From Parasedimentitalea marina (GTDB taxonomy: Bacteria > Pseudomonadota > Alphaproteobacteria > Rhodobacterales > Rhodobacteraceae), in the NCBI RefSeq assembly GCF_004006175.1, contig NZ_CP033219.1, positions 1,922,001 through 1,986,000 of the forward strand: DNA of 64,000 nt. The letters are read 5' to 3'. Position numbers and translations under genes: made by a program. Positions within the stretch are counted from its first letter, which is position 1, and every line of letters starts with the position of its first letter. Positions 1-64,000 of the stretch are shown piece by piece. The notes under the pieces were generated by a model. That model did not search any database and was not told the origin of the DNA. It saw nothing but the letters and a program-made list of their open reading frames with translations.

Positions 1-234
<234 letters not shown>

Positions 235-608
235 GTCATATCCTTTCGCAGCCCTTGCAGATGCAATGGCCGGTTTTGCCGCATCCAGTGCGACGAGTTG
301 GGGCAGGGACCTCGGGCGCAGCTGGCCGTATGCCAGCGAGCCGGTCGTCTGCTCGTGCCCCACGCGTGATTTTGGGAACGCAGGTATTTCACTGTAGGCG
401 CTGGAGACCGAAGTCTCGGAGGGGCATACATGCCCGAACGCCTCTGCTCACGCGGCAGAGAGGGATACCTGGTGGGGCAAATGGCTGTGGATAAGGCATT
501 TGTCAACCAGCATTCTGTGATAAAACCCGGTTTTCGCGCGCCTGTTCTTTCGTTACACAGGGCAACCAAGCGCACTAAGAGTGCACTGTGAGCGCACAGA
601 GGATGCCG
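235..608. other. Intergenic region between rhlE and the Fur-family gene
   Basis: This 374-base divergent spacer should hold both promoters, but I see no clear -35/-10 pair. It contains a hairpin (CTCTGC 442-447 with GCAGAG 455-460) without a T-tract. A short GTGCAC palindrome lies near 580, just before the Fur-family gene. Overlapping open frames here have no recognisable content. Confidence 0.3.
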
Positions 609-1022
609 ATGCCTGACACAATTATTTCTCGCTGCGAAGCCAAAGGCCTGCGTATGACAGGGCAACGCCGGATCATTGCCCGCGTATTGCAAGACAGTGA
701 TGATCACCCGGATGTTGAGGAACTTTACGCCCGTGCCAGTTCACTGGACGCGGGAATTTCAATTGCCACGGTCTATCGGACGGTAAAGCTGTTTGAAGAG
801 GCAGGCATACTGGATAGGCTGGAATTTGGCGATGGTCGCGCCCGCTATGAAGATGCTGAACGCGAGCATCATGACCACCTGATTGATATGAACTCTGGCG
901 AAGTGATCGAGTTTGTAGATCCCGAGATCGAGGCGCTGCAGGAAAAAATTGCCAAAAAGCTGGGGTATGAGTTGAAGGGCCACAAGCTTGAACTCTACGG
1001 CGTGCCAATCCGCAAGACGTAA
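609..1022 (+). CDS. mur: Fur-family metalloregulator, Mur-like
   Basis: Metal-dependent repressor of 137 residues. The N-terminal winged helix ends in GISIATVYRTVKLFEEAG, the usual Fur recognition-helix region. The C-terminal half has the metal-binding stretch EREHHDHLIDMNSGEVIEF. The family's CxxC zinc motifs are absent, and HHDHLIDxxSGEVIEF is typical of alphaproteobacterial Fur/Mur proteins that respond to manganese or iron. Start: ATG at 609 has AGAGG at 598-602, six bases upstream. GTG 588 and ATG 603 are alternatives without that spacing. It is intact although its neighbours are frameshifted. Fur versus Mur specificity cannot be decided from the sequence. Confidence 0.85.
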   Translation: MPDTIISRCEAKGLRMTGQRRIIARVLQDSDDHPDVEELYARASSLDAGISIATVYRTVKLFEEAGILDRLEFGDGRARYEDAEREHHDHLIDMNSGEVIEFVDPEIEALQEKIAKKLGYELKGHKLELYGVPIRKT

Positions 1023-1137
1023 ACATCCCGATCGGGTTGTCGCTACGACGGTTACCGCGGCAGGGCCAGAACTGAGCCTTTTGGCCAAAACTTCCGGGTA
1101 ATGTTGGCTCGTGCAGTTTAGTCGTTACTGGTCGGTG

Positions 1138-1976
1138 TTACCCGTTGTCAGTTTTTGCCCCTGCAGCCATAAAATTGGTGGCGTCGGTGTGGCTGAGGGC
1201 CTGGCTGGCATAGGTGAATGTGCCCTGTTCAAGGACTTCATTTGCGGCACGGACCATGGCGCCAAGGGCGCGCGCAAATGAGCCGCCAACGCTGACACGT
1301 TTGACGCCAGCATTTGCAAGTTCAGTCAGAGACCAGGTTGGCCCGCTGAGCCCCATGACCACATTCACCGGCTTGTCCACCGATGCACAGAGCGTCGCGA
1401 TGGAGTTCAGGTCTGGCAGGCCGGGGCATATAACACGTCCGCACCGGCGTCACCAAAGGCCTGTAACCGTGCGATGGTGTCCGCAAGGTCAGGCCGTCCA
1501 CAAACGAAGTTTTCGGCGCGTGCGGTCAGCAAAAACGGCTTGTCACTGCAGGCTTGGACCGCCGCATGCATGCGGTCGACTGAAAGATCAAAGTCATAAA
1601 TAGGATTGTCAGCGTCCCCTGTTGTGTCCTCGATCGAGCCACCGACCAAGCCGATTTCCACGGCCTGTAGTATCGTATCTTCGCAGGCTTTGGGGGTGGC
1701 ACCAAAACCATTTTCCAAGTCTGCAGCAACTGGCAGATCGCTGGCGGCGATTATGTCTCGGGCATTTGCCAAAATATCTTCTCGGCTAACCGCGCATTCT
1801 GAATCACGTTTCCCAATCGAAAACGCCAGTCCGGCGCTGGTCGTCGCCAGGGCCTCAAACCCAAGCTGGTCGAGCATCATCGCGGTGCCGGCGTTCCAGG
1901 GGTTGGGAAGTACAAAGGCGCCGGGGCGGCTATGTAAATTCCGAAATGTCTCATACTTGCGTTCTGCGGGTGTCAT
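1138..1976 (-). CDS. Isocitrate lyase/PEP mutase family enzyme, frameshifted
   Basis: Member of the isocitrate lyase/phosphoenolpyruvate mutase superfamily, a TIM-barrel fold acting on C-C or C-P bonds of 2-oxo or 2-hydroxy acids. Visible landmarks are the N-terminal LHSRPGAFVLPNPWNAGTA, the metal-site region ADLENGFG, GGSIEDTTGD, and LTARAENF in the barrel. The frame breaks near 1421 (C run). Adding one base reads YAPGLPDLNSIATLC and continues to the stop at 1138. Start: ATG at 1976 is preceded by GAGGAAG at good spacing, while the in-frame ATG at 2012 has no clear site. The substrate is unknown; this subgroup is often annotated only as oxaloacetate decarboxylase-like or carboxyvinyl-carboxyphosphonate mutase-like. 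Confidence 0.8.
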
Positions 1977-2169
1977 GAGTTCTTCCTCGACTGGTGATTG
2001 TAGTTTAGACATCTTGGAACAAAATGGGAACGCATAAAATTCTGTGATGGATTACCTCAAGATCTGTTGCGAATATGGGTCGCGAATGGGATAGCGCTGA
2101 GACCCTTTTGCCGTTTGCCTGACGATATGACTTCGAAGCGCTGGCGCTCCTTTTGATGGAACTACGAAA

Positions 2170-3051
2170 ATGAACAACCTCAACGGTATCTTGATGGTTA
2201 TCGTCGCAATGGCGGCGTTCACGTTGGAGGATATGTTTATCAAACATCTGTCTCAGGATATTCCAGTGGGGCAGATTTTGATTTTGCTGGGCATTGGCAG
2301 CGGTGGTGTTTTTGCCAGTCTGGCGGTTTATCAGCGGCAGAACCTGCTTGCCAAGGCAGCCTGGCGTCCCATCATGGTGTTTCGCATTCTGTCCGAGGCC
2401 TTGGGCGCGATGTGCTTTTCCACGGCGTTGTCTTTGGTTGATCTGTCTACAGTGGCTGCGGTTTTTCAGGCGCTGCCCTTGGTGATCACCATAGCGGCCC
2501 TGTTCATGAACGAACAGGTCGGGTGGCGTCGGTGGAGCGCGATCCTTGTAGGGTTTATTGGCGTATTGTTCATTATCCGTCCCGGATTGGCCGGATTTGA
2601 ACCGGCGTCTCTACTGGTGCTGGCAGCTGTATTAGCGATTGCGCTGCGCGATTTGTTGACCCGACTTATCGATAGCAAAGTGTCGTCCACCGTGGTCAGT
2701 TTCCAGGGCTGTGCAGCCTTTACCGTGGCGGGCGCAGTGTTGTTGCTTGTGACCCCAGGCGAGGTCACTTCGGTGAGCCTGTCGCAGGGTTGGATGATTG
2801 CAGCAGGGACGGTGTTTGGCATGATGGGTTACTACGGCATTGTAGTGGCTATGCGGGTCGGTGATGCCTCGGCGGTGACGCCGTTTCGCTATTCGCGACT
2901 GCTGTTTTCGATCCTGGCTTAACATGGTAATGTTCAATGAACGTCCCGATATGATGACTATGGTCGGAGCATCACTGATCCTTGATCCGGATTGTATACC
3001 TTTCTGCGCGAACGACGACTGGCCCGGGCAGATGATATGGCAGTGGCCTAA
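2170..3051 (+). CDS. DMT-superfamily (EamA) transporter, frameshifted near its end
   Basis: Inner-membrane drug/metabolite exporter with two EamA repeats and about ten hydrophobic segments. The first repeat starts at LNGILMVIVAMAAFTLEDMF. The internal signature ALPLVITIAALFMNEQVGWRRW closes it and the second repeat follows. Two breaks lie at the C-terminus: an extra T at 2919-2920 (otherwise LANMVMFNERPD) and a missing base near 2984 (otherwise SGLYTFLRERRLA). Across them the protein ends at TAA 3049-3051, giving about 293 residues, normal for the family. Substrate unknown. It is divergent from the isocitrate-lyase-family gene, with a spacer of about 190 bases. Confidence 0.85.
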
Positions 3052-3131
3052 AGGCTGGAATTTCGCCATGTGTTTTACAAGATTGGGAAATGTTAGCGCC
3101 AAATAAGCTCTAAGAGGTGTGTTAGCGATAA

Positions 3132-4480
<1,349 letters not shown>

Positions 4481-4511
4481 GGCAAAATACCTAAGTACGT
4501 ACGGGGTCCAA

Positions 4512-4534
4512 CCCCGCCTGTCTGGCGGGGTTTT
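4512..4534 (+). terminator. Rho-independent terminator of eno
   Basis: Perfect 7-bp stem CCCCGCC (4512-4518) / GGCGGGG (4524-4530) with a 5-base loop and TTTT directly after it, 32 bases past the enolase stop. Confidence 0.85.
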
Positions 4535-4558
4535 CCAATCCAGAGATGGCTTCTCGAG

Positions 4559-5010
4559 ATGTCTGCACTTTCCGCCGATGATCATTTCCTTACTTCACAC
4601 GCCCAACTGTTGCTGACGTCATTCCAACGTCTTGTGGGACGACCATTGTTGGTCGGGGCCAGTGCCAAGGATCTGTATCACGCTAATTTCCCAATACTGT
4701 CGCACAACACTGCAGCCGACCCGATACTAACCTACGGCAATCTGGCGGCGCAAAACCTGTGGGAAATGCAGTGGAAGGAGCTGACTGCGCTGCCATCCGT
4801 TTGACCGCTGAACCTGCTCATCGTGATACACGTGACGCCATGTTTGCGGAAATGCGGAGTAAGGGATTCATCGAAAACTATTCTGGGGTACGTATCAGTG
4901 CCAGCGGCAAGCGTTTTGAAATTAGGAATGCTGTGATTTGGTCACTTTTGAACAGTCAAGGCCAGAAGGTTGGTGAGGCGGCAACGTTTCAGGATTTTGA
5001 GTTTCTGTAG
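4559..5010 (+). CDS. MEKHLA-domain protein, frameshifted
   Basis: Small soluble protein of about 150 residues resembling the MEKHLA domain, a PAS-like fold also found at the C-terminus of plant HD-ZIP III proteins. Readable features are LLLTSFQRLVGRPLL, then LTYGNLAAQNLWEMQWKEL. After the break come LTAEPAHRDTRDAMF, SGVRISASGKRFEI and WSLLNSQGQKVGEAATF. The break is a missing C near 4797-4798 (CCATCC-GTTTG). Ligand and partners are unknown in bacteria. It lies between the enolase terminator and a GNAT gene, with no sign of an operon. Confidence 0.7.
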
Positions 5011-5124
5011 TCAGGGTATCTTTTGTACTCGCGACCAAGTATTCCGGTTGCCTTCGGTCACCTGTTGCCTTTTCTCGGCCTTTGATTAGAGTTATTTTGA
5101 ATTTGATCAAATTATGAGGCCGAG

Positions 5125-5581
5125 ATGGCAGTGTTGCAAATACGCAGAACTAAAGAGGCCGATGTTCCTGTTGTGGCTTGTTTTGTGCAGTGCCTCTTGA
5201 CGAACTCTCCGGCGCCACAACACCGGGCGATGCTGCGGTGCTTGAACCGATAGCACGCGATCTTTGCAAAGCGGTGACGCTATTGGGTTGCTGGCGCAGT
5301 GGGGCGAGACGCCCGTTGGGGTGATGATGCTAAATCCCTGCGCTGCGATCTACGCTGGTGGCAGGTTTGGTGAAATCTCTGAGTTATTTGTGCTGCCTGA
5401 GTGGCGATCAAAAGGGGTAGCCGCTGAATTGCTGAAAGCAGCCACCACCCTTGGGGCCAAGATGGGGTGGAAACGGCTGGAAGTCGGTGCTCCGAACCAG
5501 CCGGAATGGAGTCGCACATTAGATTTTTACTGTGACAACGGGTTTGATGAGGTCGGACCACGATTGCGCAGGTTGATTTGA
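5125..5581 (+). CDS. GNAT-family N-acetyltransferase, frameshifted
   Basis: Predicted acetyl-CoA-dependent N-acetyltransferase of about 150 residues. From ATG 5125 (MAVLQIRRTKEADVPVV) the frame breaks near 5197. The middle part then reads DELSGATTPGDAAVLEPIARDL, with a second break in the T run near 5264. The C-terminal part carries the core GNAT strand ISELFVLPEWRSKGVAAELL, which contains an R-x-x-G-V/x-A pyrophosphate-binding motif. It ends in a typical FYCDNGFDEVG segment. The acceptor substrate is unknown. Confidence 0.75.
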
Positions 5582-5601
5582 CGGGCTCGCTCTGGGCCGC
5601 T

Positions 5602-6049
5602 TTATAGTCTTTTACTCATCAATAAATTTCCATCATTAGGTTGAAAGCGAGCACGGGCATAAAGACGCTGCGCAGCTTCGTCTTCACGGTCGACTTCCGT
5701 GTAGTGCGATGATACCGGCCTCGGCCAGGGTTTTGGGCAAGGTAATCAGGACCTCTGTTGCGATGCCACGTTTGCGCACGGGTGGGCGCACAAACAGCTC
5801 ATCCACAAAGGCATCCATGCCACCATACTCGACCGACCAACTGAAGGTGACTACGATATAGCCAATCGGCGCGCGGGTGGGACCAATCAGGTAAACCGCA
5901 CCGTAAGGAATGCCGTTCAGCAATGGCTCAATCCCAGCGCGGCGGCTGTCTTCGCTGCTATCGATATTTATTTCGGTATGAAACGCCGCGACGAGGGTCA
6001 GGATTTTCTCCAGATCCTCGGGGCGTGCCAGATGGTGGGCGGCGCTCAT
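5602..6049 (-). CDS. GNAT-family N-acetyltransferase, frameshifted
   Basis: Predicted acetyltransferase starting MSAAHHLARPEDLEKIL at ATG 6049. The acetyl-CoA-binding motif is in FVDELFVRPPVRKRGIATEVL. The frame breaks near 5700. With one added base it reads TEVDREDEAAQRLYARARF and ends SKRL at the stop 5602-5604, for about 149 residues. Its ATG overlaps the stop of the upstream nucleoside-hydrolase frame by four bases, so the two are probably translationally coupled. It converges with the GNAT gene on the other strand. Substrate unknown. Confidence 0.75.
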
Positions 6050-6784
6050 AACCCCAATGAAAATCGCATTGGCAACCCTTTCGAGCTCGGATATGCCCAA
6101 TCGGGGCGGATCAGGAACGCATCACAGGGGCGCACCGGGTTTTTGGCGACCAAGCTAAAAACTTTGCCACAAATGGTGAACAACGCATCACAGCGTGCCA
6201 GGGTGACATCCACGGCACCACGATGGGACGGCCGGACTTGAAGACAATCTCGGCGGCCTCGGGGTCAACGTAGATGTTGAACTCGGCTGCCGGAGTGATG
6301 TTGCCGACCTCGAAATAGGCGCCCCCATCAGGATGATTTCCTGAACCTTTTCAACAATGTCGGGCGCCTTGTTGAACGCCGCAGCAATATTGGTCAGCGG
6401 GCCCAGGGCGCAAAGGGTAACGGTTCCCGAAGGTTGGTCGCGCAGAGTGTCGACGATGAAATCCACGCCGTGCCCATCGGCGAGCGGCATTGTCGGATCG
6501 GTCAACACTGGTCCATCAAGACCGGTTTGACCATGAACATGCTCGGCTGTGACCAGTGGGCGATGCAGCGGCGCATCGCAACCTGCGTAGACCGGGACGT
6601 TAGTCTTACCGGCGATCTCACAAATAATGCGAGCATTTTTCTGGGTCAGAGGCAGAGGTACATTGCCCGCGACAGCCGTGATGCCAAGCAGGTCAATTTC
6701 GTCCGGACTGGCGAGAGCCAGCAGAATGGCAACGGCGTCATCCTGGCCGGGGTCGGTGTCGATGATGATTTTGCGAGCAGTCAT
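6046..6784 (-). pseudogene. Nucleoside hydrolase, frameshifted, with the C-terminal third lost or replaced
   Basis: Inosine-uridine-preferring nucleoside hydrolase family (ribosyl hydrolysis in nucleoside salvage). The start MTARKIIIDTDPGQDDAVA holds the family's calcium-binding DTDPGxDD motif. VYAGCDAPLHRPL and HGQTGLDG follow, then TLCALGPLTNIA. Breaks lie in the C run 6322-6326 (otherwise [18 protein letters not shown]) and near 6211-6216. After VDVT (about 6203) the usual C-terminal hundred or so residues are missing. An unrecognised tail runs to a TGA at 6046 that overlaps the GNAT start by ATGA. The calcium ligand normally near the C-terminus is therefore absent, so activity is doubtful even if the breaks are sequencing errors. 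Confidence 0.7.
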
Positions 6785-6909
6785 AGGGGCCTCTAGGTAT
6801 TGCAAAAAAGGAGACTTGCAAGCCTGCCCTGGTTTGTCCAGTGATAGTGATTAGGGCGGGCTGCTAAATGAGGATTTCTGGCAGAAAAATGTTGTTTTGG
6901 TCCGTGGTC

Positions 6910-7739
6910 TTATTCAAAGGGAACAGTGCCGCGCTCATGGGCTTTTACCGCGTCCCACAGGGCGTCCATTTCGTCGAGATTACTATCCGAGGGCGTTTTC
7001 CCTATTGCCGCCAAACGGGACTCAACACCTTCAAACCGGCGGGTGAATTTAGCATTGGCGCGCCGCAGGGCGGCTTCGGGTTCTACCCCGAGGTGGCGAC
7101 CCAGATTGGCCATCACGAACATCAGATCGCCGAACTCTTCTTCGACTGCGTCCTGGGTCAGCTCGTCGCGGGCCTCGACCAGTTCAGCGCTTTCCTCGGC
7201 GATCTTGTCCAAAACATTGGTAGTGGAGGGCCAGTCAAAGCCAACGCGGGCCGCGCGCTTTGCAGCTTAAAGGCGCGCAGTAGGGCAGGCAGACCAATGG
7301 CAACCCCGTCCAGGGTGCCTTTTTCGTTCTTGTTTGCGCGCTCGGCCGCTTTGATTGCCTCCCAGTCCTGCGTCTGTTGCTCGGCGGATTTATCGCGGCT
7401 TTCGTCGCCGAAAACATGCGGGTGGCGGCTGACCATTTTGTCGGACATGGTGGTGACCACATCCTGAAAGGTGAAATGCCCCGCCTCGGCCGCCATCTGG
7501 GCGTGGAAGACGGATTGAAACAGCAGATCACCTAGCTCACCTTTCAATTCCTGCCATTGCTGGCGATCAATGGCGTCGGCAACCTCATAAGCTTCTTCGA
7601 TTGTGTAGGGGGCGATACTGGCAAAATCCTGCTCGATATCCCAGGGGCAGCCGGTTTCTGGGTTGCGCAGACGGCGCATGATTTCCAGCAGACGTTCGAT
7701 GCCGGCGGTTTGGTCATTGATCAAGGTGTTTTCGGGCAT
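6910..7739 (-). CDS. mazG: Nucleoside triphosphate pyrophosphohydrolase MazG, frameshifted
   Basis: House-cleaning NTP pyrophosphatase (NTP to NMP + PPi), with two tandem MazG domains. The N-terminal domain reads LLEIMRRLRNPETGCPWD, with the metal-binding EEAYEVADAID and ELGDLLFQSVFHA helices. The C-terminal domain has IAEESAELVEARDE and EEEFGDLMFVMANLGR. The break is in the T run 7259-7261 (plus strand); one added base gives KRAARVGFDWPSTTNVLDK, the expected linker. Corrected length is about 277 residues, as usual. It is divergent from the M20 amidohydrolase. Confidence 0.93.
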
Positions 7740-7802
7740 TGCAGAGGCTTTCGTTCCAGTGTCAGATGCATCAATCCCGAGTCTGACCTAGGAGTCCAGC
7801 CC

Positions 7803-8966
7803 ATGCCCGTTGTTAACCGTATCGCCGACTTTGCCGAGGACATGAAGACTTGGCGGCGGCATTTGCACACTATACCGGAACTTGGGTTTGATCTGCCAGA
7901 AACATCCAGTTTTGTGGCCGAGCGTTTGCGGGAATTCGGGGTTGATGAGTTGCATGAGGGGATCGCGCAAACAGGCATGGTTGCCATCATCAACGGTCAA
8001 GGGATTGGGCCGACCATCGGGTTGCGTGCGGATATGGATGCCCTGCCGATACCCGAAAACACCGGTGTGGAATATGCCTCGACCAAGGACGGGAATATGC
8101 ACGCCTGTGGTCATGATGGGCACACGACGATGCTGCTCGGGGCTGCAAAGTATCTGACTGAGACACGGAACTTTTCCGGCCGGGTGGCATTGATTTTTCA
8201 ACCGGCCGAAGAATCCGGTGGCGGGGCTGGTGTAATGGTCGACGAGGGGATCATGGATCGGTTCGCCATTGATCAAGTGTATGGCATTCACAATGCACCG
8301 GGATTGCCGGTGGGGGAATTTTTGACCACTCCCGGCGCTCTAATGGCAGCCGTCGATGAATTTCATGTCAACATTCAAGGGCTTGGTGGGCATGGTGCAA
8401 TGCCGCACGAGACCCGTGACCCGGTGATGGCAGCCTGTGGCATTGCCCAGGCGATTCAGACCATCGTCAGCCGAAATCACTATGCCCTGCAGGATCTGGT
8501 GATTTCGGTTACCCAAATCCACACTGGCACAACCGATAATGTTATTCCGGATACTGCCTACATCAATGGCACTGTGCGCACATTTGATCCGGGCGTGCAG
8601 GCCATGGTGATGAAACGGATGCAAGAGATTGTGGATGGACAGGCATCCAGTTACGGGGTCGAGGCAAAGCTGGACTATGAGGTCGGCTATCCTGCCACCA
8701 TCAATGACGCTGACAAAGCAGCGTTTGCTGTGTCTGTGGCCGAGGAAATCTCGGGGGAGGGTAAAGTGGATGCAGTGGGGCGTCGTGAAATGGGCGCCGA
8801 AGATTTTTCGTATATGTTGCAGGCACGTCCGGGGGCCTATTTGTTTTTGGGCCAGGGTGAGAGCGCCGGGCTGCACCATCCAAAGTACAACTTCAACGAT
8901 GAGGTTTCGCCGGTTGGGGCCTCATTCTTTGTTCGGTTGGTTGAGCGGGCGCAGCCGATGCGCTGA
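7803..8966 (+). CDS. M20-family amidohydrolase (hippurate hydrolase/aminoacylase-like)
   Basis: Zinc-dependent amidohydrolase of 387 residues, intact. The catalytic domain shows LRADMDALPI, the metal motif HACGHDGHTTMLLG, FQPAEESGGGAGVMV, and the C-terminal metal residue region GAEDFSYML followed by HHPKYNFND. The lid domain contains LGGHGAMPHETRDPV. The family deacylates N-acyl amino acids or related amides; the substrate here is not readable. It is followed by two ureohydrolases on the same strand, which suggests the three act on related guanidino or acylated amine compounds. The start ATG 7803 gives MPVVNRIADFAEDM, in line with homologues. Confidence 0.88.
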   Translation: MPVVNRIADFAEDMKTWRRHLHTIPELGFDLPETSSFVAERLREFGVDELHEGIAQTGMVAIINGQGIGPTIGLRADMDALPIPENTGVEYASTKDGNMHACGHDGHTTMLLGAAKYLTETRNFSGRVALIFQPAEESGGGAGVMVDEGIMDRFAIDQVYGIHNAPGLPVGEFLTTPGALMAAVDEFHVNIQGLGGHGAMPHETRDPVMAACGIAQAIQTIVSRNHYALQDLVISVTQIHTGTTDNVIPDTAYINGTVRTFDPGVQAMVMKRMQEIVDGQASSYGVEAKLDYEVGYPATINDADKAAFAVSVAEEISGEGKVDAVGRREMGAEDFSYMLQARPGAYLFLGQGESAGLHHPKYNFNDEVSPVGASFFVRLVERAQPMR

Positions 8967-9048
8967 CAGATCTATGAACTGGTGAGGTGACAGGGGACAA
9001 GCGGTCAGCTATGCCAAAGCGCAATGGCAGGCGGAAGGGGATACAGTA

Positions 9049-10016
9049 ATGGCTTTGGAAGACGCAAAACACATGGTGGATCACGCATTTACGCGTGACG
9101 ATCTAAGGGGTTTGAGTTTTGAAAACACTTTTGGTGGGGTCACTTCGTTTTTGCGACGCCGTTATACCAAAGATCTGAGCGGCGTTGATATTGCCGTTAC
9201 TGGTGTGCCGTTTGACCAAGCTGTGACCAATCGTCCGGGAACGCGACTGGGTCCACGAGCAATCCGCGAGGCCTCGTCGCTGCAGGCACCGGATGCGCCC
9301 TATGGCTGGGGCTATGACCCATTGAGTGAGCTGGCTATTGTCGACTACGGGGATATGGCGTTTGACTATGCCAATATTCCGGCATTTCCGGATAAACTAA
9401 CCGATCATATCCGCACCATTCTGGCTGCCGACGCCGCCTCGGTCACCCTTGGAGGGGATCATTATATCAGCTTCCCGATCCTAAAGGCCTATGCGGAGAA
9501 ATACGGACCGATTTCCTTGCTGCAATTTGACGCCCATACAGACACCTGGGCCGATGACGATATGTCACGGGTAGATCATGGCACTATGTTTTACAAAGCG
9601 GTAAAATCAGGCATTGTGGACCCGGCGACCTCGGTCCAGGTCGGCATTCGGACCCACAATGAAACCACCCTTGGTGTAAATATCATTGATGCCGCAACGG
9701 TGCATGAAATTGGCCCGGTTGAAACTGCCAAGCGGATCAAAACGATCCTGGGCGACAATCCCACCTATCTGACCTTTGATATTGATGGATTGGACCCGGC
9801 CTATGCGCCGGGAACCGGGACCCGGTCTGGGGCGGTCTCAGCTCGGGGCAGGCGGCGCGCATTCTGCGTGACATTGCCGGTATCAATATCAAGGGCGGCG
9901 ATGTAGTTGAGGTGTCGCCGCCATTTGATACCACAGGCACCACGGCCATTGCCGGTGCCCATGTGGCCACTGAAATTATCTGCCTGCTGGGCTGGAATAA
10001 GAGAAACAATGACTGA
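9049..10016 (+). CDS. Agmatinase-family ureohydrolase, first of a tandem pair, frameshifted
   Basis: Mn (or Ni)-dependent hydrolase removing urea from a guanidino compound. Binuclear metal motifs in order are GGDHYISF, FDAHTDTW and FDIDGLDPAYAPGTGT. The frame breaks in CCC 9821-9823. One added base gives PVWGGLSSGQAARIL and then VVEVSPPFDTTGTTAIA, ending at TGA 10014-10016. Corrected length is about 323 residues. The stop overlaps the ATG of the second ureohydrolase (10009), so the two are translationally coupled. Roseobacters carry several such paralogues. Agmatine, guanidinobutyrate or guanidine are all possible substrates and the sequence does not choose. Confidence 0.85.
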
Positions 10017-10956
10017 GTATAATCAACCGATCAGCGGCAACGATCTGGCCAGGTTTTCTGGCCCTGGAACGTTTATGCGATTGCCGCAGGCGACCTCGCT
10101 TGATGGCTTAGATGTGGCCGTCCTGGGGATTCCGATGGATATCGGAACCTCGTGGCGATCCGGCACCCGGTTTGGCCCCAAACAGATCAGAGCCGAAAGC
10201 GCGATGATCCGGCCCTATAATATGGCCACCAAGGCGGCCCCGTTTGAGTATCTGCAAATCGCGGATATTGGCGATCTTGCGATTAACACATTCTCGTTGC
10301 CAGACAGCCTGCGCATTATCGAATCCAGTTATGATGCAATTGTTGGCACCAGTGTTGTGCCGGTGGCGATGGGTGGGGATCATTCGATCACCTTGCCGAT
10401 ACTACGCTCGATTGCCAAAAAATATGGTCCGGTGGCCGTGGTGCATGTGGATGCCCATGCGGATGTCAACGATGACATGTTCGGTGAAAAAGAAACTCAT
10501 GGCACAGTGTTTCGCCGCGCCTACGAGGAAGGGCTGATCCAGGCGGACAAGACCTATCAGGTCGGTCTGCGTGGAACTGGCTATGCGGCCAGCGATTTCA
10601 CCGAGGCACAGGGCTGGGGCTTTCAGCAGTTCCCGGCTTCCGAGCTGTGGCATCGATCACTGAACAATCTGGGTGCGGAAATACGTCGCGATATTGGCAA
10701 TAGGCCAGTCTACATCACCTATGATATTGATAGTCTGGACCCTGCTTATGCTCCGGGAACCGGAACACCAGAAATCGGCGGTTTAACAACACCGCAAGCC
10801 CTGGAGTTGATCCGGGCATTGCGGGGGGCGAATATCGTGGGTTGTGACTTGGTTGAGGTCTCGCCTCCGTATGACACTACCGGCAATACGGCGTTAACCG
10901 GCGCGAACCTATTGTATGAGATGCTGTGCATTCTACCGGGTGTGACGACAAAATAA
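10009..10956 (+). CDS. Agmatinase-family ureohydrolase, second of a tandem pair
   Basis: Intact 315-residue ureohydrolase beginning MTEYNQPISGNDLARF at ATG 10009, where it overlaps the end of the first copy. It keeps all metal motifs: MGGDHSITLP, HVDAHADVND and YDIDSLDPAYAPGTGTPE. The C-terminal GCDLVEVSPPYDTTGNTA is also present. The first copy differs in the second motif (DAHTDTW versus DAHADVN), so the two may differ in substrate or form a heteromer. With the M20 amidohydrolase upstream it makes a three-gene degradation-type cluster. Specificity is not assignable. Confidence 0.87.
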   Translation: MTEYNQPISGNDLARFSGPGTFMRLPQATSLDGLDVAVLGIPMDIGTSWRSGTRFGPKQIRAESAMIRPYNMATKAAPFEYLQIADIGDLAINTFSLPDSLRIIESSYDAIVGTSVVPVAMGGDHSITLPILRSIAKKYGPVAVVHVDAHADVNDDMFGEKETHGTVFRRAYEEGLIQADKTYQVGLRGTGYAASDFTEAQGWGFQQFPASELWHRSLNNLGAEIRRDIGNRPVYITYDIDSLDPAYAPGTGTPEIGGLTTPQALELIRALRGANIVGCDLVEVSPPYDTTGNTALTGANLLYEMLCILPGVTTK

Positions 10957-11015
10957 TGGGGTTTCTCAAGTCCAATCACGGCTTTTGGGCCGTAAAACTA
11001 AGGACTGGCTGAGGT

Positions 11016-11470
11016 ATGGGACGAATTATGCTATTCGCTTGGATATGTGGGGCTGCTGCCATCGTGGTGCTGGGCCTCATTCGGTTGGCACCTGTTGACC
11101 CGCTGGACTGGAATACCCAGCCAGAACTTTCCGAGGACAAGACGTTTCGCGGCGGAGTGTTCCGGGTGGTGCGCACCGGACCTGACGGGTTAGCCCGGTT
11201 TGATCGGGTGGCAAGTGAGGCGCCGCGGACCAAGTTGCTGGCGGGTCAGTTGAAGACGGGTTAGCTACCTATGTGACCCGAACCAAGTTTCTGGGCTTTC
11301 CGGACTACACCACCGCGCGCCAAGACGGGGATCTGCTGAAAGTCTACGCCCGTCTGCGGTTTGGGCGCTCAGACCTGGGTGTGAATGGCGCACGGATTGC
11401 CAGCTGGCTGAGTCTGATGGGGATCAAAGAGAGCCCAAGCACGGCCCCTGATGAGGTACAGACCAACTAG
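11016..11470 (+). CDS. DUF1499-family membrane-anchored protein, frameshifted
   Basis: Conserved protein of unknown function. The N-terminus has one hydrophobic segment (LFAWICGAAAIVVLGLI), then a periplasmic-looking domain. After the break it reads TYVTRTKFLGFPDYTT, VYARLRFGRSDLGVN and ARIASWL, typical of DUF1499. The break is a missing base near 11261 (GGGTTAGCTACC). Corrected length is about 151 residues. It sits between the ureohydrolase pair and a convergent small secreted protein and shows no operon link. Confidence 0.75.
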
Positions 11471-11481
11471 CTGAGCTGCCG

Positions 11482-11781
11482 TTACAGCTGTGGAAATACC
11501 TCTAGTGGGCTATACTCGCCTGGTGTTTGATCCAACGACGAAGATAAACACCCCTGGTTCACTTCACGCCACATTGGTACGTTCAGGGACATCTGGCATT
11601 GCGCCATGAACATGCGGCCATCAACCTGCAAACAGATCGTTTGGCCCAATTCTACCCGTGATCCTGACCTGTCCGTGCAATAGCAATCAATGGTCTTGCC
11701 GCCAGGTGCGGTGACATCTGACAGTGCTGGATGGGCACTTAGGGTAAGCGCGGCGACTATAACGGCTCTGGCATGTTGCAT
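11482..11781 (-). CDS. Small secreted cysteine-containing protein, unknown
   Basis: I do not recognise this 99-residue protein. It starts with a likely Sec signal peptide (MQHARAVIVAALTLSAHPALS), so the mature protein is probably periplasmic. That part is about 75 residues and contains five cysteines (CYC, and three more), suggesting disulfides. It is convergent with the DUF1499 gene and divergent from prfA. Reasons to accept it are the signal peptide and the tidy fit between its neighbours. Confidence 0.6.
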   Translation of the reverse strand: MQHARAVIVAALTLSAHPALSDVTAPGGKTIDCYCTDRSGSRVELGQTICLQVDGRMFMAQCQMSLNVPMWREVNQGCLSSSLDQTPGEYSPLEVFPQL

Positions 11782-11842
11782 GGCGCTAGCATATCACAAG
11801 GATCAGGCCTGACCAAATTTCATCACAAGCGGACGATCCCCT

Positions 11843-12897
11843 ATGGTTCCCGAAGAACGTCTTGAACAGATCATCCAGCGGTTTCAGTATCTTGAAGCCC
11901 TGATGTCCGATGGCAGCAGTGGCAGTGATATTGCCCAGCTGGCCAAGGAATATTCGGACCTGCGGCCAGTGGTCGAGCAAATCACTGGCTATCGGCGACT
12001 CATTACCGATCTGGACGAGGCCCAAGAGATGCTGTCGGACCCGGATATGAAGGCGCTTGCCGAAGAAGAGATCCCCGCGTTAAAGGCCGCTATTCCGAGC
12101 GCCGAAACCGCCTTGCAGGTGGCGTTGCTGCCCAAAGATGCAGCAGACACCAAACCTGCTATGCTGGAAATTCGCCCCGGCACCGGCGGCGACGAGGCGG
12201 CGCTCTTGTTTACGATTTGCTGCGCATGTATCAGCGCTACGCCGAGGCGCGGGGCTGGAAGTTCGAAGTGCTGGAAGAACAGTTGACCGAACTGGGCGGC
12301 ATCAAGGAAGTTGTCGCGCATATCAAAGGTGAAAACGTCTTTGCTCGAATGAAATTCGAATCTGGTGTGCACCGGGTGCAGCGGGTTCCGACCACGGAAA
12401 GCGGCGGACGCATTCACACCTCGGCAGCAACGGTTGCGGTGCTGCCTGAGGCCGAGGATGTGGATATTGAAATCAACGCAAATGATCTGCGTATCGATAC
12501 CATGCGTTCGTCCGGGGCTGGCGGGCAGCACGTGAACACCACAGATTCCGCGGTGCGGATCACCCATTTGCCCAGTGGCGTTGTCGTCACCAGCTCGGAG
12601 AAATCGCAGCACCGCAACCGTGAGATCGCGATGCAGGTTTTGAAGACTCGGTTGTTTGATCTGGAACGCCAGCGAGTGGACAGCGAACGTTCGGCGGACC
12701 GGGCTGCACAGGTTGGGTCGGGTGATCGCTCGGAACGGATACGCACCTACAATTTCCCACAGGGCCGGATGACAGATCATCGGATCAACTTGACGCTCTA
12801 CAAGCTGGATCAGGTGATGGCGGGAGATCTGGACGAGGTGATTGATGCCTTGTCAGCTGACAATCAGGCGCGGCTTCTGGCCGAAATGGGGCAATGA
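11843..12897 (+). CDS. prfA: Peptide chain release factor 1, frameshifted
   Basis: Class I release factor that reads UAA and UAG and triggers peptidyl-tRNA hydrolysis. The N-terminal coiled region starts [31 protein letters not shown] precedes the break in TT at 12206-12207. With one added base the sequence is [18 protein letters not shown]. The catalytic GGQ motif lies in [14 protein letters not shown], and the C-terminus has [18 protein letters not shown]. Corrected length is about 351 residues. Being essential, the broken frame is most easily explained as a sequencing error. ATGA overlap joins it to prmC, its modifying enzyme. Confidence 0.95.
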
Positions 12898-13736
12898 CCG
12901 GCGCGCAAACCGCAGCGCAGGCGATGGTCGCCGCCACTGCGCGATTGCGGGCGGCTGGCGTGCCAGATCCGGCCCGCGATGCCCGGGTGTTACTGGCCCA
13001 TGCCGCGCGGATTGAGGCCAGTCGGGTGACGCTGATTGCGCCCGAGGATCTGGAATCCGATATCGCAGAACGCTATGAGCAGTTGATCGCGCTGCGGGCC
13101 ATCCGGGTGCCTGTATCGCATCTATTGGGCGAGCGTGAATTTTATGGCCGCCGGTTCAAGGTATCGGGTGATGTTCTGGACCCGCGCCCGGAAACGGAAT
13201 GCCTGATTGAGGCCGCCCTGGCCGCACCATTTCAGCGGGTATTAGATCTGGGCACCGGATCGGGTTGTATTTTGGTGACGCTGCTGGGAGAACAGCGGGA
13301 CGCCACTGGCCTTGGTGTGGATCTAAGCGAAGCGGCTTGTTTGCAGGCCAGTGCCAACGCAGTGCTGCACCGGGTTGAGCCTCGGGCTGATATTCGCCAA
13401 TCGGATTGGTTTCAGAACGTAGATGGTCAATTTGATCTTATCGTGTCCAACCCTCCCTATATTGCGCTGAATGAAATGCCGGGGCTTTCGGCCGAGGTTC
13501 GAATTCATGAACCGGAAATGGCCCTGACGGATGGTGGCGACGGTTTGGGGGCCTACCGCCGTATTGCCGCGAACGTGGGACACTACCTAACACCGGGTGG
13601 TCGCGTTTTGGTTGAGATCGGTCCAACCCAAGCGGCGGCGGTGGCTGCCCTGTTCGAATTGGCTGGATTGCGTCAGATCCGTGTCGTTCAAGATTTGGAT
13701 GGCCGCGATCGGGTGGTTTGTGCGCAAAGCGCCTAA
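12894..13736 (+). CDS. prmC: Release factor glutamine methyltransferase
   Basis: SAM-dependent enzyme that N5-methylates the glutamine of the GGQ motif in release factors. It is intact at 280 residues. The N-terminal substrate-binding domain contains [17 protein letters not shown]. The Rossmann domain has [11 protein letters not shown] (motif I), and the catalytic NPPY is in [17 protein letters not shown] before motif I is diagnostic. It overlaps the end of prfA by four bases, so substrate and modifier are co-translated. Confidence 0.95.
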
Positions 13737-13964
13737 TCCAGATGAGGTTTGGCGCCGAAAATGGCCAATTTGATCGAAAAAAGTCGAAAAATCCTATCCT
13801 GCCTCTTGTCTGGATGTGCCGGACAGGGTTACACATAGGCGTCGCAAGTGTGTTTGGCTCAGAACCCTTCCCGGCGACACCAAGCCCAAAATGGTCGATG
13901 GTCCGGTGCTAATATGCACAGTTTGGGATCTGCGACGCAACGAATCAAGGCTGACGTTATACAA

Positions 13965-14770
13965 ATGAGATCGTCTAAATCACGTTCGCGGTCGAAGTCG
14001 AACCGCAATCGCCCCGCTGGTGGTGGTAATGTTGTAAACCGGGTTTTTGATAGCTCGGGCCCAGAGGGCAAGGTGCGTGGCACCCCGCAACAAATCATCG
14101 ACAAATACAACCAACTGGCGCGCGATGCGCAGTTGGGCAGTGACCGGGTCGCAGTTGAGAATTTCCAACAGCATGCCGAGCACTATATGCGGATGTTGGG
14201 TGAGGCTCAGCGTGAGCAGGATGCCCGTCGCGAAGAGCAAGAGCGGCAAAACCGTGATCGCCAGGCAGAGCGTGATCGTGAACGCGTCGAACGTCAGGAG
14301 CGCGAAGCTGCCGCTCGTAATGACGCGGCTGCCCGCAACGAACCCGTTTCAGCGCCAAGACCCGCCCCGAGCGATGATCCAGCAGGCGCACCACAACCTG
14401 ACGTTCTGGATATGAGCAGCCCTGTCGAGGCATCTGGGGATTCTGGTCTGGTCGAGACGCCAGAAAGCAAACCCAAAAAACAAAGCACACGTCGCCCTCG
14501 CACGCGTAAGCCTGCGCCAAAGCCACAGGAACCAGTGGCCGACAAAGCCGCCGGGGAACCTGCTGCGATGAAGGCCGAAACGCCGGCGGCGCCAGTCGCG
14601 CCTAAGGTTGAAAAAAAACCTGCGAAGGCCGCCGCACCTAAGGCAGAGGCACCAGCGGCTCCGGTCGCCCCAAAGTTGAAAAGCCAGTCGCCGCGCCTGT
14701 TGCGCCTAAGGCTGAAACACCAGCGGAGCCTGCCATTAAATCTGGTGATGCGCCCAAAGCGGCTGAGTAA
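13965..14770 (+). CDS. DUF4167-domain protein, frameshifted in its low-complexity tail
   Basis: Conserved alphaproteobacterial protein with a basic N-terminus (SSKSRSRSKSNRNRP). The DUF4167 core follows: VNRVFDSSGPEGKVRGTP and IIDKYNQLARDAQLGSDRVA, then FQQHAEHYMRML. A charged helical stretch rich in Arg/Glu comes next, and then an Ala/Pro/Lys tail of repeated APVAPK-like units. The break is in CCCC 14668-14671; with one added base the tail ends APKAAE at TAA 14768-14770. The function is unknown, but the basic N-terminus and helical region suggest nucleic-acid or envelope association. ATG 13965 is chosen because it matches the usual start; upstream in-frame sequence is not conserved-looking. 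Confidence 0.8.
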
Positions 14771-14795
14771 GTTTTTTTATGAGACATTGAAGAAA

Positions 14796-14826
14796 GCCCC
14801 GGTCCAGTAGGGACCGGGGCTTTTTT
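14796..14826 (+). terminator. Rho-independent terminator after the DUF4167 gene
   Basis: Perfect 10-bp stem GCCCCGGTCC (14796-14805) / GGACCGGGGC (14811-14820), 5-base loop, then TTTTTT. Confidence 0.9.
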
Positions 14827-14989
14827 ACGTCTGGGGTTCAGGTTTGAGGATCTGGGCAAAGAACCCCATAACAACGCAATGTCCCGTATCTATCGCAGGC
14901 GCATTGGATTTGGCATTGGGGTATGAGACATACCCAATGCCAAAGGCCGTAAAGATCTGGTTTTCAAATTTCAGCGGTGATCGCAGAGA

Positions 14990-15832
14990 TCAGCAGTCGG
15001 GGTTTAGACTGCGTGCCAGGGCACAGAATGCCTCCAGACTGACCTGTTCCGCGCGTTCAGTCGGAGGAATGCCCGCAGCATTCAGGTGGTCCTCGATGTC
15101 TGGTGACACAGATTTCAGCGCGGATCGCAGCATTTTGCGGCGTTGGTTGAAAGCGGCGGCCACCACCTGATTCAACGTGGCTGCATCGGCGGGAAAACGC
15201 GGTTGAGCCAGGGCCGTCAGATGGACCACGGCGCTGGACACTTTGGCGGCGGTGTGAAGGCGCCTGGAGGCAGGGATAACACGATATGCGGTTCTGCGCG
15301 CCACTGGGCCAATAGGGCCAGGCGGCCATATTTCTGGTGCCAGGCTGCGCTACGATGCGCTCGGCGACCTCGCGTTGGAACATCAGCGTCAGGCTTTGCC
15401 AGAACGGCGGCCATTGTTTGGGGTCAACCAGCGCACCAGTAATTCTGTACCGATGTTGTAGGGCAGGTTGGCGGCTACGCGGATCGGTGGCGTCAGGTGC
15501 TCAAGCGGATTAACCTCGAGTGCATCCCCTTCGATCACCTGCAAGCGATTAGGATAGGCGTCAGAGATCTGAGCCAGTGCGGGCAAGCAGCGGGCGTCTT
15601 TTTCGACCGCCAACACCCGGCGTGCGCCCTCGGCCAGCAAGCCCCGGGTCAAGCCGCCGGGTCCGGGACCGATTTCCAATACGTCGCAACCGCTCAGGTC
15701 TCCGGCATGCCGTGCGATCTTGGCCGTCAGGTTCAGGTCCAGCAGAAAGTTCTGCCCCAGTGATTTGCGGGCGGACAACTGGTGGTCTGCAATAACCTCG
15801 CGCAGGGGAGGCAGAGTGTCGATGGCGGTCAT
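14990..15832 (-). CDS. rsmA: 16S rRNA dimethyltransferase RsmA (KsgA), three breaks
   Basis: Dimethylates two adjacent adenines near the 3' end of 16S rRNA during small-subunit maturation. The N-terminus reads [17 protein letters not shown]. The SAM site is [16 protein letters not shown] and the catalytic motif [15 protein letters not shown]. Bases are missing near 15420 (then [21 protein letters not shown]), near 15332 (then [20 protein letters not shown]) and in the T run near 15242 (then [12 protein letters not shown]). The C-terminal [12 protein letters not shown] follows. Corrected length is about 281 residues. It is last in the lptF-lptG-lptD-surA-pdxA-rsmA block, the same order as around surA-pdxA-rsmA in many proteobacteria. 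Confidence 0.93.
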
Positions 15833-15914
15833 AGGGTTTCTAACTTGCTGCTGGGCGGTAGGATAAGCAAAGATTTTGTGCCTCCGGCGGGGATACTTAG
15901 GGCCAGATGAAGGA

Positions 15915-16886
15915 TCAAGAGGTTCTGGCCATGGTCTGCGCCATTTTAAGGGCTTCGATCAGGCTGCTGGGATTGGCCTGTCCCTGTCCAGCAATATCAC
16001 AGGCGGTGCCGTGATCTGGGGAGGTGCGAATAAACGGCAGGCCCAGGGTGACGTTGACGCCGCGGTCAAAATCCAGCGTTTTTATCGGGATCAGCGCCTG
16101 ATCGTGATACATGCAGATGGCCGCGTCATAGCGGGCGCGGGCCGCGGCATGGAACAGAGTGTCGGCAGGATGCGGGCCAGTGAGGTCGTATTGTTCTGAT
16201 TGCAGGTCGCGCAGCAGTGCAGTGATCCAGGTCAGTTCTTCCTGGCCCATTGCGCCGCCTTCACCAGCGTGGGGGTTTAGTCCGGCCACGGCTATGCGCG
16301 GGTGAGCGATGCCAAACTGTCCTTGCAAGCCTTGAACCGTGATGGCGATGGTCTCGCGCAACAAGGCTGGGGTGAGCTGCTGCGGCACCTCAGCCAGCGC
16401 AATATGAATAGTGGCAGGCACCACGCGCAACTGTTCTGAGGCCAGCATCATCACAACCCGGTTGCGTCCGGCCAGTGCGGCGAGAAATTCGGTGTGACCG
16501 GGATAAGCAAACCCCGCCCCGTCAATCAATGCTTTCTTATGGATCGGTGCGGTACAGATCGCAGAGGCCTGTCCGTCCTGCACCAAGTTGACAGCCGTCT
16601 CTATGGACCCAATGACGGCCGCAGCGTGCTGTGAACGTGGTTGGCCGGCGATGACGGGTCCCTCAAAGCGCTGGGTTAAAACAGGTAGGGCTGTGGCGCA
16701 GATGTTCAGCGCCTCTGCAGGGGTGGAAATTTCGACAAATTCAGTGCCTTGGGGAAGGTGACGAGGGTCGCCAATCCAAAAGAACGGGCAGGTGTCGCGT
16801 AAAACATCCCATGCCTTGACGGTGATTTCTGGGCCCACGCCCGCGGGCTCCCCACAACTGAGCGCAATGGGGAGGAGGGGGGTCAT
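15915..16886 (-). CDS. pdxA: 4-hydroxythreonine-4-phosphate dehydrogenase
   Basis: NAD-dependent step of the DXP-dependent pyridoxal 5'-phosphate pathway. It is intact at 323 residues. The start [20 protein letters not shown] is typical. The metal ligands sit in YPGHTEFLA and MYHDQALIP; the substrate-binding TAPIHKKAL and [10 protein letters not shown] are also present. The C-terminus has [19 protein letters not shown]. Its ATG overlaps the surA stop (ATGA), so it is coupled to surA. Confidence 0.96.
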
Positions 16887-18150
16887 TTTATGACAATCTC
16901 GGCGTCAGCACGCAATTGCTCGATGAAACTCTCGGAATAGGCCTCGAGCCTTTGCTGAGTGAGTGCATTTGCGACTCCCTGGCGACCATTGTCTTCGTCA
17001 GACCCCAAATCAGCAGTGCGACCACACATCATCAGCAACATCAGTGTTTGGCCAGAGTTGCGGGTCAGAACGGTAGATGTCTCGCCAGTGTCCAGTTTTG
17101 CCAGCTCAATTGCGATATCCTGAGGGATCTCGGCTGGAACCAGGCTTTGGATGTCCAGAACCGCAGGGTCTTGGTCTTTGGCGATTCCATAGAGATCGTC
17201 ACAGGTGTCGATCTGAGCGGCTACACGTTGGGCGGTTGCCTGGGCGTCCGCACTGTGACCACCTGGAATGAAGTAGCTGGCATATTCGATTGCTGCATAT
17301 CGTGGCGCCGCACCGGCAATTTCGCGAACGCCGCGCATTTGAAACAGCGCAATAGCGCCCTGAAGGGGCAGTGGAGCGGTGATTTCGCCAGTGTTCAGAG
17401 CTAATACAACTTCTTGCAGTTGTGGTGGCAATTTGGTCAGTGACATCCAGGGAAGGCGACCCTGATTGGTGCGGCTGTCGGCAGCGGAATATTGTGTCGC
17501 GGCCGCTGAAAACTCTGAGGTACTGCCCAGCTGGCTGATTTGTTCGGCGAGTTCTCCAACCTGAGGTGCATTTTGTTCATTTATCGGGATGATCACTTCG
17601 GACAAAAGCACCTGCACACCGCCAGTGCCCGCCCGCCCCATTGCACGATCAATTTCCGCCTCGCTTGGGCGCGCCGGGACAAGAACCGTGACCCGACGTA
17701 GTCACGCCAGGTCAGTCCGGCAATGGTGTAATCGCGGAGAGTTTCAGGCGACACACCATTTTCGCCAAGTGCTTTGGTGAATTCCTCGAGTGTCAGATTG
17801 GCACGACCTGCAAGCTCGGTCATGCCAGCAGTGACCGCGTCTTCGGAAATACTTATGCCGGCGTCAGATGCGGCCTCTTTTTGCAATCGGTCCTTGATCA
17901 AATCCTCAAGAGCGAGTGAGGCAGGGTCACCGGGGATACCAAGCAACCGGTTGAACTGGGTCCGTTGGTCTAGTTCAAAGTTTGTGATCACCGATTCATT
18001 CACGATGACAGCCGGCGAAAATAATCCCTGTGCCGACAGGAATTGGGGAAGCGCGACCGCCGTCCCAATAATAAGGGTCGTGTAAGTTACACGGACAGCA
18101 CCACGGATGAAATCCGGGGCAGAGAAGCAAGACTTTAAGATTTGCTGCAT
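16883..18150 (-). CDS. surA: Periplasmic chaperone/prolyl isomerase SurA, frameshifted
   Basis: Outer-membrane protein chaperone of the periplasm. The N-terminus has a hydrophobic export signal (YTTLIIGTAVALPQFLSA). The SurA N-domain follows (VIVNESVITNFELDQR, then ALEDLIKDRLQKEAA), and then a parvulin-type region (LLSEVIIPIN, GRLPWMSLTKLPPQLQEVV). The break is in the C run near 17692; one added base gives WRDYVRVTVLVPARPSEAEI. Corrected length is about 422 residues. It lies directly after lptD, a known SurA client, and overlaps its 3' end by 16 bases. Confidence 0.92.
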
Positions 18151-20280
18151 GATCGCCTGTAATTTTGTGTGCCGCTATCAACGGAAAAACCGTTCAATGC
18201 GATGGTAAAGCCGAAATCGGTCGAAGGCTCAACACTTGATGTGGTAGTGTAGCGCCTGTTAACAGAAAGATCGACCGTTACGCATTCGTTGCTGTAGACA
18301 AATCCGATGCCCGCCCGAGACGCCCGAGAGTCGGAAATATCGTAGCGTATATTGGCACTGGCGGACCAGTTCGCATGAACCTGATAACTGCCGTCGAACC
18401 AAACTTCTGAGGTTTCTTCGGTTCGACCTTCGTCTACGTCAGTGCCAAGCCACAGATAGCTGCCAGAAAGTTGGGCTGTCTGATTGGACCAATCTCCGCG
18501 AACTTCGGCCTTAGAGAAGTTCAGTGAGCCATTTAGCAATCCGCGCGTTGTGAGGGCCAGGCCATCATCCAGTTTGAGCTGCCCAGCCAAAAGAATATCG
18601 GAAGAGGTGCCGCCAAGACCTGAAGACTTGGTAAAGCTGTTGTTTGCCGTGCTCCGGAACACTTGGCCAATTGCGCCTGAGGCCTGCCAGCCTTTGTTAG
18701 AATAGCGGGCCCAGTTGACCCCATAGACCAGTGACAGACCTTCTTCACGGGCATCAGTTGCCGGAAATCGGGAAATTTCCAGTAGATTGCCCTGATCGAA
18801 TTCGACGAAATTGCTTTCGTCATTTGGGACTGCATCGCCAATGGTTTCGCTCCAGCCCAGTTGCAAGATGGGCTCCACAAATTCTGAATCCCCTGAGGCA
18901 GTGCGCCGGGTCATAGGCAGGCGGAATGTGACTGCACCCCGTGGCGTTATGCGGGATTCATTTGACGCATAGTTCGTGTCATCTTGAATGTTAAACGCAT
19001 CGGCAGACATGCCCAATTGGGTCTGGGTGACAATCCCGTTTTGCAGATGCCATTCCCGGTCCCAATTGGCATCCAGAGTAGTTCGGGCGACATCGCGTCC
19101 GACAACATCTGTGTTGGTAGAGCGGGTATGGGCATGTGCCAACAGGGTCATTTGCACTTCACCGCCCAGTTGGGAGGGATGAAACCGCTGCTGATAATAC
19201 GCGTCTCCGATGGACGACGGGATTTCAGTCTGCACCTCTGTGTCGCGCAGGGTTTTGTAGTAAATCGCACTTGCACGGAAAAAGCTATCGCGATGGATTT
19301 TTGAGAGCGTCAGTTGCGAGCGTAGACGGTCAAGGTCTGGCAGCCCGTAATCTGCTAGGTATGCATTGTCCGAAGTGGTTCTGATTCCAAATTCAAGCTT
19401 GAAGTCATTGCGCAGATCAAATGCACCATCGGCAAACAGATAGCCGCGGGTGTCACCCGGCTGCAAATCATCGCGAGTAATGGCACCTTCAATTTCAAGG
19501 GCTCCATTTCTAAATGCCTGTCGGTACCGCGCATCCAGAGTACGGGTTTTGATGACAGATAGGGGCCAACGTCAGGTCCCGGTTGTCGCCAAACGTAAAG
19601 AAATACGGAACTTTGATACCGGTACTTAAGGCCGAGGTGGTGCGCACGGACGGCACAAGGAAGCCGGAGGCCCTATCGAGTGTTGGATCAGGCAGGCGCA
19701 GGCCTGGAAAATAGAACACCGGTACGTCCAGAATTCTGAATTGCGCATTCTCAAAATAGAGCTGCTTTTCCAACTGGTCATGGGTGACCCGCTCGGCACG
19801 GATTTGCCAAAGCGGTGGCGAGCCGTCGCCACAAACGTGGCAAGATGTAACGGATGTCTTGTAGAGTTGCGTATACCGACCACTGACGCGGGTCATCTGT
19901 ACCGAGGCCAGCTGGAGTTGCTGCTGAAACACCATGCGGGCACCATTCAAAATGCCATTGCGCAGGTCTTTGTCCATTTCCGCGGCACTGGCCAGAATGG
20001 TGATCTCGCCGCCCTGATCAATGCGAATGGGTCCCACAATCTGGAGAGTGCCATTGTCCCGGTCAAAGGTGATTTTCTGTGCTCGCAAGCGGATATCACC
20101 CTGAAAGGCTTCGACATTCCCCTCGGCAATCAAGGTGCGTTCAGGGGTAATGAAGACCTGATCGGCAACCAACATGGCCGGTTGACCGTTGTTCGCTGGC
20201 GTAGAGGATTGCTGTGCGGCGGCGGCGGAACCCAGTGCCATCCAGGGAACAACGGTCAATACGTAAAGAGTGCGACGCAT
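18135..20280 (-). CDS. lptD: LPS assembly outer-membrane protein LptD, two breaks
   Basis: Inserts lipopolysaccharide into the outer leaflet of the outer membrane. The signal peptide runs MRRTLYVLTVVPWMALGSAAAA. The OstA-like domain follows (AMLVADQVFITPERTLIAEG, FDRDNGTLQIVGP) with the SCHVCGDG cysteine pair, then the C-terminal beta barrel. Bases are missing in GGGG 19562-19565 (LAPYLSSK) and near 19546 (RTLDARYRQAFRNGA). Corrected length is about 715 residues. Start: ATG 20280 lies 9 bases after AGAGG and one base after the lptG stop. Only two cysteines are obvious in the N-terminal domain, as is common in alphaproteobacteria. Confidence 0.93.
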
Positions 20281-20281
20281 T

Positions 20282-21385
20282 TCAGCCATCCTCTGCGTGG
20301 AGAAGTAAACCAAGTGTCAGCAGGATCGAGGCGACAGGCGGCGCCCAAGCGGCCAAGCTGACTGGGATTTGACCGTTTTCACCCAAGATTTGAGCGAAGT
20401 TTCGAATGAAATATAGGCCAAACCCCAATAACACGGCCATGAGAACTGCCAACCCTGTGCCACCCGACCGCGCGTGGCGCATGGTAAAGGCGGCACCAAC
20501 CAGAACCATCGCTACGAGAAACAGAGGTCGCGCCAGCTCCACTTGTAGCTTGACCTCAAAGCGTTTGGCCGAAAAACCGGCCTCGCCAAGTGCTCGAATT
20601 GTTTCGGGCAGATCATAAATCGAAATCCCCTCAACAGTTCCCAGGGTATCGCGAATTCGATCTTGGGTCAGTGTTGTGGGCAATAAAAGCTCGCTATGAT
20701 GGCCCGAATTTGTTTCGGGGTTCAGTCCTGGGGTCAGAGGCCACTCCTTGGCATTTTTCAAAAGCCAGGAATCGCCTTTAATCCGCGCACTTTCGGCGAT
20801 GATCTGGCGCATTGGGCCTCCATCTGGAGCATAGGAAACAATGGTGACGTCATATAGACTGATATCGCCAGACTCACCACCATAACCCGCCGCGTGGATG
20901 ACGGATTGCCCCAGTGCACCACCCTGACGCAGCCAAAGACCCTCGCCAGAAATAGACAGGGCCGCCGGGCCGCCGGACCGGTATGTATCTGAAAGATCCT
21001 GGTATCGGTTTGACGTGGCCGCAACAATTGGGTTCAAAGTGCTGACTGTAAAAACGCCAATCAAAGCGGCCATGCTTAACGGTGCTGCCAGCGCGCGAAT
21101 GCCCGATCGGCCTATGGCACGGGTCACCACCAGTTCACTACTGCGAGCAAGACCAACAAACAGTACAATGGTAGCAAGGATCATGATCAACGGCAGAAAC
21201 TGGTTCAACGCCGCCGGAGCGCTTAATAAGGTCAGGTTTAACAATTGACCAAAACTAAGGTCGAGCCCGTCAAAACGTCGGAACTGTTCATTTAGGTCGA
21301 TCAACATCACCAGAGTAAGCAAGACTGTGCAAATGATGGCGAACCATTGCAGGAAACGACGCGCATAATAGAGGTCTAGCTTCAT
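20282..21385 (-). CDS. lptG: LPS export permease LptG
   Basis: Inner-membrane permease of the LptB2FG transporter that extracts LPS. It is intact at 367 residues, beginning MKLDLYYARRFLQWFAII at ATG 21385. The YjgP/YjgQ fold is visible: three N-terminal membrane segments, a periplasmic beta-jellyroll region, and three C-terminal segments. LARPLFLVAMVLVGAAFTMR holds the coupling region. The start overlaps the lptF stop by four bases. It is the first intact gene past the frameshift-rich zone, reading from the left. Confidence 0.94.
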   Translation of the reverse strand: MKLDLYYARRFLQWFAIICTVLLTLVMLIDLNEQFRRFDGLDLSFGQLLNLTLLSAPAALNQFLPLIMILATIVLFVGLARSSELVVTRAIGRSGIRALAAPLSMAALIGVFTVSTLNPIVAATSNRYQDLSDTYRSGGPAALSISGEGLWLRQGGALGQSVIHAAGYGGESGDISLYDVTIVSYAPDGGPMRQIIAESARIKGDSWLLKNAKEWPLTPGLNPETNSGHHSELLLPTTLTQDRIRDTLGTVEGISIYDLPETIRALGEAGFSAKRFEVKLQVELARPLFLVAMVLVGAAFTMRHARSGGTGLAVLMAVLLGFGLYFIRNFAQILGENGQIPVSLAAWAPPVASILLTLGLLLHAEDG

Positions 21386-22524
21386 TGTGCTGCCTCTCCT
21401 GTCGCATTGTCGGGACGTTGTTTGATCAGTTTGATCGGTTGGGCCGCCAGTTGAAGGAAGATGACTGTAATGACCAGTCCAAATGCTGATGGTAGGTAGA
21501 TCAATGGCCAAAGGTCAGCATTTTCCAGTACTGGACCTGCAACCACACCACGCAGACTTTCGATGACAATTAGTAAAACAAAGGCCAGCAAGGCCTGTCG
21601 CCAAACGCCAAACCTTGAGAACGTCCCAAGCATCAAGGAGGAAAAGCCGATCAGGACGACGGCCACGCAAACAATGGCTCTTGCAAAACGTTGGTGAAGC
21701 TCTTCGGCCAATTGACCAAGGCTAAAAGCTTCCTGTTCCGAAATTAAAGCCGCGCGGGTTAGGAGCTCGAAACTGGGAATCACCCGAATGCCACGGATTT
21801 TCTCTCCAGATTTGTTTGCGAGTGTACTGATATCGTAGGAGAAATCTGTAAATACTGTGGACGACAGCGTGCGGCCTTTGAGATCCGTTCTAAGGGCCAT
21901 ACCGTCTACCATCACAAGATGAGAGCGGTCCTGGTCGCGAACCAGAAAAGCACGTGCGGCGGTATAGATCACGCTTTGATCCGAAGTACGCCGGTCTGAT
22001 AGAAACACATCGTTGAGCGTCCCATCCGAATCAATCTTGCGCGTGTAAAAAGTCACGCCTTCGGCAGGATGAAGGAAATTTCCCTCACTCAACAGTTTGG
22101 CAGTGATATTTCGCGAAACTTCGGATTCTCGGTCGCGAAGTTGATCAATGGATGCGGGCAACAGAAAATGTGTCAGTGCTGACATCATTAATGCGGTAAC
22201 GATCCCAAAGGCCAGCGCTGGCCGGGCCATTTGCCAGGGACTGGTCCCAGTGGCTCGCAATACTGTTAGCTCACTTTCACTGTTCAATCGGTTGGTTACC
22301 CAAACAGCAGAGGCAAAAGCCGCGACGGGTAAGACCATCCGGATTAGGTTTGGCAGCGCCAGTGCGGTAAACTCAAAAAAGATCAGCGCCGACTGTCCGT
22401 CGCCTATCAGGCGGTCAAACAGCACCACGGCCCGGTTGATCCAGAACACCGCCACCAAGATCAGTGCGAAGAAGCCGAAAAAGAGTAGATACTGGGACAG
22501 CACATATCTGTCGAATCGTGACAC
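21382..22524 (-). CDS. lptF: LPS export permease LptF
   Basis: Partner permease of LptG in the LPS extractor. It shows FWINRAVVLFDRLIGDGQ, the coupling-helix region ESELTVLRATGTSPWQMARP, a periplasmic domain, and three C-terminal membrane segments. The preferred start is GTG 22524 (VSRFDRYVLSQY, as in homologues), preceded by a GGGGGGA purine run. ATG 22548 would add eight residues without a clear ribosome site. It is first in the lptF-lptG-lptD-surA-pdxA-rsmA block and divergent from pepA. Confidence 0.93.
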   Translation of the reverse strand: MSRFDRYVLSQYLLFFGFFALILVAVFWINRAVVLFDRLIGDGQSALIFFEFTALALPNLIRMVLPVAAFASAVWVTNRLNSESELTVLRATGTSPWQMARPALAFGIVTALMMSALTHFLLPASIDQLRDRESEVSRNITAKLLSEGNFLHPAEGVTFYTRKIDSDGTLNDVFLSDRRTSDQSVIYTAARAFLVRDQDRSHLVMVDGMALRTDLKGRTLSSTVFTDFSYDISTLANKSGEKIRGIRVIPSFELLTRAALISEQEAFSLGQLAEELHQRFARAIVCVAVVLIGFSSLMLGTFSRFGVWRQALLAFVLLIVIESLRGVVAGPVLENADLWPLIYLPSAFGLVITVIFLQLAAQPIKLIKQRPDNATGEAAQ

Positions 22525-22703
22525 TGCGATCCCCCCAGACCTTGCCATTTTTATTGTCGCCGATCTTAGAGTAAAACGCCGCCGGGTAAAACTGCATTTT
22601 CCACGTGAATGCAGATCCTTCGGTACAACAGGCCCTAGTCAATTGTTGTGCTGCAGGCTAGCTGTTGAGCCAAATCGCATCAATCCAAGCTGGAGCCCGC
22701 CTC

Positions 22704-24191
22704 ATGAACAGTCTGACACCTATCCGTTTTGTCGATTACGATCCCAAATCACTGTCAGAACTGGTTGGCCGCGTGGTGGTGCTGATCACTCCGGAAGGTC
22801 TGATGGATCAGGCTGGACGCAGTGCGAACCGCCTGAGCAAAGGCGCCTTGGCGCGGTTGATCGCCAGTGATGGCTTTCAAAAGGTCAAAACCGGCCAGGT
22901 TATTTCCCTGGGCTGGCCGGCGGGCATGCAGGTCGAAGCCTTGGATGTGCTGGTCATGCCGCGCCGCGTTACACCGATTGAAGCCCGCAAAGCTGGTGCA
23001 GCATTGGCAAAACTTGGAGCTGGTAAAACGGTGACGGTGATGGCCGGTTCCATGCCAAAAGCCGCTGATCTGGCGCTCGGAATTGCGCTGCGCGGTTACG
23101 CATTTGATCAGCATAAATCTGCCGAAGACAGTAAGGCCGCAATTGAAGTGGTGATTGCGCACAAGGCACATAACGATATCGCCGCGAAATTTGCGCCGAT
23201 GCAGGCTGTCGCCGAAGGCGTCCACATGACGCGTGATTTGATCAATGAGCCGGCCAATGTTTTGACCACCACCGAATTCGCCAATCGTCTGGTTGAGATG
23301 GAAGCCATCGGCCTTAAGGTTGAGGTGCTGGACGAGCCGAAACTGGAAGAGCTGGGAATGCGCTCACTGCTCTGTGTTGGGCAGGGCTCTGATAGCCCAT
23401 CCAAAGTTGTGGTTATGCAGTGGAACGGCGGCACTGATGGCGAGGCCCCGTTGGCACTGGTCGGTAAGGGCGTGGTGTTTGACACCGGCGGGATTTCGTT
23501 GAAGCCGGCGGGTGGCATGGAAGATATGACCATGGACATGGGCGGCGCGGGTGTGGTGGCAGGCACCATGCGGGCGCTGGCCTTGCGTGGCGCCAAAGCC
23601 AATGTGGTTGGTCTGGTTGGTTTGGTCGAAAACATGCCCTCGGGCAATGCTGTTCGCCCCGGCGACGTCGTGAAATCGATGAAGGGCGACACTATTGAGG
23701 TGATCAATACCGATGCCGAGGGACGTTTGGTCCTGTGCGATGTGATGTGGTACACGCAGGAACGCTTCAATCCGGTTGGAATGATTGATTTGGCGACCCT
23801 GACCGGGGCCATAATCGTTGGGTTGGGCCACGAGAACGCAGGTGTGTTTTCGAACAATGATGCGCTGTGCAATGCTTTCCTCAAGGCAGCCGCTGCCGAA
23901 GATGAGGGCGCGTGGCGGATGCCACTGGGCAAAGGCTATGATGATCTGATTAAGTCGCGCATCGCGGACATTAAAAATACGGGTGGTCGTGCGGCTGGTT
24001 CAGTGACAGCAGCGCAGTTTTTGAAGCGGTTCGTTAAAGATGAGACCCCCTGGATACACCTTGATATTGCCGGTGTTGCCTCGGTTAAATCCGACACCAC
24101 CTATGCGCCCAAAGGGGCAACCGGCTGGGGCGTTGCGGCGCTGAACCGCTTGGTAAGTAATGGGTTCGAGACCCAGGACGAGATCGAGTGA
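22704..24191 (+). CDS. pepA: Leucyl aminopeptidase, M17 family
   Basis: Cytosolic zinc/manganese aminopeptidase of 495 residues, intact. The C-terminal catalytic domain has GKGVVFDTGGISLKP, MTMDMGGAGVV, the signature NTDAEGRLVL, and DLATLTGA. The start ATG 22704 (MNSLTPIRFVDYD) is chosen over an upstream in-frame codon because the added residues look non-coding. It is followed by holC after 7 bases; a pepA-holC pair is common in proteobacteria. Confidence 0.95.
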   Translation: MNSLTPIRFVDYDPKSLSELVGRVVVLITPEGLMDQAGRSANRLSKGALARLIASDGFQKVKTGQVISLGWPAGMQVEALDVLVMPRRVTPIEARKAGAALAKLGAGKTVTVMAGSMPKAADLALGIALRGYAFDQHKSAEDSKAAIEVVIAHKAHNDIAAKFAPMQAVAEGVHMTRDLINEPANVLTTTEFANRLVEMEAIGLKVEVLDEPKLEELGMRSLLCVGQGSDSPSKVVVMQWNGGTDGEAPLALVGKGVVFDTGGISLKPAGGMEDMTMDMGGAGVVAGTMRALALRGAKANVVGLVGLVENMPSGNAVRPGDVVKSMKGDTIEVINTDAEGRLVLCDVMWYTQERFNPVGMIDLATLTGAIIVGLGHENAGVFSNNDALCNAFLKAAAAEDEGAWRMPLGKGYDDLIKSRIADIKNTGGRAAGSVTAAQFLKRFVKDETPWIHLDIAGVASVKSDTTYAPKGATGWGVAALNRLVSNGFETQDEIE

Positions 24192-24198
24192 GACCAGA

Positions 24199-24657
24199 AT
24201 GGGCGCGGTTTTCTTTTATCACCTGACGCAGGGACCGCTGGACAAAACTCTCCCTGTCTTGCTTGAAAAAGCACGTGGGGCGGGCTGGCGTATCGCTGTT
24301 CGCGGCAATGATCCTGACCGCATGGGCTGGTTGGACGAACGTCTGTGGCAGGGCGCCAAAGACAGCTTTCTGGCGCACGGGCTGCAGGGCGGGCCAAATG
24401 ATGCGCTGCAACCAGTGTTGCTGACGACCGGCCCAACAGCGGCAAATGCGCCGGAATGCGTGATGGCTGTTGACGGTGCACCCGTTAGCCCGGAAGAGGT
24501 TGAGACCATGCAGCGGGTCTGCGTGCTGTTCGACGGCACCGACCTTGAGGCTGTTCAACAGGCCCGGAGCCAGTGGAAAAGCCTGACTGATGCCGGGTGT
24601 TCCGCCCAATACTGGTCCGAGGAATCGGGTCGCTGGGAGAAAAAGGCCGAGAAATAA
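24199..24657 (+). CDS. holC: DNA polymerase III chi subunit
   Basis: Clamp-loader accessory subunit that contacts single-stranded DNA-binding protein. It has 152 residues and starts MGAVFFYHLTQGPLDKTL. DRMGWLDERLWQGAKDSFLAH and the C-terminal FDGTDLEAVQQARSQWKSL are diagnostic for chi. The start at ATG 24199, 7 bases after the pepA stop, is preferred over an upstream in-frame codon inside pepA. Confidence 0.92.
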   Translation: MGAVFFYHLTQGPLDKTLPVLLEKARGAGWRIAVRGNDPDRMGWLDERLWQGAKDSFLAHGLQGGPNDALQPVLLTTGPTAANAPECVMAVDGAPVSPEEVETMQRVCVLFDGTDLEAVQQARSQWKSLTDAGCSAQYWSEESGRWEKKAEK

Positions 24658-24771
24658 TGCAGAGGCGGTGCAGTTATTGCGTAGCAGACTGTACGAAATT
24701 GTGATCCGCCCAGTCACCCGAGACTGCTGTTAAAGGTTGCTGATGCCCCGAAAACGCCCTAGCAGAATACA

Positions 24772-25143
24772 ATGGAATTGCTAAAGCGCCTTGTCTTGAC
24801 CGTTGCTTTTGGTTTGCTGATCCTGATTACAGGGCTCGGCACGACGGGGTATGCGCTTGCTATGGATGGTCAATCTGGCCACTGTGCGGATCATATGTCT
24901 ATGCTCCGCGAGGCTAAATCTAACCCAAATGCTGGCAGTGACGCTTCTCAGCATGAGATGACCCCGAACTATACCGCCAGTGAACACGAAAATTGCAATG
25001 TCCATATGTGTCCGGGATTATCGAGTTTGGTCCCTCAGATTTCTGCTGGAATAGTTCGTTTCGACGTCGTTCAGGCACGTTTTGAAAGTGATCTGCGACA
25101 TCTGAATCAGGTCGAAACTCCGGACCGCCCTCCTAACGGCTAA
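24772..25143 (+). CDS. Secreted Cys/His/Met-rich protein, probable metal binder
   Basis: Unknown 123-residue protein. It has a strong N-terminal signal sequence (about residues 9-30, LTVAFGLLILITGLG). The mature part is rich in possible copper ligands: SGHCADHMSM, SQHEM, HENCNVHMCPGL. It is the first gene of the run leading into a cytochrome c, CopC, CopD and a multicopper oxidase, which fits a periplasmic copper-binding role. It resembles DUF2946-type copper-associated proteins in layout, but I cannot assign it with certainty. Its start is 114 bases past the holC stop. Confidence 0.65.
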   Translation: MELLKRLVLTVAFGLLILITGLGTTGYALAMDGQSGHCADHMSMLREAKSNPNAGSDASQHEMTPNYTASEHENCNVHMCPGLSSLVPQISAGIVRFDVVQARFESDLRHLNQVETPDRPPNG

Positions 25144-25256
25144 GACTGATCCACCCTGCGTTTGCTGTTTGGCTAGGCCTGGATGCTGTTGCGTCCGGTG
25201 TGGCAGCCGACGGGCTTGCGCGCAATTTCAGTCAATATCCTGGTTAGGAACACCAT

Positions 25257-25688
25257 ATGAATCGAAGATATATCATGTTGGGGGGTGGCGGTATTGTCGC
25301 CCTTGCGTTGATTGCGGTTTGGCAGACCAGATCACCGAACCAACAAATTCCCTCAGAGTCTGGAAATGGCGGGGCGATTGTCGCCGTTTTGAGTCCACCG
25401 GTTGAGGGCAATGCGGCGATTGGCAAGCAGATTTTTGAGAGTGCATGCGCCGCCTGTCATGGTGTAAATGCAGTCGGGACAAAAGGCGTTGCGCCGCCGC
25501 TTATCCACAAAACCTATGAACCCAGTCACCACGGCGATGAGGCGTTTCAACGCGCTGCTGCGCTAGGTGTCAAAAGCCACCACTGGCCGTTTGGCGATAT
25601 GCCGCCAGTCCAAGGCTTGACCCGTGGCGATGTTGCCATGATCGTCACTTACATACGCGAGCTACAACGCGCCAATGGAATTCTTTGA
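25257..25688 (+). CDS. Membrane-anchored c-type cytochrome
   Basis: Class I cytochrome c of 143 residues. An N-terminal hydrophobic anchor (IMLGGGGIVALALIAVW) precedes a single haem site, CAACHG at about residues 63-68. The probable axial methionine is in FGDMPPVQGLT. A C-terminal helix (VAMIVTYIRELQRANG) closes the fold. It is 9 bases upstream of copC and so probably co-transcribed with copC-copD and the oxidase. It may carry electrons between the oxidase or Cu(I) and the respiratory chain; this is inferred from position only. Confidence 0.85.
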   Translation: MNRRYIMLGGGGIVALALIAVWQTRSPNQQIPSESGNGGAIVAVLSPPVEGNAAIGKQIFESACAACHGVNAVGTKGVAPPLIHKTYEPSHHGDEAFQRAAALGVKSHHWPFGDMPPVQGLTRGDVAMIVTYIRELQRANGIL

Positions 25689-25697
25689 GGTATCAAC

Positions 25698-26039
25698 ATG
25701 AAAATCATCATCACACTTGTTCTGACAACGTTGCTCGCCTCGGGTGCATCAGCCCATTCAAAAGTTAACACAACCACGCCGCCCAACAACTCAATATTAG
25801 CCAACGTTCCAACACAGATCGAATTTGGCTTTGCAAATAAAATCCGACTGACAAAAGTCGAGGTGTCCCATGACACCAATCCAGCTGTTGCCATTGAAAT
25901 TGGCGGACAGACCGGTTTTGAACAAATGTATACTATGCCGTTACAAGATTTTGGGGACGGCAGCTACTTTGTGAGGTGGCGGGGACTGGGCATGGACGGT
26001 CACGCCGTGCAGGGTGAATTCTCTTTCGAGGTTAATTGA
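25698..26039 (+). CDS. copC: Copper-binding periplasmic protein CopC
   Basis: Periplasmic copper protein of 113 residues. The signal peptide ends at ASGASA, placing a histidine at mature position 1 (HSKVNTT), as needed for a histidine-brace Cu(II) site. The second half of the site is present as GMDGHAVQGEFSFEV (Asp and His). No Met-rich Cu(I) loop is seen, so it is probably a Cu(II)-only type. It lies 9 bases after the cytochrome gene, and the copD start follows almost at once. Confidence 0.9.
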   Translation: MKIIITLVLTTLLASGASAHSKVNTTTPPNNSILANVPTQIEFGFANKIRLTKVEVSHDTNPAVAIEIGGQTGFEQMYTMPLQDFGDGSYFVRWRGLGMDGHAVQGEFSFEVN

Positions 26040-26041
26040 AT

Positions 26042-26908
26042 ATGCTGGATATCTGGGAAGTTGCTGCAATCGCGGCTAAGGTATTACTGTATACAAGCCT
26101 GTCCGGGGCGACAGGGCTTGTCTTAGTGCGGATTGTCTTTGTCGCCCATGTCACGTCTCTTGAACGGCGATTGCGGTCGTTTGCGCTGGTTTTGACCGGC
26201 GTTGCTTTTGCAGCGACCACCTTTAGCTTTCTTCTGCGTGGGGCCGCACTAACGGGTGATGTGTCCGGAATGGCGGATCCTGAAATGCTTGGCCTCCTTT
26301 GGACCACCTCGGTGGGGGATGTGTTGTTCTATCGACTGATCGGCATCGCCTTGCTGTTTGTTGGCCTTTTTATTCCCAAAGTCGGGGTTTGGGTGACTTT
26401 AACAGGTAGTCTGATTGCGCTTTGGTCGTTTGCCCAGATCGGTCATATTCCAGAGTTGGACCAAACCGGCATTCGCCTGTTGTTGCTGCTGCATTTAATT
26501 GGGATCTCGTTTTGGATCGGGATTCTTGCACCTCTGCGGTGGCTGGCCCGCGATCCAGAGAAATTGGCAGCGGCGGCGGATTTGGGGCACCGTTTTGGTG
26601 TCATGGCCTCGGGTGTTGTTTTGGTCCTGGTCCTGGCAGGAGGTCTGATGGCCTGGCTGATATTAGGAAGCATTTCGCTCATTTTTTCCACAACTTACGG
26701 AGTAACCCTCGTGGGTAAAGTGGCTTTGGTCGCTTTGCTGCTGGGCTTGGCCGCCGCCAACAAGTTCCGTTTCATCCCGGCAATGCAAGGCGGGGACCAT
26801 GCCGCGGCAAAGCACCTGGTTCGCTCAGTTGAAATTGAAACTTTTGTCATCACTGCTGTATTGGGCGTAACCGCCACTCTGACCAGCGTTTTGGCATTAC
26901 CGATGTGA
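26042..26908 (+). CDS. copD: Copper resistance membrane protein CopD
   Basis: Inner-membrane protein of about 288 residues with eight predicted hydrophobic segments, partner of CopC and thought to move copper across the inner membrane. Readable landmarks are LYTSLSGATGLVLVRIVF, LWTTSVGDVLFYRL, LLLLHLIGISFWIGILAPL and TTYGVTLVGKVALVALLLG. These carry the conserved His and Gly positions of the family. ATG 26042 is taken as the start with GAGG 10 bases upstream. TTG 26036, overlapping the copC stop, is an alternative. Confidence 0.9.
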   Translation: MLDIWEVAAIAAKVLLYTSLSGATGLVLVRIVFVAHVTSLERRLRSFALVLTGVAFAATTFSFLLRGAALTGDVSGMADPEMLGLLWTTSVGDVLFYRLIGIALLFVGLFIPKVGVWVTLTGSLIALWSFAQIGHIPELDQTGIRLLLLLHLIGISFWIGILAPLRWLARDPEKLAAAADLGHRFGVMASGVVLVLVLAGGLMAWLILGSISLIFSTTYGVTLVGKVALVALLLGLAAANKFRFIPAMQGGDHAAAKHLVRSVEIETFVITAVLGVTATLTSVLALPM

Positions 26909-26916
26909 GTAGCAAT

Positions 26917-28227
26917 ATGAATAGACGAGACTTCCTGGCTGCTGGAACTGCGGCACTGCTGGCACCACGACTGGGTTGGGCCAGCAGCTCACAGGATTTA
27001 GTTGCGCAACCCGTCACGGCACAAATTCTACCAGACGACAGTCCGGCATCTGCCATGTGGGGATACAACGGTAACACGCCTGGCCCCGAGCTTCGCCTGG
27101 CCCAGGGAGGCTTTGTTGATGTCAGGTTTCTGAACCAGATCAATCAGGGTTCGGCGGTGCATTGGCATGGTTTGCGGTCGGAAAATGCAATGGACGGTGT
27201 TCCGGGGTTGACCCAAGACATTGTTCCCAGCGGCGGTGAGTTTGCTTATCGCCTGCGCGCACCGGATGCAGGCACATTCTGGTATCACGCCCACAACCGA
27301 TCCTGGGAGCAGGTCGCCAAGGGGATGTATGGGCCGCTGATTGTGGAAGAACGCAATCCACCGGATGTGGATCATGACATGACCGTTTTGATTGACGACT
27401 GGAGGATGTCAGAGACCGGCGTCTTGGCGGCGGATTTTGACAGTCGGCATGATCAGTCCCATGCGGGTCGATTGGGAAACTTTGCCCGGGCGATCATAAC
27501 ACCTGAGGCTCAGCTTCGGACCGGCGACCGCGTGCGTTTTAGACTGCTCAATGTCGCAACAGACCGCATTTTTCCTGTCGAACTGACGGGTATTCAGGGA
27601 AAGGTGGTAGCCCTTGACGGTATGCCGCTCACCACGCCTCAGGATATCGCTGATCTGGTTTTGACCCCGGCTCAGCGTGTTGATATCATTGCCGATGTCA
27701 CGGCACCCGAAATTGTGCAGTTCCTGTTCCCAACGCCTGACAGTCCCTATGTTATGGGAGAGATTACCGTTTCAGGGGCCAACGACCAGCGCATCGCATC
27801 ACCGATTACGCCGCTGCCGGCAAATGAAATCGCGCAGCCAGATCTGGATGCCGCGCTGTTGTTGACATTGACAATGGAAGGTGGCGCAATGAGCCCTCGC
27901 AGCACGTCTTTCAGCGATATCTGGGGCTTCAACGGTCAGTCAGGACTAACCGACAAGCCGTTCCATGATTTTGAACGGGGACAGACGGCACGTATATCTT
28001 TGGTGAACGACACCAGGTTTCCACATGGGATACACCTGCATGGCCATCACTTTTTTGAACTGAATGCAGACGGAGAGCCGGGCGCGTTCAGAGATACCAC
28101 TTTGATCGAGGCCGGAGAGACGCGTGATATTTTGTGCGTTTTTGACAATCCTGGAAAGTGGCTGCTGCATTGTCACATGCTGGGCCATCAAGCTGCAGGG
28201 ATGAAAACATGGGTGAATGTATCCTAA
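26917..28227 (+). CDS. Tat-exported multicopper oxidase
   Basis: Periplasmic multicopper oxidase of about 436 residues. The start is MNRRDFLAAGTAALLAPRLG, a twin-arginine type signal (RRDFL). All four copper-ligand clusters are present: VHWHGLR, FWYHAHNRSWEQ, HGIHLHGHHFF, and the C-terminal type-1 site LLHCHMLGHQAAGM with axial methionine. There is no Met-rich insertion like that of CueO. ATG 26917 is preferred over GTG 26905, as the twin-arginine motif follows immediately. It is last in the copper cassette; Cu(I) oxidation is the likely role, but other phenol or metal substrates are possible. Confidence 0.9.
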   Translation: MNRRDFLAAGTAALLAPRLGWASSSQDLVAQPVTAQILPDDSPASAMWGYNGNTPGPELRLAQGGFVDVRFLNQINQGSAVHWHGLRSENAMDGVPGLTQDIVPSGGEFAYRLRAPDAGTFWYHAHNRSWEQVAKGMYGPLIVEERNPPDVDHDMTVLIDDWRMSETGVLAADFDSRHDQSHAGRLGNFARAIITPEAQLRTGDRVRFRLLNVATDRIFPVELTGIQGKVVALDGMPLTTPQDIADLVLTPAQRVDIIADVTAPEIVQFLFPTPDSPYVMGEITVSGANDQRIASPITPLPANEIAQPDLDAALLLTLTMEGGAMSPRSTSFSDIWGFNGQSGLTDKPFHDFERGQTARISLVNDTRFPHGIHLHGHHFFELNADGEPGAFRDTTLIEAGETRDILCVFDNPGKWLLHCHMLGHQAAGMKTWVNVS

Positions 28228-28390
28228 TGGGCGGTTCGATTTCCCGGAATAAGTTGAGGTGCACAGGAGGATTGAGATACTAAAAAATGCTGGTACTCAG
28301 CCACAGCTAAAGGCGACCCCGGTCCCATTGTTTAACACCAATGGGGCCGCGGCCAGATTGCAGCCTTGCTGTTCAGGTCGAGGTTTCCAC

Positions 28391-28804
28391 TCAGGCACTT
28401 GCCGCTGGACTCTCGGGTGTCACGCGCCAGAATGTAACGGCCGCATCGAACTCAGCTGTGTGAAATGCGAGTTGTTCAGGCCCCGAGTGGTCACCACTGA
28501 ACCGCCCAACGCGCTGTGCGCAATCGAAAAATCCGGGTGCTGGTAATCCGTTCCGTGTTTTGCTGACCACCAAAGCTGCGATCAATGGCTGGTTGGCGGC
28601 GGCATCTTCTTTTATCAGATATTCCAATGCGAGAGTGAGCCGATGGATCGTATTTGGTGGCGCAAGGCCCAAAGCCTTGGCAAGCGCTTGATAGGTGATG
28701 GGCACCGCTTGCCCGGCAACTTGGCAAAGGTAGGCCCGCAGGCGCGGTGCCAACTGGGCGGCCGGATCTGCGGCACTGTTTTCGGATAAATCAATAGGTG
28801 GCAT
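28391..28804 (-). CDS. Conserved hypothetical protein with winged-helix-like core
   Basis: Unknown 137-residue protein. The central part, VPITYQALAKALGLAPPNTI followed by RLTLALEYLIKED, looks like a small helix-turn-helix domain resembling the alkyltransferase-like fold. It continues LIAALVVSKTRNGLPAPGFF and ends with an Ala-rich tail. The similarity is by eye only. It is convergent with the copper oxidase and followed, on the same strand, by the LysR gene upstream of it. Confidence 0.6.
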   Translation of the reverse strand: MPPIDLSENSAADPAAQLAPRLRAYLCQVAGQAVPITYQALAKALGLAPPNTIHRLTLALEYLIKEDAAANQPLIAALVVSKTRNGLPAPGFFDCAQRVGRFSGDHSGPEQLAFHTAEFDAAVTFWRVTPESPAASA

Positions 28805-28912
28805 GTTGGTGCTCCTAATTTACATCGTCGGGCGACATCGTCTCTAGTCAGTCACGCCCCAATACTCTGACATCTTTCGAGCATCGGTTTGGGCGCCTGA
28901 AACCGTCAATAA

Positions 28913-29824
28913 TTACGAGCGCGGGCTACCTTTATCCAGACCCAAGTATTCCAAGAGCAAACGAACCGTTGATGTTTCCGCGCGTGCATTTGGGACGACG
29001 CAAACATAGTCTTTTTTCATTGGCAGGTTCACCTTAGTCGGAGAAATCAATGAGCCGGAGATGAGATCTGCCTTTACCAACATGGAAGGGGTCAGGGCGA
29101 CACCTGCGTTTTGCTTGGCTGCCGAAATCGCAAGTGACATGTCACTAAGGATCAACCCCGGGTTGGTGAGGGCGACGCTAGCGGTGCCTGCCTCTCGCCG
29201 CCAATCCGCCCAGACCGGCTCGCTGGCGTAGGCTGGTCCCCATTTATGGTGGATAAGCTTGGTGTCGGGAATATTCGTCATCATCCCGTCGGGGTCTGAG
29301 TATTGTTCCCAAAATGATGGTGAACAGACCGGAAGCGCAAAATCAGAGAATAGTGGGATTTGGCGGTACCCCGGGTAAAACGCAGACCCAAACGTCAGGC
29401 GAACATCAATCGCCTCCCGCTCAAAATCAATGGGGTCTTCCTGAACACGAATATCCAGCGCCACCCCGGTCTGCTCTCTGAAACTCAATGCTTTTGGAAG
29501 AAACCAGCGATCTGACAATGCTGGTAGCACGCTGACGACAACTTGCCGGGTGCGTTTGTTGCTGCGAACGATTTGGGCCGCATCTGACAGCTCACCAAAT
29601 GCCCGAGCCAGTTTGGGGTACATCTCTTCGCCGGCGTCGGTCAGGGATATCCGGTTGCCTTTGCGCAGAAATAGCATTTTGCCCAAATGGTCTTCGAGAC
29701 TTTTGACCTGCAAGCTAACAGCCGCAGAGCTGACACCCAGTTCATTGCCAGCCAGTACAAAGCTGCCGCATCTGGCCGCAACCTCAAAGGCCCGCAACCC
29801 GTTCAAGGAAGGTAGATTATGCAT
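28913..29824 (-). CDS. LysR-family regulator, GcvA-like
   Basis: Transcription factor of 303 residues. The N-terminal helix-turn-helix is readable (LRAFEVAARCGSFVLAGNELG, SSAAVSLQVKSLEDHLG), as is the wing region LFLRKGNRISLTDAGEE. The C-terminal effector domain contains VVVSVLPALSDRWFLPKAL, as in GcvA-type members. It starts MHNLPSLNGLRAF at ATG 29824, 91 bases from the divergent oxygenase gene, the classical arrangement for a LysR protein controlling its neighbour. The effector is unknown. Confidence 0.9.
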   Translation of the reverse strand: MHNLPSLNGLRAFEVAARCGSFVLAGNELGVSSAAVSLQVKSLEDHLGKMLFLRKGNRISLTDAGEEMYPKLARAFGELSDAAQIVRSNKRTRQVVVSVLPALSDRWFLPKALSFREQTGVALDIRVQEDPIDFEREAIDVRLTFGSAFYPGYRQIPLFSDFALPVCSPSFWEQYSDPDGMMTNIPDTKLIHHKWGPAYASEPVWADWRREAGTASVALTNPGLILSDMSLAISAAKQNAGVALTPSMLVKADLISGSLISPTKVNLPMKKDYVCVVPNARAETSTVRLLLEYLGLDKGSPRS

Positions 29825-29841
29825 CGTCACCCTATTTTTTC

Positions 29842-29860
29842 TTATGATACCTAATAATAA
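29842..29860. promoter_or_regulatory. Candidate LysR operator (T-N11-A type)
   Basis: TTAT (29842-29845), eleven bases, then ATAA (29857-29860) form the inverted TTAT-N11-ATAA box typical of LysR sites. It lies 18 bases upstream of the lysR start in the divergent spacer to the oxygenase gene. This is a pattern match only. Confidence 0.45.
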
Positions 29861-29915
29861 ATCTGGTTGTGATTGTCCATAACATGCGCTCAATGAGGAC
29901 AACGGAGGACGTGAT

Positions 29916-30707
29916 ATGAACCAGTTTATCGATCTTGAAAAATATCCCCTGGACCGCCCGGACAGCGCTGAATACGCCGCTTTGGTTGAAAAGTGTCAGG
30001 CGGACCTTGCCAGTGAGGGCATGTTCAATCTGCCAGGGTTCTTTAAACCCGGCGTGGCCCAAGCGGCAGCGGATGCAGTCAAACCGGCCATGGACACCGA
30101 GTCTTTTCGCCATGCCCGGCGCCACAATGTTTACTTCAAGGACAGCGTGGATGGCCTAACAGATGCGCACCCGGCGATGCAAAAAGTCGAAACTGTGAAC
30201 CACACACTTTGTGCGGATCAGTTGGTCGGCAACCCGGTGATCGATGTGTATGAATGGGCACCGTTTGCGGCCTTTCTGGCTGCAACCAAGGGCAAAGAAA
30301 AACTGTATCAGATGGCCGATAAGATGGCGCGCGTGAACGTGCAGGCGACCCGCGACGGTGAGGGGTTGAACTGGCACTTTGACCGGGCAGAGTTTACCAC
30401 GACAATTCTGCTTCAAGCTGCGGAAACTGGTGGGCAGCTTGAGTATCGTAAAGATCTGCGATCGGCGGATAATCCGAACTATGACGGGGTTGCGGCGGTG
30501 CTGGCCGGAGAAGATCCGGAAACCAAGCAGATGATGCCCGAAGCGGGTGCGCTGAATGTTTTCCGAGGCGTTAACACGGCCCACCGTGTGATTCCCGTCG
30601 AGGGCCCAACCGAGCGGGTGACTGCAATTTTTTCCTACTATGAACAGCCTGATGTGGCCTTTTCGACCGAGGAACAGCAGGGTTTCTACGGCCGCTCTGT
30701 GACCTAA
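29916..30707 (+). CDS. Fe(II)/2-oxoglutarate-dependent oxygenase, HalD/BesD-like fold group
   Basis: Predicted non-haem iron oxygenase of 263 residues. The metal triad is H154-x-D156 (LNWHFDRAEF) and H223 (NTAHRVIP). R234 (PTERV) is placed to bind the 2-oxoglutarate carboxylate, and GALNVFRG precedes the distal His. It resembles proteins labelled HalD/BesD-type amino-acid halogenases, but the Asp of HxD is present, which argues for hydroxylation or another oxygenation rather than halogenation. GGAGG-like site CGGAGG stands before ATG 29916. It is first in a three-gene cluster with the DddP-like and lyase-like genes. The substrate is unknown; a free amino acid is plausible. Confidence 0.75.
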   Translation: MNQFIDLEKYPLDRPDSAEYAALVEKCQADLASEGMFNLPGFFKPGVAQAAADAVKPAMDTESFRHARRHNVYFKDSVDGLTDAHPAMQKVETVNHTLCADQLVGNPVIDVYEWAPFAAFLAATKGKEKLYQMADKMARVNVQATRDGEGLNWHFDRAEFTTTILLQAAETGGQLEYRKDLRSADNPNYDGVAAVLAGEDPETKQMMPEAGALNVFRGVNTAHRVIPVEGPTERVTAIFSYYEQPDVAFSTEEQQGFYGRSVT

Positions 30708-30716
30708 AACAAATAG

Positions 30717-30743
30717 CTCCTTCCTGGCCTGGCCCGGAAGGAG
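30717..30743 (+). terminator. Hairpin between the oxygenase and M24 genes
   Basis: CTCCTTCC (30717-30724) pairs with GGAAGGAG (30736-30743) around an 11-base loop, 9 bases after the oxygenase stop. There is no strong T-tract, so it may be a weak terminator or an RNA-stability hairpin within the cluster. Confidence 0.4.
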
Positions 30744-30811
30744 TTCCCATTTCAAACCGGGACATGGCTGCGACTTTGGCTTGCGGCAAAGTCTTGTCAT
30801 AGGACGTCAAA

Positions 30812-32071
30812 ATGACTCAAACTCAGAACGCCTTTAAAGATGATCGCAAACTGACCTATCTCAACAGCAATGGGGCTGATAAGCCGCTGATCAGCCCGGT
30901 CAGTGCGACTGTTGTGGACAGTGCGCGGAGCTATCGTTTGGGGCGTTTCAAAGAGATTCTAGTGCAGAATGATGTTGCGGGGATCATCCTGTATGATCCT
31001 ATCAACATCCGTTATGCATTCGACAGCTCGAACATGCAGGTCTGGACCAGCCATAACCCGGTTCGCTATGCCATGATCTTGGCAGACGGTCCGGCGATCC
31101 TGTGGGAGTTCAAGGGGTGCGAGCATTTGAACGACGGCTTGCCGGGCATCGATGAACTTCGCACTGCCGTGTCCTGGATGTTCATGAGCAAAGGCGACAA
31201 GGCGGCTGCTGGTGTTGAAGTCTGGGCCGACGAAATTGCGGATGTGTTACGTCAGTATGGCGGCGGCAACAAACGTTTTGCTGCAGATAAACTGGATGGC
31301 CCAGGACTTCACGCCCTCGAGAGCCGTGGGTTTACTTATGTTGAGGGCGCTGAACTTACCGAGCGGGCCCGGTCCATCAAATCGGCCGCAGAAATCGAAT
31401 TGATGCGCTGGACAATCCGGGTCTGCGAAGCCGGCATGGCGCGGATCTATGAGCATTCGGTTCCGGGCGTTACCGAGCGCGAACTTTGGGCGCATCTTCA
31501 CTTTGAAAACGCGCGCTCTGGCGGGGATTGGTTGGAAACCAAACTGCTGGCCTGTGGTCCAAACACCAACCCCTGGTACACCGAATGCTCGGATCGCGTC
31601 TGTCAGAAAGGCGAAATGATCTCGTTCGACACTGATATGATAGGCCCTTACGGCTATTGTGCCGACCTGTCGCGCAGCTGGACCTGTGGCTATACGCCAA
31701 TGAACGATACACAAAAACGCATCTACTCGACTGCGCTAGAGCAAATCGATCACAACCTGGCGATCCTAAGTCCGGGGATGAGTTTTGCCGAATATAACGA
31801 GAAAAGCTGGCGCATCCCGTCCAAGCATGTCGACTATCGCTATTCCCTGGCGGCGCATGGGGTTGGGATGGCGGATGAGTGGCCGGTTATTCCCTTGCAT
31901 GTAGATTTTGGCGACACGGCAACCGGCGGCGAGATCGAGCCGGGCATGGTGCTGTGTATCGAAAGTCTGGTTGCTGAACAGGGGTCCGAAAGTGTCAAGC
32001 TTGAGACACAGGTTCTGATCACGGACACAGGATATGAACGGTTGGACAGTTTTCCTTGGGAAGTTGTTTAA
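30812..32071 (+). CDS. M24-fold metalloprotein related to DMSP lyase DddP
   Basis: Creatinase/aminopeptidase-P-fold protein of 419 residues. All likely metal ligands are in place: D273 and D275 (SFDTDMIG), D285 (CADLSRSW), H349 (AAHGVGMADEWP), E384 (CIESLV) and E398 (KLETQ). Spacing is close to that of DddP, the M24-fold enzyme that cleaves dimethylsulfoniopropionate to DMS and acrylate. The N-terminal part also matches in style (YDPINIRYAFDSSNMQVW). Tyr344, five residues before the His, aligns with a conserved DddP tyrosine. True DddP function is not proven, and many roseobacters carry M24 paralogues of unknown substrate. It sits between the oxygenase and the lyase-like gene. Confidence 0.75.
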   Translation: MTQTQNAFKDDRKLTYLNSNGADKPLISPVSATVVDSARSYRLGRFKEILVQNDVAGIILYDPINIRYAFDSSNMQVWTSHNPVRYAMILADGPAILWEFKGCEHLNDGLPGIDELRTAVSWMFMSKGDKAAAGVEVWADEIADVLRQYGGGNKRFAADKLDGPGLHALESRGFTYVEGAELTERARSIKSAAEIELMRWTIRVCEAGMARIYEHSVPGVTERELWAHLHFENARSGGDWLETKLLACGPNTNPWYTECSDRVCQKGEMISFDTDMIGPYGYCADLSRSWTCGYTPMNDTQKRIYSTALEQIDHNLAILSPGMSFAEYNEKSWRIPSKHVDYRYSLAAHGVGMADEWPVIPLHVDFGDTATGGEIEPGMVLCIESLVAEQGSESVKLETQVLITDTGYERLDSFPWEVV

Positions 32072-32116
32072 TTCTGAAAACCTCTGTGCGTGACACACCT
32101 GACTTGAAGGCCAACT

Positions 32117-33616
32117 ATGTTTGATAATTCCGACGTTTCTTCCGGCGATCCAATTGTTTTGGATGGCGTGTCTCTGACCTGTGCGCAGCTAGTGACGGCT
32201 GCACATCAGAAGTCAAAAGTGGCAATCACCGAAGAGGGCAGGGATCGGATTATCCATGGTCGTAAGGTGGTGGAAAGTGTCGCGGCCAGCGGCGCCCCCG
32301 GATATGGCATCACCACCGGCGTTGGATCGCAAAAGGATTTTGCGGTCGCTGCTGAAAATGTGCAGGACTATAATCGCCGTCTGGCCCGCGCGCATTCAAC
32401 CCATATTGGCGGCGCTGTGCTGCCCAAAAGCCGTGTCCGCGCCGCTTTGATCATTCTGGTCAATGAATTTTCGCTTGGGCTGTCAGGCGTTTCAGAACCT
32501 CTCGTCCAATTGATCACAGATCAGATCAACGAGGCCGCAATGCCCGAGGTGTCATCTTACGGGACGGTGGGCGCGGCAGATCTGATACCAATGTCACAGA
32601 TAGCGAACTGGTTGCAAAACATGCCGCAAGCGCAAAAGTTTGGCATCCCCGGACCCAAAGAAACCCTGTCCCTGATCAACACCAATGCGATCACTCTGGC
32701 CACCGGAGCCGAAGTGTTGATGGAGGCACGTGATGTGCTGGATCTGGCAAACCTGTCGCTGGCCTTCTCGCTGGAAGCCTTCCGCGGCAATCTGGATTCG
32801 GTCTCGGAAAAGGTGAACCTCGCGCATCGTCGTGGCGGGCAGGCGAAGGTCAGTGCAGATATACGTGGGCTGCTGCACAACAGTAAGCTTTGGGACGATG
32901 GACAAGCTCGGCGCATTCAGGACCCGCTGAGTTTTCGCTGTGCCTCGCAGATCCAAGGGGCGCTGAGCGAACTGCTGGACCGTGCGGTCGAGGTCTGGGA
33001 TCAAGAGCTGAACTCTGTCACCGATAACCCGATTGTGGATGCTGCAGAACAATGTGTCCGATCGCATGGTAATATGGATTCTACCCGCATGACCCTGGCC
33101 ATAGACGGGCTGCGGCAGGCCTTTGCCAAAACGCTGGATATCTCTGGCGAGCGGTTGCACAAGCAACAATGGACCGAGTTCTCCGGGTTGCCCACGGGGT
33201 TTGCGGACGCAAATAGCCCTCTGGGCGGCGTACAGTTCCTGAACCTTGGCCATTTGGCGGCGTCGCTTATCACTTCAGCCAAGATCTGGGCTGCGCCCTC
33301 GTTGCTTTTGTCTGTCGGCCAACTGGCTGACGGAGTAGAGGACACAGCTGGGTTGGCGTTTCATTCGGTCGCTGACTTTGAGCGTATACTTGAGGCAGCA
33401 CGTCTGGTTCTGTCGATTGAAATTCTGGTCTCGGTTTGGGCGATCAACAAACGTGGACTGCCAACATCCGATTTGGGCGAAAGTCTTCGGGAATACACCG
33501 ATCAAATCACCTCGTTGCTGCCTATCGGCAAAGAGGGGCTGGACGTGTTTTCAATCGAGCCGATCGTCGACGTCATTCGCTCTATCAGTCAAAGCCGGGT
33601 TGCCAACTTAGTCTGA
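32117..33616 (+). CDS. Histidine/aromatic ammonia-lyase family protein lacking the MIO triad
   Basis: Protein of 499 residues with the ammonia-lyase fold. PGYGITTGVGSQKDF holds the lid-loop tyrosine (Y63), and SVTDNPIVD and other core segments are present. The Ala-Ser-Gly triad that cyclises to the MIO electrophile should read GASGDLAP, but here it is VGAADLIP (152-157): one residue shorter, with no serine. The frame is open on both sides, so a single-base error cannot explain it. Two other active-site segments also differ: QDPLSFRC instead of QDxYSxRC, and VEDTAG instead of an EDH-type motif. It is probably not a classical ammonia-lyase. It is last in the cluster after the DddP-like gene. 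Confidence 0.8.
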   Translation: MFDNSDVSSGDPIVLDGVSLTCAQLVTAAHQKSKVAITEEGRDRIIHGRKVVESVAASGAPGYGITTGVGSQKDFAVAAENVQDYNRRLARAHSTHIGGAVLPKSRVRAALIILVNEFSLGLSGVSEPLVQLITDQINEAAMPEVSSYGTVGAADLIPMSQIANWLQNMPQAQKFGIPGPKETLSLINTNAITLATGAEVLMEARDVLDLANLSLAFSLEAFRGNLDSVSEKVNLAHRRGGQAKVSADIRGLLHNSKLWDDGQARRIQDPLSFRCASQIQGALSELLDRAVEVWDQELNSVTDNPIVDAAEQCVRSHGNMDSTRMTLAIDGLRQAFAKTLDISGERLHKQQWTEFSGLPTGFADANSPLGGVQFLNLGHLAASLITSAKIWAAPSLLLSVGQLADGVEDTAGLAFHSVADFERILEAARLVLSIEILVSVWAINKRGLPTSDLGESLREYTDQITSLLPIGKEGLDVFSIEPIVDVIRSISQSRVANLV

Positions 33617-33638
33617 GGATCATTCCGGATAGGGTGTC

Positions 33639-34220
33639 TTAGCGGGTTAACACCAGTGATCCGCTGCGAATTTCGATGCTGGACCAACGTTGCAGGTAAC
33701 TCATGCCAAGCAGCGATTGGTCCAATTCGCCTTGGTTAACCCAGACCCGGACATTGGTGTCAGTGATTGGTCCCAGTGATATCGTGTCAAGCCAGACCGA
33801 GGCTGTGCGCACTTCACCGTTGGCTGTGTTGGCGCGGCCCAGATAGGCGAGGGTGTCTGGGTCAATCCCGGCCCGACGCGCGTCAGCTGCATTCAGCACA
33901 ACATCCGTAGCACCGGTATCGACCAGAAAGCTGACAGGCACCGAGTTGACATCCAAAGTCAGGTAATAATGACCGTCGTTAGAGCGAGGAACCTCAATCT
34001 GGCCAGCGTCGCCAATCACCGATTGTTGCGGCAGGACGGTGCTGCGGATATCACCCCATAGCCCATACCCAGCAATCACACCTAAAAAGATGAAGGCCCA
34101 AATCGCAAGTTGCTGCACGGTATTACCCAGACTCTGGCGGTTTTGCACAAAGACCCAGGATCCGACAACCAACAGCAGCAGCACAAGGTAAATTACCCGA
34201 CCATAGTCAACGTCTACCAT
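33639..34220 (-). CDS. Membrane-anchored retropepsin-like aspartic protease (TIGR02281 type)
   Basis: Protein of about 193 residues. Two N-terminal hydrophobic segments (VIYLVLLLLVVGSWVFV and LAIWAFIFLGVIAGYGLW) precede a single aspartic-protease domain. The catalytic motif is FLVDTGATDVVL, and the C-terminal flap partner region is LDQSLLGMSYLQRW. Like retroviral proteases it must dimerise. ATG 34220 is used; an in-frame TTG at 34223 adds one residue. Its substrates are unknown. It converges with the lyase-like gene. Confidence 0.85.
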   Translation of the reverse strand: MVDVDYGRVIYLVLLLLVVGSWVFVQNRQSLGNTVQQLAIWAFIFLGVIAGYGLWGDIRSTVLPQQSVIGDAGQIEVPRSNDGHYYLTLDVNSVPVSFLVDTGATDVVLNAADARRAGIDPDTLAYLGRANTANGEVRTASVWLDTISLGPITDTNVRVWVNQGELDQSLLGMSYLQRWSSIEIRSGSLVLTR

Positions 34221-34265
34221 CAAATACCCCCCTACAGTCTCATTTAGGTACTGCTGCGAAACTTG

Positions 34266-34886
34266 CTAGCCCGCAAAGCCAAAGTCCTTAAGCCCGTCAA
34301 GAATAAACTGGACGGACAGGGCGGCCAATAGCATCCCCAAAAGGCGGGTGATCACATTGATCCCGGTCTTGCCCAGCAGTCTTTCGAACAAGCCAGAGGC
34401 AAGGAACATCGTCGCCACAATGACCATAACTGCCAGCATTACCGTGATCACCATGGCAAAACCCTCGATGCCGGTGGTTTGCCCGGCCAACAGGATCACC
34501 GTCGCGATAGAGCCAGGGCCGGCAATCAGCGGAATGGCCATCGGAAAGATAGAAGGATCCTGGCTGTCGTCATCATCGCCCTGATCCTGACGCCGTTTGC
34601 TACGCCGTTCAAACAGCATATCCAGGGCAGTCAGGAACAGCAGGGCGCCACCGGCCACCCGGAAAGCGGCCATGGAAATGCCGATAAACCCAAGCACCGC
34701 CTCGCCGAAGGCCGCGAAAAGCGCCAGCAGGACGGCGGCTGTAAAACAAGCCCGCAATCCAACCGACCGGCGGGTGGCCGGGCTCATCCCTTGGGTCAGC
34801 GCCATAAATACCGGAGTCAGGCCAATCGGATCAACAATGACAAACAGCGTCACAAAAGAAGTGATCAGAAAGGCGGTATCAATCAC
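34266..34886 (-). CDS. MarC-family integral membrane protein
   Basis: Polytopic inner-membrane protein of 206 residues with about six hydrophobic segments. Family landmarks are FVIVDPIGLTPVFMAL, GISMAAFRVAGGALLFL, FPMAIPLIAGPGSIATVI and the C-terminal NVITRLLGMLLAALSVQFI. The start is GTG 34886, overlapping the ABC-F stop by four bases (GTGA), so the two are translationally coupled. MarC proteins were once linked to antibiotic resistance, but their function is unsettled. The loop after the third segment is charged (RRSKRRQDQGDDDD). Confidence 0.87.
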   Translation of the reverse strand: MIDTAFLITSFVTLFVIVDPIGLTPVFMALTQGMSPATRRSVGLRACFTAAVLLALFAAFGEAVLGFIGISMAAFRVAGGALLFLTALDMLFERRSKRRQDQGDDDDSQDPSIFPMAIPLIAGPGSIATVILLAGQTTGIEGFAMVITVMLAVMVIVATMFLASGLFERLLGKTGINVITRLLGMLLAALSVQFILDGLKDFGFAG

Positions 34887-36736
34887 AGCGATTCTGCTTT
34901 TTCCAATTTTTCCAAGGCCTTCATCCACATGACTTCGGCACGGCCCAATGCGACCATGACCTCGGCGTGCTTGCCTTGCCAGACTTTGGCCTGATCTTTG
35001 TTCTCGGGTTCGTACATCTCTGGATCACCCAGTTTGGTGTCCAGCTTTTCCTTCATCTGGGTCAGCTTTTCCACCCGCTGCTCGCTTTTTCGCGCCTCCG
35101 AGCGCAACGCCAGGATGGCATCGCGGGTCGGGCGTTTGGGTTTTGGCTTCTGCGCCGCTGGTTTGGGCGCAGGTTTGTCACGCGCCAGCAACAGATCGCG
35201 GTATGAGGCCAGATCGCCCTCATAGGGGTTCACTGTGCCATTTGACACCAGCCACAGTCGATCAGCCACCAGGCTAAGTAAGTGCATATCGTGGCTGACC
35301 AGGATCACCGCGCCGCTATAGGCCGTCAGCGCCTCGACCAGGGCCTCGCGGGATTCGATGTCCAGGTGGTTGGTCGGCTCATCGAGAATCAGCATATGAG
35401 GTGCATCGATGGTCGCCAGCAACAGCGACAACCGGGCCTTTTGCCCACCGGACAGGCGGCCCACTTCGGTGTCTGCCTGATCTGCCCCCAGACCAAACCC
35501 GGCCAGACGGGCGCGCAGTTTGGATTGACCTTCGCCGGGACGTTCCCGTTGCAGGTGCATCAATGGGGTCTCGTCGATGAACAGCTCATCGACCTGGTGC
35601 TGAGCAAAAAAGCCAATGCGCAGCTTGTTGGACTGGGTCATCTTACCCGACATCACGTCCAGGCGCGCCGACAGCATTTTGGCCAGCGTGGATTTACCCT
35701 GACCGTTTTTACCCAGCAGGGCGATCCGGTCGTCCTGATCGATGCGCAGGTCCATCTTGCTCAGAATTACTGTGTCGCCATAGCCAACTGATGCGCCTTC
35801 GGTGGCGATAATAGGCGGCGACATTTCTTCGGGCTCGGGGAAGGTGAACACCGTGCGCGCGGCATCTTCGGGCGCGCGGATGGTCTCCATTTTCTCCAGC
35901 ATCTTGACCCGGCTTTGCGCCTGTTTGGCCTTACTGGCCTTGGCTTTGAAGCGATCAACGAAGCCCTGCAGATGAGCGCGACGCAGATCCTGCTTCTTGG
36001 CAGCTGCGGCCTGCACGGCCCGGTTGGCAGCACGCTGGCGCGCAAATTGATCATAGTTACCAGAGTAATAGGTCAACCCGCGCTCTTCGACGTGCAGAAT
36101 GCCACCAACCGAACGGTTCAGCAATTCGCGGTCGTGGCTGATGATGATCACGGTATGTGGGTATTTCACCAAATAGGCTTCCAGCCACAACGCGCCTTCC
36201 AGGTCGAGGTAGTTGGTCGGCTCATCCAGCAGCAGCAGGTCGGGCTGAGAGAACAGCACAGCAGCCAGGGCCACACGCATCCGCCAACCACCCGAAAAGT
36301 CGGAACACGGACGTTGCTGGGCTTCGACGTCAAAGCCGAGACCTTTCAGAATTGAGGCGGCGCGGGCTTCGGCGGACCAGGCATCGATGTCGGCCAGTCG
36401 TGTTTGGACCTCGGCGATCCGGTGTGGATCTGTGGCGGTTTCGGCCTCGGCCATCAGCTCGGCGCGTTCAGTATCAGCAGCCAGAACCGTATTGATCAAT
36501 GAGACGTTTGACGAGGGGGCCTCTTGTGAGATGCCGCCGATACGGGCCTTGTTGGGCAGCGAAATGTCGCCCGATTCCAACACCAGTTCGCCGTAGATCA
36601 GACGGAACAGAGTGGTTTTCCCGGTACCATTGCGGCCAACCAGGCCAACCTTGTGCCCGTTTGGAATGGTGGCGCTGGCGCCTTCGAAAAGCGGACGGCC
36701 TTCGACGGCATAGGTGATATCTTTGATGCGTAACAT
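34883..36736 (-). CDS. ABC-F family ATPase (Uup/YheS-like)
   Basis: Soluble 617-residue protein with two ABC domains and no membrane part; the family acts on ribosomes. The first domain has Walker A GRNGTGKTT, signature FSGGWRMRVALA and Walker B LLLLDEPTNYLD. The interdomain linker is helical and basic (FKAKASKAKQAQSRVKM). The second domain has GKNGQGKST, LSGGQKARLSLL and LILDEPTNHLD. A C-terminal Lys/Pro linker and coiled coil (about 540-617) resemble the Uup/YheS type. It is followed by marC with a four-base overlap. Confidence 0.92.
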   Translation of the reverse strand: MLRIKDITYAVEGRPLFEGASATIPNGHKVGLVGRNGTGKTTLFRLIYGELVLESGDISLPNKARIGGISQEAPSSNVSLINTVLAADTERAELMAEAETATDPHRIAEVQTRLADIDAWSAEARAASILKGLGFDVEAQQRPCSDFSGGWRMRVALAAVLFSQPDLLLLDEPTNYLDLEGALWLEAYLVKYPHTVIIISHDRELLNRSVGGILHVEERGLTYYSGNYDQFARQRAANRAVQAAAAKKQDLRRAHLQGFVDRFKAKASKAKQAQSRVKMLEKMETIRAPEDAARTVFTFPEPEEMSPPIIATEGASVGYGDTVILSKMDLRIDQDDRIALLGKNGQGKSTLAKMLSARLDVMSGKMTQSNKLRIGFFAQHQVDELFIDETPLMHLQRERPGEGQSKLRARLAGFGLGADQADTEVGRLSGGQKARLSLLLATIDAPHMLILDEPTNHLDIESREALVEALTAYSGAVILVSHDMHLLSLVADRLWLVSNGTVNPYEGDLASYRDLLLARDKPAPKPAAQKPKPKRPTRDAILALRSEARKSEQRVEKLTQMKEKLDTKLGDPEMYEPENKDQAKVWQGKHAEVMVALGRAEVMWMKALEKLEKAESL

Positions 36737-36813
36737 GACGCGGGACGTAGCAGACAGTGACCGACTACGCCAGCCTCTGTTATTGGGTTCGTGACGTTCT
36801 GTTTGTCACTGGT

Positions 36814-36861
36814 TTTGCCGACGCGTTTGCCGACGTGTTTGGCCACGTGTTTACCCGTGCA
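36814..36861. repeat. Four degenerate 12-bp tandem units
   Basis: Units TTTGCCGACGCG, TTTGCCGACGTG, TTTGGCCACGTG and TTTACCCGTGCA lie head to tail in the spacer between the ABC-F start (minus) and ndk. The first two differ at one base and later ones diverge. The role is unknown; it overlaps the likely divergent promoter area. Confidence 0.6.
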
Positions 36862-36982
36862 TTTCCGGCCGTTGAACCTAGACTGAACCCTTTCCAAACC
36901 GCGCTTGCCGTGTTACCCGAGCGCCAAATCAGATCACTGGTGGAAGGGCGTTTTGCCCAGCCCCAATAACAGGAGAAGCCCG

Positions 36983-37405
36983 ATGGCTCTGGAACGCACT
37001 TTTTCGATCATCAAGCCCGATGCAACACGCCGTAACCTGACTGGCAAAATCAACGCCAAATTCGAAGACGCTGGCCTGCGCATTGTTGCGCAAAAGCGTA
37101 TTCACCTGACTATGGCTCAGGCTGGTGAATTCTACAAAGTTCACGCCGAGCGTCCGTTCTACGGTGAGCTGTGTGAATTCATGGCGTCGGCACCGATCGT
37201 TTGTCAGGTTCTGGAAGGCGAAGGCGCCATTGCCAAAAACCGTGAAGTCATGGGCGCTACCAACCCTGCAGACGCAGACGCCGGCACAATTCGTGCTGAG
37301 TTCGCTGAATCCGTTGGCGAAAACTCGGTTCACGGCTCCGACGCACCAGAAACAGCCGCTGAAGAAATCGCTTACTTCTTCTCCGGTCTTGAACTGGTTG
37401 GCTAA
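36983..37405 (+). CDS. ndk: Nucleoside diphosphate kinase
   Basis: Transfers the terminal phosphate of ATP to nucleoside diphosphates. It is 140 residues and intact. [17 protein letters not shown] is the standard start, with AGGAG upstream. The phosphorylated histidine is in [10 protein letters not shown], and the substrate-binding [11 protein letters not shown] and [14 protein letters not shown] are present. A terminator follows. Confidence 0.97.
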
Positions 37406-37434
37406 TCCGTAACGGGTTACGCAAAAAATGATTG

Positions 37435-37464
37435 GGCCGTCTGTTTCGCGCAGGCGGCCTTTTT
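37435..37464 (+). terminator. Rho-independent terminator of ndk
   Basis: GGCCGTCTG (37435-37443) pairs with CAGGCGGCC (37451-37459), nine base pairs with one G-T, followed by TTTTT. It starts 30 bases after the ndk stop. Confidence 0.85.
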
Positions 37465-37491
37465 CACGTGCCGCTTAATGTGCCACAACGA

Positions 37492-37824
37492 TTAGCGGCG
37501 TTTCTCAACGACCCCGATTTGGTTCAACAGTGTTTCCAACTCGGACAGGCCTTTGTCAAACGCCCGCTCTTTGATGGCGTCAAACCGGATGCGCAGGGCC
37601 TTTTTTTCTTCGCCTTTGCAATCATTCCACGGTCGACCCTGCAGGCCCATCACCAACACGTAATATCCAATGAAATGGGGTTTGGTGCCGTTTTTCAAAA
37701 GCAGGGCATAGGTCTCATCTGCGCCCAGTGCACGCAGATGTTCAGCTGACGGGATGCCAGCACGGGCACAGGCCTCTTCGTAAGCAGGACCAAGATTGCG
37801 GATCGATGATATTGGTGTGTTCAT
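37492..37824 (-). CDS. TfoX C-terminal-domain protein
   Basis: Protein of 110 residues matching the C-terminal domain of TfoX/Sxy: ISSIRNLGPAYEEACARAGI followed by AEHLRALGADETYALLL is the helix-hairpin-helix-like region. YYVLVMGLQGRPWNDC closes the domain. The TfoX N-terminal domain is absent, so a competence-regulator role cannot be assumed. It converges with ndk across the ndk terminator. Confidence 0.8.
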   Translation of the reverse strand: MNTPISSIRNLGPAYEEACARAGIPSAEHLRALGADETYALLLKNGTKPHFIGYYVLVMGLQGRPWNDCKGEEKKALRIRFDAIKERAFDKGLSELETLLNQIGVVEKRR

Positions 37825-37952
37825 GGTTCGTTTCTATCGGGGGCTTTACTGGATGTCATCCCTGCAAAAGAGGTTCATTGTAAATGGGGCGGGCAATTGA
37901 CAGTGCTGTCGGGCGGCATCACCTTGGGCTTAGAAAACCGAAGGGGAAAGTG

Positions 37953-39185
37953 ATGCCAGCGCATATTTCGCAGCAAGCAACTTTGAACATAGAGAATTTT
38001 GACTTGGCCAACCCACCACAGGGGTTTGTTGAAGACCCATTTTCCTTTTACGACGCCCTTCTGGCGACAGCCCCGGTTCTGCGGCAGCCGGATGGCTCGG
38101 TGATGCTGTGCCGACACAGTGACCTGAACCGGATCTACCGCGATACCACGTTATTTTCGTCCGATAAAAAAGCGGCTTTTGGACCCAAGTTTGGTGTTGG
38201 CTCGCCGCTGTTTGAACACCACACCACGTCACTGGTGTTTTCTGATCCGCCATTGCACACGCGGGTCCGCCGGATCATGACCTCTGCACTGGCACCGCGG
38301 GCTATTGCACGCATGGAGCCGGGGTTGGCGGCAACGGTTGATCACTTGCTTGATGACATGGCGCATAGCAATCAGGTCGATTTGATCGAAGATTTTGCCT
38401 CGTCTATCCCAATTCAAATCATTGGCAATCTGCTGGACGTCCCAATGGAGGAACGTCAGCCCTTGCGAGATTGGTCCTTGGCCATCCTTGGCGCGTTAGA
38501 ACCCTCGCTGAGTGCGGACCAATTGGCAGCGGGTCAAACGGCTGTCGCCGAGTTCAAAGACTATTTGACAGATCTTATAGCGCGGCGGCGGGCCCAACCG
38601 GGAGATCTGGAGACTGATGTCTTAACACGGTTGATTGAAGGCGAAGGCGCCGACGGAACGTTGAGTGAAATAGAGTTGATCCAGAACTGTATTTTCATCC
38701 TGAACGCCGGCCATGAGACCACAACCAACCTGATTGGCAGCGGGTTGGCCCTGTTACACGATCATCCGGAGCAAAAAGCCCGACTGCTGGATAATCCTGA
38801 CCTGATCAAACCAGCCATCGAAGAGATGCTGCGGTTTCGGTCCCCCAACCAACTGGGCAACCGGGAAACGACAGCAGAGGTTGAGATCGGTGGAGAAGTC
38901 ATCGCGAATGGGACCAATTTGCATCTGGTCATTGGCGCTGCCAATCGCGATCCAGATGTTTTCGAGTCTCCCGAGATCTTTGATATCTCACGGTCCCCGA
39001 ACCGTCACCTCGCGTTTGCCGGAGGTCCCCATATCTGTGTAGGTTTGACGCTGGCGCGAATGGAAGGCTGGATCGCAATTGGACAGTTTTTAAAGCGGTA
39101 TCCGGATTTTCAAATCCAGCCCGGCCGCATTCCCGGAGGGCGCATGAGGTTTCGGGGATATGCCAAACTGCCGGCTGTTTTGTAG
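37953..39185 (+). CDS. Cytochrome P450
   Basis: Soluble haem monooxygenase of 410 residues. The I-helix oxygen-activation motif is NAGHETTTN, the K-helix ExxR is in IEEMLRFRSP, and the haem-cysteine loop is FAGGPHICVGLTLARME. Residues before the I helix (LLDVPMEERQPLRDWSLAI) follow the usual bacterial class I layout, so a separate ferredoxin and reductase are expected; none is adjacent. ATG 37953 is chosen for the purine-rich AAGGGGAAAG upstream. The substrate is not inferable. Confidence 0.92.
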   Translation: MPAHISQQATLNIENFDLANPPQGFVEDPFSFYDALLATAPVLRQPDGSVMLCRHSDLNRIYRDTTLFSSDKKAAFGPKFGVGSPLFEHHTTSLVFSDPPLHTRVRRIMTSALAPRAIARMEPGLAATVDHLLDDMAHSNQVDLIEDFASSIPIQIIGNLLDVPMEERQPLRDWSLAILGALEPSLSADQLAAGQTAVAEFKDYLTDLIARRRAQPGDLETDVLTRLIEGEGADGTLSEIELIQNCIFILNAGHETTTNLIGSGLALLHDHPEQKARLLDNPDLIKPAIEEMLRFRSPNQLGNRETTAEVEIGGEVIANGTNLHLVIGAANRDPDVFESPEIFDISRSPNRHLAFAGGPHICVGLTLARMEGWIAIGQFLKRYPDFQIQPGRIPGGRMRFRGYAKLPAVL

Positions 39186-39229
39186 TGGAACATTTCTGGA
39201 ATGGATCGTTTTGCAGAAATTTCGGCTAA

Positions 39230-39254
39230 CCCATACCAGTCAATAGGGTATGGG
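39230..39254. terminator. Hairpin between convergent P450 and receiver genes
   Basis: Perfect 8-bp inverted repeat CCCATACC (39230-39237) / GGTATGGG (39247-39254) with a 9-base loop, between the two stop codons. T-tracts are weak on both strands; it may act bidirectionally. Confidence 0.5.
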
Positions 39255-39264
39255 CATTGGACGA

Positions 39265-39660
39265 TTACTGTTTGAGGAGTTCGGCTGGCACATATACTTT
39301 ACCGGTGCCCATGTATCTGACCGCCTCCAGCAATGATTTTGCCCCCATGGTCTTTGGCAGATACCCAATGGCGCCTGCGTCCAGTGCTTCCTGAGCGGTC
39401 TGGGTGGGCGCACTTCCAGATAGAATGGCGACACCTTTACCACCGTTGCTCTTCAATGCGCGTTCCAACCCTTCCAAGCCAAACATCCCCGGCATGTTAT
39501 AGTCGAGCAGAACAAGATCAAAGGGGCCGGATTTGTCAATTTGATCAAGCGCATCCGGAAAGTTGATGGTCGTGATGACCTCGGCGCCGCCAACAGAATG
39601 CAAGTAGGCGGATATGGTTTCACGTACCATGTCGTGGTCATCTGCAAGTAGTATGCGCAT
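39265..39660 (-). CDS. Single receiver-domain response regulator
   Basis: Protein of about 131 residues consisting only of a CheY-like receiver. Acidic pocket ILLADDHD, phosphoacceptor Asp in LVLLDYNMPGM, conserved Ser in AILSGSAP, and Lys in GYLPKTMG. Sequence style is that of LuxR/NarL regulators, but it stops after VYVPAELLKQ where the helix-turn-helix would begin. The 80 bases left before the P450 stop encode no such domain in any frame. It is either a natural single-domain regulator or a truncated one. No histidine kinase is adjacent. ATG 39660 is used; GTG 39669 is an alternative. Confidence 0.85.
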   Translation of the reverse strand: MRILLADDHDMVRETISAYLHSVGGAEVITTINFPDALDQIDKSGPFDLVLLDYNMPGMFGLEGLERALKSNGGKGVAILSGSAPTQTAQEALDAGAIGYLPKTMGAKSLLEAVRYMGTGKVYVPAELLKQ

Positions 39661-39851
39661 AAAGCTCACTAGCTGGCTTAAGGTCCGTTTTCACATATAT
39701 AGGGTTGGATCTGCCAATTCCATTAACTTTTACAAATGAGTGGGTGGAATTGTTGATCCAAAGGCCTTTTTTCACGTTTGCGCCGCCTGAAATAGGCAGG
39801 AAAGGACACGTGACGGCATGGGATGTCGTGACAATCTGCGCCTGTCCAAAT

Positions 39852-39995
39852 CTAGCGCCAGAACGCGACCCAATTGATCAGTTCGTAAAAGCGTTTGCCC
39901 AGAAAGACCACATGGGTGGTTCCAAAAAGGGCGATGTCGATGACAAGCGCGGCGCTGATTATTAAACCAAGCACGATTGAAATTTTAGGTGTCAT
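39852..39995 (-). CDS. 47-residue single-span membrane micro-protein downstream of gap
   Basis: Small gene reading MTPKISIVLGLIISAALVID, then FGTTHVVFLGKRFYELINW, and ending AFWR at TAG 39852-39854. One hydrophobic helix (about residues 5-24) is followed by a short basic, aromatic tail. It is on the same strand as the glyceraldehyde-3-phosphate dehydrogenase gene and 60 bases after its stop, so it is probably in the same transcript. The composition is protein-like, but no function can be named. Confidence 0.65.
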   Translation of the reverse strand: MTPKISIVLGLIISAALVIDIALFGTTHVVFLGKRFYELINWVAFWR

Positions 39996-40055
39996 ATCGC
40001 CCCGCCCAGAAACTCACCCGGCCAGATATGCCTGACCAGGCGAGTGATCTCAAGC

Positions 40056-41075
40056 TTAAGCAGCCTTGGATAAGGCAGAAAGGCGTCCCATGGCGCAGGC
40101 CACATCAGCCATGCGAACAGAGAAGCCCCATTCGTTGTCATACCAGGCCAGAACCCGAACCAGACGATTGCCCACAACGCGGGTCTGTTCTGGCGCAAAG
40201 ATTGAGCTTTCCGGTGACTGGTTGAAGTCGGTAGATACCAGCGGGGCAGGTTCATAGCCAACGACACGCGCCATCGACCCTTCAGAGGCTTCCCGCATGA
40301 CCGCATTTACTTGATCAACAGTCACATCGCGCGAGGCGATGAACGTCAGATCGACGGCGGATACATTGGGCGTTGGGACGCGCATGGCAGACCCGTCAAG
40401 GCGACCTTTCAGATTAGGCAGTACCTCACCCAGGGCTTTGGCCGCACCGGTTGATGTTGGGATGATCGACATCGCAGCTGCACGGGCGCGGTAGAGGTCG
40501 TCGTGGCGGCGGTCCAGGGTTGGCTGGTCGCCGGTATAGGCGTGAATGGTGGTCATTTGGCCATGTTCAATGCCGATACCATCGTCGAGTGCTTTGGCCA
40601 GTGGTGCCAGACAATTGGTGGTGCAGGACCCGTTCGAAATCATGGTGTCAGTGGCGCGAAGCTCATGATCGTTGACACCATAGACAATTGTTCTGTCGAT
40701 GTTTTTTCCGGGGGCGGACAACAGAACCTTTTTAGCACCACGTTCCAGGTGTATTTTGGCCTTGTTGCCGTCGTTGAATTTACCGGTGCATTCCAGAACG
40801 ATATCGCAGCCGTCCCAGTCCAGTGCATTCATGTCATAGGTAGAGTACATCTGCATGTCGCCACGACCCAGGTTCATGGTGCCGTTTCCGATGGTGACTT
40901 CGCCGGGAAACCGGCCATGCACAGAATCGTATTTTAGCAAGTGGGCTGCAGATTCCAGCGGGCCTGTGGCATTTACCTTGACCACTTCGATGTCATCACG
41001 CCCAGAGGCCGCGATGTGTGACAGGGTGCAACGGCCAATACGGCCAAATCCATTGATCCCGACTTTGATGGTCAT
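40056..41075 (-). CDS. gap: Glyceraldehyde-3-phosphate dehydrogenase
   Basis: Glycolytic/gluconeogenic dehydrogenase of 339 residues. VGINGFGRIGR starts the Rossmann fold, the catalytic cysteine is in SNGSCTTNCLAP, and WYDNEWGFSVRM closes the domain. After the second strand it reads VKVNATGPLESAAHLL. The Asp that gives NAD preference in the usual INDL form is replaced by Ala, and the following Thr resembles NADP-accepting GapA2-type enzymes. This suggests NADP(H) or dual use. Start ATG 41075 gives MTIKVGINGFG. A micro-protein gene follows. Confidence 0.94.
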   Translation of the reverse strand: MTIKVGINGFGRIGRCTLSHIAASGRDDIEVVKVNATGPLESAAHLLKYDSVHGRFPGEVTIGNGTMNLGRGDMQMYSTYDMNALDWDGCDIVLECTGKFNDGNKAKIHLERGAKKVLLSAPGKNIDRTIVYGVNDHELRATDTMISNGSCTTNCLAPLAKALDDGIGIEHGQMTTIHAYTGDQPTLDRRHDDLYRARAAAMSIIPTSTGAAKALGEVLPNLKGRLDGSAMRVPTPNVSAVDLTFIASRDVTVDQVNAVMREASEGSMARVVGYEPAPLVSTDFNQSPESSIFAPEQTRVVGNRLVRVLAWYDNEWGFSVRMADVACAMGRLSALSKAA

Positions 41076-41303
41076 CTGTATCTCTCCAAGCGAGCAATCC
41101 TTATGCTGGATATAATGCGGTACCAATCACTTCGAAAGAGAGAATATGGATATAAAACCATACTGTTAGCGCAAAATATTCATGTTAACGGTAACGAAAA
41201 ATGGCTGGTGGCGATAACACAAATAGAGATTGCGCTAACGCTTGTGCCACCCGAGTTATCGGTTAGGTTAGCCAGCGCAAGGATAAGCTAAAAGGGTTAC
41301 GGG

Positions 41304-42266
41304 ATGAGCGGATTGCTGGCACTGATGGATGATGTGGCAGCAATTGCCAAGGTGGCTGCGGCTTCGGTTGATGATGTCGCGGCACAGGCCTTGAAGGCCG
41401 GGTCAAAGGCGGCTGGTGCCTTGATCGACGATGCCGCCGTGACCCCCAAGTACCTGCATGGGTTTGCCGCCAGCCGGGAACTGCCGGTGATCTGGAAGAT
41501 CACCAAGGGGTCGCTGAAAAACAAACTGCTGTTCCTGCTGCCCATCGGATTGCTGCTGGTCAATTTTGCGCCCTGGTTGATTTCTCCGCTACTGATGCTG
41601 GGCGGATCGTATCTGTGTTTTGAGGGCGCCGAGAAGATCTATCACCTGCTGGCGCCGCATGACGATACCCATGTATTCAAAGAGGACGAACCGGGTGATC
41701 CGGCACATCTGGAAGAGAAAAAAGCCGCAGGGGCCATCAAGACGGATTTCATCCTGTCCGCCGAGATCATGACCATCGCTCTGGCTGAAATTCCCGATAG
41801 CAACATCTGGATGGAGGCCGCAACGCTGGCTTTGGTGGCGGTTGGCATTACCGTGGCCGTCTATGGCTCGGTTGCATTGATTGTCAAAGCGGACGACGTT
41901 GGTTTGTACATGGCGCGGAACAGCTATTTCTCTGTGACCCGTAATCTGGGCCGAGGATTGGTGCGGATGATGCCGGGGTTCCTGAAGCTGCTGATGATTG
42001 TCGGGACTGCAGCCATGTTGTGGGTTGGTGGGTCGATCGTCATCCACGGGATGGAGCAGATGGGCTATGGCTGGCTGGGTCACCATATCCACGACTACGC
42101 CGCTGCGGTGGGCCATATGGTGCCCGAGGCCTGGCTGGGTATCACCGAGTGGTTTGCCAAGGCAACGATGGACGGAGTGTTTGGACTGGCATTGGGGTTT
42201 GTTTTGATTCCGGTCGCGACCAAGGTGATTGGGCCGATGGTTAGCCTTGTTTCCGGTAGATTATAG
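41304..42266 (+). CDS. DUF808-family inner-membrane protein
   Basis: Membrane protein of 320 residues of the YedI/DUF808 family. The N-terminus MSGLLALMDDVAAIAKVAAAS and the following DDVAAQALKAGSKAAGALIDD are characteristic. About four to six membrane segments follow, with SAEIMTIALAEIPDS and the C-terminal GVFGLALGFVLIPVATKVIG. No biochemical function is known. It is divergent from gap with a spacer of about 230 bases. Confidence 0.88.
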   Translation: MSGLLALMDDVAAIAKVAAASVDDVAAQALKAGSKAAGALIDDAAVTPKYLHGFAASRELPVIWKITKGSLKNKLLFLLPIGLLLVNFAPWLISPLLMLGGSYLCFEGAEKIYHLLAPHDDTHVFKEDEPGDPAHLEEKKAAGAIKTDFILSAEIMTIALAEIPDSNIWMEAATLALVAVGITVAVYGSVALIVKADDVGLYMARNSYFSVTRNLGRGLVRMMPGFLKLLMIVGTAAMLWVGGSIVIHGMEQMGYGWLGHHIHDYAAAVGHMVPEAWLGITEWFAKATMDGVFGLALGFVLIPVATKVIGPMVSLVSGRL

Positions 42267-42310
42267 CTCGGAAAACATTGAATATTAGAAACTCACAGGA
42301 CTTACTGGAC

Positions 42311-42724
42311 ATGAACATTTCTGAATTGCCATTAGTTCGGCGCCCGTTGGGGAGGGGCAAATGGCAAACCACAATGATAATTGGACGACTTAGTGACCCT
42401 TCCAATTCGCCGGGTTTTGCCGCTGAAAGCACTCCATTTAACGTTGATGAACTATATATTTTTCTAAGCATGCGAATCCATGCCGCGCTTGAGGCTCAGA
42501 AACGGGCGATCTGGTTCGGAGGGCGTCTATATAATAGGTTAAGTGGGATTTCTGAAAGTTACATTCCCTTGACCGGGCCATTACTATTGACTGTGCTGGA
42601 GTTGGTTGGCAGGGATGGCACCAGTCTAGTCCTAGGCGATCAGCCATATGAACTGCGTTTGGACTTTGCTCAAAAGGCTCATGATGTTCTTAGGGTAAAA
42701 TTCGAAACGTCACCTTCTGTTTAA
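42311..42724 (+). CDS. Hypothetical protein, possible orphan
   Basis: Unrecognised 137-residue soluble protein beginning MNISELPLVRRPLGRGKWQT. The start is ATG 42311 with AGGAC upstream; TTG 42278 would extend it. There is no signal peptide or membrane helix. An Arg-rich N-terminus and a central IHAALEAQKRAIWFGGRLYN segment are the only visible features. The local sequence is noticeably more A/T-rich than the flanking DUF808 and transketolase genes, which hints at recent acquisition. Confidence 0.5.
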   Translation: MNISELPLVRRPLGRGKWQTTMIIGRLSDPSNSPGFAAESTPFNVDELYIFLSMRIHAALEAQKRAIWFGGRLYNRLSGISESYIPLTGPLLLTVLELVGRDGTSLVLGDQPYELRLDFAQKAHDVLRVKFETSPSV

Positions 42725-42911
42725 GGCACAATGGTGAGGGTGCCGTTCCGAAGGAGTCTAAAAAATGAGCATACCCACAAAGAGCACATGAAATCAGTCT
42801 TCATATTTGCTGTATGTGGCTATCTGACCATAAGGGCAGGCTGATCGGAGCACGTGTTCCCATGTCTCCGCTTGTTCAGTTGAAATGAGATGAATTTGGG
42901 ACCTGCATCTG

Positions 42912-42943
42912 CTAAAAAATAAAGGGGCGCCCGAAGGCGCCCA
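42912..42943 (-). terminator. Rho-independent terminator of tkt
   Basis: On the minus strand GGGCGCC (42943-42937), TTCG loop, GGCGCCC (42932-42926), then a T-rich tail. It lies about 25 bases past the transketolase stop. Confidence 0.85.
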
Positions 42944-42969
42944 ATTTTGTTTCAACTGTCTGTACTGTT

Positions 42970-44991
42970 TCAGCCCAGCAGATCTTTGACCTTTGCCACA
43001 GTCGCGTCAGCGGTAATGCCGAACTTCTCGTACAGCTCACCAGCAGGCGCCGAAGCACCAAAGCTGTCCATACCAACAAATGCGGCTTTCTTGTCTTGGC
43101 CACGCTCGCCCATCAGCCAACGATCCCAGCCGCCGGCGCGAACGGCGGCTTCGATGCCAACACGGACCGGACCTGCAGGCAGAACCTTGCGACGGTAGGT
43201 TTCATCCTGCGATGCAAACAGCTCCATACAAGGCATAGAGACAACGCGGGTACCGATACCCATCGCTTCCAGCTTGGCCTTGGCCTCCATCGCGATGGCG
43301 ACTTCGGACCCAGTGGCGATCAGGATCACCTGACGCTTGGCCTCGGCGTCAGCCAGAACATAGGCGCCTTTGGCGGTCAGGTTGCTCAGCTTGTGCTCGG
43401 TCCGGACGGTCGGCAGGCCCTGACGGGTCAGCGACAGCACCGATGGGGTTTCCTTGGCAGACAGGGCAATTTCCCAAGCCTCGGCAGTTTCAACCGCATC
43501 AGCGGGACGGAACACATAGGTGTTCGGCGTCGCGCGGCAGATTGCCAAATGTTCCACCGGCTGGTGTGTTGGTCCATCTTCGCCAACACCAATTGAGTCG
43601 TGGGTCATCACGAACACCGATGGGATTTTTGACAGGGCCGCCAGACGCATGGAGGGGCGCGCATAATCGGTGAAGCAGAAGAAGGTGCCCGAGTAGGGGC
43701 GGATGCCGCCGTGCAGTGCCATACCGTTCATCGCAGCGGCCATGCCGTGTTCACGAATACCCCAATAAACAAAACGACCCTTGCGGTTGTCGGTGTCAAA
43801 CACACCCATGTCGCCTGTTTTGGTCAGGTTGGAGCCGGTCAGGTCAGCCGAGCCACCCACGGTTTCCGGCATGATCGGGTTGATCACCGCCAGCGCCATC
43901 TCAGATGCCTTACGGGTCGCAACCTTGGGCTTGTCTTCGCTGATCTGCTTTTTCAGGGCTTTGACCGCGGCTGACAGCTTTTTCGGCGCGTCCATGGCAT
44001 AGGCGCGGTTGAACCGGTTTTGTTTTTGCTCGGAAACTTCAGCAAAGCGAGTTTCCCACTCGGCGCGATCTGCAGCGCCACGGCTGCCGATAGCTTCCCA
44101 CTGGGACTTGATGTCGGCGGGCACTTCGAACGGACCCGTTGTCCAGCCATAGGCTTCTTTGGCGGCTTTCATCTGGTCGGCGTCCGTCAGTGCGCCGTGA
44201 CCCTTGGAGGTGTCCTGCGCAGCGTGGCCCAAAGCGATATGGGTTTTGCAAGCAATCATCGAAGGTTTCTTCGATTTTTTAGCGGCGGTGATCGCCTCGT
44301 CGATGGCCTGTGGGTCGTGGCCGTCGATTTCGATGACCTGCCAGCCAGACGCCTTGAAGCGTTGAACCTGGTTGGTGCGGTCCGACAGTTCGACCGAGCC
44401 GTCGATGGTGATGTTGTTGTTGTCCCAAAACAGGATCAGCTTACCCAGGTTATGACGTCCGGCCAGGCCGATGGCCTCTTGGCTGATACCTTCCATCAGG
44501 CAACCGTCACCGGCCATCACATAGGTGTGGTGGTCAACAATCTTGCGGCCATACTGAGCGCGCTGGATTTCTTCTGCCATGGCAAAACCAACAGCATTGG
44601 CCAGACCCTGACCCAGTGGGCCGGTTGTGGTCTCAACCGCGTCCAGCAGGAAGTTCTCAGGGTGACCTGCGGTCAGAGCGCCCATTTGGCGGAAATTCTT
44701 GATCTGGTCCAGGGTGACCTGAGCATCGCCACAGAGGTGCAGCAGCGAGTAAATCAGCATCGAGCCGTGGCCCGCCGACAGGATAAACCGGTCGCGGTCA
44801 GGCCATTGTGGGGCAGATGCATCAAACTTTAGATGCTTTTCAAACAAGACGGTCGCGACGTCGGCCATGCCCATCGGCATGCCAGAGTGGCCCGAATTGG
44901 CCGCAGCAACGGCATCGAGGGTCAAGGCGCGGATCGCGGCGGCCTTGGCCCAATGTTCGGGGTTCGCAGTACGCAGGGCAGTCAGGTCCAC
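42970..44991 (-). CDS. tkt: Transketolase
   Basis: Thiamine-diphosphate enzyme moving two-carbon units in the pentose phosphate pathway. It has about 673 residues and is intact. Motifs: [17 protein letters not shown]-binding [13 protein letters not shown], and the pyrimidine-domain [20 protein letters not shown]. The start is taken as GTG 44991 ([14 protein letters not shown]), 8 bases after AAGGA; this matches homologues. An in-frame GTG at 45015 would add eight residues. It has its own terminator, and its neighbours are unrelated. Confidence 0.95.
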
Positions 44992-45231
44992 TGGGTCATT
45001 CCTTTGGGTTTTCACGCAGATAGGGGGCTGAATAGCAGCGATTTGGCAAAGATCAAGTATTGCTGGGCGTCAGATCGCCGTCTGAGGTCAAGTTTGACCT
45101 GCAAGTGGTTGAAAGCAAACATGGGGTAATTTACTCATTGTTTGAGTAAGCTGGCAGAAACCGGAACCTGGGCGCGATTCGCATGGTGGGGAAGGGATTA
45201 GGCAGATGGTGCGGATTGGTGAGGAACGGGC

Positions 45232-46104
45232 ATGAGTCAAATCGAGGAACTGCAAAGCCGTATAACGGCCGCGATGGACAGAATCGGGACCGGATTGGGC
45301 GCACTGGAGGCGGCCAAGGACGAAGCTGCACAAAACGATTTGACACAGGCACTGGAAGACGAACGGCTTGCCAATGCCCAACTTGAAGAGCGCCTGAAAA
45401 CTCTGAAAGCGCAATTGGCCGATGTCCCGGCGCCAGTGGATACTTCAGGTGACCTCGAGGCCCTGCAGGCCGAGGTAGAGTTGCTGCGCAATGAAGTTGG
45501 CAATACTGTTGAAAAAGATGCTTTGAAAGAGGAGGTTGCCCGTCTGACGTCTGAATTGGAAGCGGCGGGTAACACGGCAGCAATGCAGGCCGAGGGCAAG
45601 GCGTCGCTTGAGGCTGAGGTCGCCGAAGTAAGGGCGGAGGTTACTGCCTTGCAGGACCAGATTGCCACGGCTGCGGATGGCGGTGGTGATGAAACCCCGA
45701 CCGCTGAGCTGACTGCCGAAGTCGATAGCTTGAAGGCGCAGCTGGAAGCCGCTCAGGGCGCATTGGACGAGGCACAGGCTGCATCTGGCCAACCCGAGCT
45801 GGCACCTGCGTCGGACAACAGTGAAGAACTTGAGCGTCAAAATGGTATGCTCGTTCAGCTGGACACGGATCTGCAGCAATTGCGTCATGCCAACGAAAGC
45901 CTGCGCAGCGCCAATACAGCCCTGCGCGAGGCCAATGCCGCTGGGGTTGGCGATGCAGGTTTGATCAATTCTGCGCTGGAAGCGGAAATTGAAGGTCTGC
46001 GCGCAGCTCAGGCCAGCGATCAGGCGCAGGTGAATGTGGTTCTGGCCAAGCTTGAACCCTTACTGGCGCAAGCGCAAAATCTACCAGAAGGGGAGGAAGT
46101 CTGA
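45232..46104 (+). CDS. Coiled-coil protein upstream of zapA
   Basis: Unknown 290-residue acidic protein, almost wholly predicted coiled coil (heptad-rich from about 5-150 and 165-280). It has a Gly/Asp-rich break near 150 (TAADGGGDE). There is no signal peptide or membrane segment. The final codons overlap the ATG of zapA at 46104, so the two are translationally coupled. By position and architecture it may be a partner of ZapA at the division site, like ZapB, but no sequence identity with ZapB is visible. Confidence 0.75.
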   Translation: MSQIEELQSRITAAMDRIGTGLGALEAAKDEAAQNDLTQALEDERLANAQLEERLKTLKAQLADVPAPVDTSGDLEALQAEVELLRNEVGNTVEKDALKEEVARLTSELEAAGNTAAMQAEGKASLEAEVAEVRAEVTALQDQIATAADGGGDETPTAELTAEVDSLKAQLEAAQGALDEAQAASGQPELAPASDNSEELERQNGMLVQLDTDLQQLRHANESLRSANTALREANAAGVGDAGLINSALEAEIEGLRAAQASDQAQVNVVLAKLEPLLAQAQNLPEGEEV

Positions 46105-46502
46105 TGCCCGAACTGACCATTCATATCGGCGGTCGTGCTTTTGAAGTCTCCTGTCAGGATGGCGAGCAGAGCTATTTGCAGTCCGCTGCCAAAATGCTGG
46201 ACGATGAGGCACAGGTGCTATCGGATCAGATCGGTCGGATGCCCGAGGCCCGGATGTTACTGATGGCAGGCCTGTTGCTGGCAGATAAAACTGCAGCGGT
46301 CGAGGATCGGATCAAGATCGTCGAGGCCGATTTGGCAGCGCGGGACGCGGAACTGGCCGAATTGCGTGCCGCTCCAGCCCCTGAACCCGAACGTATCGAG
46401 GTCCCTGTCGTGCCACCACAAGTGACCGATACGCTGGCTGAACTGGCCGCCCGGGCCGAGGCAATGGCCGCACAGGTCGAAGAAAAAGTGACCGAGGGTT
46501 AA
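46104..46502 (+). CDS. zapA: Cell division protein ZapA
   Basis: FtsZ-ring stabiliser of 132 residues. The globular head is MPELTIHIGGRAFEVSCQDG, then YLQSAAKMLDDEA. The helical tail follows (MLLMAGLLLADKTAAVED) and extends into an Ala/Glu-rich coiled coil. It is longer than the family's usual length of about 100 residues because of this extension. It is coupled to the coiled-coil gene upstream and convergent with grxD. Confidence 0.85.
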   Translation: MPELTIHIGGRAFEVSCQDGEQSYLQSAAKMLDDEAQVLSDQIGRMPEARMLLMAGLLLADKTAAVEDRIKIVEADLAARDAELAELRAAPAPEPERIEVPVVPPQVTDTLAELAARAEAMAAQVEEKVTEG

Positions 46503-46543
46503 GTCCGTCAATTCTTGGGCACCTTAGGGTTATATCAGGCACG

Positions 46544-46584
46544 AAAAAGCCCCAAGGCCGGACCAGGATGGCGGGCCTTGGGGC
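46544..46584 (-). terminator. Terminator between zapA and grxD
   Basis: Perfect 11-bp stem GCCCCAAGGCC (46549-46559) / GGCCTTGGGGC (46574-46584), with AAAAA at 46544-46548 giving TTTTT on the minus strand. It mainly ends grxD and may also stop zapA transcription. Confidence 0.85.
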
Positions 46585-46638
46585 TAAAGCAGCTGATTTG
46601 CCAATTGTGCCGGGCGCAACTGTCCCGGCAAATCGGTT

Positions 46639-47001
46639 TTAAGCGTTGGCTTCGCGAATCTTCTCAAAGGCAGCTTTGTCATAGGTGATGGCGTTTTCGT
46701 CAAACACGCCGTCCAGCTCACCCGAGAGGGCCATTTCCGTGATGATGTCGCAACCGCCGACAAATTCGCCCTTGATGTAGAGCTGTGGAATGGTGGGCCA
46801 GTCGGAGTAGTCTTTGATGCCCGAGCGGATATCTTCGTCGGCCAGCACATTGACGTCAGTGTATTCGATGCCGATGTAGTTCAGTACACCAGCCACGCGG
46901 GACGAGAAGCCACACTGCGGCATGTCCTTGGTGCCTTTCATAAACAATACCACGTCATTGGCTTTGACGGTTTCGTCGATACGGGTCTTTGCGTCGGTCA
47001 T
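46639..47001 (-). CDS. grxD: Monothiol glutaredoxin Grx4
   Basis: CGFS-type glutaredoxin of 120 residues that carries [2Fe-2S] clusters and pairs with BolA proteins. Motifs: [38 protein letters not shown]. It is last in the purL-bolA-(two small membrane proteins)-grxD run on the minus strand, followed by a strong terminator. Confidence 0.96.
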
Positions 47002-47035
47002 GTCGCGTTTCCTTAGTCTACCGCGCTGTCGCGCT

Positions 47036-47284
47036 TCATTTTGCGTTACGACTGCTGAAACGCCTGCCGACGTCTTCTAACAGCTGGTTTTGTTTTATGG
47101 CCTGTTCAACCAGATCCAAATCCGTTGCTTCTTGTCCCAGCTCAACCTTTTTGCGGTTTCCATTGCGCATTTGGGGTTGCGACTGTGACAGTGTCCGTCT
47201 TTTGTTGCGCTTCACATAAGCTTCAATTGCGATTGCCGCAACCAGCAGCCCTACAATTGCGGCGATGATCCACGGCATGTTCAT
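47036..47284 (-). CDS. Small membrane protein between bolA and grxD (second)
   Basis: Unknown 82-residue protein. It has one N-terminal membrane span ([20 protein letters not shown]), then a very basic segment ([12 protein letters not shown]) that should face the cytosol, and a short helical tail ending RRFSSRNAK. Its ATG overlaps the stop of the upstream small membrane gene by four bases, and grxD follows 34 bases later. Context suggests a link to Fe-S or membrane functions of BolA/Grx, but this is inference. Confidence 0.7.
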
Positions 47285-47517
47285 GTCTTAAGAGCCATGG
47301 CCTTGGCAAAGGCCTGTGGGTCGCGGGTTACGCGCACTATTTCGCCATGTCCGCCACCTGGACCGCCAGAATGGTAAGAGGTGTCAAAAACTTGATCACC
47401 TTGTCCGAGCTCGGCACCGTGCTTGTTTTTGTTGTCATTTCGCGCACGACTTTGAGCGAGAAGTGCGATGAGCAGAACAACTGCGCAGAAAACCGATATG
47501 GATATGATTAGATCCAC
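47281..47517 (-). CDS. Small membrane protein between bolA and grxD (first)
   Basis: Unknown 78-residue protein. One N-terminal span (IISISVFCAVVLLIALLA) is followed by a polar part rich in Asn, Gly and His (RNDNKNKHGAELGQGDQVFD, then HSGGPGGGHGE). The glycine/histidine stretch could bind metal. It starts 4 bases after the bolA stop and overlaps the next gene by ATGA. The tight packing supports both being real genes of the bolA-grxD operon. Confidence 0.7.
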   Translation of the reverse strand: MDLIISISVFCAVVLLIALLAQSRARNDNKNKHGAELGQGDQVFDTSYHSGGPGGGHGEIVRVTRDPQAFAKAMALKT

Positions 47518-47521
47518 TAAA

Positions 47522-47758
47522 CTATTCGGGTGCTTTGGTGGTCAGGCCCAAAGCATGGATTTCGCCGTTGGAACCGTCCATCTTGCCTTTGAGCGCAGCC
47601 ATCACAGCGCGCTGCTGCTGAACACGGTTTTTGCCCCGAAAGCTTTCGTCGATCACCTGGGCTGAGAAATGCACACCGTCATCCCCCATCACGATGATCT
47701 CGGCATTGGGAAAGCTTTCGCGGATCAGCGCTTCGATATCTGAGGCTATCATGGCCAT
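47522..47758 (-). CDS. bolA: BolA-family protein
   Basis: Small 78-residue BolA protein starting MAMIASDIEALIRESFPNAE. The KH-like fold shows IIVMGDDGVHFSAQVID, the conserved FRGKNRVQQQRAVMAALKG, and the C-terminal histidine in GEIHALGLTT. It is of the short, BolA2-like type that binds monothiol glutaredoxin. ATG 47758 is the first plausible start. Downstream of purL and upstream of grxD. Confidence 0.93.
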   Translation of the reverse strand: MAMIASDIEALIRESFPNAEIIVMGDDGVHFSAQVIDESFRGKNRVQQQRAVMAALKGKMDGSNGEIHALGLTTKAPE

Positions 47759-48025
47759 TGGGGTCGTCTCCTGTCTTGTTGCCCTAGATGTAGATGTGCC
47801 GGGGCGGGGCCGCAAGGGGGACTGGTGATCCTATTGAGCGCGCTGCGCGCGCACCGGTTTGATTGGGTCTGGAGAGAGACGCGCCGACGCCTGTCGATTG
47901 GGCGTTGCAAAGGCCGCACTGTCGACGAGCGGGCAGGGGATCTCGACCAATTCTGAGTGCTCTGGTCCGCCCGCCCCAATGTGGGACGGACGGTTTTGAG
48001 GTAGAGAGCCTGATCAGTGGGTGGG

Positions 48026-50191
48026 CTAGGCGACTGCAGCAGCAAAACTGCCGCGGTAGAGTGCGGCCAGATCGGCCAGAGGTGCTTCGCTGCCGCCTAT
48101 TTTCACAGTATCGCCGGAAAAATGGCCTACGGTGGTGAGGGTCACACCGGACTGCCCGGCTGCCAACATCAGCGCTTCGGCCTGGTCAAAGTTACAGGCG
48201 ACCAGATAGCGCGCCTGATCTTCACCAAACAAAGTGGGGGTATCGCCTGCATCGATTTGCACCCCGACACCGGCCTCTTCGGCCATCTCGAATGCCGCCA
48301 GTGCGAGACCGCCGTCAGCCAGATCGGTACAGGCCTTGATATAGTCCCGGTTGTCGCGGATGAAGTTGCCGTTGCGCTGTTCAGCGTCCAGATCTACAGC
48401 CGGGGCATCTCCGTCTTCACGGTTAAAGACCTCAGCCAGCAGGGCGGACTGGCCCAGGTGGCCCAGGGTTTCACCAACCAAAAGGGCAACATGCCCGTCG
48501 CGGGCTTCGCCAATGATCGGCTCTTCCCCGGCGGCAATCAAGCCAACTGCACCGATTGTGGGTGTCGGCAGGATGCCCTCACCGTCGGTCTCGTTGTAGA
48601 GCGAGACGTTGCCGGACACGATTGGCATGTCCAGAGCCGCGACCGCCGCGCCGATGCCTTGAAGGGCGCCAACAAACTGGCCCATGATTTCGGGCTTTTC
48701 GGGGTTGCCAAAGTTCAGGTTGTCGGTGGTTGCCAAGGGTTTGGCACCTACGGCTGTCAGATTGCGATAGGCCTCGGCCACCGCCTGTTTGCCGCCTTCA
48801 ACCGGGTTGGCTTTGACATAGCGCGGCGTCACGTCCGAGGTGAAGGCCAGCATTTTATCGGTACCGTGCACCCGGATCAGGCCTGAACCTGCGCCTGGAC
48901 GACGGGCAGTGTCGCCCATGACAGTGGTGTCATATTGTTCATAAACCCACTGTTTACCCGCGTAGTTCGGCGAGCTGATCAGACCTTTGAGCCCGTCAAT
49001 CGGGTCAATGGTGGGAACGTCGGCGTCGGTCAGTGGTTCAGCGGCAGGGGTTGGAACCCAGGGACGGTCATATTCCGGTGCCGATCCCGCCAAGGTGGTC
49101 AGTGGCAGATCGGCCTTGATCTCACCGTTGTGCAAGATCAGGAACCGGTCTTCGGCGATTGTTTCACCAACGATGGCAAAATCCAGGTCCCATTTTACAA
49201 ACACCGCGCGGGCTTCGGCCTCAAGTTCGGGGTTGAGAACCATCAGCATGCGTTCTTGAGATTCGGACAGCATCATCTCATATGCTGTCATGTTCTCTTC
49301 GCGCTGGGGCACATCTTCCAAGTTCAGCTTGACGCCAAGCTTGCCCTTGTCGCCCATTTCCACTGCCGAGCAGGTCAGACCAGCAGCACCCATATCCTGG
49401 ATAGAGATCACCGCACCGGTGGCCATCAGCTCCAGCGTGGCCTCCATCAGGCGTTTTTCGGTGAAGGGGTCACCGACCTGAACGGTGGGGCGCTTGTCTT
49501 CGATGGTGTCATCAAACTCAGCCGAAGCCATCGTCGCGCCGCCAACACCGTCGCGACCGGTTTTGGCGCCAAGGTAGACCACGGGCATGCCAATGCCAGA
49601 AGCAGCCGAGTAGAAAATCTTGTCACTATCAGCCAGGCCGGCCGCAAAGGCGTTAACCAGGCAGTTGCCATTATAGGCCGGGTGAAAGCGAACTTCGCCG
49701 CCGACGCAGGGCACACCAAAACAGTTGCCATAGCCGCCAACACCTGCGACCACGCCGTTGACCAGCTGGGTGGTCTTGTGGTGAGACGGTTCGCCAAAGG
49801 ACAGCGAGTTCATCGAGGCAATTGGGCGCGCACCCATGGTGAATACATCCCGCAGAATGCCGCCAACGCCGGTCGCCGCACCCTGGTAAGGCTCGATATA
49901 GCTGGGGTGATTGTGGCTTTCCATTTTGAACACCACACACTGACCATCGCCGATGTCCACGATGCCTGCGTTTTCGCCGGGCCCGCAAATCACTTGGGGG
50001 CCCTCGGTGGGCAAGGTGCGCAGCCATTTCTTGGACGACTTGTAGGAACAGTGCTCGTTCCACATGGCTGAGAAGATCCCCAGCTCAGTATAGGTCGGCT
50101 CGCGGCCCATGATGTCCAGGATGCGCTCGTATTCGTCTGGGCTCAGTCCGTGGCTTTCAATCAGTTCGGATGTGATGGCTGGTTCCTGCAT
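48026..50191 (-). CDS. purL: Phosphoribosylformylglycinamidine synthase II
   Basis: Purine-synthesis enzyme (FGAR to FGAM) of the small PurL type that works with PurS and PurQ. It is intact at 721 residues. Motifs: [45 protein letters not shown] and [16 protein letters not shown]. In the second half, [17 protein letters not shown] and [12 protein letters not shown]. PurS/PurQ are not in the window. The spacer of 267 bases to bolA holds only GC-rich short hairpins. Confidence 0.96.
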
Positions 50192-50347
50192 CGATCATTT
50201 GTCCCCGGATGGCTGTAATTGCGGGCCTTTTAGGCCAAGCTGGCCTCAGGGGGAAGAGAAAAGCGGCATGGTGAGGCGTCGCAATCGGTTATTCCCAATC
50301 TCAGGGTGGGGAAACGCGGTGGCAAACAGTCACTCCCGTCCGTCGCT

Positions 50348-50364
50348 GGGTATCTAAGATACCC
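50348..50364. repeat. 17-base palindrome
   Basis: GGGTATCT (50348-50355) and AGATACCC (50357-50364) around one base. It adjoins the larger hairpin element at 50372 and is probably part of the same composite intergenic repeat. Confidence 0.6.
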
Positions 50365-50371
50365 GCTCCCG

Positions 50372-50462
50372 TTGGGCATGGCGCCGCGCTTTGCGCGGCG
50401 CCATGCCCAAGTCTGCAAGGAGTATTGGCCCAGCCAATGCTGTGCGCAGCCGCGGGAGTGTT
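50372..50462 (-). repeat. Composite palindromic intergenic element, copy A
   Basis: Read on the minus strand, it begins CTCCCGCG about 40 bases after the Omp85 stop. It continues with a GCATTGGC...GCCAAT hairpin, CTTGGGCATGGCGCC, and an 18-bp perfect inverted repeat (50372-50389 with 50393-50410) around TTT. The order of blocks matches copy B at 58807. It fills most of the 309-base spacer between the Omp85 gene and purL; no gene is visible there. Likely a REP-type repeat or transcript-end structure. Confidence 0.7.
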
Positions 50463-50500
50463 TGGATCGGATGGACTGAGGTTTCACCCTGAGCAGGATA

Positions 50501-51712
50501 TCAGAACCGCTGTCCGACATAGATGTAGATTTGGTCGTCACCCAGATTACTGTGGCTAATATCAACCGAAAAATCGATCGGGAACTTCTTGGACACGCGA
50601 TACCTCGCACCCAATCCGATGGCACTGTGGCTTCCACCGTCACCAAATTCGGAAAGTTTTGCGCCGGTCCAGCCGATGCCGCCAAAGGCAACAGCGCCCC
50701 ACCGTGGTCCAAATCGCCGTCGGTACTCTGCCTGAAACGATGTCGAACGCAGGTCGAGGAACTGAGTGGAGTTGAATCCCCGCATATTATCAGTGGCGCC
50801 GATCGAGCATTGGTCAAAGAAAGGAGTTTCATCGGTTGCGGCGCAAAACACCCCCCGAAAGGCCAGAGTGCTGTCCGCTGCAAGCGGTCGATAGGTGTCA
50901 TATTTTATATTGGCCTTGTCGTAGCTGGCTCTGCCGGTATCGACGAAGAAGCTGCGGGTGGCCTCGGCTGTCAGCCGTGAACCGTCAGTTGGGTAGTCAC
51001 TGTTGTCACGGCGATCCCAATCGGCGCTGAAACCCGCGGTGATGATTTCCAGGTTGAGATCCGGAGAATACTGCGGAGGCAGTGAAGGGAAACTGGTGCC
51101 ATCGACAGCAATAGACGTGTTCAGGTACCGGATTACACCACCAAACGAAAGATCCTCGGTGACGCCATAAGCCAGGTTGAAACGGGCAAGTTGGCCATCC
51201 TGGTGAATTGGAATAGGGCCAAGGGAGGTGTACAGATCATATCTGACATCCGCTTTGCCGGCAAAAAGATTCAGCAGCCAACGGTTGTTGTCAAAGGCCA
51301 GGTTGGTCATCAATCCAGCTGCCTGGCTGCCGTTGTCTGATCGCATTGCGCCCAGTCCGATGACTGAGGTTTTTGAGCCGGGATCAATTTTGAACAAATA
51401 CCCGGCCCCAAGAGCCAGGCCCGAGCCGATTGTTGGATTGGAAAATGGGACCGGTGCGACAATCACAGAACCGTTGCTGAAGCCAAATCCACTGTCGCCT
51501 CCGGCGGTTTCAATGTGATCCATTTGACGATGAACCTCATCAGGTCCGGCAGCCTGCACTGTCTGTGGGCCCAGACCGCACAATATGGCCACTGTGATCG
51601 CATGAGCACGGACATAGTGTGGAATGGTCAGACGCATCGCATGAAACGCGTCTGACAGGATTGATAGTAGAAATTGAGCAATCATGTTTAGGTCATTCTG
51701 AGGCGAGCTCAT
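50501..51712 (-). CDS. Omp85-type outer-membrane barrel without POTRA domains
   Basis: Predicted outer-membrane beta barrel of up to 403 residues. A hydrophobic export signal lies at about 33-54 (HAITVAILCGLGPQTVQA), so the functional start may be ATG 51637 (MRLTIPHYVRAHAI) rather than ATG 51712. The C-terminal two thirds resemble the bacterial surface antigen domain of BamA/TamA. It has alternating strands, DNMRGFNSTQFLDLRS, and a C-terminal aromatic (YVGQRF). No POTRA repeats precede it. It overlaps the MscS stop by ATGA. Substrate or partner unknown; a phospholipase-D-like or patatin-like passenger is not present. Confidence 0.75.
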   Translation of the reverse strand: MSSPQNDLNMIAQFLLSILSDAFHAMRLTIPHYVRAHAITVAILCGLGPQTVQAAGPDEVHRQMDHIETAGGDSGFGFSNGSVIVAPVPFSNPTIGSGLALGAGYLFKIDPGSKTSVIGLGAMRSDNGSQAAGLMTNLAFDNNRWLLNLFAGKADVRYDLYTSLGPIPIHQDGQLARFNLAYGVTEDLSFGGVIRYLNTSIAVDGTSFPSLPPQYSPDLNLEIITAGFSADWDRRDNSDYPTDGSRLTAEATRSFFVDTGRASYDKANIKYDTYRPLAADSTLAFRGVFCAATDETPFFDQCSIGATDNMRGFNSTQFLDLRSTSFQAEYRRRFGPRWGAVAFGGIGWTGAKLSEFGDGGSHSAIGLGARYRVSKKFPIDFSVDISHSNLGDDQIYIYVGQRF

Positions 51713-54024
51713 TTTTTCCCTTTTGCAGCAGCGGCCTCGGCTGCCTTGGCCTCAACCTGTTGCTGTACGGCTGCACCTGCTGCTGCGGCAACCGCGGTTT
51801 TATCCGCTTCACTCAGATTATCTGACTCGTCCAGTCCGGGAAGTGCAACGCGAACTTCGCGGCGGGCGAACTCAATACCGTTGGCATCAAACTCTTTGCG
51901 AACCCGGTTGTAGATCTCTTTGCGAATGGTGAACTGGGTGCCGGGCTTGGCCATGAACTTACCCCGCATAACGATGCCGACATCGTCAAACTGGAACACA
52001 CCCTGGCTTTTGAAGGGTTCAAGGAAATCATCCTTGTATAGAGGATCTGCAATCATTTCGGCGCCGATCCGTTTGAAGATCTTTTTGACTTTATTGGGGT
52101 CGGTATCAAATGGCACGGTGAACATCAGCTTCATGATGACCCAGTCCCGGCTGAAATTCGTCAGCTTGGGAATTTCGCCGTAGGGAATGGTATGCACCAG
52201 GCCACGGTGGTGGCGCAGCTGCATCGAGCGGATCGAGATTTTTTCGACCGTGCCCATGGTGCCGCCGACCTCGACATATTCGCCAACGCGAAAGGCATCG
52301 TCGATCAGGAAGAAGACGCCTGAAACCACATCAGTGACCAGTTTCTGGGCACCGAAACCAATCGCCAGACCAAGGATACCAGCCCCAGCCAGCAGGGGTG
52401 TGATGTCAATGCCAAGGCTGCCAACGGCCAGCAGACCGAAGATCACCATAATAGCAGTCTGGGCGCTGACCAATGCAAGTGGCAGTACGGTGGTCAAACG
52501 AGATCCACCTGCGCCACCGCCTTCGCCACCACCCAGATCGCCTTCAACTCCGGCCACGGATGTTTGTTCTTTGGCAAGCTGGCGGTTGACGTAAAGCGAG
52601 ACCAGTTCATAGATCACATAGCCAGTGGCAACGGTCATGATGAACTCAACCGAGTTGGCGGCAAACCGTTCACCAACGCCAGCCGCTGCCAGATTTCGTA
52701 AATCAAGGTTCCAGGCTTCTGCAACCCTCAGGACCACAATCAGGCCGGCAATAACACGCCCGATTTTGATATAGCTCCGTTTGGTGGCTTTATAGGCGGC
52801 CTCGGCCACGGCCCCTTCGCCAATCATCGGCGGCAACATATGACGCACCAAACCGCGAATGGCAGTGTCTATGACCGGTGCCAAAAGCAGCCAGAACATT
52901 GTGGTGTAATGCGGAGTTGTCAGGAGTAGCTTGAAGTACCCGAAACCAGACAGAACCTGAACGACAACCCAAGTGACAGCGGCAACCGCAATGGCAAAGT
53001 AGGGGTAGGCAGAGGCCACCCAGACGTCGAACCTGCTGCGATCCGGATCCGTTCCAAGCATCATCTGGGTCAGACCTTCACGGGCGGTCCAGAATATCAG
53101 TGCCACATAGATGTGCACGGCTGAGTTTAGCCAGAAGGCAATGCGTGTTTCTGCAATGGCAACACCATTTGCGGTGTTGAACCCAATGATGAACATCGTG
53201 AAACCACCCAATAGCACCAAGCCAATCAGGTTCCGGTGCAGATAGGCAGCCCAACGGTCGTCTATATTGACCAGCCGAAGATCGGACCGGTGCGGTGCAA
53301 GTACAAAGCGCGAGACTGCAGCGCCAAGGCGAGGAAACCAGATCATGTAGGTGACAAATGGTCCGGCAAAGGAAAGTTGCGCAGGGCTAAGCAGGGCCAG
53401 GCCGACAGTTCTGAGTGCCACATAAAACGCAACCAAGCCTAGGATTTCGCGACCAAAACGGCGGGCCAGAAAGCCAAGCGCGCTCCATAGTGTAGCATCG
53501 TCGGCCGTAGCTTCAGTGCCCTGCCAGCGTTTTGAGATCCTATTTACGATCATCTCGGCAGCAAGACCTGCGGCAATGGCAATTGCCATGAATGCGAAAA
53601 GTTTCAGCAGGCCCATGTCGCCAAATGCCGATCGAAAGTTCGACAGGGCCTCGATCTGTTTGGAACCCAAGTGAGACAGCTTCCCAATGGCGCTTAGGCC
53701 GGGTGAATAGAACGCTGTCCAGGTTTCTTCCAGGGTTGCGATCAATCCTTTGCCTGGTGCCGGCGCAGATTGAGCAGCAGCAACTGCGTCCAGTCGATCC
53801 AGCAATAGACCGCGCACTTGATCATCTGACATTCTGGCGACCATTTCGTGGATGGCCTCTGGGGTCAATGGATCCGGGAGCGTCACCGTATCTGCGGTGT
53901 TGGTGCCTGAGGTTGGCAGCATTTGCGATTGGGCGGAAAGAGGCGCTGTCGTTGCAAAGGCCATCAGGACGATCAGTCCCAAGACATGCAAAACCTGAAC
54001 GTAGCGCTGCAATAGAGTTTTCAT
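51709..54024 (-). CDS. Large MscS-family mechanosensitive channel
   Basis: Inner-membrane protein of 771 residues. The signal peptide (VLGLIVLMAFATTAPLSAQ) is followed by a periplasmic helical region. Many membrane spans follow (from about 150 to 560). The MscS core pore helix reads PLLAGAGILGLAIGFGAQKL, then VSGVFFLIDDAFRVGEYVEV opens the beta domain. The C-terminus ends in an Ala/Lys-rich coil. The pore and beta region match the YbdG/MscK-like long subgroup. The downstream Omp85 gene overlaps by four bases. Likely a channel releasing solutes on hypo-osmotic stress, with a possible envelope partner. Confidence 0.88.
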   Translation of the reverse strand: MKTLLQRYVQVLHVLGLIVLMAFATTAPLSAQSQMLPTSGTNTADTVTLPDPLTPEAIHEMVARMSDDQVRGLLLDRLDAVAAAQSAPAPGKGLIATLEETWTAFYSPGLSAIGKLSHLGSKQIEALSNFRSAFGDMGLLKLFAFMAIAIAAGLAAEMIVNRISKRWQGTEATADDATLWSALGFLARRFGREILGLVAFYVALRTVGLALLSPAQLSFAGPFVTYMIWFPRLGAAVSRFVLAPHRSDLRLVNIDDRWAAYLHRNLIGLVLLGGFTMFIIGFNTANGVAIAETRIAFWLNSAVHIYVALIFWTAREGLTQMMLGTDPDRSRFDVWVASAYPYFAIAVAAVTWVVVQVLSGFGYFKLLLTTPHYTTMFWLLLAPVIDTAIRGLVRHMLPPMIGEGAVAEAAYKATKRSYIKIGRVIAGLIVVLRVAEAWNLDLRNLAAAGVGERFAANSVEFIMTVATGYVIYELVSLYVNRQLAKEQTSVAGVEGDLGGGEGGGAGGSRLTTVLPLALVSAQTAIMVIFGLLAVGSLGIDITPLLAGAGILGLAIGFGAQKLVTDVVSGVFFLIDDAFRVGEYVEVGGTMGTVEKISIRSMQLRHHRGLVHTIPYGEIPKLTNFSRDWVIMKLMFTVPFDTDPNKVKKIFKRIGAEMIADPLYKDDFLEPFKSQGVFQFDDVGIVMRGKFMAKPGTQFTIRKEIYNRVRKEFDANGIEFARREVRVALPGLDESDNLSEADKTAVAAAAGAAVQQQVEAKAAEAAAAKGKK

Positions 54025-54139
54025 ATTATCCTCTGGAAAATCTGTCGGAGGTTAAAAAATTAGTAGGCTGGCAAAACACCGGAAGTACCGGTGGCACTTA
54101 TCATATGCAGTTTGCTGGAATTTGTCTGTTTGGAAAAGC

Positions 54140-54169
54140 AAAAAAAAAGGCCGAGCGCAAGGCTCGGCC
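54140..54169 (-). terminator. Rho-independent terminator of the LysR gene
   Basis: Perfect 8-bp stem GGCCGAGC/GCTCGGCC (54149-54156 with 54162-54169). A long A run at 54140-54148 gives T9 on the minus strand. It separates lysR from mscS. Confidence 0.9.
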
Positions 54170-54303
54170 GAAGTCCAACAGGGAGGTATGAAGGTGAGGC
54201 AAATGCCATCGCCTTCGTGGAGTGATTTAGGCGCGCCGTGTTGGCTCTTCAAGACATTAAATGCATGGGCGTTGACAATGCCGCTATGCAGTTATTGCAT
54301 AGC

Positions 54304-55209
54304 TCATATTTTGCCGAGTTCTTTTAGGTGTTTACGGTGGGCTATGATCTCGTTTTGTACAAAGTCACGGAACGCCGAAATCCGGCGGGAATGACGCAAT
54401 TCTTCGGGATAAGCCAAGTATACAGGAACTTCGGTTGAATATTTGTGCTGGAATATCTGCACCAAATCAGGGAAATCCTCGGTGACATAGTCCGGCAGAA
54501 CGCCAATTCCCAAATCGTGCAGAACCCCCTGCAACACGCCAAAGTAGTTGTTAACAGTCAGCAACGACAACGGGTTATGTGTCATCAAGTTCTGCACCAA
54601 ATTGGCCGCCGTCCCGACTTGCGGGGACCGTGGATTCTGACAGATCAATCTGTGCTGCGACATGTCGCTCAGCTCTTCAGGGGTGCCATGTTTGTCGAGA
54701 TATGCCCGCGAAACATAGAGCTGCATTTTGACTGTCATCAACCGTTTTCGAATCAAATCAGCCTGGCTGGGTTCTTTCATGCGAATCGCAACATCTGCTT
54801 CGCGCATCGGCAGGTCCAACACGCGTTCTTCCAACATGAGGTCGATTTTCAGGTCCGGATATTGCTCGTACAGTTTAGTCAGACGCGGCGCTAGCCACAG
54901 GGTCCCGAAACCAAATGTGGTCGTGACCCGCAATTCGCCAAATACCTCTTCATCGCTGTCCCGAATGCGGGCCGAGGCAGTCTCAAGCCGTTTTGACATT
55001 GCAGCGGTCGCGTCAAAAAGCAATTCACCTTGCTCCGTCAAGATCAACCCCCGCGCGTGGCGGTGAAACAGCGTTGCACTCAGGCTTTCTTCCAAGGCAC
55101 GAATCTGGCGACTGACAGCAGATTGCGAGAGATTCAATTTGTCACCGGCATGGGTAAGGCTGCCAGCGTCAGCAACTGCGTGAAAAATTCTAAGTTTGTC
55201 CCAATCCAT
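54304..55209 (-). CDS. LysR-family regulator divergent from indolepyruvate oxidoreductase
   Basis: Regulator of 301 residues. The helix-turn-helix region is LRIFHAVADAGSLTHAGDKL, then SQSAVSRQIRALEESL, and the wing contains HRHARGLILTEQGELL. The effector domain has ELRVTTTFGFGTLWLAPRL and ends with FRDFVQNEIIAHRK. This is a widely conserved alphaproteobacterial LysR, often next to the fused indolepyruvate oxidoreductase or thioredoxin reductase genes. Divergent orientation with a 167-base spacer suggests it controls that enzyme. Confidence 0.9.
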   Translation of the reverse strand: MDWDKLRIFHAVADAGSLTHAGDKLNLSQSAVSRQIRALEESLSATLFHRHARGLILTEQGELLFDATAAMSKRLETASARIRDSDEEVFGELRVTTTFGFGTLWLAPRLTKLYEQYPDLKIDLMLEERVLDLPMREADVAIRMKEPSQADLIRKRLMTVKMQLYVSRAYLDKHGTPEELSDMSQHRLICQNPRSPQVGTAANLVQNLMTHNPLSLLTVNNYFGVLQGVLHDLGIGVLPDYVTEDFPDLVQIFQHKYSTEVPVYLAYPEELRHSRRISAFRDFVQNEIIAHRKHLKELGKI

Positions 55210-55246
55210 AGCAATCTCTTTTGATTTGTTGGGGCTAACCTATATG

Positions 55247-55268
55247 AATTGTATCACTTGTTTCAATT
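55247..55268. promoter_or_regulatory. Inverted repeat in the LysR/oxidoreductase spacer
   Basis: AATTG (55247-55251), 12 bases, CAATT (55264-55268). It is A/T-rich and central in the divergent promoter region; a possible LysR site, weak evidence. Confidence 0.35.
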
Positions 55269-55376
55269 TTAACCGTGTCCCAAAGGCAATTATTTGGAAA
55301 AACGGCTATACAGGTCAGCATTTGTGACCTATTACCGAGGGTATCAAAGCACGCTAGTCACGGTTGGGAGGCCCAG

Positions 55377-58300
55377 ATGAGCCCGCAAGACATATCTCTT
55401 AACGACAAATATGATCTGGATAAGAAATCGGTCATGTTGAATGGGACCCAGGCGCTGGTCCGGTTGATGTTGACGCAGAAGTTGCGCGACAGTGCAGCTG
55501 GCTTGAACACAGCAGGTCTGGTCACGGGCTATCGGGGGTCACCGCTTGGGTCTGTCGACACAATGATGGTACGCGCTGAAAAGCAATTGTCTGCTGCGGA
55601 TGTGACATTTCAATATGGGCTGAACGAAGACCTTGCTGCCACCGCTTTGTGGGGCAGTCAGCAAGCTGAAGTGCGCGGCGAGGGCAAATACGACGGCGTC
55701 TTTGGTCTGTGGTATGGCAAGGGGCCGGGGGTTGATCGTTCCGGTGATGTTATTCGCCACGCCAATATGGCCGGCAGTTCCAAACATGGCGGCGTGCTGA
55801 TGGCCATGGGCGATGATCACACCGGCGAAAGCTCGACCGTCTTGCACCAGTCGGAATGGTCGTTGATGGATTCCTACCTGCCGATCGTAAGTCCGGCGGG
55901 CGTTCAGGAAATCCTCGATTATGGTATCTATGGCCTCGCACTAAGCCGGTTTTCCGGCCTCTGGGTCGGATTGAAGACAATGAAAGACACAATCGAGGTC
56001 ACCTCGGTTGTGGATGGCGATCCCAATCGGGTGCAGCTTGTTACACCGGAACTTGAATTGCCGTCTGACGGGTTGAACATCCGGCTTGCGGACGACCGCT
56101 TCCAGCAGGAAGACCGTATCATCGACCACAAACGGTTTGCCGCCGAGGCTTTTTCCCATGCCAACAAAATGGACAAACGCATCTGGGGGCAACGCGGTGC
56201 CAAAATTGGCTTTGTCGCAGCGGGCAAAAACTGGCTTGATCTGACCCATGCGCTATCGCTGTTGAATATCGATGAAAACACCGCCGAGCGGCTGGGGATC
56301 ACCACTTACAAAATCGGCCAAACCTTTCCGCTGGATATGAAGGGGTTTCACGATTGGGCCGAAGGGCTGGATCTCATTGTTGTGGTCGAAGAAAAACGCA
56401 AACTGATCGAAGTGCAAATCAAAGAGGCGATCTTTGATGACCGTCGCGGACGCCGTGTCTATGGTTGGCACAAGGGCGGTGGTGCAGGTTCCATGCATGG
56501 CGAGGAACTGTTCCCGACCCGCTACGCGCTTGACCCGATCATGATCGCTGAAAAACTGGGCCAGATCCTGATTGAAGAGGGTCGGGAAACCGATGCCATT
56601 CATGCCGGCATGACAGCCTTGGACGAGGCCCGCCGGTCGGATAACGCAGAAGAAATCACCTCGCGGTTGCCGTATTTCTGTTCGGGTTGCCCGCATAACT
56701 CCTCCACCAAACTCCCCGATGGTTCGCGCGCCTATGCCGGCATTGGGTGTCACTTTATGGTGCAATGGATGGACCGCGAAACCACCGGGTTCACCCATAT
56801 GGGCGGCGAAGGGGCTAATTGGATCGGCGAGGCACCGTTTTCCAAGCGAACCCATGTGTTCCAGAACCTCGGCGACGGCACCTACAACCACTCAGGCGTG
56901 CAGGCGATCCGTGCCGCATTGGCTGAGGGCACCACCATGACCTATAAGATCCTGTACAATGATGCTGTGGCGATGACAGGCGGGCAGGGCAACGAGGGCG
57001 GGCTGGACGCCAGCCGCATCGCCCACGAGCTGGTCGCCATGGGCGTCAAAACGCTGGCCGTGGTCTATGATGAGAAAGAAGACGTGGTCGCCAGTCAGTT
57101 CCCGGCTGGCATGCGGATGCACGAACGCAGCGAGCTGATGAGCGTCCAGCGCGAATTTGAGACAGTCGAGGGCGTCTCGGCAATCCTGTACATCCAGACC
57201 TGCGCCGCCGAAAAACGCCGCCGCCGCAAGCGGGGATTGTTCCCGGATCCGGATCAGCGGGTGTTCATCAACACTGACGTCTGCGAGGGCTGCGGCGATT
57301 GCGGCGTCCAGTCAAACTGTGTGTCGATAGTTCCGGCTGAAACCGAGTTGGGGCGCAAACGGGCGATTGATCAATCTTCCTGCAACAAAGATTTCTCCTG
57401 TGTGAATGGGTTTTGTCCATCATTCTTGACGATCGAGGGCGGTAAGCCTCGCAAAAATGCTACTGCCGAGTTGGACTTGCCGGATCTACCAGAGCCGGCG
57501 CTGCCGAGTATTGATGGCACGTTCAACGTGATCATTACCGGCGTTGGTGGCACGGGTGTGGTTACTCTTGGCGCAGTACTGGCGCAGGCGGCGCAGATCG
57601 ATGGCAAGGGGGCTGGCATGATGGAAATGGCCGGCCTGGCTCAAAAAGGCGGCGCCGTGCACATTCACTGCCGTCTGGCCAATACACCTGAAGATATCAG
57701 CGCCATTCGTGTCGCCACCGGCGAGGCCCATGCGCTGATTGGTGGCGATCTGGTGGTCAGTGCCGGTGCCAAGACGCTTGGATTAACGGCGACCGGACGC
57801 ACTGGAGCAGTAGTCAACAGTCACGAAATTATCACTGGTGACTTTACCCGTGACACCAATTTCACCATTCCTTCGGATCGGTTGCAGCTGGCATTAGAGG
57901 CACGTTTGCGGGACCAGCTGGCACTGTTCGACGCCACCGATCTGGCCAAAGCGACATTGGGAGATTCGATCTTTTCCAACATGATGGTCTTTGGGGCCGC
58001 TTGGCAGCGCGGCTTGATCCCGCTGAGCAAGGAGGCGCTGACGCAGGCCATCACACTGAACGGTGCCGCGGTCGAACGAAACTTACGCGCTTTTGAAATA
58101 GGCCGATGGGCCGTGTTGTTCCCGGCCGAGGCCGCGCGCCTAAGCCAGCCCAATGTGGCGAAACTGCCATTGACGTTGGACGAAAAGATTGCTGTGCGCC
58201 GGGAAAAACTGATTGCCTTTCAGGGTCCTCGATTGGCAAAGCGATATGACAAAATGCTAAATGGGATCAGTGATGCCAAGCTAAAAGAGGCCGTCGCCAA

Positions 58301-58799
58301 GGGCTATCACAAGCTGCTCGCCTATAAGGATGAATATGAGGTCGCCCGTTTGCTGCTGGACAGTCGCGCCAAAGCTGAAGTGGAGTTTGAGGGCGATTTC
58401 AAACTGTCCTACAACCTCGCACCGCAAATTTTGGGTGGAAAAGACTCCAACGGCCGTCCCAAGAAACGCAAATTCGGCCCCGGAATGCTGCGTCTGCTTG
58501 GCCTGTTGGCCCGGCTGAAACCCCTGCGTGGCACACCGTTAGACATCTTTGGATATTCGACTGATCGCAAGATGGAACGGGCCCTGATCAAGCAATATGA
58601 GGCGGATATGAAGGCTTGGTTACCCAAAGCCAGCCCTGAAAACCTGGAGCCGCTCATTTCTTTGGCTGAACTGCCTTTGCAGATTCGAGGATTTGGCCCG
58701 GTCAAACATGACGCTGCGCTGAATGCGGCCAAACGACGCGAGGAGCTGTTGGCTGTGTTGGATCAGGGCGGTGCGCAGATCGAAACCGCTGCGGAATGA
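55377..58799 (+). CDS. Fused indolepyruvate ferredoxin oxidoreductase
   Basis: Large 1140-residue enzyme that oxidatively decarboxylates aryl-pyruvates (for example indolepyruvate) to acyl-CoA using thiamine diphosphate, passing electrons to Fe-S carriers. IorA-like part: TGYRGSPLGSVDTMM and GLNEDLAATALWGSQQAE. FCSGCPHNSSTKLPDGS precedes the TPP domain (GGEGANWIGEAPF, NDAVAMTGGQGNEGG). A ferredoxin-like Cys cluster is at CEGCGDCGVQSNC. The IorB-like part has ITGVGGTGVVTLGAVLAQAA. The C-terminal 250 residues are a fused domain of unknown role. The start ATG 55377 (MSPQDISLND) follows TGGGAGG. It is involved in aromatic amino acid catabolism. Confidence 0.92.
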   Translation: MSPQDISLNDKYDLDKKSVMLNGTQALVRLMLTQKLRDSAAGLNTAGLVTGYRGSPLGSVDTMMVRAEKQLSAADVTFQYGLNEDLAATALWGSQQAEVRGEGKYDGVFGLWYGKGPGVDRSGDVIRHANMAGSSKHGGVLMAMGDDHTGESSTVLHQSEWSLMDSYLPIVSPAGVQEILDYGIYGLALSRFSGLWVGLKTMKDTIEVTSVVDGDPNRVQLVTPELELPSDGLNIRLADDRFQQEDRIIDHKRFAAEAFSHANKMDKRIWGQRGAKIGFVAAGKNWLDLTHALSLLNIDENTAERLGITTYKIGQTFPLDMKGFHDWAEGLDLIVVVEEKRKLIEVQIKEAIFDDRRGRRVYGWHKGGGAGSMHGEELFPTRYALDPIMIAEKLGQILIEEGRETDAIHAGMTALDEARRSDNAEEITSRLPYFCSGCPHNSSTKLPDGSRAYAGIGCHFMVQWMDRETTGFTHMGGEGANWIGEAPFSKRTHVFQNLGDGTYNHSGVQAIRAALAEGTTMTYKILYNDAVAMTGGQGNEGGLDASRIAHELVAMGVKTLAVVYDEKEDVVASQFPAGMRMHERSELMSVQREFETVEGVSAILYIQTCAAEKRRRRKRGLFPDPDQRVFINTDVCEGCGDCGVQSNCVSIVPAETELGRKRAIDQSSCNKDFSCVNGFCPSFLTIEGGKPRKNATAELDLPDLPEPALPSIDGTFNVIITGVGGTGVVTLGAVLAQAAQIDGKGAGMMEMAGLAQKGGAVHIHCRLANTPEDISAIRVATGEAHALIGGDLVVSAGAKTLGLTATGRTGAVVNSHEIITGDFTRDTNFTIPSDRLQLALEARLRDQLALFDATDLAKATLGDSIFSNMMVFGAAWQRGLIPLSKEALTQAITLNGAAVERNLRAFEIGRWAVLFPAEAARLSQPNVAKLPLTLDEKIAVRREKLIAFQGPRLAKRYDKMLNGISDAKLKEAVAKGYHKLLAYKDEYEVARLLLDSRAKAEVEFEGDFKLSYNLAPQILGGKDSNGRPKKRKFGPGMLRLLGLLARLKPLRGTPLDIFGYSTDRKMERALIKQYEADMKAWLPKASPENLEPLISLAELPLQIRGFGPVKHDAALNAAKRREELLAVLDQGGAQIETAAE

Positions 58800-58806
58800 C
58801 CCCAAA

Positions 58807-58890
58807 GGCTCCCGCGTCTACTAGGGTGCATTGGCAGAGCCAAAGCGCCCTGGCAGGCTTGGGCCTGGCGCCGCGCTGACGCGCGGCGCA
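58807..58890 (+). repeat. Composite palindromic intergenic element, copy B
   Basis: It begins 8 bases after the oxidoreductase stop with CTCCCGCG. GCATTGGC/GCCAAAGC, GGCAGGCTTGGGCCTGGCGCC and an imperfect GCGCCGCGC/GCGCGGCGC hairpin follow. Block order and much of the sequence match copy A at 50372-50462, read on the minus strand. It lies in the same orientation relative to its upstream gene. Confidence 0.7.
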
Positions 58891-59253
58891 GTGGCGCTTC
58901 TAACAAATGTGTTTGGATCTTCATCTGGCTTTAAATATCCCGGGGTCCGGGGCTGGCCCCGGTCCAACGCCAGCCCGGCTCTCTAGGGTGCATATTCTAC
59001 TTATTGGGTTTGCCACTCAAAACGCAGAATCTTGCTTCAGTAGACACTAGAGTTTTGGTGAAAACCCAATCTATTCTGTGCTGAGGGTGGAACACGCCCC
59101 TATTTTCCACGCCTTTCTGAACCCGTGTGTATCAGACGTAAAAGCAAGGATGGATTTCTTGTGCAAAGCGGCGTATGTGCTGTCACCAATGCCGCAAAAA
59201 ACATATGATTACGGCTATGAATTCAAAGGCAGGCTTCGGGCCTGACAGGGACA
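58891..59253. other. Gene-free spacer before murI, with a second GC-rich palindrome
   Basis: After AAATATCCC it contains CCGGGG-CTGG-CCCCGG at 58947-58962 with flanking GGTCC repeats, a motif that looks like a further module of the intergenic repeat. From 59000 to 59253 I see no gene, RNA or convincing promoter, apart from the upstream region of murI. Confidence 0.45.
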
Positions 59254-60063
59254 ATGGCAGTTGGTATCTTTGATTCTGGGTTGGGCGGGCTAACCGTTCT
59301 GAATGCCGCGCAGCAACGGTTGCCGGATGTTGATTTCCTCTATTTTGGCGACAACGCCCATGCGCCTTACGGGGTGCGCGACGCCGAGGATGTGTTTCAA
59401 CTGACCAGACGCGCGGTTGAAACCATGTGGGCGCATGGTTGTGACTTGGTGATTTTAGCCTGTAATACAGCCAGTGCGGCTGCTTTGCGCCGGATGCAGG
59501 AAGGTGGATTGCCTCCAGGCAAACGGGTTCTGGGGGTCTTTGTTCCGTTGATCGAGGCTTTGACCGAACGGCAATGGGGTGACAATTCGCCACCGCGCGA
59601 AGTCGACGTTAAACATGTGGCACTATTCGCCACCCCAGCAACTGTGGCAAGTCGGGCCTTCCAGCGGGAGCTGGCGTTTCGCGCGATTGGTGTGGACGTC
59701 GAAGCACAAAGCTGTGGCGGAGTGGTAGATGCCATTGAAGATGGCGATGAGATCCTGGCCGAAGCCTTGGTGCGCAGCCATGTGGATGCTCTAAAGCGCA
59801 AAATGCCTGAACCCCAGGCTGCCATTCTTGGCTGCACCCATTATCCGCTGATGGAAGACTGTTTTCAAAAGGCTCTGGGTCCTGATGTGAAAGTGTTCAG
59901 TCAAGGCGAGCTGGTGGCGGAAAGCCTGGCCCACTATCTGGACCGTCATCCCGACATGATGGGCCGCGGTGCAGGGGGCTTCCTGACCAGCGGCGACGCC
60001 ACCCGTGTCAGTGATCGGGCAACTCAATTTTTGCGACGAGAAATCACCTTCGCAGCTGCTTGA
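59254..60063 (+). CDS. murI: Glutamate racemase
   Basis: Makes D-glutamate for peptidoglycan. It is 269 residues and intact. [13 protein letters not shown] and [13 protein letters not shown] mark the N-terminal domain. Catalytic cysteines are in [11 protein letters not shown] and [13 protein letters not shown]. The central insert between them ([13 protein letters not shown]) is typical of alphaproteobacterial members. It lies about 100 bases upstream of argC. Confidence 0.95.
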
Positions 60064-60072
60064 CTTATTTTC

Positions 60073-60086
60073 CTGATCTAGATCAA
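60073..60086. promoter_or_regulatory. FNR/FnrL-like box upstream of argC-ccmE
   Basis: CTGAT-CTAG-ATCAA differs at one base from the TTGAT-N4-ATCAA consensus. It lies 77 bases before the argC start and just after the murI stop. Cytochrome c maturation genes follow, so oxygen control is plausible; this is a motif match only. Confidence 0.4.
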
Positions 60087-60162
60087 GGCGTTTGTCCTTT
60101 CCTTTCCTATGTTCATCGCCAATCACAGCGATGACCTATGACATCCAAGAAAGAGGTCTGAT

Positions 60163-61191
60163 ATGGCCCATAAAATAGCTATTCTGGGCGCCAGTGGGTA
60201 TACTGGTGCTGAATTGGTGCGGTTGATTTCACAACATCCGGCCATTGAAATTGTTGCCCTATCTGCCGACCGTAAGGCCGGTCTGGAAATGGCGCAGGTT
60301 TTCCCGCACCTTCGGCATCTGATTTTGCCCACTCTGTGCAAAATTGACGAGATTGATTTCTCCCAAATTGATCTGTGCTTTTGCGCTTTGCCCCATAAGA
60401 CCAGCCAGGACGTCATTTTGGCGCTGCCGAAGACCCTCAAAATTGTCGATCTGTCGGCGGATTTCCGTTTGCGGAGCCTGTCTGAGTACGAAAAATGGTA
60501 TGGCAACCCACATAGCGCGCCGGATCTGCAGGCGGAGGCAGTTTACGGGCTGACCGAATTCTACCGCGATGACATTGCGGCGGCGCGTCTGGTTGCGGGT
60601 ACGGGATGCAACGCGGCGGCTGGCCAGTTTGCCTTGCGGCCTTTGGTCTCTGCCGGGGTGATCGATCTGGATGATATCATTCTGGATCTGAAATGCGCCG
60701 TGTCGGGCGCTGGTCGCTCCCTAAAAGAAGGCCTGCTGCATGCAGAGCTGAGCGAAGGCTACAATGCTTATGCGGTGGGCGGCACCCATCGGCATCTGGG
60801 CGAATTTGACCAGGAATTCTCGATCCTGGCCGGTCGCCCGGTGCAGATCCAATTCACACCCCACCTGATGCCCGCCAACCGGGGCATTCTGGCGACCGCA
60901 TATGTCAAAGGCGATGCGCAAAATATCCACAACACTTTCGCCGCCGCCTATGGTGACGAGCCCTTTATAGACCTGTTGCCTCTTGGAGAATCTCCCAGCA
61001 CACATCATGTCCGCGGCTCTAATTTTTGCCATATCGGTGTAACTGCAGATCGGATCAAGGGACGCGCGATCATTGTTGCGGCCCTGGATAACCTGACAAA
61101 AGGTAGCAGTGGTCAGGCCTTGCAGAACGCCAACCTGATGTTAGGTGAAGATGAAACAACCGGGCTGATGATGGCTCCACTTTTCCCGTGA
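60163..61191 (+). CDS. argC: N-acetyl-gamma-glutamyl-phosphate reductase
   Basis: Arginine-biosynthesis reductase of 342 residues, intact. The NADP-binding start is [17 protein letters not shown], the catalytic cysteine is in [15 protein letters not shown], and [17 protein letters not shown] and the C-terminal [14 protein letters not shown] are present. The start ATG 60163 follows GAGG at good spacing. ccmE follows after 7 bases, so the two are probably co-transcribed. Confidence 0.96.
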
Positions 61192-61198
61192 GGATGAA

Positions 61199-61642
61199 AT
61201 GAAAACACTGAAAAAGCGGCGGCGGATACAAATTGTTTTGGTGTCAATCGTTGCACTGGCTGTCGCTACCGGGTTGATTGGCTATGCATTGCGGGATGGG
61301 ATCAATTTCTTTCGTGCCCCCAGTGCGGTGATTGCCGAACCGCCACTTTCCAGTGAGATTTTTCGGATTGGAGGCTTGGTCGAAGAGGGGACTTTGGTCA
61401 AAGGCCAGGGCGAGGTGATCACCTTTTCGGTCACTGATGGTGGTGCCTCTGTTCCTGTGTCCTTTACCGGTGTGTTGCCGGATCTGTTTGAAGAAAATCA
61501 AGGCATGATTGGCACCGGAAGCTATGTGAACGGAGTCTTTATAGCCACTGAAATTCTGGCCAAACACGACGAGAGCTATATGCCGAAAGAGGTGATAGAT
61601 GCCTTGAAAGATCAGGGCGTTTACGTCGAACCGGAAAGTTGA
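61199..61642 (+). CDS. ccmE: Cytochrome c maturation haem chaperone CcmE
   Basis: Periplasm-facing, membrane-anchored haem chaperone of 147 residues. The N-terminal span is IQIVLVSIVALAVATGLIGY after a KKRRR stretch. The OB-fold has FRIGGLVEEGTLVKG and FTGVLPDLFEENQG. The haem-linking histidine is in LAKHDESYMP. It lies 7 bases after argC. A muramidase and holin pair separate it from ccmF. Confidence 0.95.
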   Translation: MKTLKKRRRIQIVLVSIVALAVATGLIGYALRDGINFFRAPSAVIAEPPLSSEIFRIGGLVEEGTLVKGQGEVITFSVTDGGASVPVSFTGVLPDLFEENQGMIGTGSYVNGVFIATEILAKHDESYMPKEVIDALKDQGVYVEPES

Positions 61643-61691
61643 GGTTATCAGGCGGGTTCGGCTTTGGCCGGGCAACTCTGACGACAGCAAA

Positions 61692-61718
61692 CGCGCGTCC
61701 TGGGTAACAGGGCGCGCG
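61692..61718 (+). terminator. Hairpin after ccmE
   Basis: CGCGCGTCC (61692-61700) pairs with GGGCGCGCG (61710-61718), nine pairs with one G-T, followed by CTCTGCTTTT. A moderate terminator that may give the muramidase-holin pair its own transcript. Confidence 0.55.
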
Positions 61719-61782
61719 CTCTGCTTTTGGGGGTTTAAGAATTACAGCGCAGAATGTTTCACGGTTCTACAAGGAGTGCGTG

Positions 61783-62394
61783 ATGCCAACTGTGCTACAG
61801 ATTGCCGAAGATATCGTCGCTCGTGAAGGCGGTTATGTGAACGACCCCGATGATCCGGGCGGCGCAACCAATTTCGGGGTGACGCTTGCGACGCTGCAGC
61901 GCTTGGGGCTGGACGTGACACGGGATGGGCGGGTCGGAGTGGCAGACGTGCGGGCCCTAACCCGGACCCAGGCAGTGGACATTTTCATAGAGCACTACTT
62001 TACCGCACCGCAGATTTCAGATCTTCCGGTTCTGCTGCAACCTTCGGTGTTTGACATGTATGTAAATGCAGGCAGCAATGCGGTGAAAATTCTGCAACGG
62101 CTGTTGAAAGATATGGGCTATGAGGTGGTGGTGGATGGGGTGATTGGGCCCCAGACAGCTGCAGCGGCAAAAACGGCCGGTGTGGTAGATGTGGTGGCTC
62201 TGAAAGACGCCTATGGAATCGCACGGCGGAACTATTATTTCCGGATCGCCGACCGCCGTGTGGCCAGCCGAAAATACGCGCGAACCCGAGCAGGCGGCAA
62301 AGGTGGCTGGATCAAACGCGCCGAAGAGTTTCTGTCACCGCATTATCACCTGAGCGATCAGGCCTTTCGCGCACGGGTGGCGGCATGGGGATGA
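61783..62394 (+). CDS. Holin-associated N-acetylmuramidase (GH108)
   Basis: Predicted peptidoglycan-cleaving enzyme of 203 residues. The N-terminal GH108 domain has the catalytic glutamate in VAREGGYVNDPDDPGG and the following TNFGVTLATLQRLG. The C-terminal peptidoglycan-binding-like part has QRLLKDMGYEVVVDGVIGPQT. There is no signal peptide, as expected for a holin-dependent endolysin. The stop overlaps the holin start. Such pairs occur in prophages and also as lysis genes of gene transfer agents in Rhodobacterales; no other phage genes are near. Confidence 0.88.
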   Translation: MPTVLQIAEDIVAREGGYVNDPDDPGGATNFGVTLATLQRLGLDVTRDGRVGVADVRALTRTQAVDIFIEHYFTAPQISDLPVLLQPSVFDMYVNAGSNAVKILQRLLKDMGYEVVVDGVIGPQTAAAAKTAGVVDVVALKDAYGIARRNYYFRIADRRVASRKYARTRAGGKGGWIKRAEEFLSPHYHLSDQAFRARVAAWG

Positions 62395-62963
62395 TATCGG
62401 AAATATTGAGTGTCATTTTTGGTGGTGATCGCAACGTGTTGCGCGAAACAGCTGAAGTGTTTCGGGAGAATGCCGAGGCCGGGGCAGTGCGTGGACATGG
62501 GGCTCAGATGGCGGCTCTGGCACAGATGCAGGCTGAATTTGAAAGGACGCAAAGGGGCGCGTTTGATCGGGTGATGGACGGTGTGAACCGTATGCCTCGC
62601 CCGGCGCTGGCGCTGGGAACCTTGGGGCTGCTGATTTCGGCGATGGCAAACCCGGTGTGGTTTGCCACAAGAATGCAGGGCCTGGCACTGGTGCCCGAGC
62701 CTTTGTGGTGGTTACTGGGGGTGATTGTGTCGTTTTATTTCGGGGCGCGTCAGCAGACAAAAAATCAGGAATTGCAAAGAGATATCGCGCAAAACATGGC
62801 CCGCGTGCCGCAAGTGGTGCAGAATATCTCGGCGCTGCGTGCGCTGGACGTTGCAAGTGCCGCAACCGGGGGGGCAGCTGCTGATGAAATTGAAGTGGTG
62901 AAACCGGGTGAAAATCCGGCGTTGCAGACCTGGAAGAGGGCCAGCAACGAAGGCGGATCTTAG
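62385..62963 (+). CDS. Holin-family protein
   Basis: Protein of 192 residues. A soluble, charged N-terminal part includes NVLRETAEVFRENAE and MAALAQMQAEFERTQ. Two close membrane segments follow (ALALGTLGLLISAMANPVWF and PLWWLLGVIVSFYFGARQ). The polar C-terminus carries VPQVVQNISALRAL. This is the layout of the holin family found beside GH108 muramidases. Start ATG 62385 or 62391; the latter overlaps the muramidase stop by ATGA. It would form inner-membrane lesions letting the muramidase out. Confidence 0.8.
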   Translation: MGMISEILSVIFGGDRNVLRETAEVFRENAEAGAVRGHGAQMAALAQMQAEFERTQRGAFDRVMDGVNRMPRPALALGTLGLLISAMANPVWFATRMQGLALVPEPLWWLLGVIVSFYFGARQQTKNQELQRDIAQNMARVPQVVQNISALRALDVASAATGGAAADEIEVVKPGENPALQTWKRASNEGGS

Positions 62964-63035
62964 TGCACCAACCTGTGACCTGATAGCGCGGCAATTGCCA
63001 TTGGCCCGCAGCCATCTTCGGCCTATACAGGCGTC

Positions 63036-64000
63036 ATGATTACAGAACTCGGACACTTCGCCCTCATCCTCGCCTTTTTGATTGCTATCGTTCAGATGGT
63101 CGTGCCCTTGATCGGCGCCCATAAACGATGGCCCGGATGGATGGCTGTTGCCGAGCCGACAGCACAGGCGCAGTTCCTGTTTACCGCCTTTTCCTTTGCC
63201 GCATTGACCTGGGCCTTTGTGACTTCTGATTTCTCGTTGCGGTTGGTGGTGGAAAACAGCCACTCGGCGAAGCCCATGCTGTATAAAATCAGCGGCACAT
63301 GGGGCAATCACGAGGGCTCGATGCTGTTGTGGGTGCTGATCGTGTCGCTGTTTGGCGCGTTGGCCTCGCTGTTTGGCAATAGCTTGCCGCCAACGCTGCG
63401 GGCGCGTGTCTTGGCGGTGCAGGCTTCGATTGGAGTGGCGTTCTTTGCCTTTATCCTGTTCACCTCGAACCCGTTTTTGCGCATGGTCGTGCCGCCGTTT
63501 GACGGTCAGGATCTGAACCCATTGCTGCAGGATCCGGGCCTGGCCTTTCACCCACCGTTTTTATACCTCGGCTATGTTGGCCTGAGCATGGCATTCTCAT
63601 TCGCCATTGCGGCCCTGATCGAGGGGCGCGTCGATGCCGCTTGGGGGCGCTGGGTTCGGCCCTGGACCCTGGCGGCCTGGGTCTTTTTGACCATTGGCAT
63701 CGCTCTGGGCAGTTGGTGGGCTTATTATGAACTGGGTTGGGGCGGATTTTGGTTCTGGGATCCGGTTGAAAATGCGTCCTTTATGCCGTGGATACTGGCC
63801 ACAGCACTGCTGCACAGCGCCATTGTGGTCGAGAAACGCGAGTCGCTGAAAAGCTGGACCATTCTGTTGGCTATTCTGGCGTTCAGCTTTTCGCTGGTCG
63901 GGACGTTTATCGTGCGCTCCGGGCTGCTGACGTCGGTGCATGCCTTTGCCACCGATCCAGTGCGCGGGGTCTTCATTCTGTATATTTTGGCGATATTCAC
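63036..64000 (+). CDS. ccmF: Haem lyase CcmF, N-terminal part
   Basis: Membrane subunit of the apocytochrome c-haem ligation complex, cut off by the window end (321 residues present of about 650 expected). It starts [20 protein letters not shown] at ATG 63036. About eight spans are visible. [16 protein letters not shown] and the haem-handling WWD motif [18 protein letters not shown] are intact, followed by [11 protein letters not shown]. It continues the ccm operon interrupted by the lysis gene pair. Confidence 0.95.

Follow-up and report, generated by a model that had tools for sequence, protein, structure and literature searches.

Ergothionase, the ergothioneine trimethylamine lyase of Treponema denticola (6s7j and 6s7q), has the fold of the aromatic amino acid lyases and no MIO group, whereas the ammonia-lyase HutH, which is found in the context of the hut operon, carries the Ala-Ser-Gly triad. 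The DMSP lyase DddP belongs to the M24 family, and its residues Tyr366 and Asp377 are described as invariant (PMC4108388). The halogenases BesD, HalA, HalB and HalD and the lysine hydroxylase 7jsd share a common fold and the PF23169 domain, the halogenases having a His-X-Gly motif. In rhizobia, loci of the stachydrine or hydroxyproline betaine type combine a Stc2-like Rieske protein with an M24 protein and a LysR regulator. The locus described here spans positions 28913..33616 of a 64,000 nt window (the whole stretch of DNA analysed) of Parasedimentitalea marina (GCF_004006175.1, NZ_CP033219.1 positions 1,922,001-1,986,000, forward strand), and coordinates are counted from the first letter of the window. 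It consists of four consecutive genes encoding a LysR regulator, a Fe(II)/2-oxoglutarate oxygenase (Oxy), a DddP-like M24 protein and a lyase (Table 1); ORF positions and Pfam matches confirm the first-pass annotation, which had LysR divergent from three co-directed genes. The type of the lyase and the hut linkage of its relatives, together with the betaine enzymes that surround the Oxy-M24 core elsewhere, make it very likely that this is a betaine-degradation cluster. More specifically, a LysR-controlled degradation of amino-acid betaines, with an ergothionase-type lyase for hercynine and with Oxy and M24 acting on the same class of compounds, is on balance the probable reading; the observations behind it are the order of the genes, the families to which they belong, their conserved residues, the recurring Oxy-M24 pair, the hut genes beside lyase relatives and the betaine genes beside relatives of Oxy and M24.

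Table 1. Features of the cluster, in window coordinates
Feature	Position	Strand	Remarks
LysR-family regulator, GcvA-like	28913..29824	-	Pfam HTH_1 and LysR_substrate; divergent from operon
Candidate LysR operator	29842..29860	.	TTAT-N11-ATAA; conserved form TTAT-N8-ATAA at 29842-29857
Ribosome-binding-site-like GGAGGA	29904..29909	+	Upstream of Oxy, from sequence
Oxy, Fe(II)/2-oxoglutarate oxygenase, BesD/HalD amino-acid family	29916..30707	+	PF23169, fold matches
H154-F155-D156 codons, predicted iron ligands	30375..30383	+	Alignment; HalB carries His-Trp-Gly at the same place
DddP-like M24 protein	30812..32071	+	Pfam Peptidase_M24; Tyr366/Asp377 pair kept, not a DddP equivalog
MIO-less aromatic-amino-acid-lyase homologue, ergothionase type, proposed trimethylamine lyase	32117..33616	+	Pfam Lyase_aromatic
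H93 codon (HutH His83 position)	32393..32395	+	Invariant 19/19; His in 23/24, Glu in L050
Former MIO site, G149 to P158	32561..32590	+	One residue shorter than HutH
L271 codon (HutH Tyr280 position)	32927..32929	+	Leu in 24/24 family rows; also Leu in ergothionase
E408 codon (HutH Glu414 position)	33338..33340	+	Glu in 24/24

The lyase had been recognised as an ammonia-lyase homologue without a MIO triad, and both its Pfam family and the alignment bear this out, with GTVGA-A-DLIP standing where HutH has GSVGASGDLAP. The protein therefore belongs to the aromatic-lyase fold without a functional Ala-Ser-Gly, a triad that is absent from all 120 homologues listed (of 540 found); in the alignment, 24 of 24 family rows lack both the MIO glycine and Ala-Ser-Gly, and because of this loss MIO should not form. 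An ordinary ammonia-lyase of the HutH kind is rejected for the missing triad and for a score of 223.9 bits against a cut-off of 539.15 (the hutH models give 223.9-225.3 bits, with cut-offs of 539.15 and 524). The fold and the equivalents of HutH Tyr53, His83, Arg283 and Glu414 are nevertheless shared with HutH, whereas the Tyr280 position is Leu in all 24 family rows and Tyr in 4/4 HutH rows. In sequence, the PDB entry closest to the lyase is ergothionase 6s7j (E 7.2e-41), and the top three matches of the fold search are all ergothionase chains. Like ergothionase, the lyase has a MIO-site deletion of the same length, Leu at the Tyr280 position, a QDPLSFRC motif and Glu at the place of HutH Glu414, and at a position occupied by Glu in T. 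cruzi HutH, a Lys of the lyase is aligned to a Lys of ergothionase. On these comparisons its predicted assignment to the ergothionase type is well supported. The two proteins differ in that they share about 26% identity, that the MIO site reads GE-GDI in ergothionase and GA-ADL in the lyase, and that some members of the window family are hut-linked. They are also not joined in the tree, where the single ergothionase row groups with HutH (support 100/99) on a branch of 3.58 that was flagged as too long to trust; given this placement and the low identity, the two proteins may or may not owe their lack of MIO to one common event. Sources disagree on the name of several family members, one giving histidine ammonia-lyase and others aromatic amino acid lyase, and no reported activity for any member was found in the open-licence literature.

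The relatives of the lyase point to its substrate. Hut genes lie near 9 of 25 lyase loci, with the lyase directly behind hutU in six of them, which would suggest a conversion of histidine betaine (hercynine) to urocanate and trimethylamine; 8 of the 25 have neither hut, Oxy/M24 nor MttB nearby. Since the imidazole-end residues of HutH are kept, a histidine betaine, either hercynine itself or something closely derived from it, is the most likely substrate, an assignment that has moderate support. The lyase most likely releases trimethylamine instead of ammonia: a base would take the beta-proton and trimethylamine would then leave, and no electrophilic cofactor should be needed because the quaternary trimethylammonium is already a good leaving group. 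It is quite unlikely that the substrate is instead ergothioneine or an oxidised derivative, with a true ergothionase producing thiourocanate and trimethylamine while Oxy and M24 handle the sulfur. Ergothionase is the closest solved homologue and a bacterial ergothioneine sulfonate pathway was reportedly described by Yan in 2022 (cited in PMC13405746 and PMC9967237), but identity to ergothionase is low, and the three HutU proteins that were scored from beside hut-linked relatives (L051, L013 and L022) score above the urocanate hydratase cut-off and under both thiourocanate hydratase cut-offs, which favours hercynine over ergothioneine in these operons. For hercynine, the urocanate formed would be taken on by the complete hut cluster of P. 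marina, where hutC, F, I, H, G and U occur together (L054) on another contig. Within the window itself no hut reference matches except the lyase, and the window clade lies outside the hut operon, and its substrate may have shifted relative to that of the hut-linked relatives. A TMAO demethylase route for the trimethylamine was dropped, there being no match in the genome at E <= 1e-100. The open-licence literature yielded neither a hercynine trimethylamine lyase nor a paper combining hercynine, urocanate and trimethylamine. The hut-linked members put the substrate question within direct reach of a single purified enzyme assayed on hercynine, a compound that exists as a standard (PMC13405746). 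If these proteins are trimethylamine lyases for histidine betaines, they would supply a missing catabolic entry for this class of compounds and a further aerobic source of trimethylamine.

Oxy matches HalD (PF23169), in keeping with the oxygenase first proposed, and falls slightly under the cut-off of 2OG-FeII_Oxy_3. PF23169 is found in 24 of 24 family members, and fold matches are to HalB, BesD, HalD and the hydroxylase 7jsd, at 12-19% identity in the fold alignments listed for BesD/HalA/HalB/HalD and 7jsd. Unlike the halogenases, Oxy has a His-X-Asp motif, and H154, D156 and H223 are invariant in all 24 aligned members. Oxy thereby combines the BesD fold with the His-X-Asp...His pattern of an amino-acid 2OG hydroxylase, and is predicted to be a hydroxylase rather than a halogenase; a BesD-type halogenase is rejected for the invariant Asp in place of Gly. 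Oxy would hydroxylate a cationic amino-acid-like substrate.

The M24 protein is indeed DddP-related, as had been noted, but it scores 396.6 bits against the NCBIfam model for DddP (NF043017), whose cut-off is 600. A different protein encoded elsewhere in the same genome reaches 912.7 bits. The genuine DddP is thus predicted to be this second protein and M24 is not the DMSP lyase of this genome, a role that was dropped as first choice. The DddP metal ligands are present in M24, as are the equivalents of Tyr366 and Asp377, which are kept in 22/22 readable rows (the DddP row and 21 others, L033 being truncated), and the NM-Q/S-x-W motif occurs in 23/23 rows (NMQ-x-W in both DddP and M24). Its proposed substrate is an onium compound bearing a carboxylate, which M24 would attack by means of a dinuclear metal centre, with Asp serving as the base. 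The conserved residues would also suit a second DMSP lyase, with Oxy and the lyase handling related osmolytes, and near M24 on a Pseudomonas plasmid are genes for BCCT transporters and for dehydrogenases of alcohols and semialdehydes, a gene set that resembles ddd clusters. DMSP or a similar sulfonium is very improbable, however, given the sub-threshold score and the usual partners of M24, which are quaternary-ammonium enzymes; the true DddP at another place in the genome also speaks against DMSP, an initial candidate. M24 proteins of this DddP-like sort are readily confused with DMSP lyases, and dddP gene counts could be inflated as a result.

The conserved core of the locus is the Oxy-M24 pair, around which the lyase, Rieske demethylases, MttB methyltransferases and betaine transporters vary. 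Oxy and M24 are adjacent in 12 of the 13 genomes that have a close M24, the remaining one being placeable neither way. The full triple is found in 3/248 same-family genomes (G000, G086 and G009) and on two named contigs (L009 and L011), so that of the co-occurrence expected for all three genes the pair holds strongly and the triple is rare. This rarity would fit a redundant or non-catalytic lyase in a set of loosely related genes joined by shared regulation, as would the G009 lyase, which is split over two frames near an MttB with two stops, and the L011 lyase with one in-frame stop. Such a reading is highly improbable, as the lyase family retains the catalytic-loop Tyr, the Arg that binds the carboxylate and the residues of the imidazole end, and gene order and spacing are kept in L009, L011 and L031; in the L050 lyase, which adjoins MttB, Glu replaces His at the His83 position of the imidazole end. 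The L011 lyase falls outside the window clade in the tree. A double recruitment of the lyase by the Oxy-M24 pair was withdrawn because the tree also allows a single origin (one change, 64/84), and a plasmid home for the lyase was discarded, with no plasmid match at E <= 1e-60. The genes folE2, trkH and metZ are conserved neighbours of several Oxy-M24 pairs, which looks like a common chromosomal site and is not read as function.

Betaine enzymes recur around the core. M24 adjoins MttB in L044-L046, and another locus of the P. marina genome (L052) holds LysR, MttB, a further DddP-like M24 and a FAD/GcvT protein together. In L055, L060 and L069 Oxy is accompanied by a Rieske enzyme (distantly GbcA- or CntA-like) and by a transporter or binding protein of the peptide type. 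At least 4 of 32 genomes have MttB no more than 5 kb from Oxy, where about 0.6 such proximities are expected by rough estimate (228 MttB matches, mean 7.1), and this lends modest support to a betaine role. Among plasmids, 102 records had an M24 match, and nine regions were fetched for M24 and two further for Oxy. M24 occurs with a Rieske oxygenase in all seven annotated M24 regions and with betaine or BCCT transporters in four; L079 (no annotation) and L078 (sparse annotation, with Rieske and M24 in pieces) stand outside these seven and, read mainly by tblastn, both have a Stc2-like Rieske gene. Short copies of loci refetched with longer flanks (L026-L030, L063) were left out of the counts, L065 being counted as L076 and L064 as L075. 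In one case (L034) the Oxy-M24 pair adjoins a hut cluster, which is not counted as support because one case among 26 other Oxy loci could, by estimate, be chance.

Some of these neighbourhoods suggest a different substrate. The rhizobial M24, 64-66% identical, is located behind a Rieske oxygenase and reductase; in R. etli the Rieske protein resembles Stc2, of the stachydrine demethylase family, and scores 346 bits against 3vca. Its neighbours include putA, a gene of the 4-hydroxyproline-epimerase type and a dapA-like gene, as well as genes for a glycine betaine/proline transporter, an oxidoreductase and an aldehyde dehydrogenase. In L057 Oxy adjoins MttB, a dapA-like gene and homologues of the R. 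etli oxidoreductase (49%) and aldehyde dehydrogenase (63%). L078 has a gene of the enolase superfamily nearby. This proline-type context points to another substrate for Oxy and M24, and it is possible, if somewhat doubtful, that the compound broken down by the cluster is instead the betaine of a cyclic amino acid (of proline, of 4-hydroxyproline or a homologue), which Oxy would hydroxylate or demethylate, M24 acting on the product and the lyase opening or trimming the remaining quaternary amine. Such a substrate leaves the imidazole-end residues of the lyase and its hut-operon relatives unexplained, and none of the proline-type reference genes tested matched in the window. The window differs from the rhizobial loci in carrying Oxy where they have the Rieske protein, in its additional lyase and in giving no transporter match: transporter, Rieske and MttB references gave nothing in the 64 kb except a generic ABC ATPase, and Stc2-like and GbcA-like Rieske references had no match at 1e-5.

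For the degradation of amino-acid betaines with a hercynine lyase, Oxy and M24 would both handle the same betaine class, as alternatives or partners to the demethylases, and each reaction assigned to them here is a prediction from sequence. The initial proposal that a small amino-acid or betaine-like substrate is oxygenated and cleaved without ordinary ammonia loss fits the ergothionase-like lyase and the betaine demethylases and transporters that accompany Oxy and M24 elsewhere. To our knowledge, PLP enzymes cannot attack amino-acid betaines. A bolder version, which we regard as unlikely, is that Oxy and M24 form an unrecognised PLP-free means of trimethylamine removal. Oxy would hydroxylate the beta-carbon of the betaine; M24, with its DddP-like dinuclear metal, would bind the carboxylate, take the alpha-proton and expel water or split a C-C bond; and the enammonium product would then lose trimethylamine. 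The MIO-less lyase would be a direct shortcut for hercynine and other imidazole-bearing betaines, passing urocanate to the hut pathway, and the three enzymes together would open a new aerobic path by which betaines yield trimethylamine.

The LysR protein has GcvA as its best NCBIfam model (218.4 bits, under the cut-off of 288). A TTG start at 29902 is improbable, as the alignment with the L009 homologue begins at the residue encoded at 29824. The TTAT-N11-ATAA box that had been pointed out between the divergent genes is present as the single exact match within the window; taken alone it is weak because 21 of 100 shuffles of the entire window also contain at least one. The stretch is conserved in the form TTAT-N8-ATAA, the N11 spacing being peculiar to the window: among six other aligned intergenic regions, this form is exact in four (L009, L031, L033 and L042), L032 has ACAA as its right half and L034 is without the box. 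LysR is predicted to regulate the cluster, and of 26 other Oxy loci, 20 have a LysR match next to Oxy, which is divergent in 19 of those 20.

On gene content and sequence, the set formed by a LysR regulator gene, an Fe(II)/2-oxoglutarate oxygenase of the BesD/HalD family (Oxy), a DddP-like M24 protein (M24) and an aromatic-amino-acid-lyase homologue lacking MIO (the lyase) is very likely a real and conserved module for betaine catabolism, and its lyase is likely of the ergothionase type. The first-pass annotation had described a divergent LysR gene facing three co-directed genes, and both the gene calls and the Pfam domains agree with this: LysR domains for the regulator, HalD and a sub-threshold 2OG-Fe(II) oxygenase match for Oxy, Peptidase_M24 and Lyase_aromatic.

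Genes of the LysR-Oxy-M24-lyase cluster in the window
Gene	Position	Strand	Arrangement
LysR gene	28913-29824	minus	divergent from three co-directed genes
Oxy	29916-30707		co-directed with M24 and lyase
M24	30812-32071		co-directed with Oxy and lyase
Lyase	32117-33616		last of the three co-directed genes

The intergenic gaps measure 104 bases (Oxy/M24) and 45 bases (M24/lyase), and no plus-strand terminator-like site was found between the three genes. The single plus-strand site of this kind is located at 33525-33542, inside the lyase gene close to its end. Terminator-like sites are fewer than in shuffled sequence (4 observed versus a mean of 5.9). The TTAT-N11-ATAA box noticed earlier is present, but the form common to the relatives is TTAT-N8-ATAA, which is exact in four of six others. 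Upstream and co-directed, at 25698-28227, translations read by eye reveal CopC-like, CopD-like and multicopper oxidase genes, an apparent copper-handling set; a 137-residue reading frame on the minus strand (28391-28804) has no Pfam or NCBIfam match.

Among 248 same-family genomes Oxy occurs in 32 (E <= 1e-50) and M24 in 18 (E <= 1e-110). The expected co-occurrence of the three genes holds for the first two: M24 reaches E <= 1e-200 in 13 genomes, of which 12 carry Oxy on the same contig at a distance of at most 2 kb, the thirteenth (G245) having them near the ends of two separate contigs; the full triple, however, is rare and found in 3 of the 248 (G000, G086 and G009). The lyase family is itself rare, with members in 5 of 248 same-family genomes (E <= 1e-50) and 3 of 385 same-class genomes (E <= 1e-90), the own genome included in both counts. 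Among 26 other Oxy loci, 20 have a LysR match next to the oxygenase gene, divergent in 19. Also counting against the module, the L011 lyase contains one stop and M24 at L033 was matched as two separate segments. At the G009 locus (L032) a lyase broken into two frames lies between Oxy and M24, with MttB-like methyltransferase (two in-frame stops) and GcvT-like genes downstream; to judge from its reading frames this is a decaying or poorly sequenced copy. At L036:8552-9490 a gene for a fatty-acid-desaturase-like membrane protein was seen by eye between Oxy and M24.

The decisive difference between the lyase and histidine ammonia-lyase (HutH) is that the Ala-Ser-Gly site, from which the MIO cofactor is formed, is one residue shorter. 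That the MIO triad is missing, as first proposed, is borne out by two alignments: Ala-Ser-Gly is absent from the site in all 120 homologues listed (the best 120 of 540) and in all 24 family rows of the second alignment, where the four HutH rows all have it. Like HutH, the family carries Glu at the Glu414 position (24/24 rows) and His at the His83 position (23/24, with Glu in L050). Both positions face the substrate ring and are different in phenylalanine and tyrosine lyases; His89 of tyrosine ammonia-lyase is named as a variant in PDB titles. Ergothionase (ergothioneine trimethylamine lyase) is the closest solved protein in sequence (7.2e-41) and also when the modelled fold is compared (pLDDT 86), and shares with the family the MIO-site deletion and a Leu at the HutH Tyr280 position. 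It is reported to release trimethylamine without MIO (PMC13405746). Against the assignment, the single ergothionase row of the lyase tree joins HutH (100/99) and not the window family, on a branch (3.58) flagged as untrustworthy. An ergothionase-type lyase is likely.

The neighbourhoods of lyase relatives were read at 25 loci (18 named genome contigs, the own genome, four other same-family and two same-class genomes). Hut genes lie inside the fetched stretch at nine (L013, L014, L015, L017, L020, L022, L024, L051 and L076), and at six (L013, L014, L015, L017, L051 and L076) the lyase is directly behind hutU; the nine are not independent, L013-L015 and L020, L022 and L024 apparently being two groups of near relatives. 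Seven loci are linked to Oxy and/or M24 (the window, L008, with just an M24 end, L009, L010, L011, L031 and L032), one to MttB (L050), and eight have none of these links (L012, L016, L018, L019, L021, L023, L025 and L075). The L025 match is partial, 29% identical and probably no family member; the L021 and L024 lyase loci are also partial. At L051, L013 and L022, hutU encodes proteins scoring above the urocanate hydratase cut-off and below both thiourocanate hydratase cut-offs. Linkage to hut genes points to a substrate that a single reaction separates from urocanate; most simply, the lyase would convert hercynine (histidine betaine) to urocanate and trimethylamine. Histidine betaine is a plausible substrate, with chances about even; counting against it, no hut operon was found around the window lyase, and TMAO demethylase had no match in the own genome at E <= 1e-100. 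In Rhizobium tropici (L018:10001-13449) a lyase relative, 42% identical, has genes for a UbiD-family decarboxylase and UbiX behind it, which suggests that its acrylate-type product is decarboxylated. At L050:3722-10486 adjoining genes encode an FAD/GcvT protein, MttB, a lyase without MIO and a GbcA-like Rieske protein; this divergent lyase has Glu in the imidazole position and possibly acts on a non-imidazole betaine.

Elsewhere, M24 is accompanied by MttB (L044-L046) or by MttB and an FAD/GcvT protein (L036, L052). L055, L060 and L069 combine Oxy with a Rieske enzyme plus a peptide-type transporter or binding protein, and L010 combines it with the lyase and such a transporter. GbcA is only a weak match for the Rieske enzymes in L055 and L060 (164.5 and 163 bits against a cut-off of 670), while the L069 enzyme has CntA as its nearest match. 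M24 relatives occur in 102 plasmid records; all seven annotated regions read have a Rieske oxygenase, Stc2-like in R. etli and nearest to CntA in Pseudomonas, and four have betaine or BCCT transporters. Tested Rieske group V enzymes (PMC10952381) and tested MttB family members (PMC12478193) act on quaternary ammonium compounds, so the partners point to betaines as the substrate class. On the opposing side, the proline-type gene context of some M24/Oxy relatives would indicate a different substrate for Oxy and M24.

In its modelled fold (pLDDT 91) Oxy matches BesD, HalB, HalD and a homologue of lysine hydroxylase, and H154, D156 and H223 are invariant in 24/24 rows; for these reasons it probably hydroxylates a free, cationic substrate resembling an amino acid. 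In RdDddP a Tyr/Asp pair is located above the metal centre (PMC4108388), and M24 keeps this pair in the 22/22 rows readable there. M24 was rejected as DddP itself, scoring 396.6 bits against a cut-off of 600, and a 912.7-bit DddP is encoded elsewhere in the genome. Dehydration by Oxy/M24 on a betaine would be compatible with the data, as speculation.

The window lyase falls in a firm clade of five members (100/100), while the L011 lyase, itself in a LysR-Oxy-M24-lyase row, lies outside and groups with the homologue P0040 (100/100). The link to Oxy-M24 may have had one origin or two; a single change suffices in the lyase tree (64/84 support). Oxy-linked, rhizobial Rieske-linked and L044-L046 MttB-linked proteins stand close to one another in the M24 tree; DddP and the L052 protein are distant, on long branches. 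L052:6050-12371 (own genome, C4) is a second betaine-type cluster of LysR, MttB, a DddP-like M24 protein and FAD/GcvT, whose M24 protein scores 382.5 bits against the DddP profile, below the cut-off.
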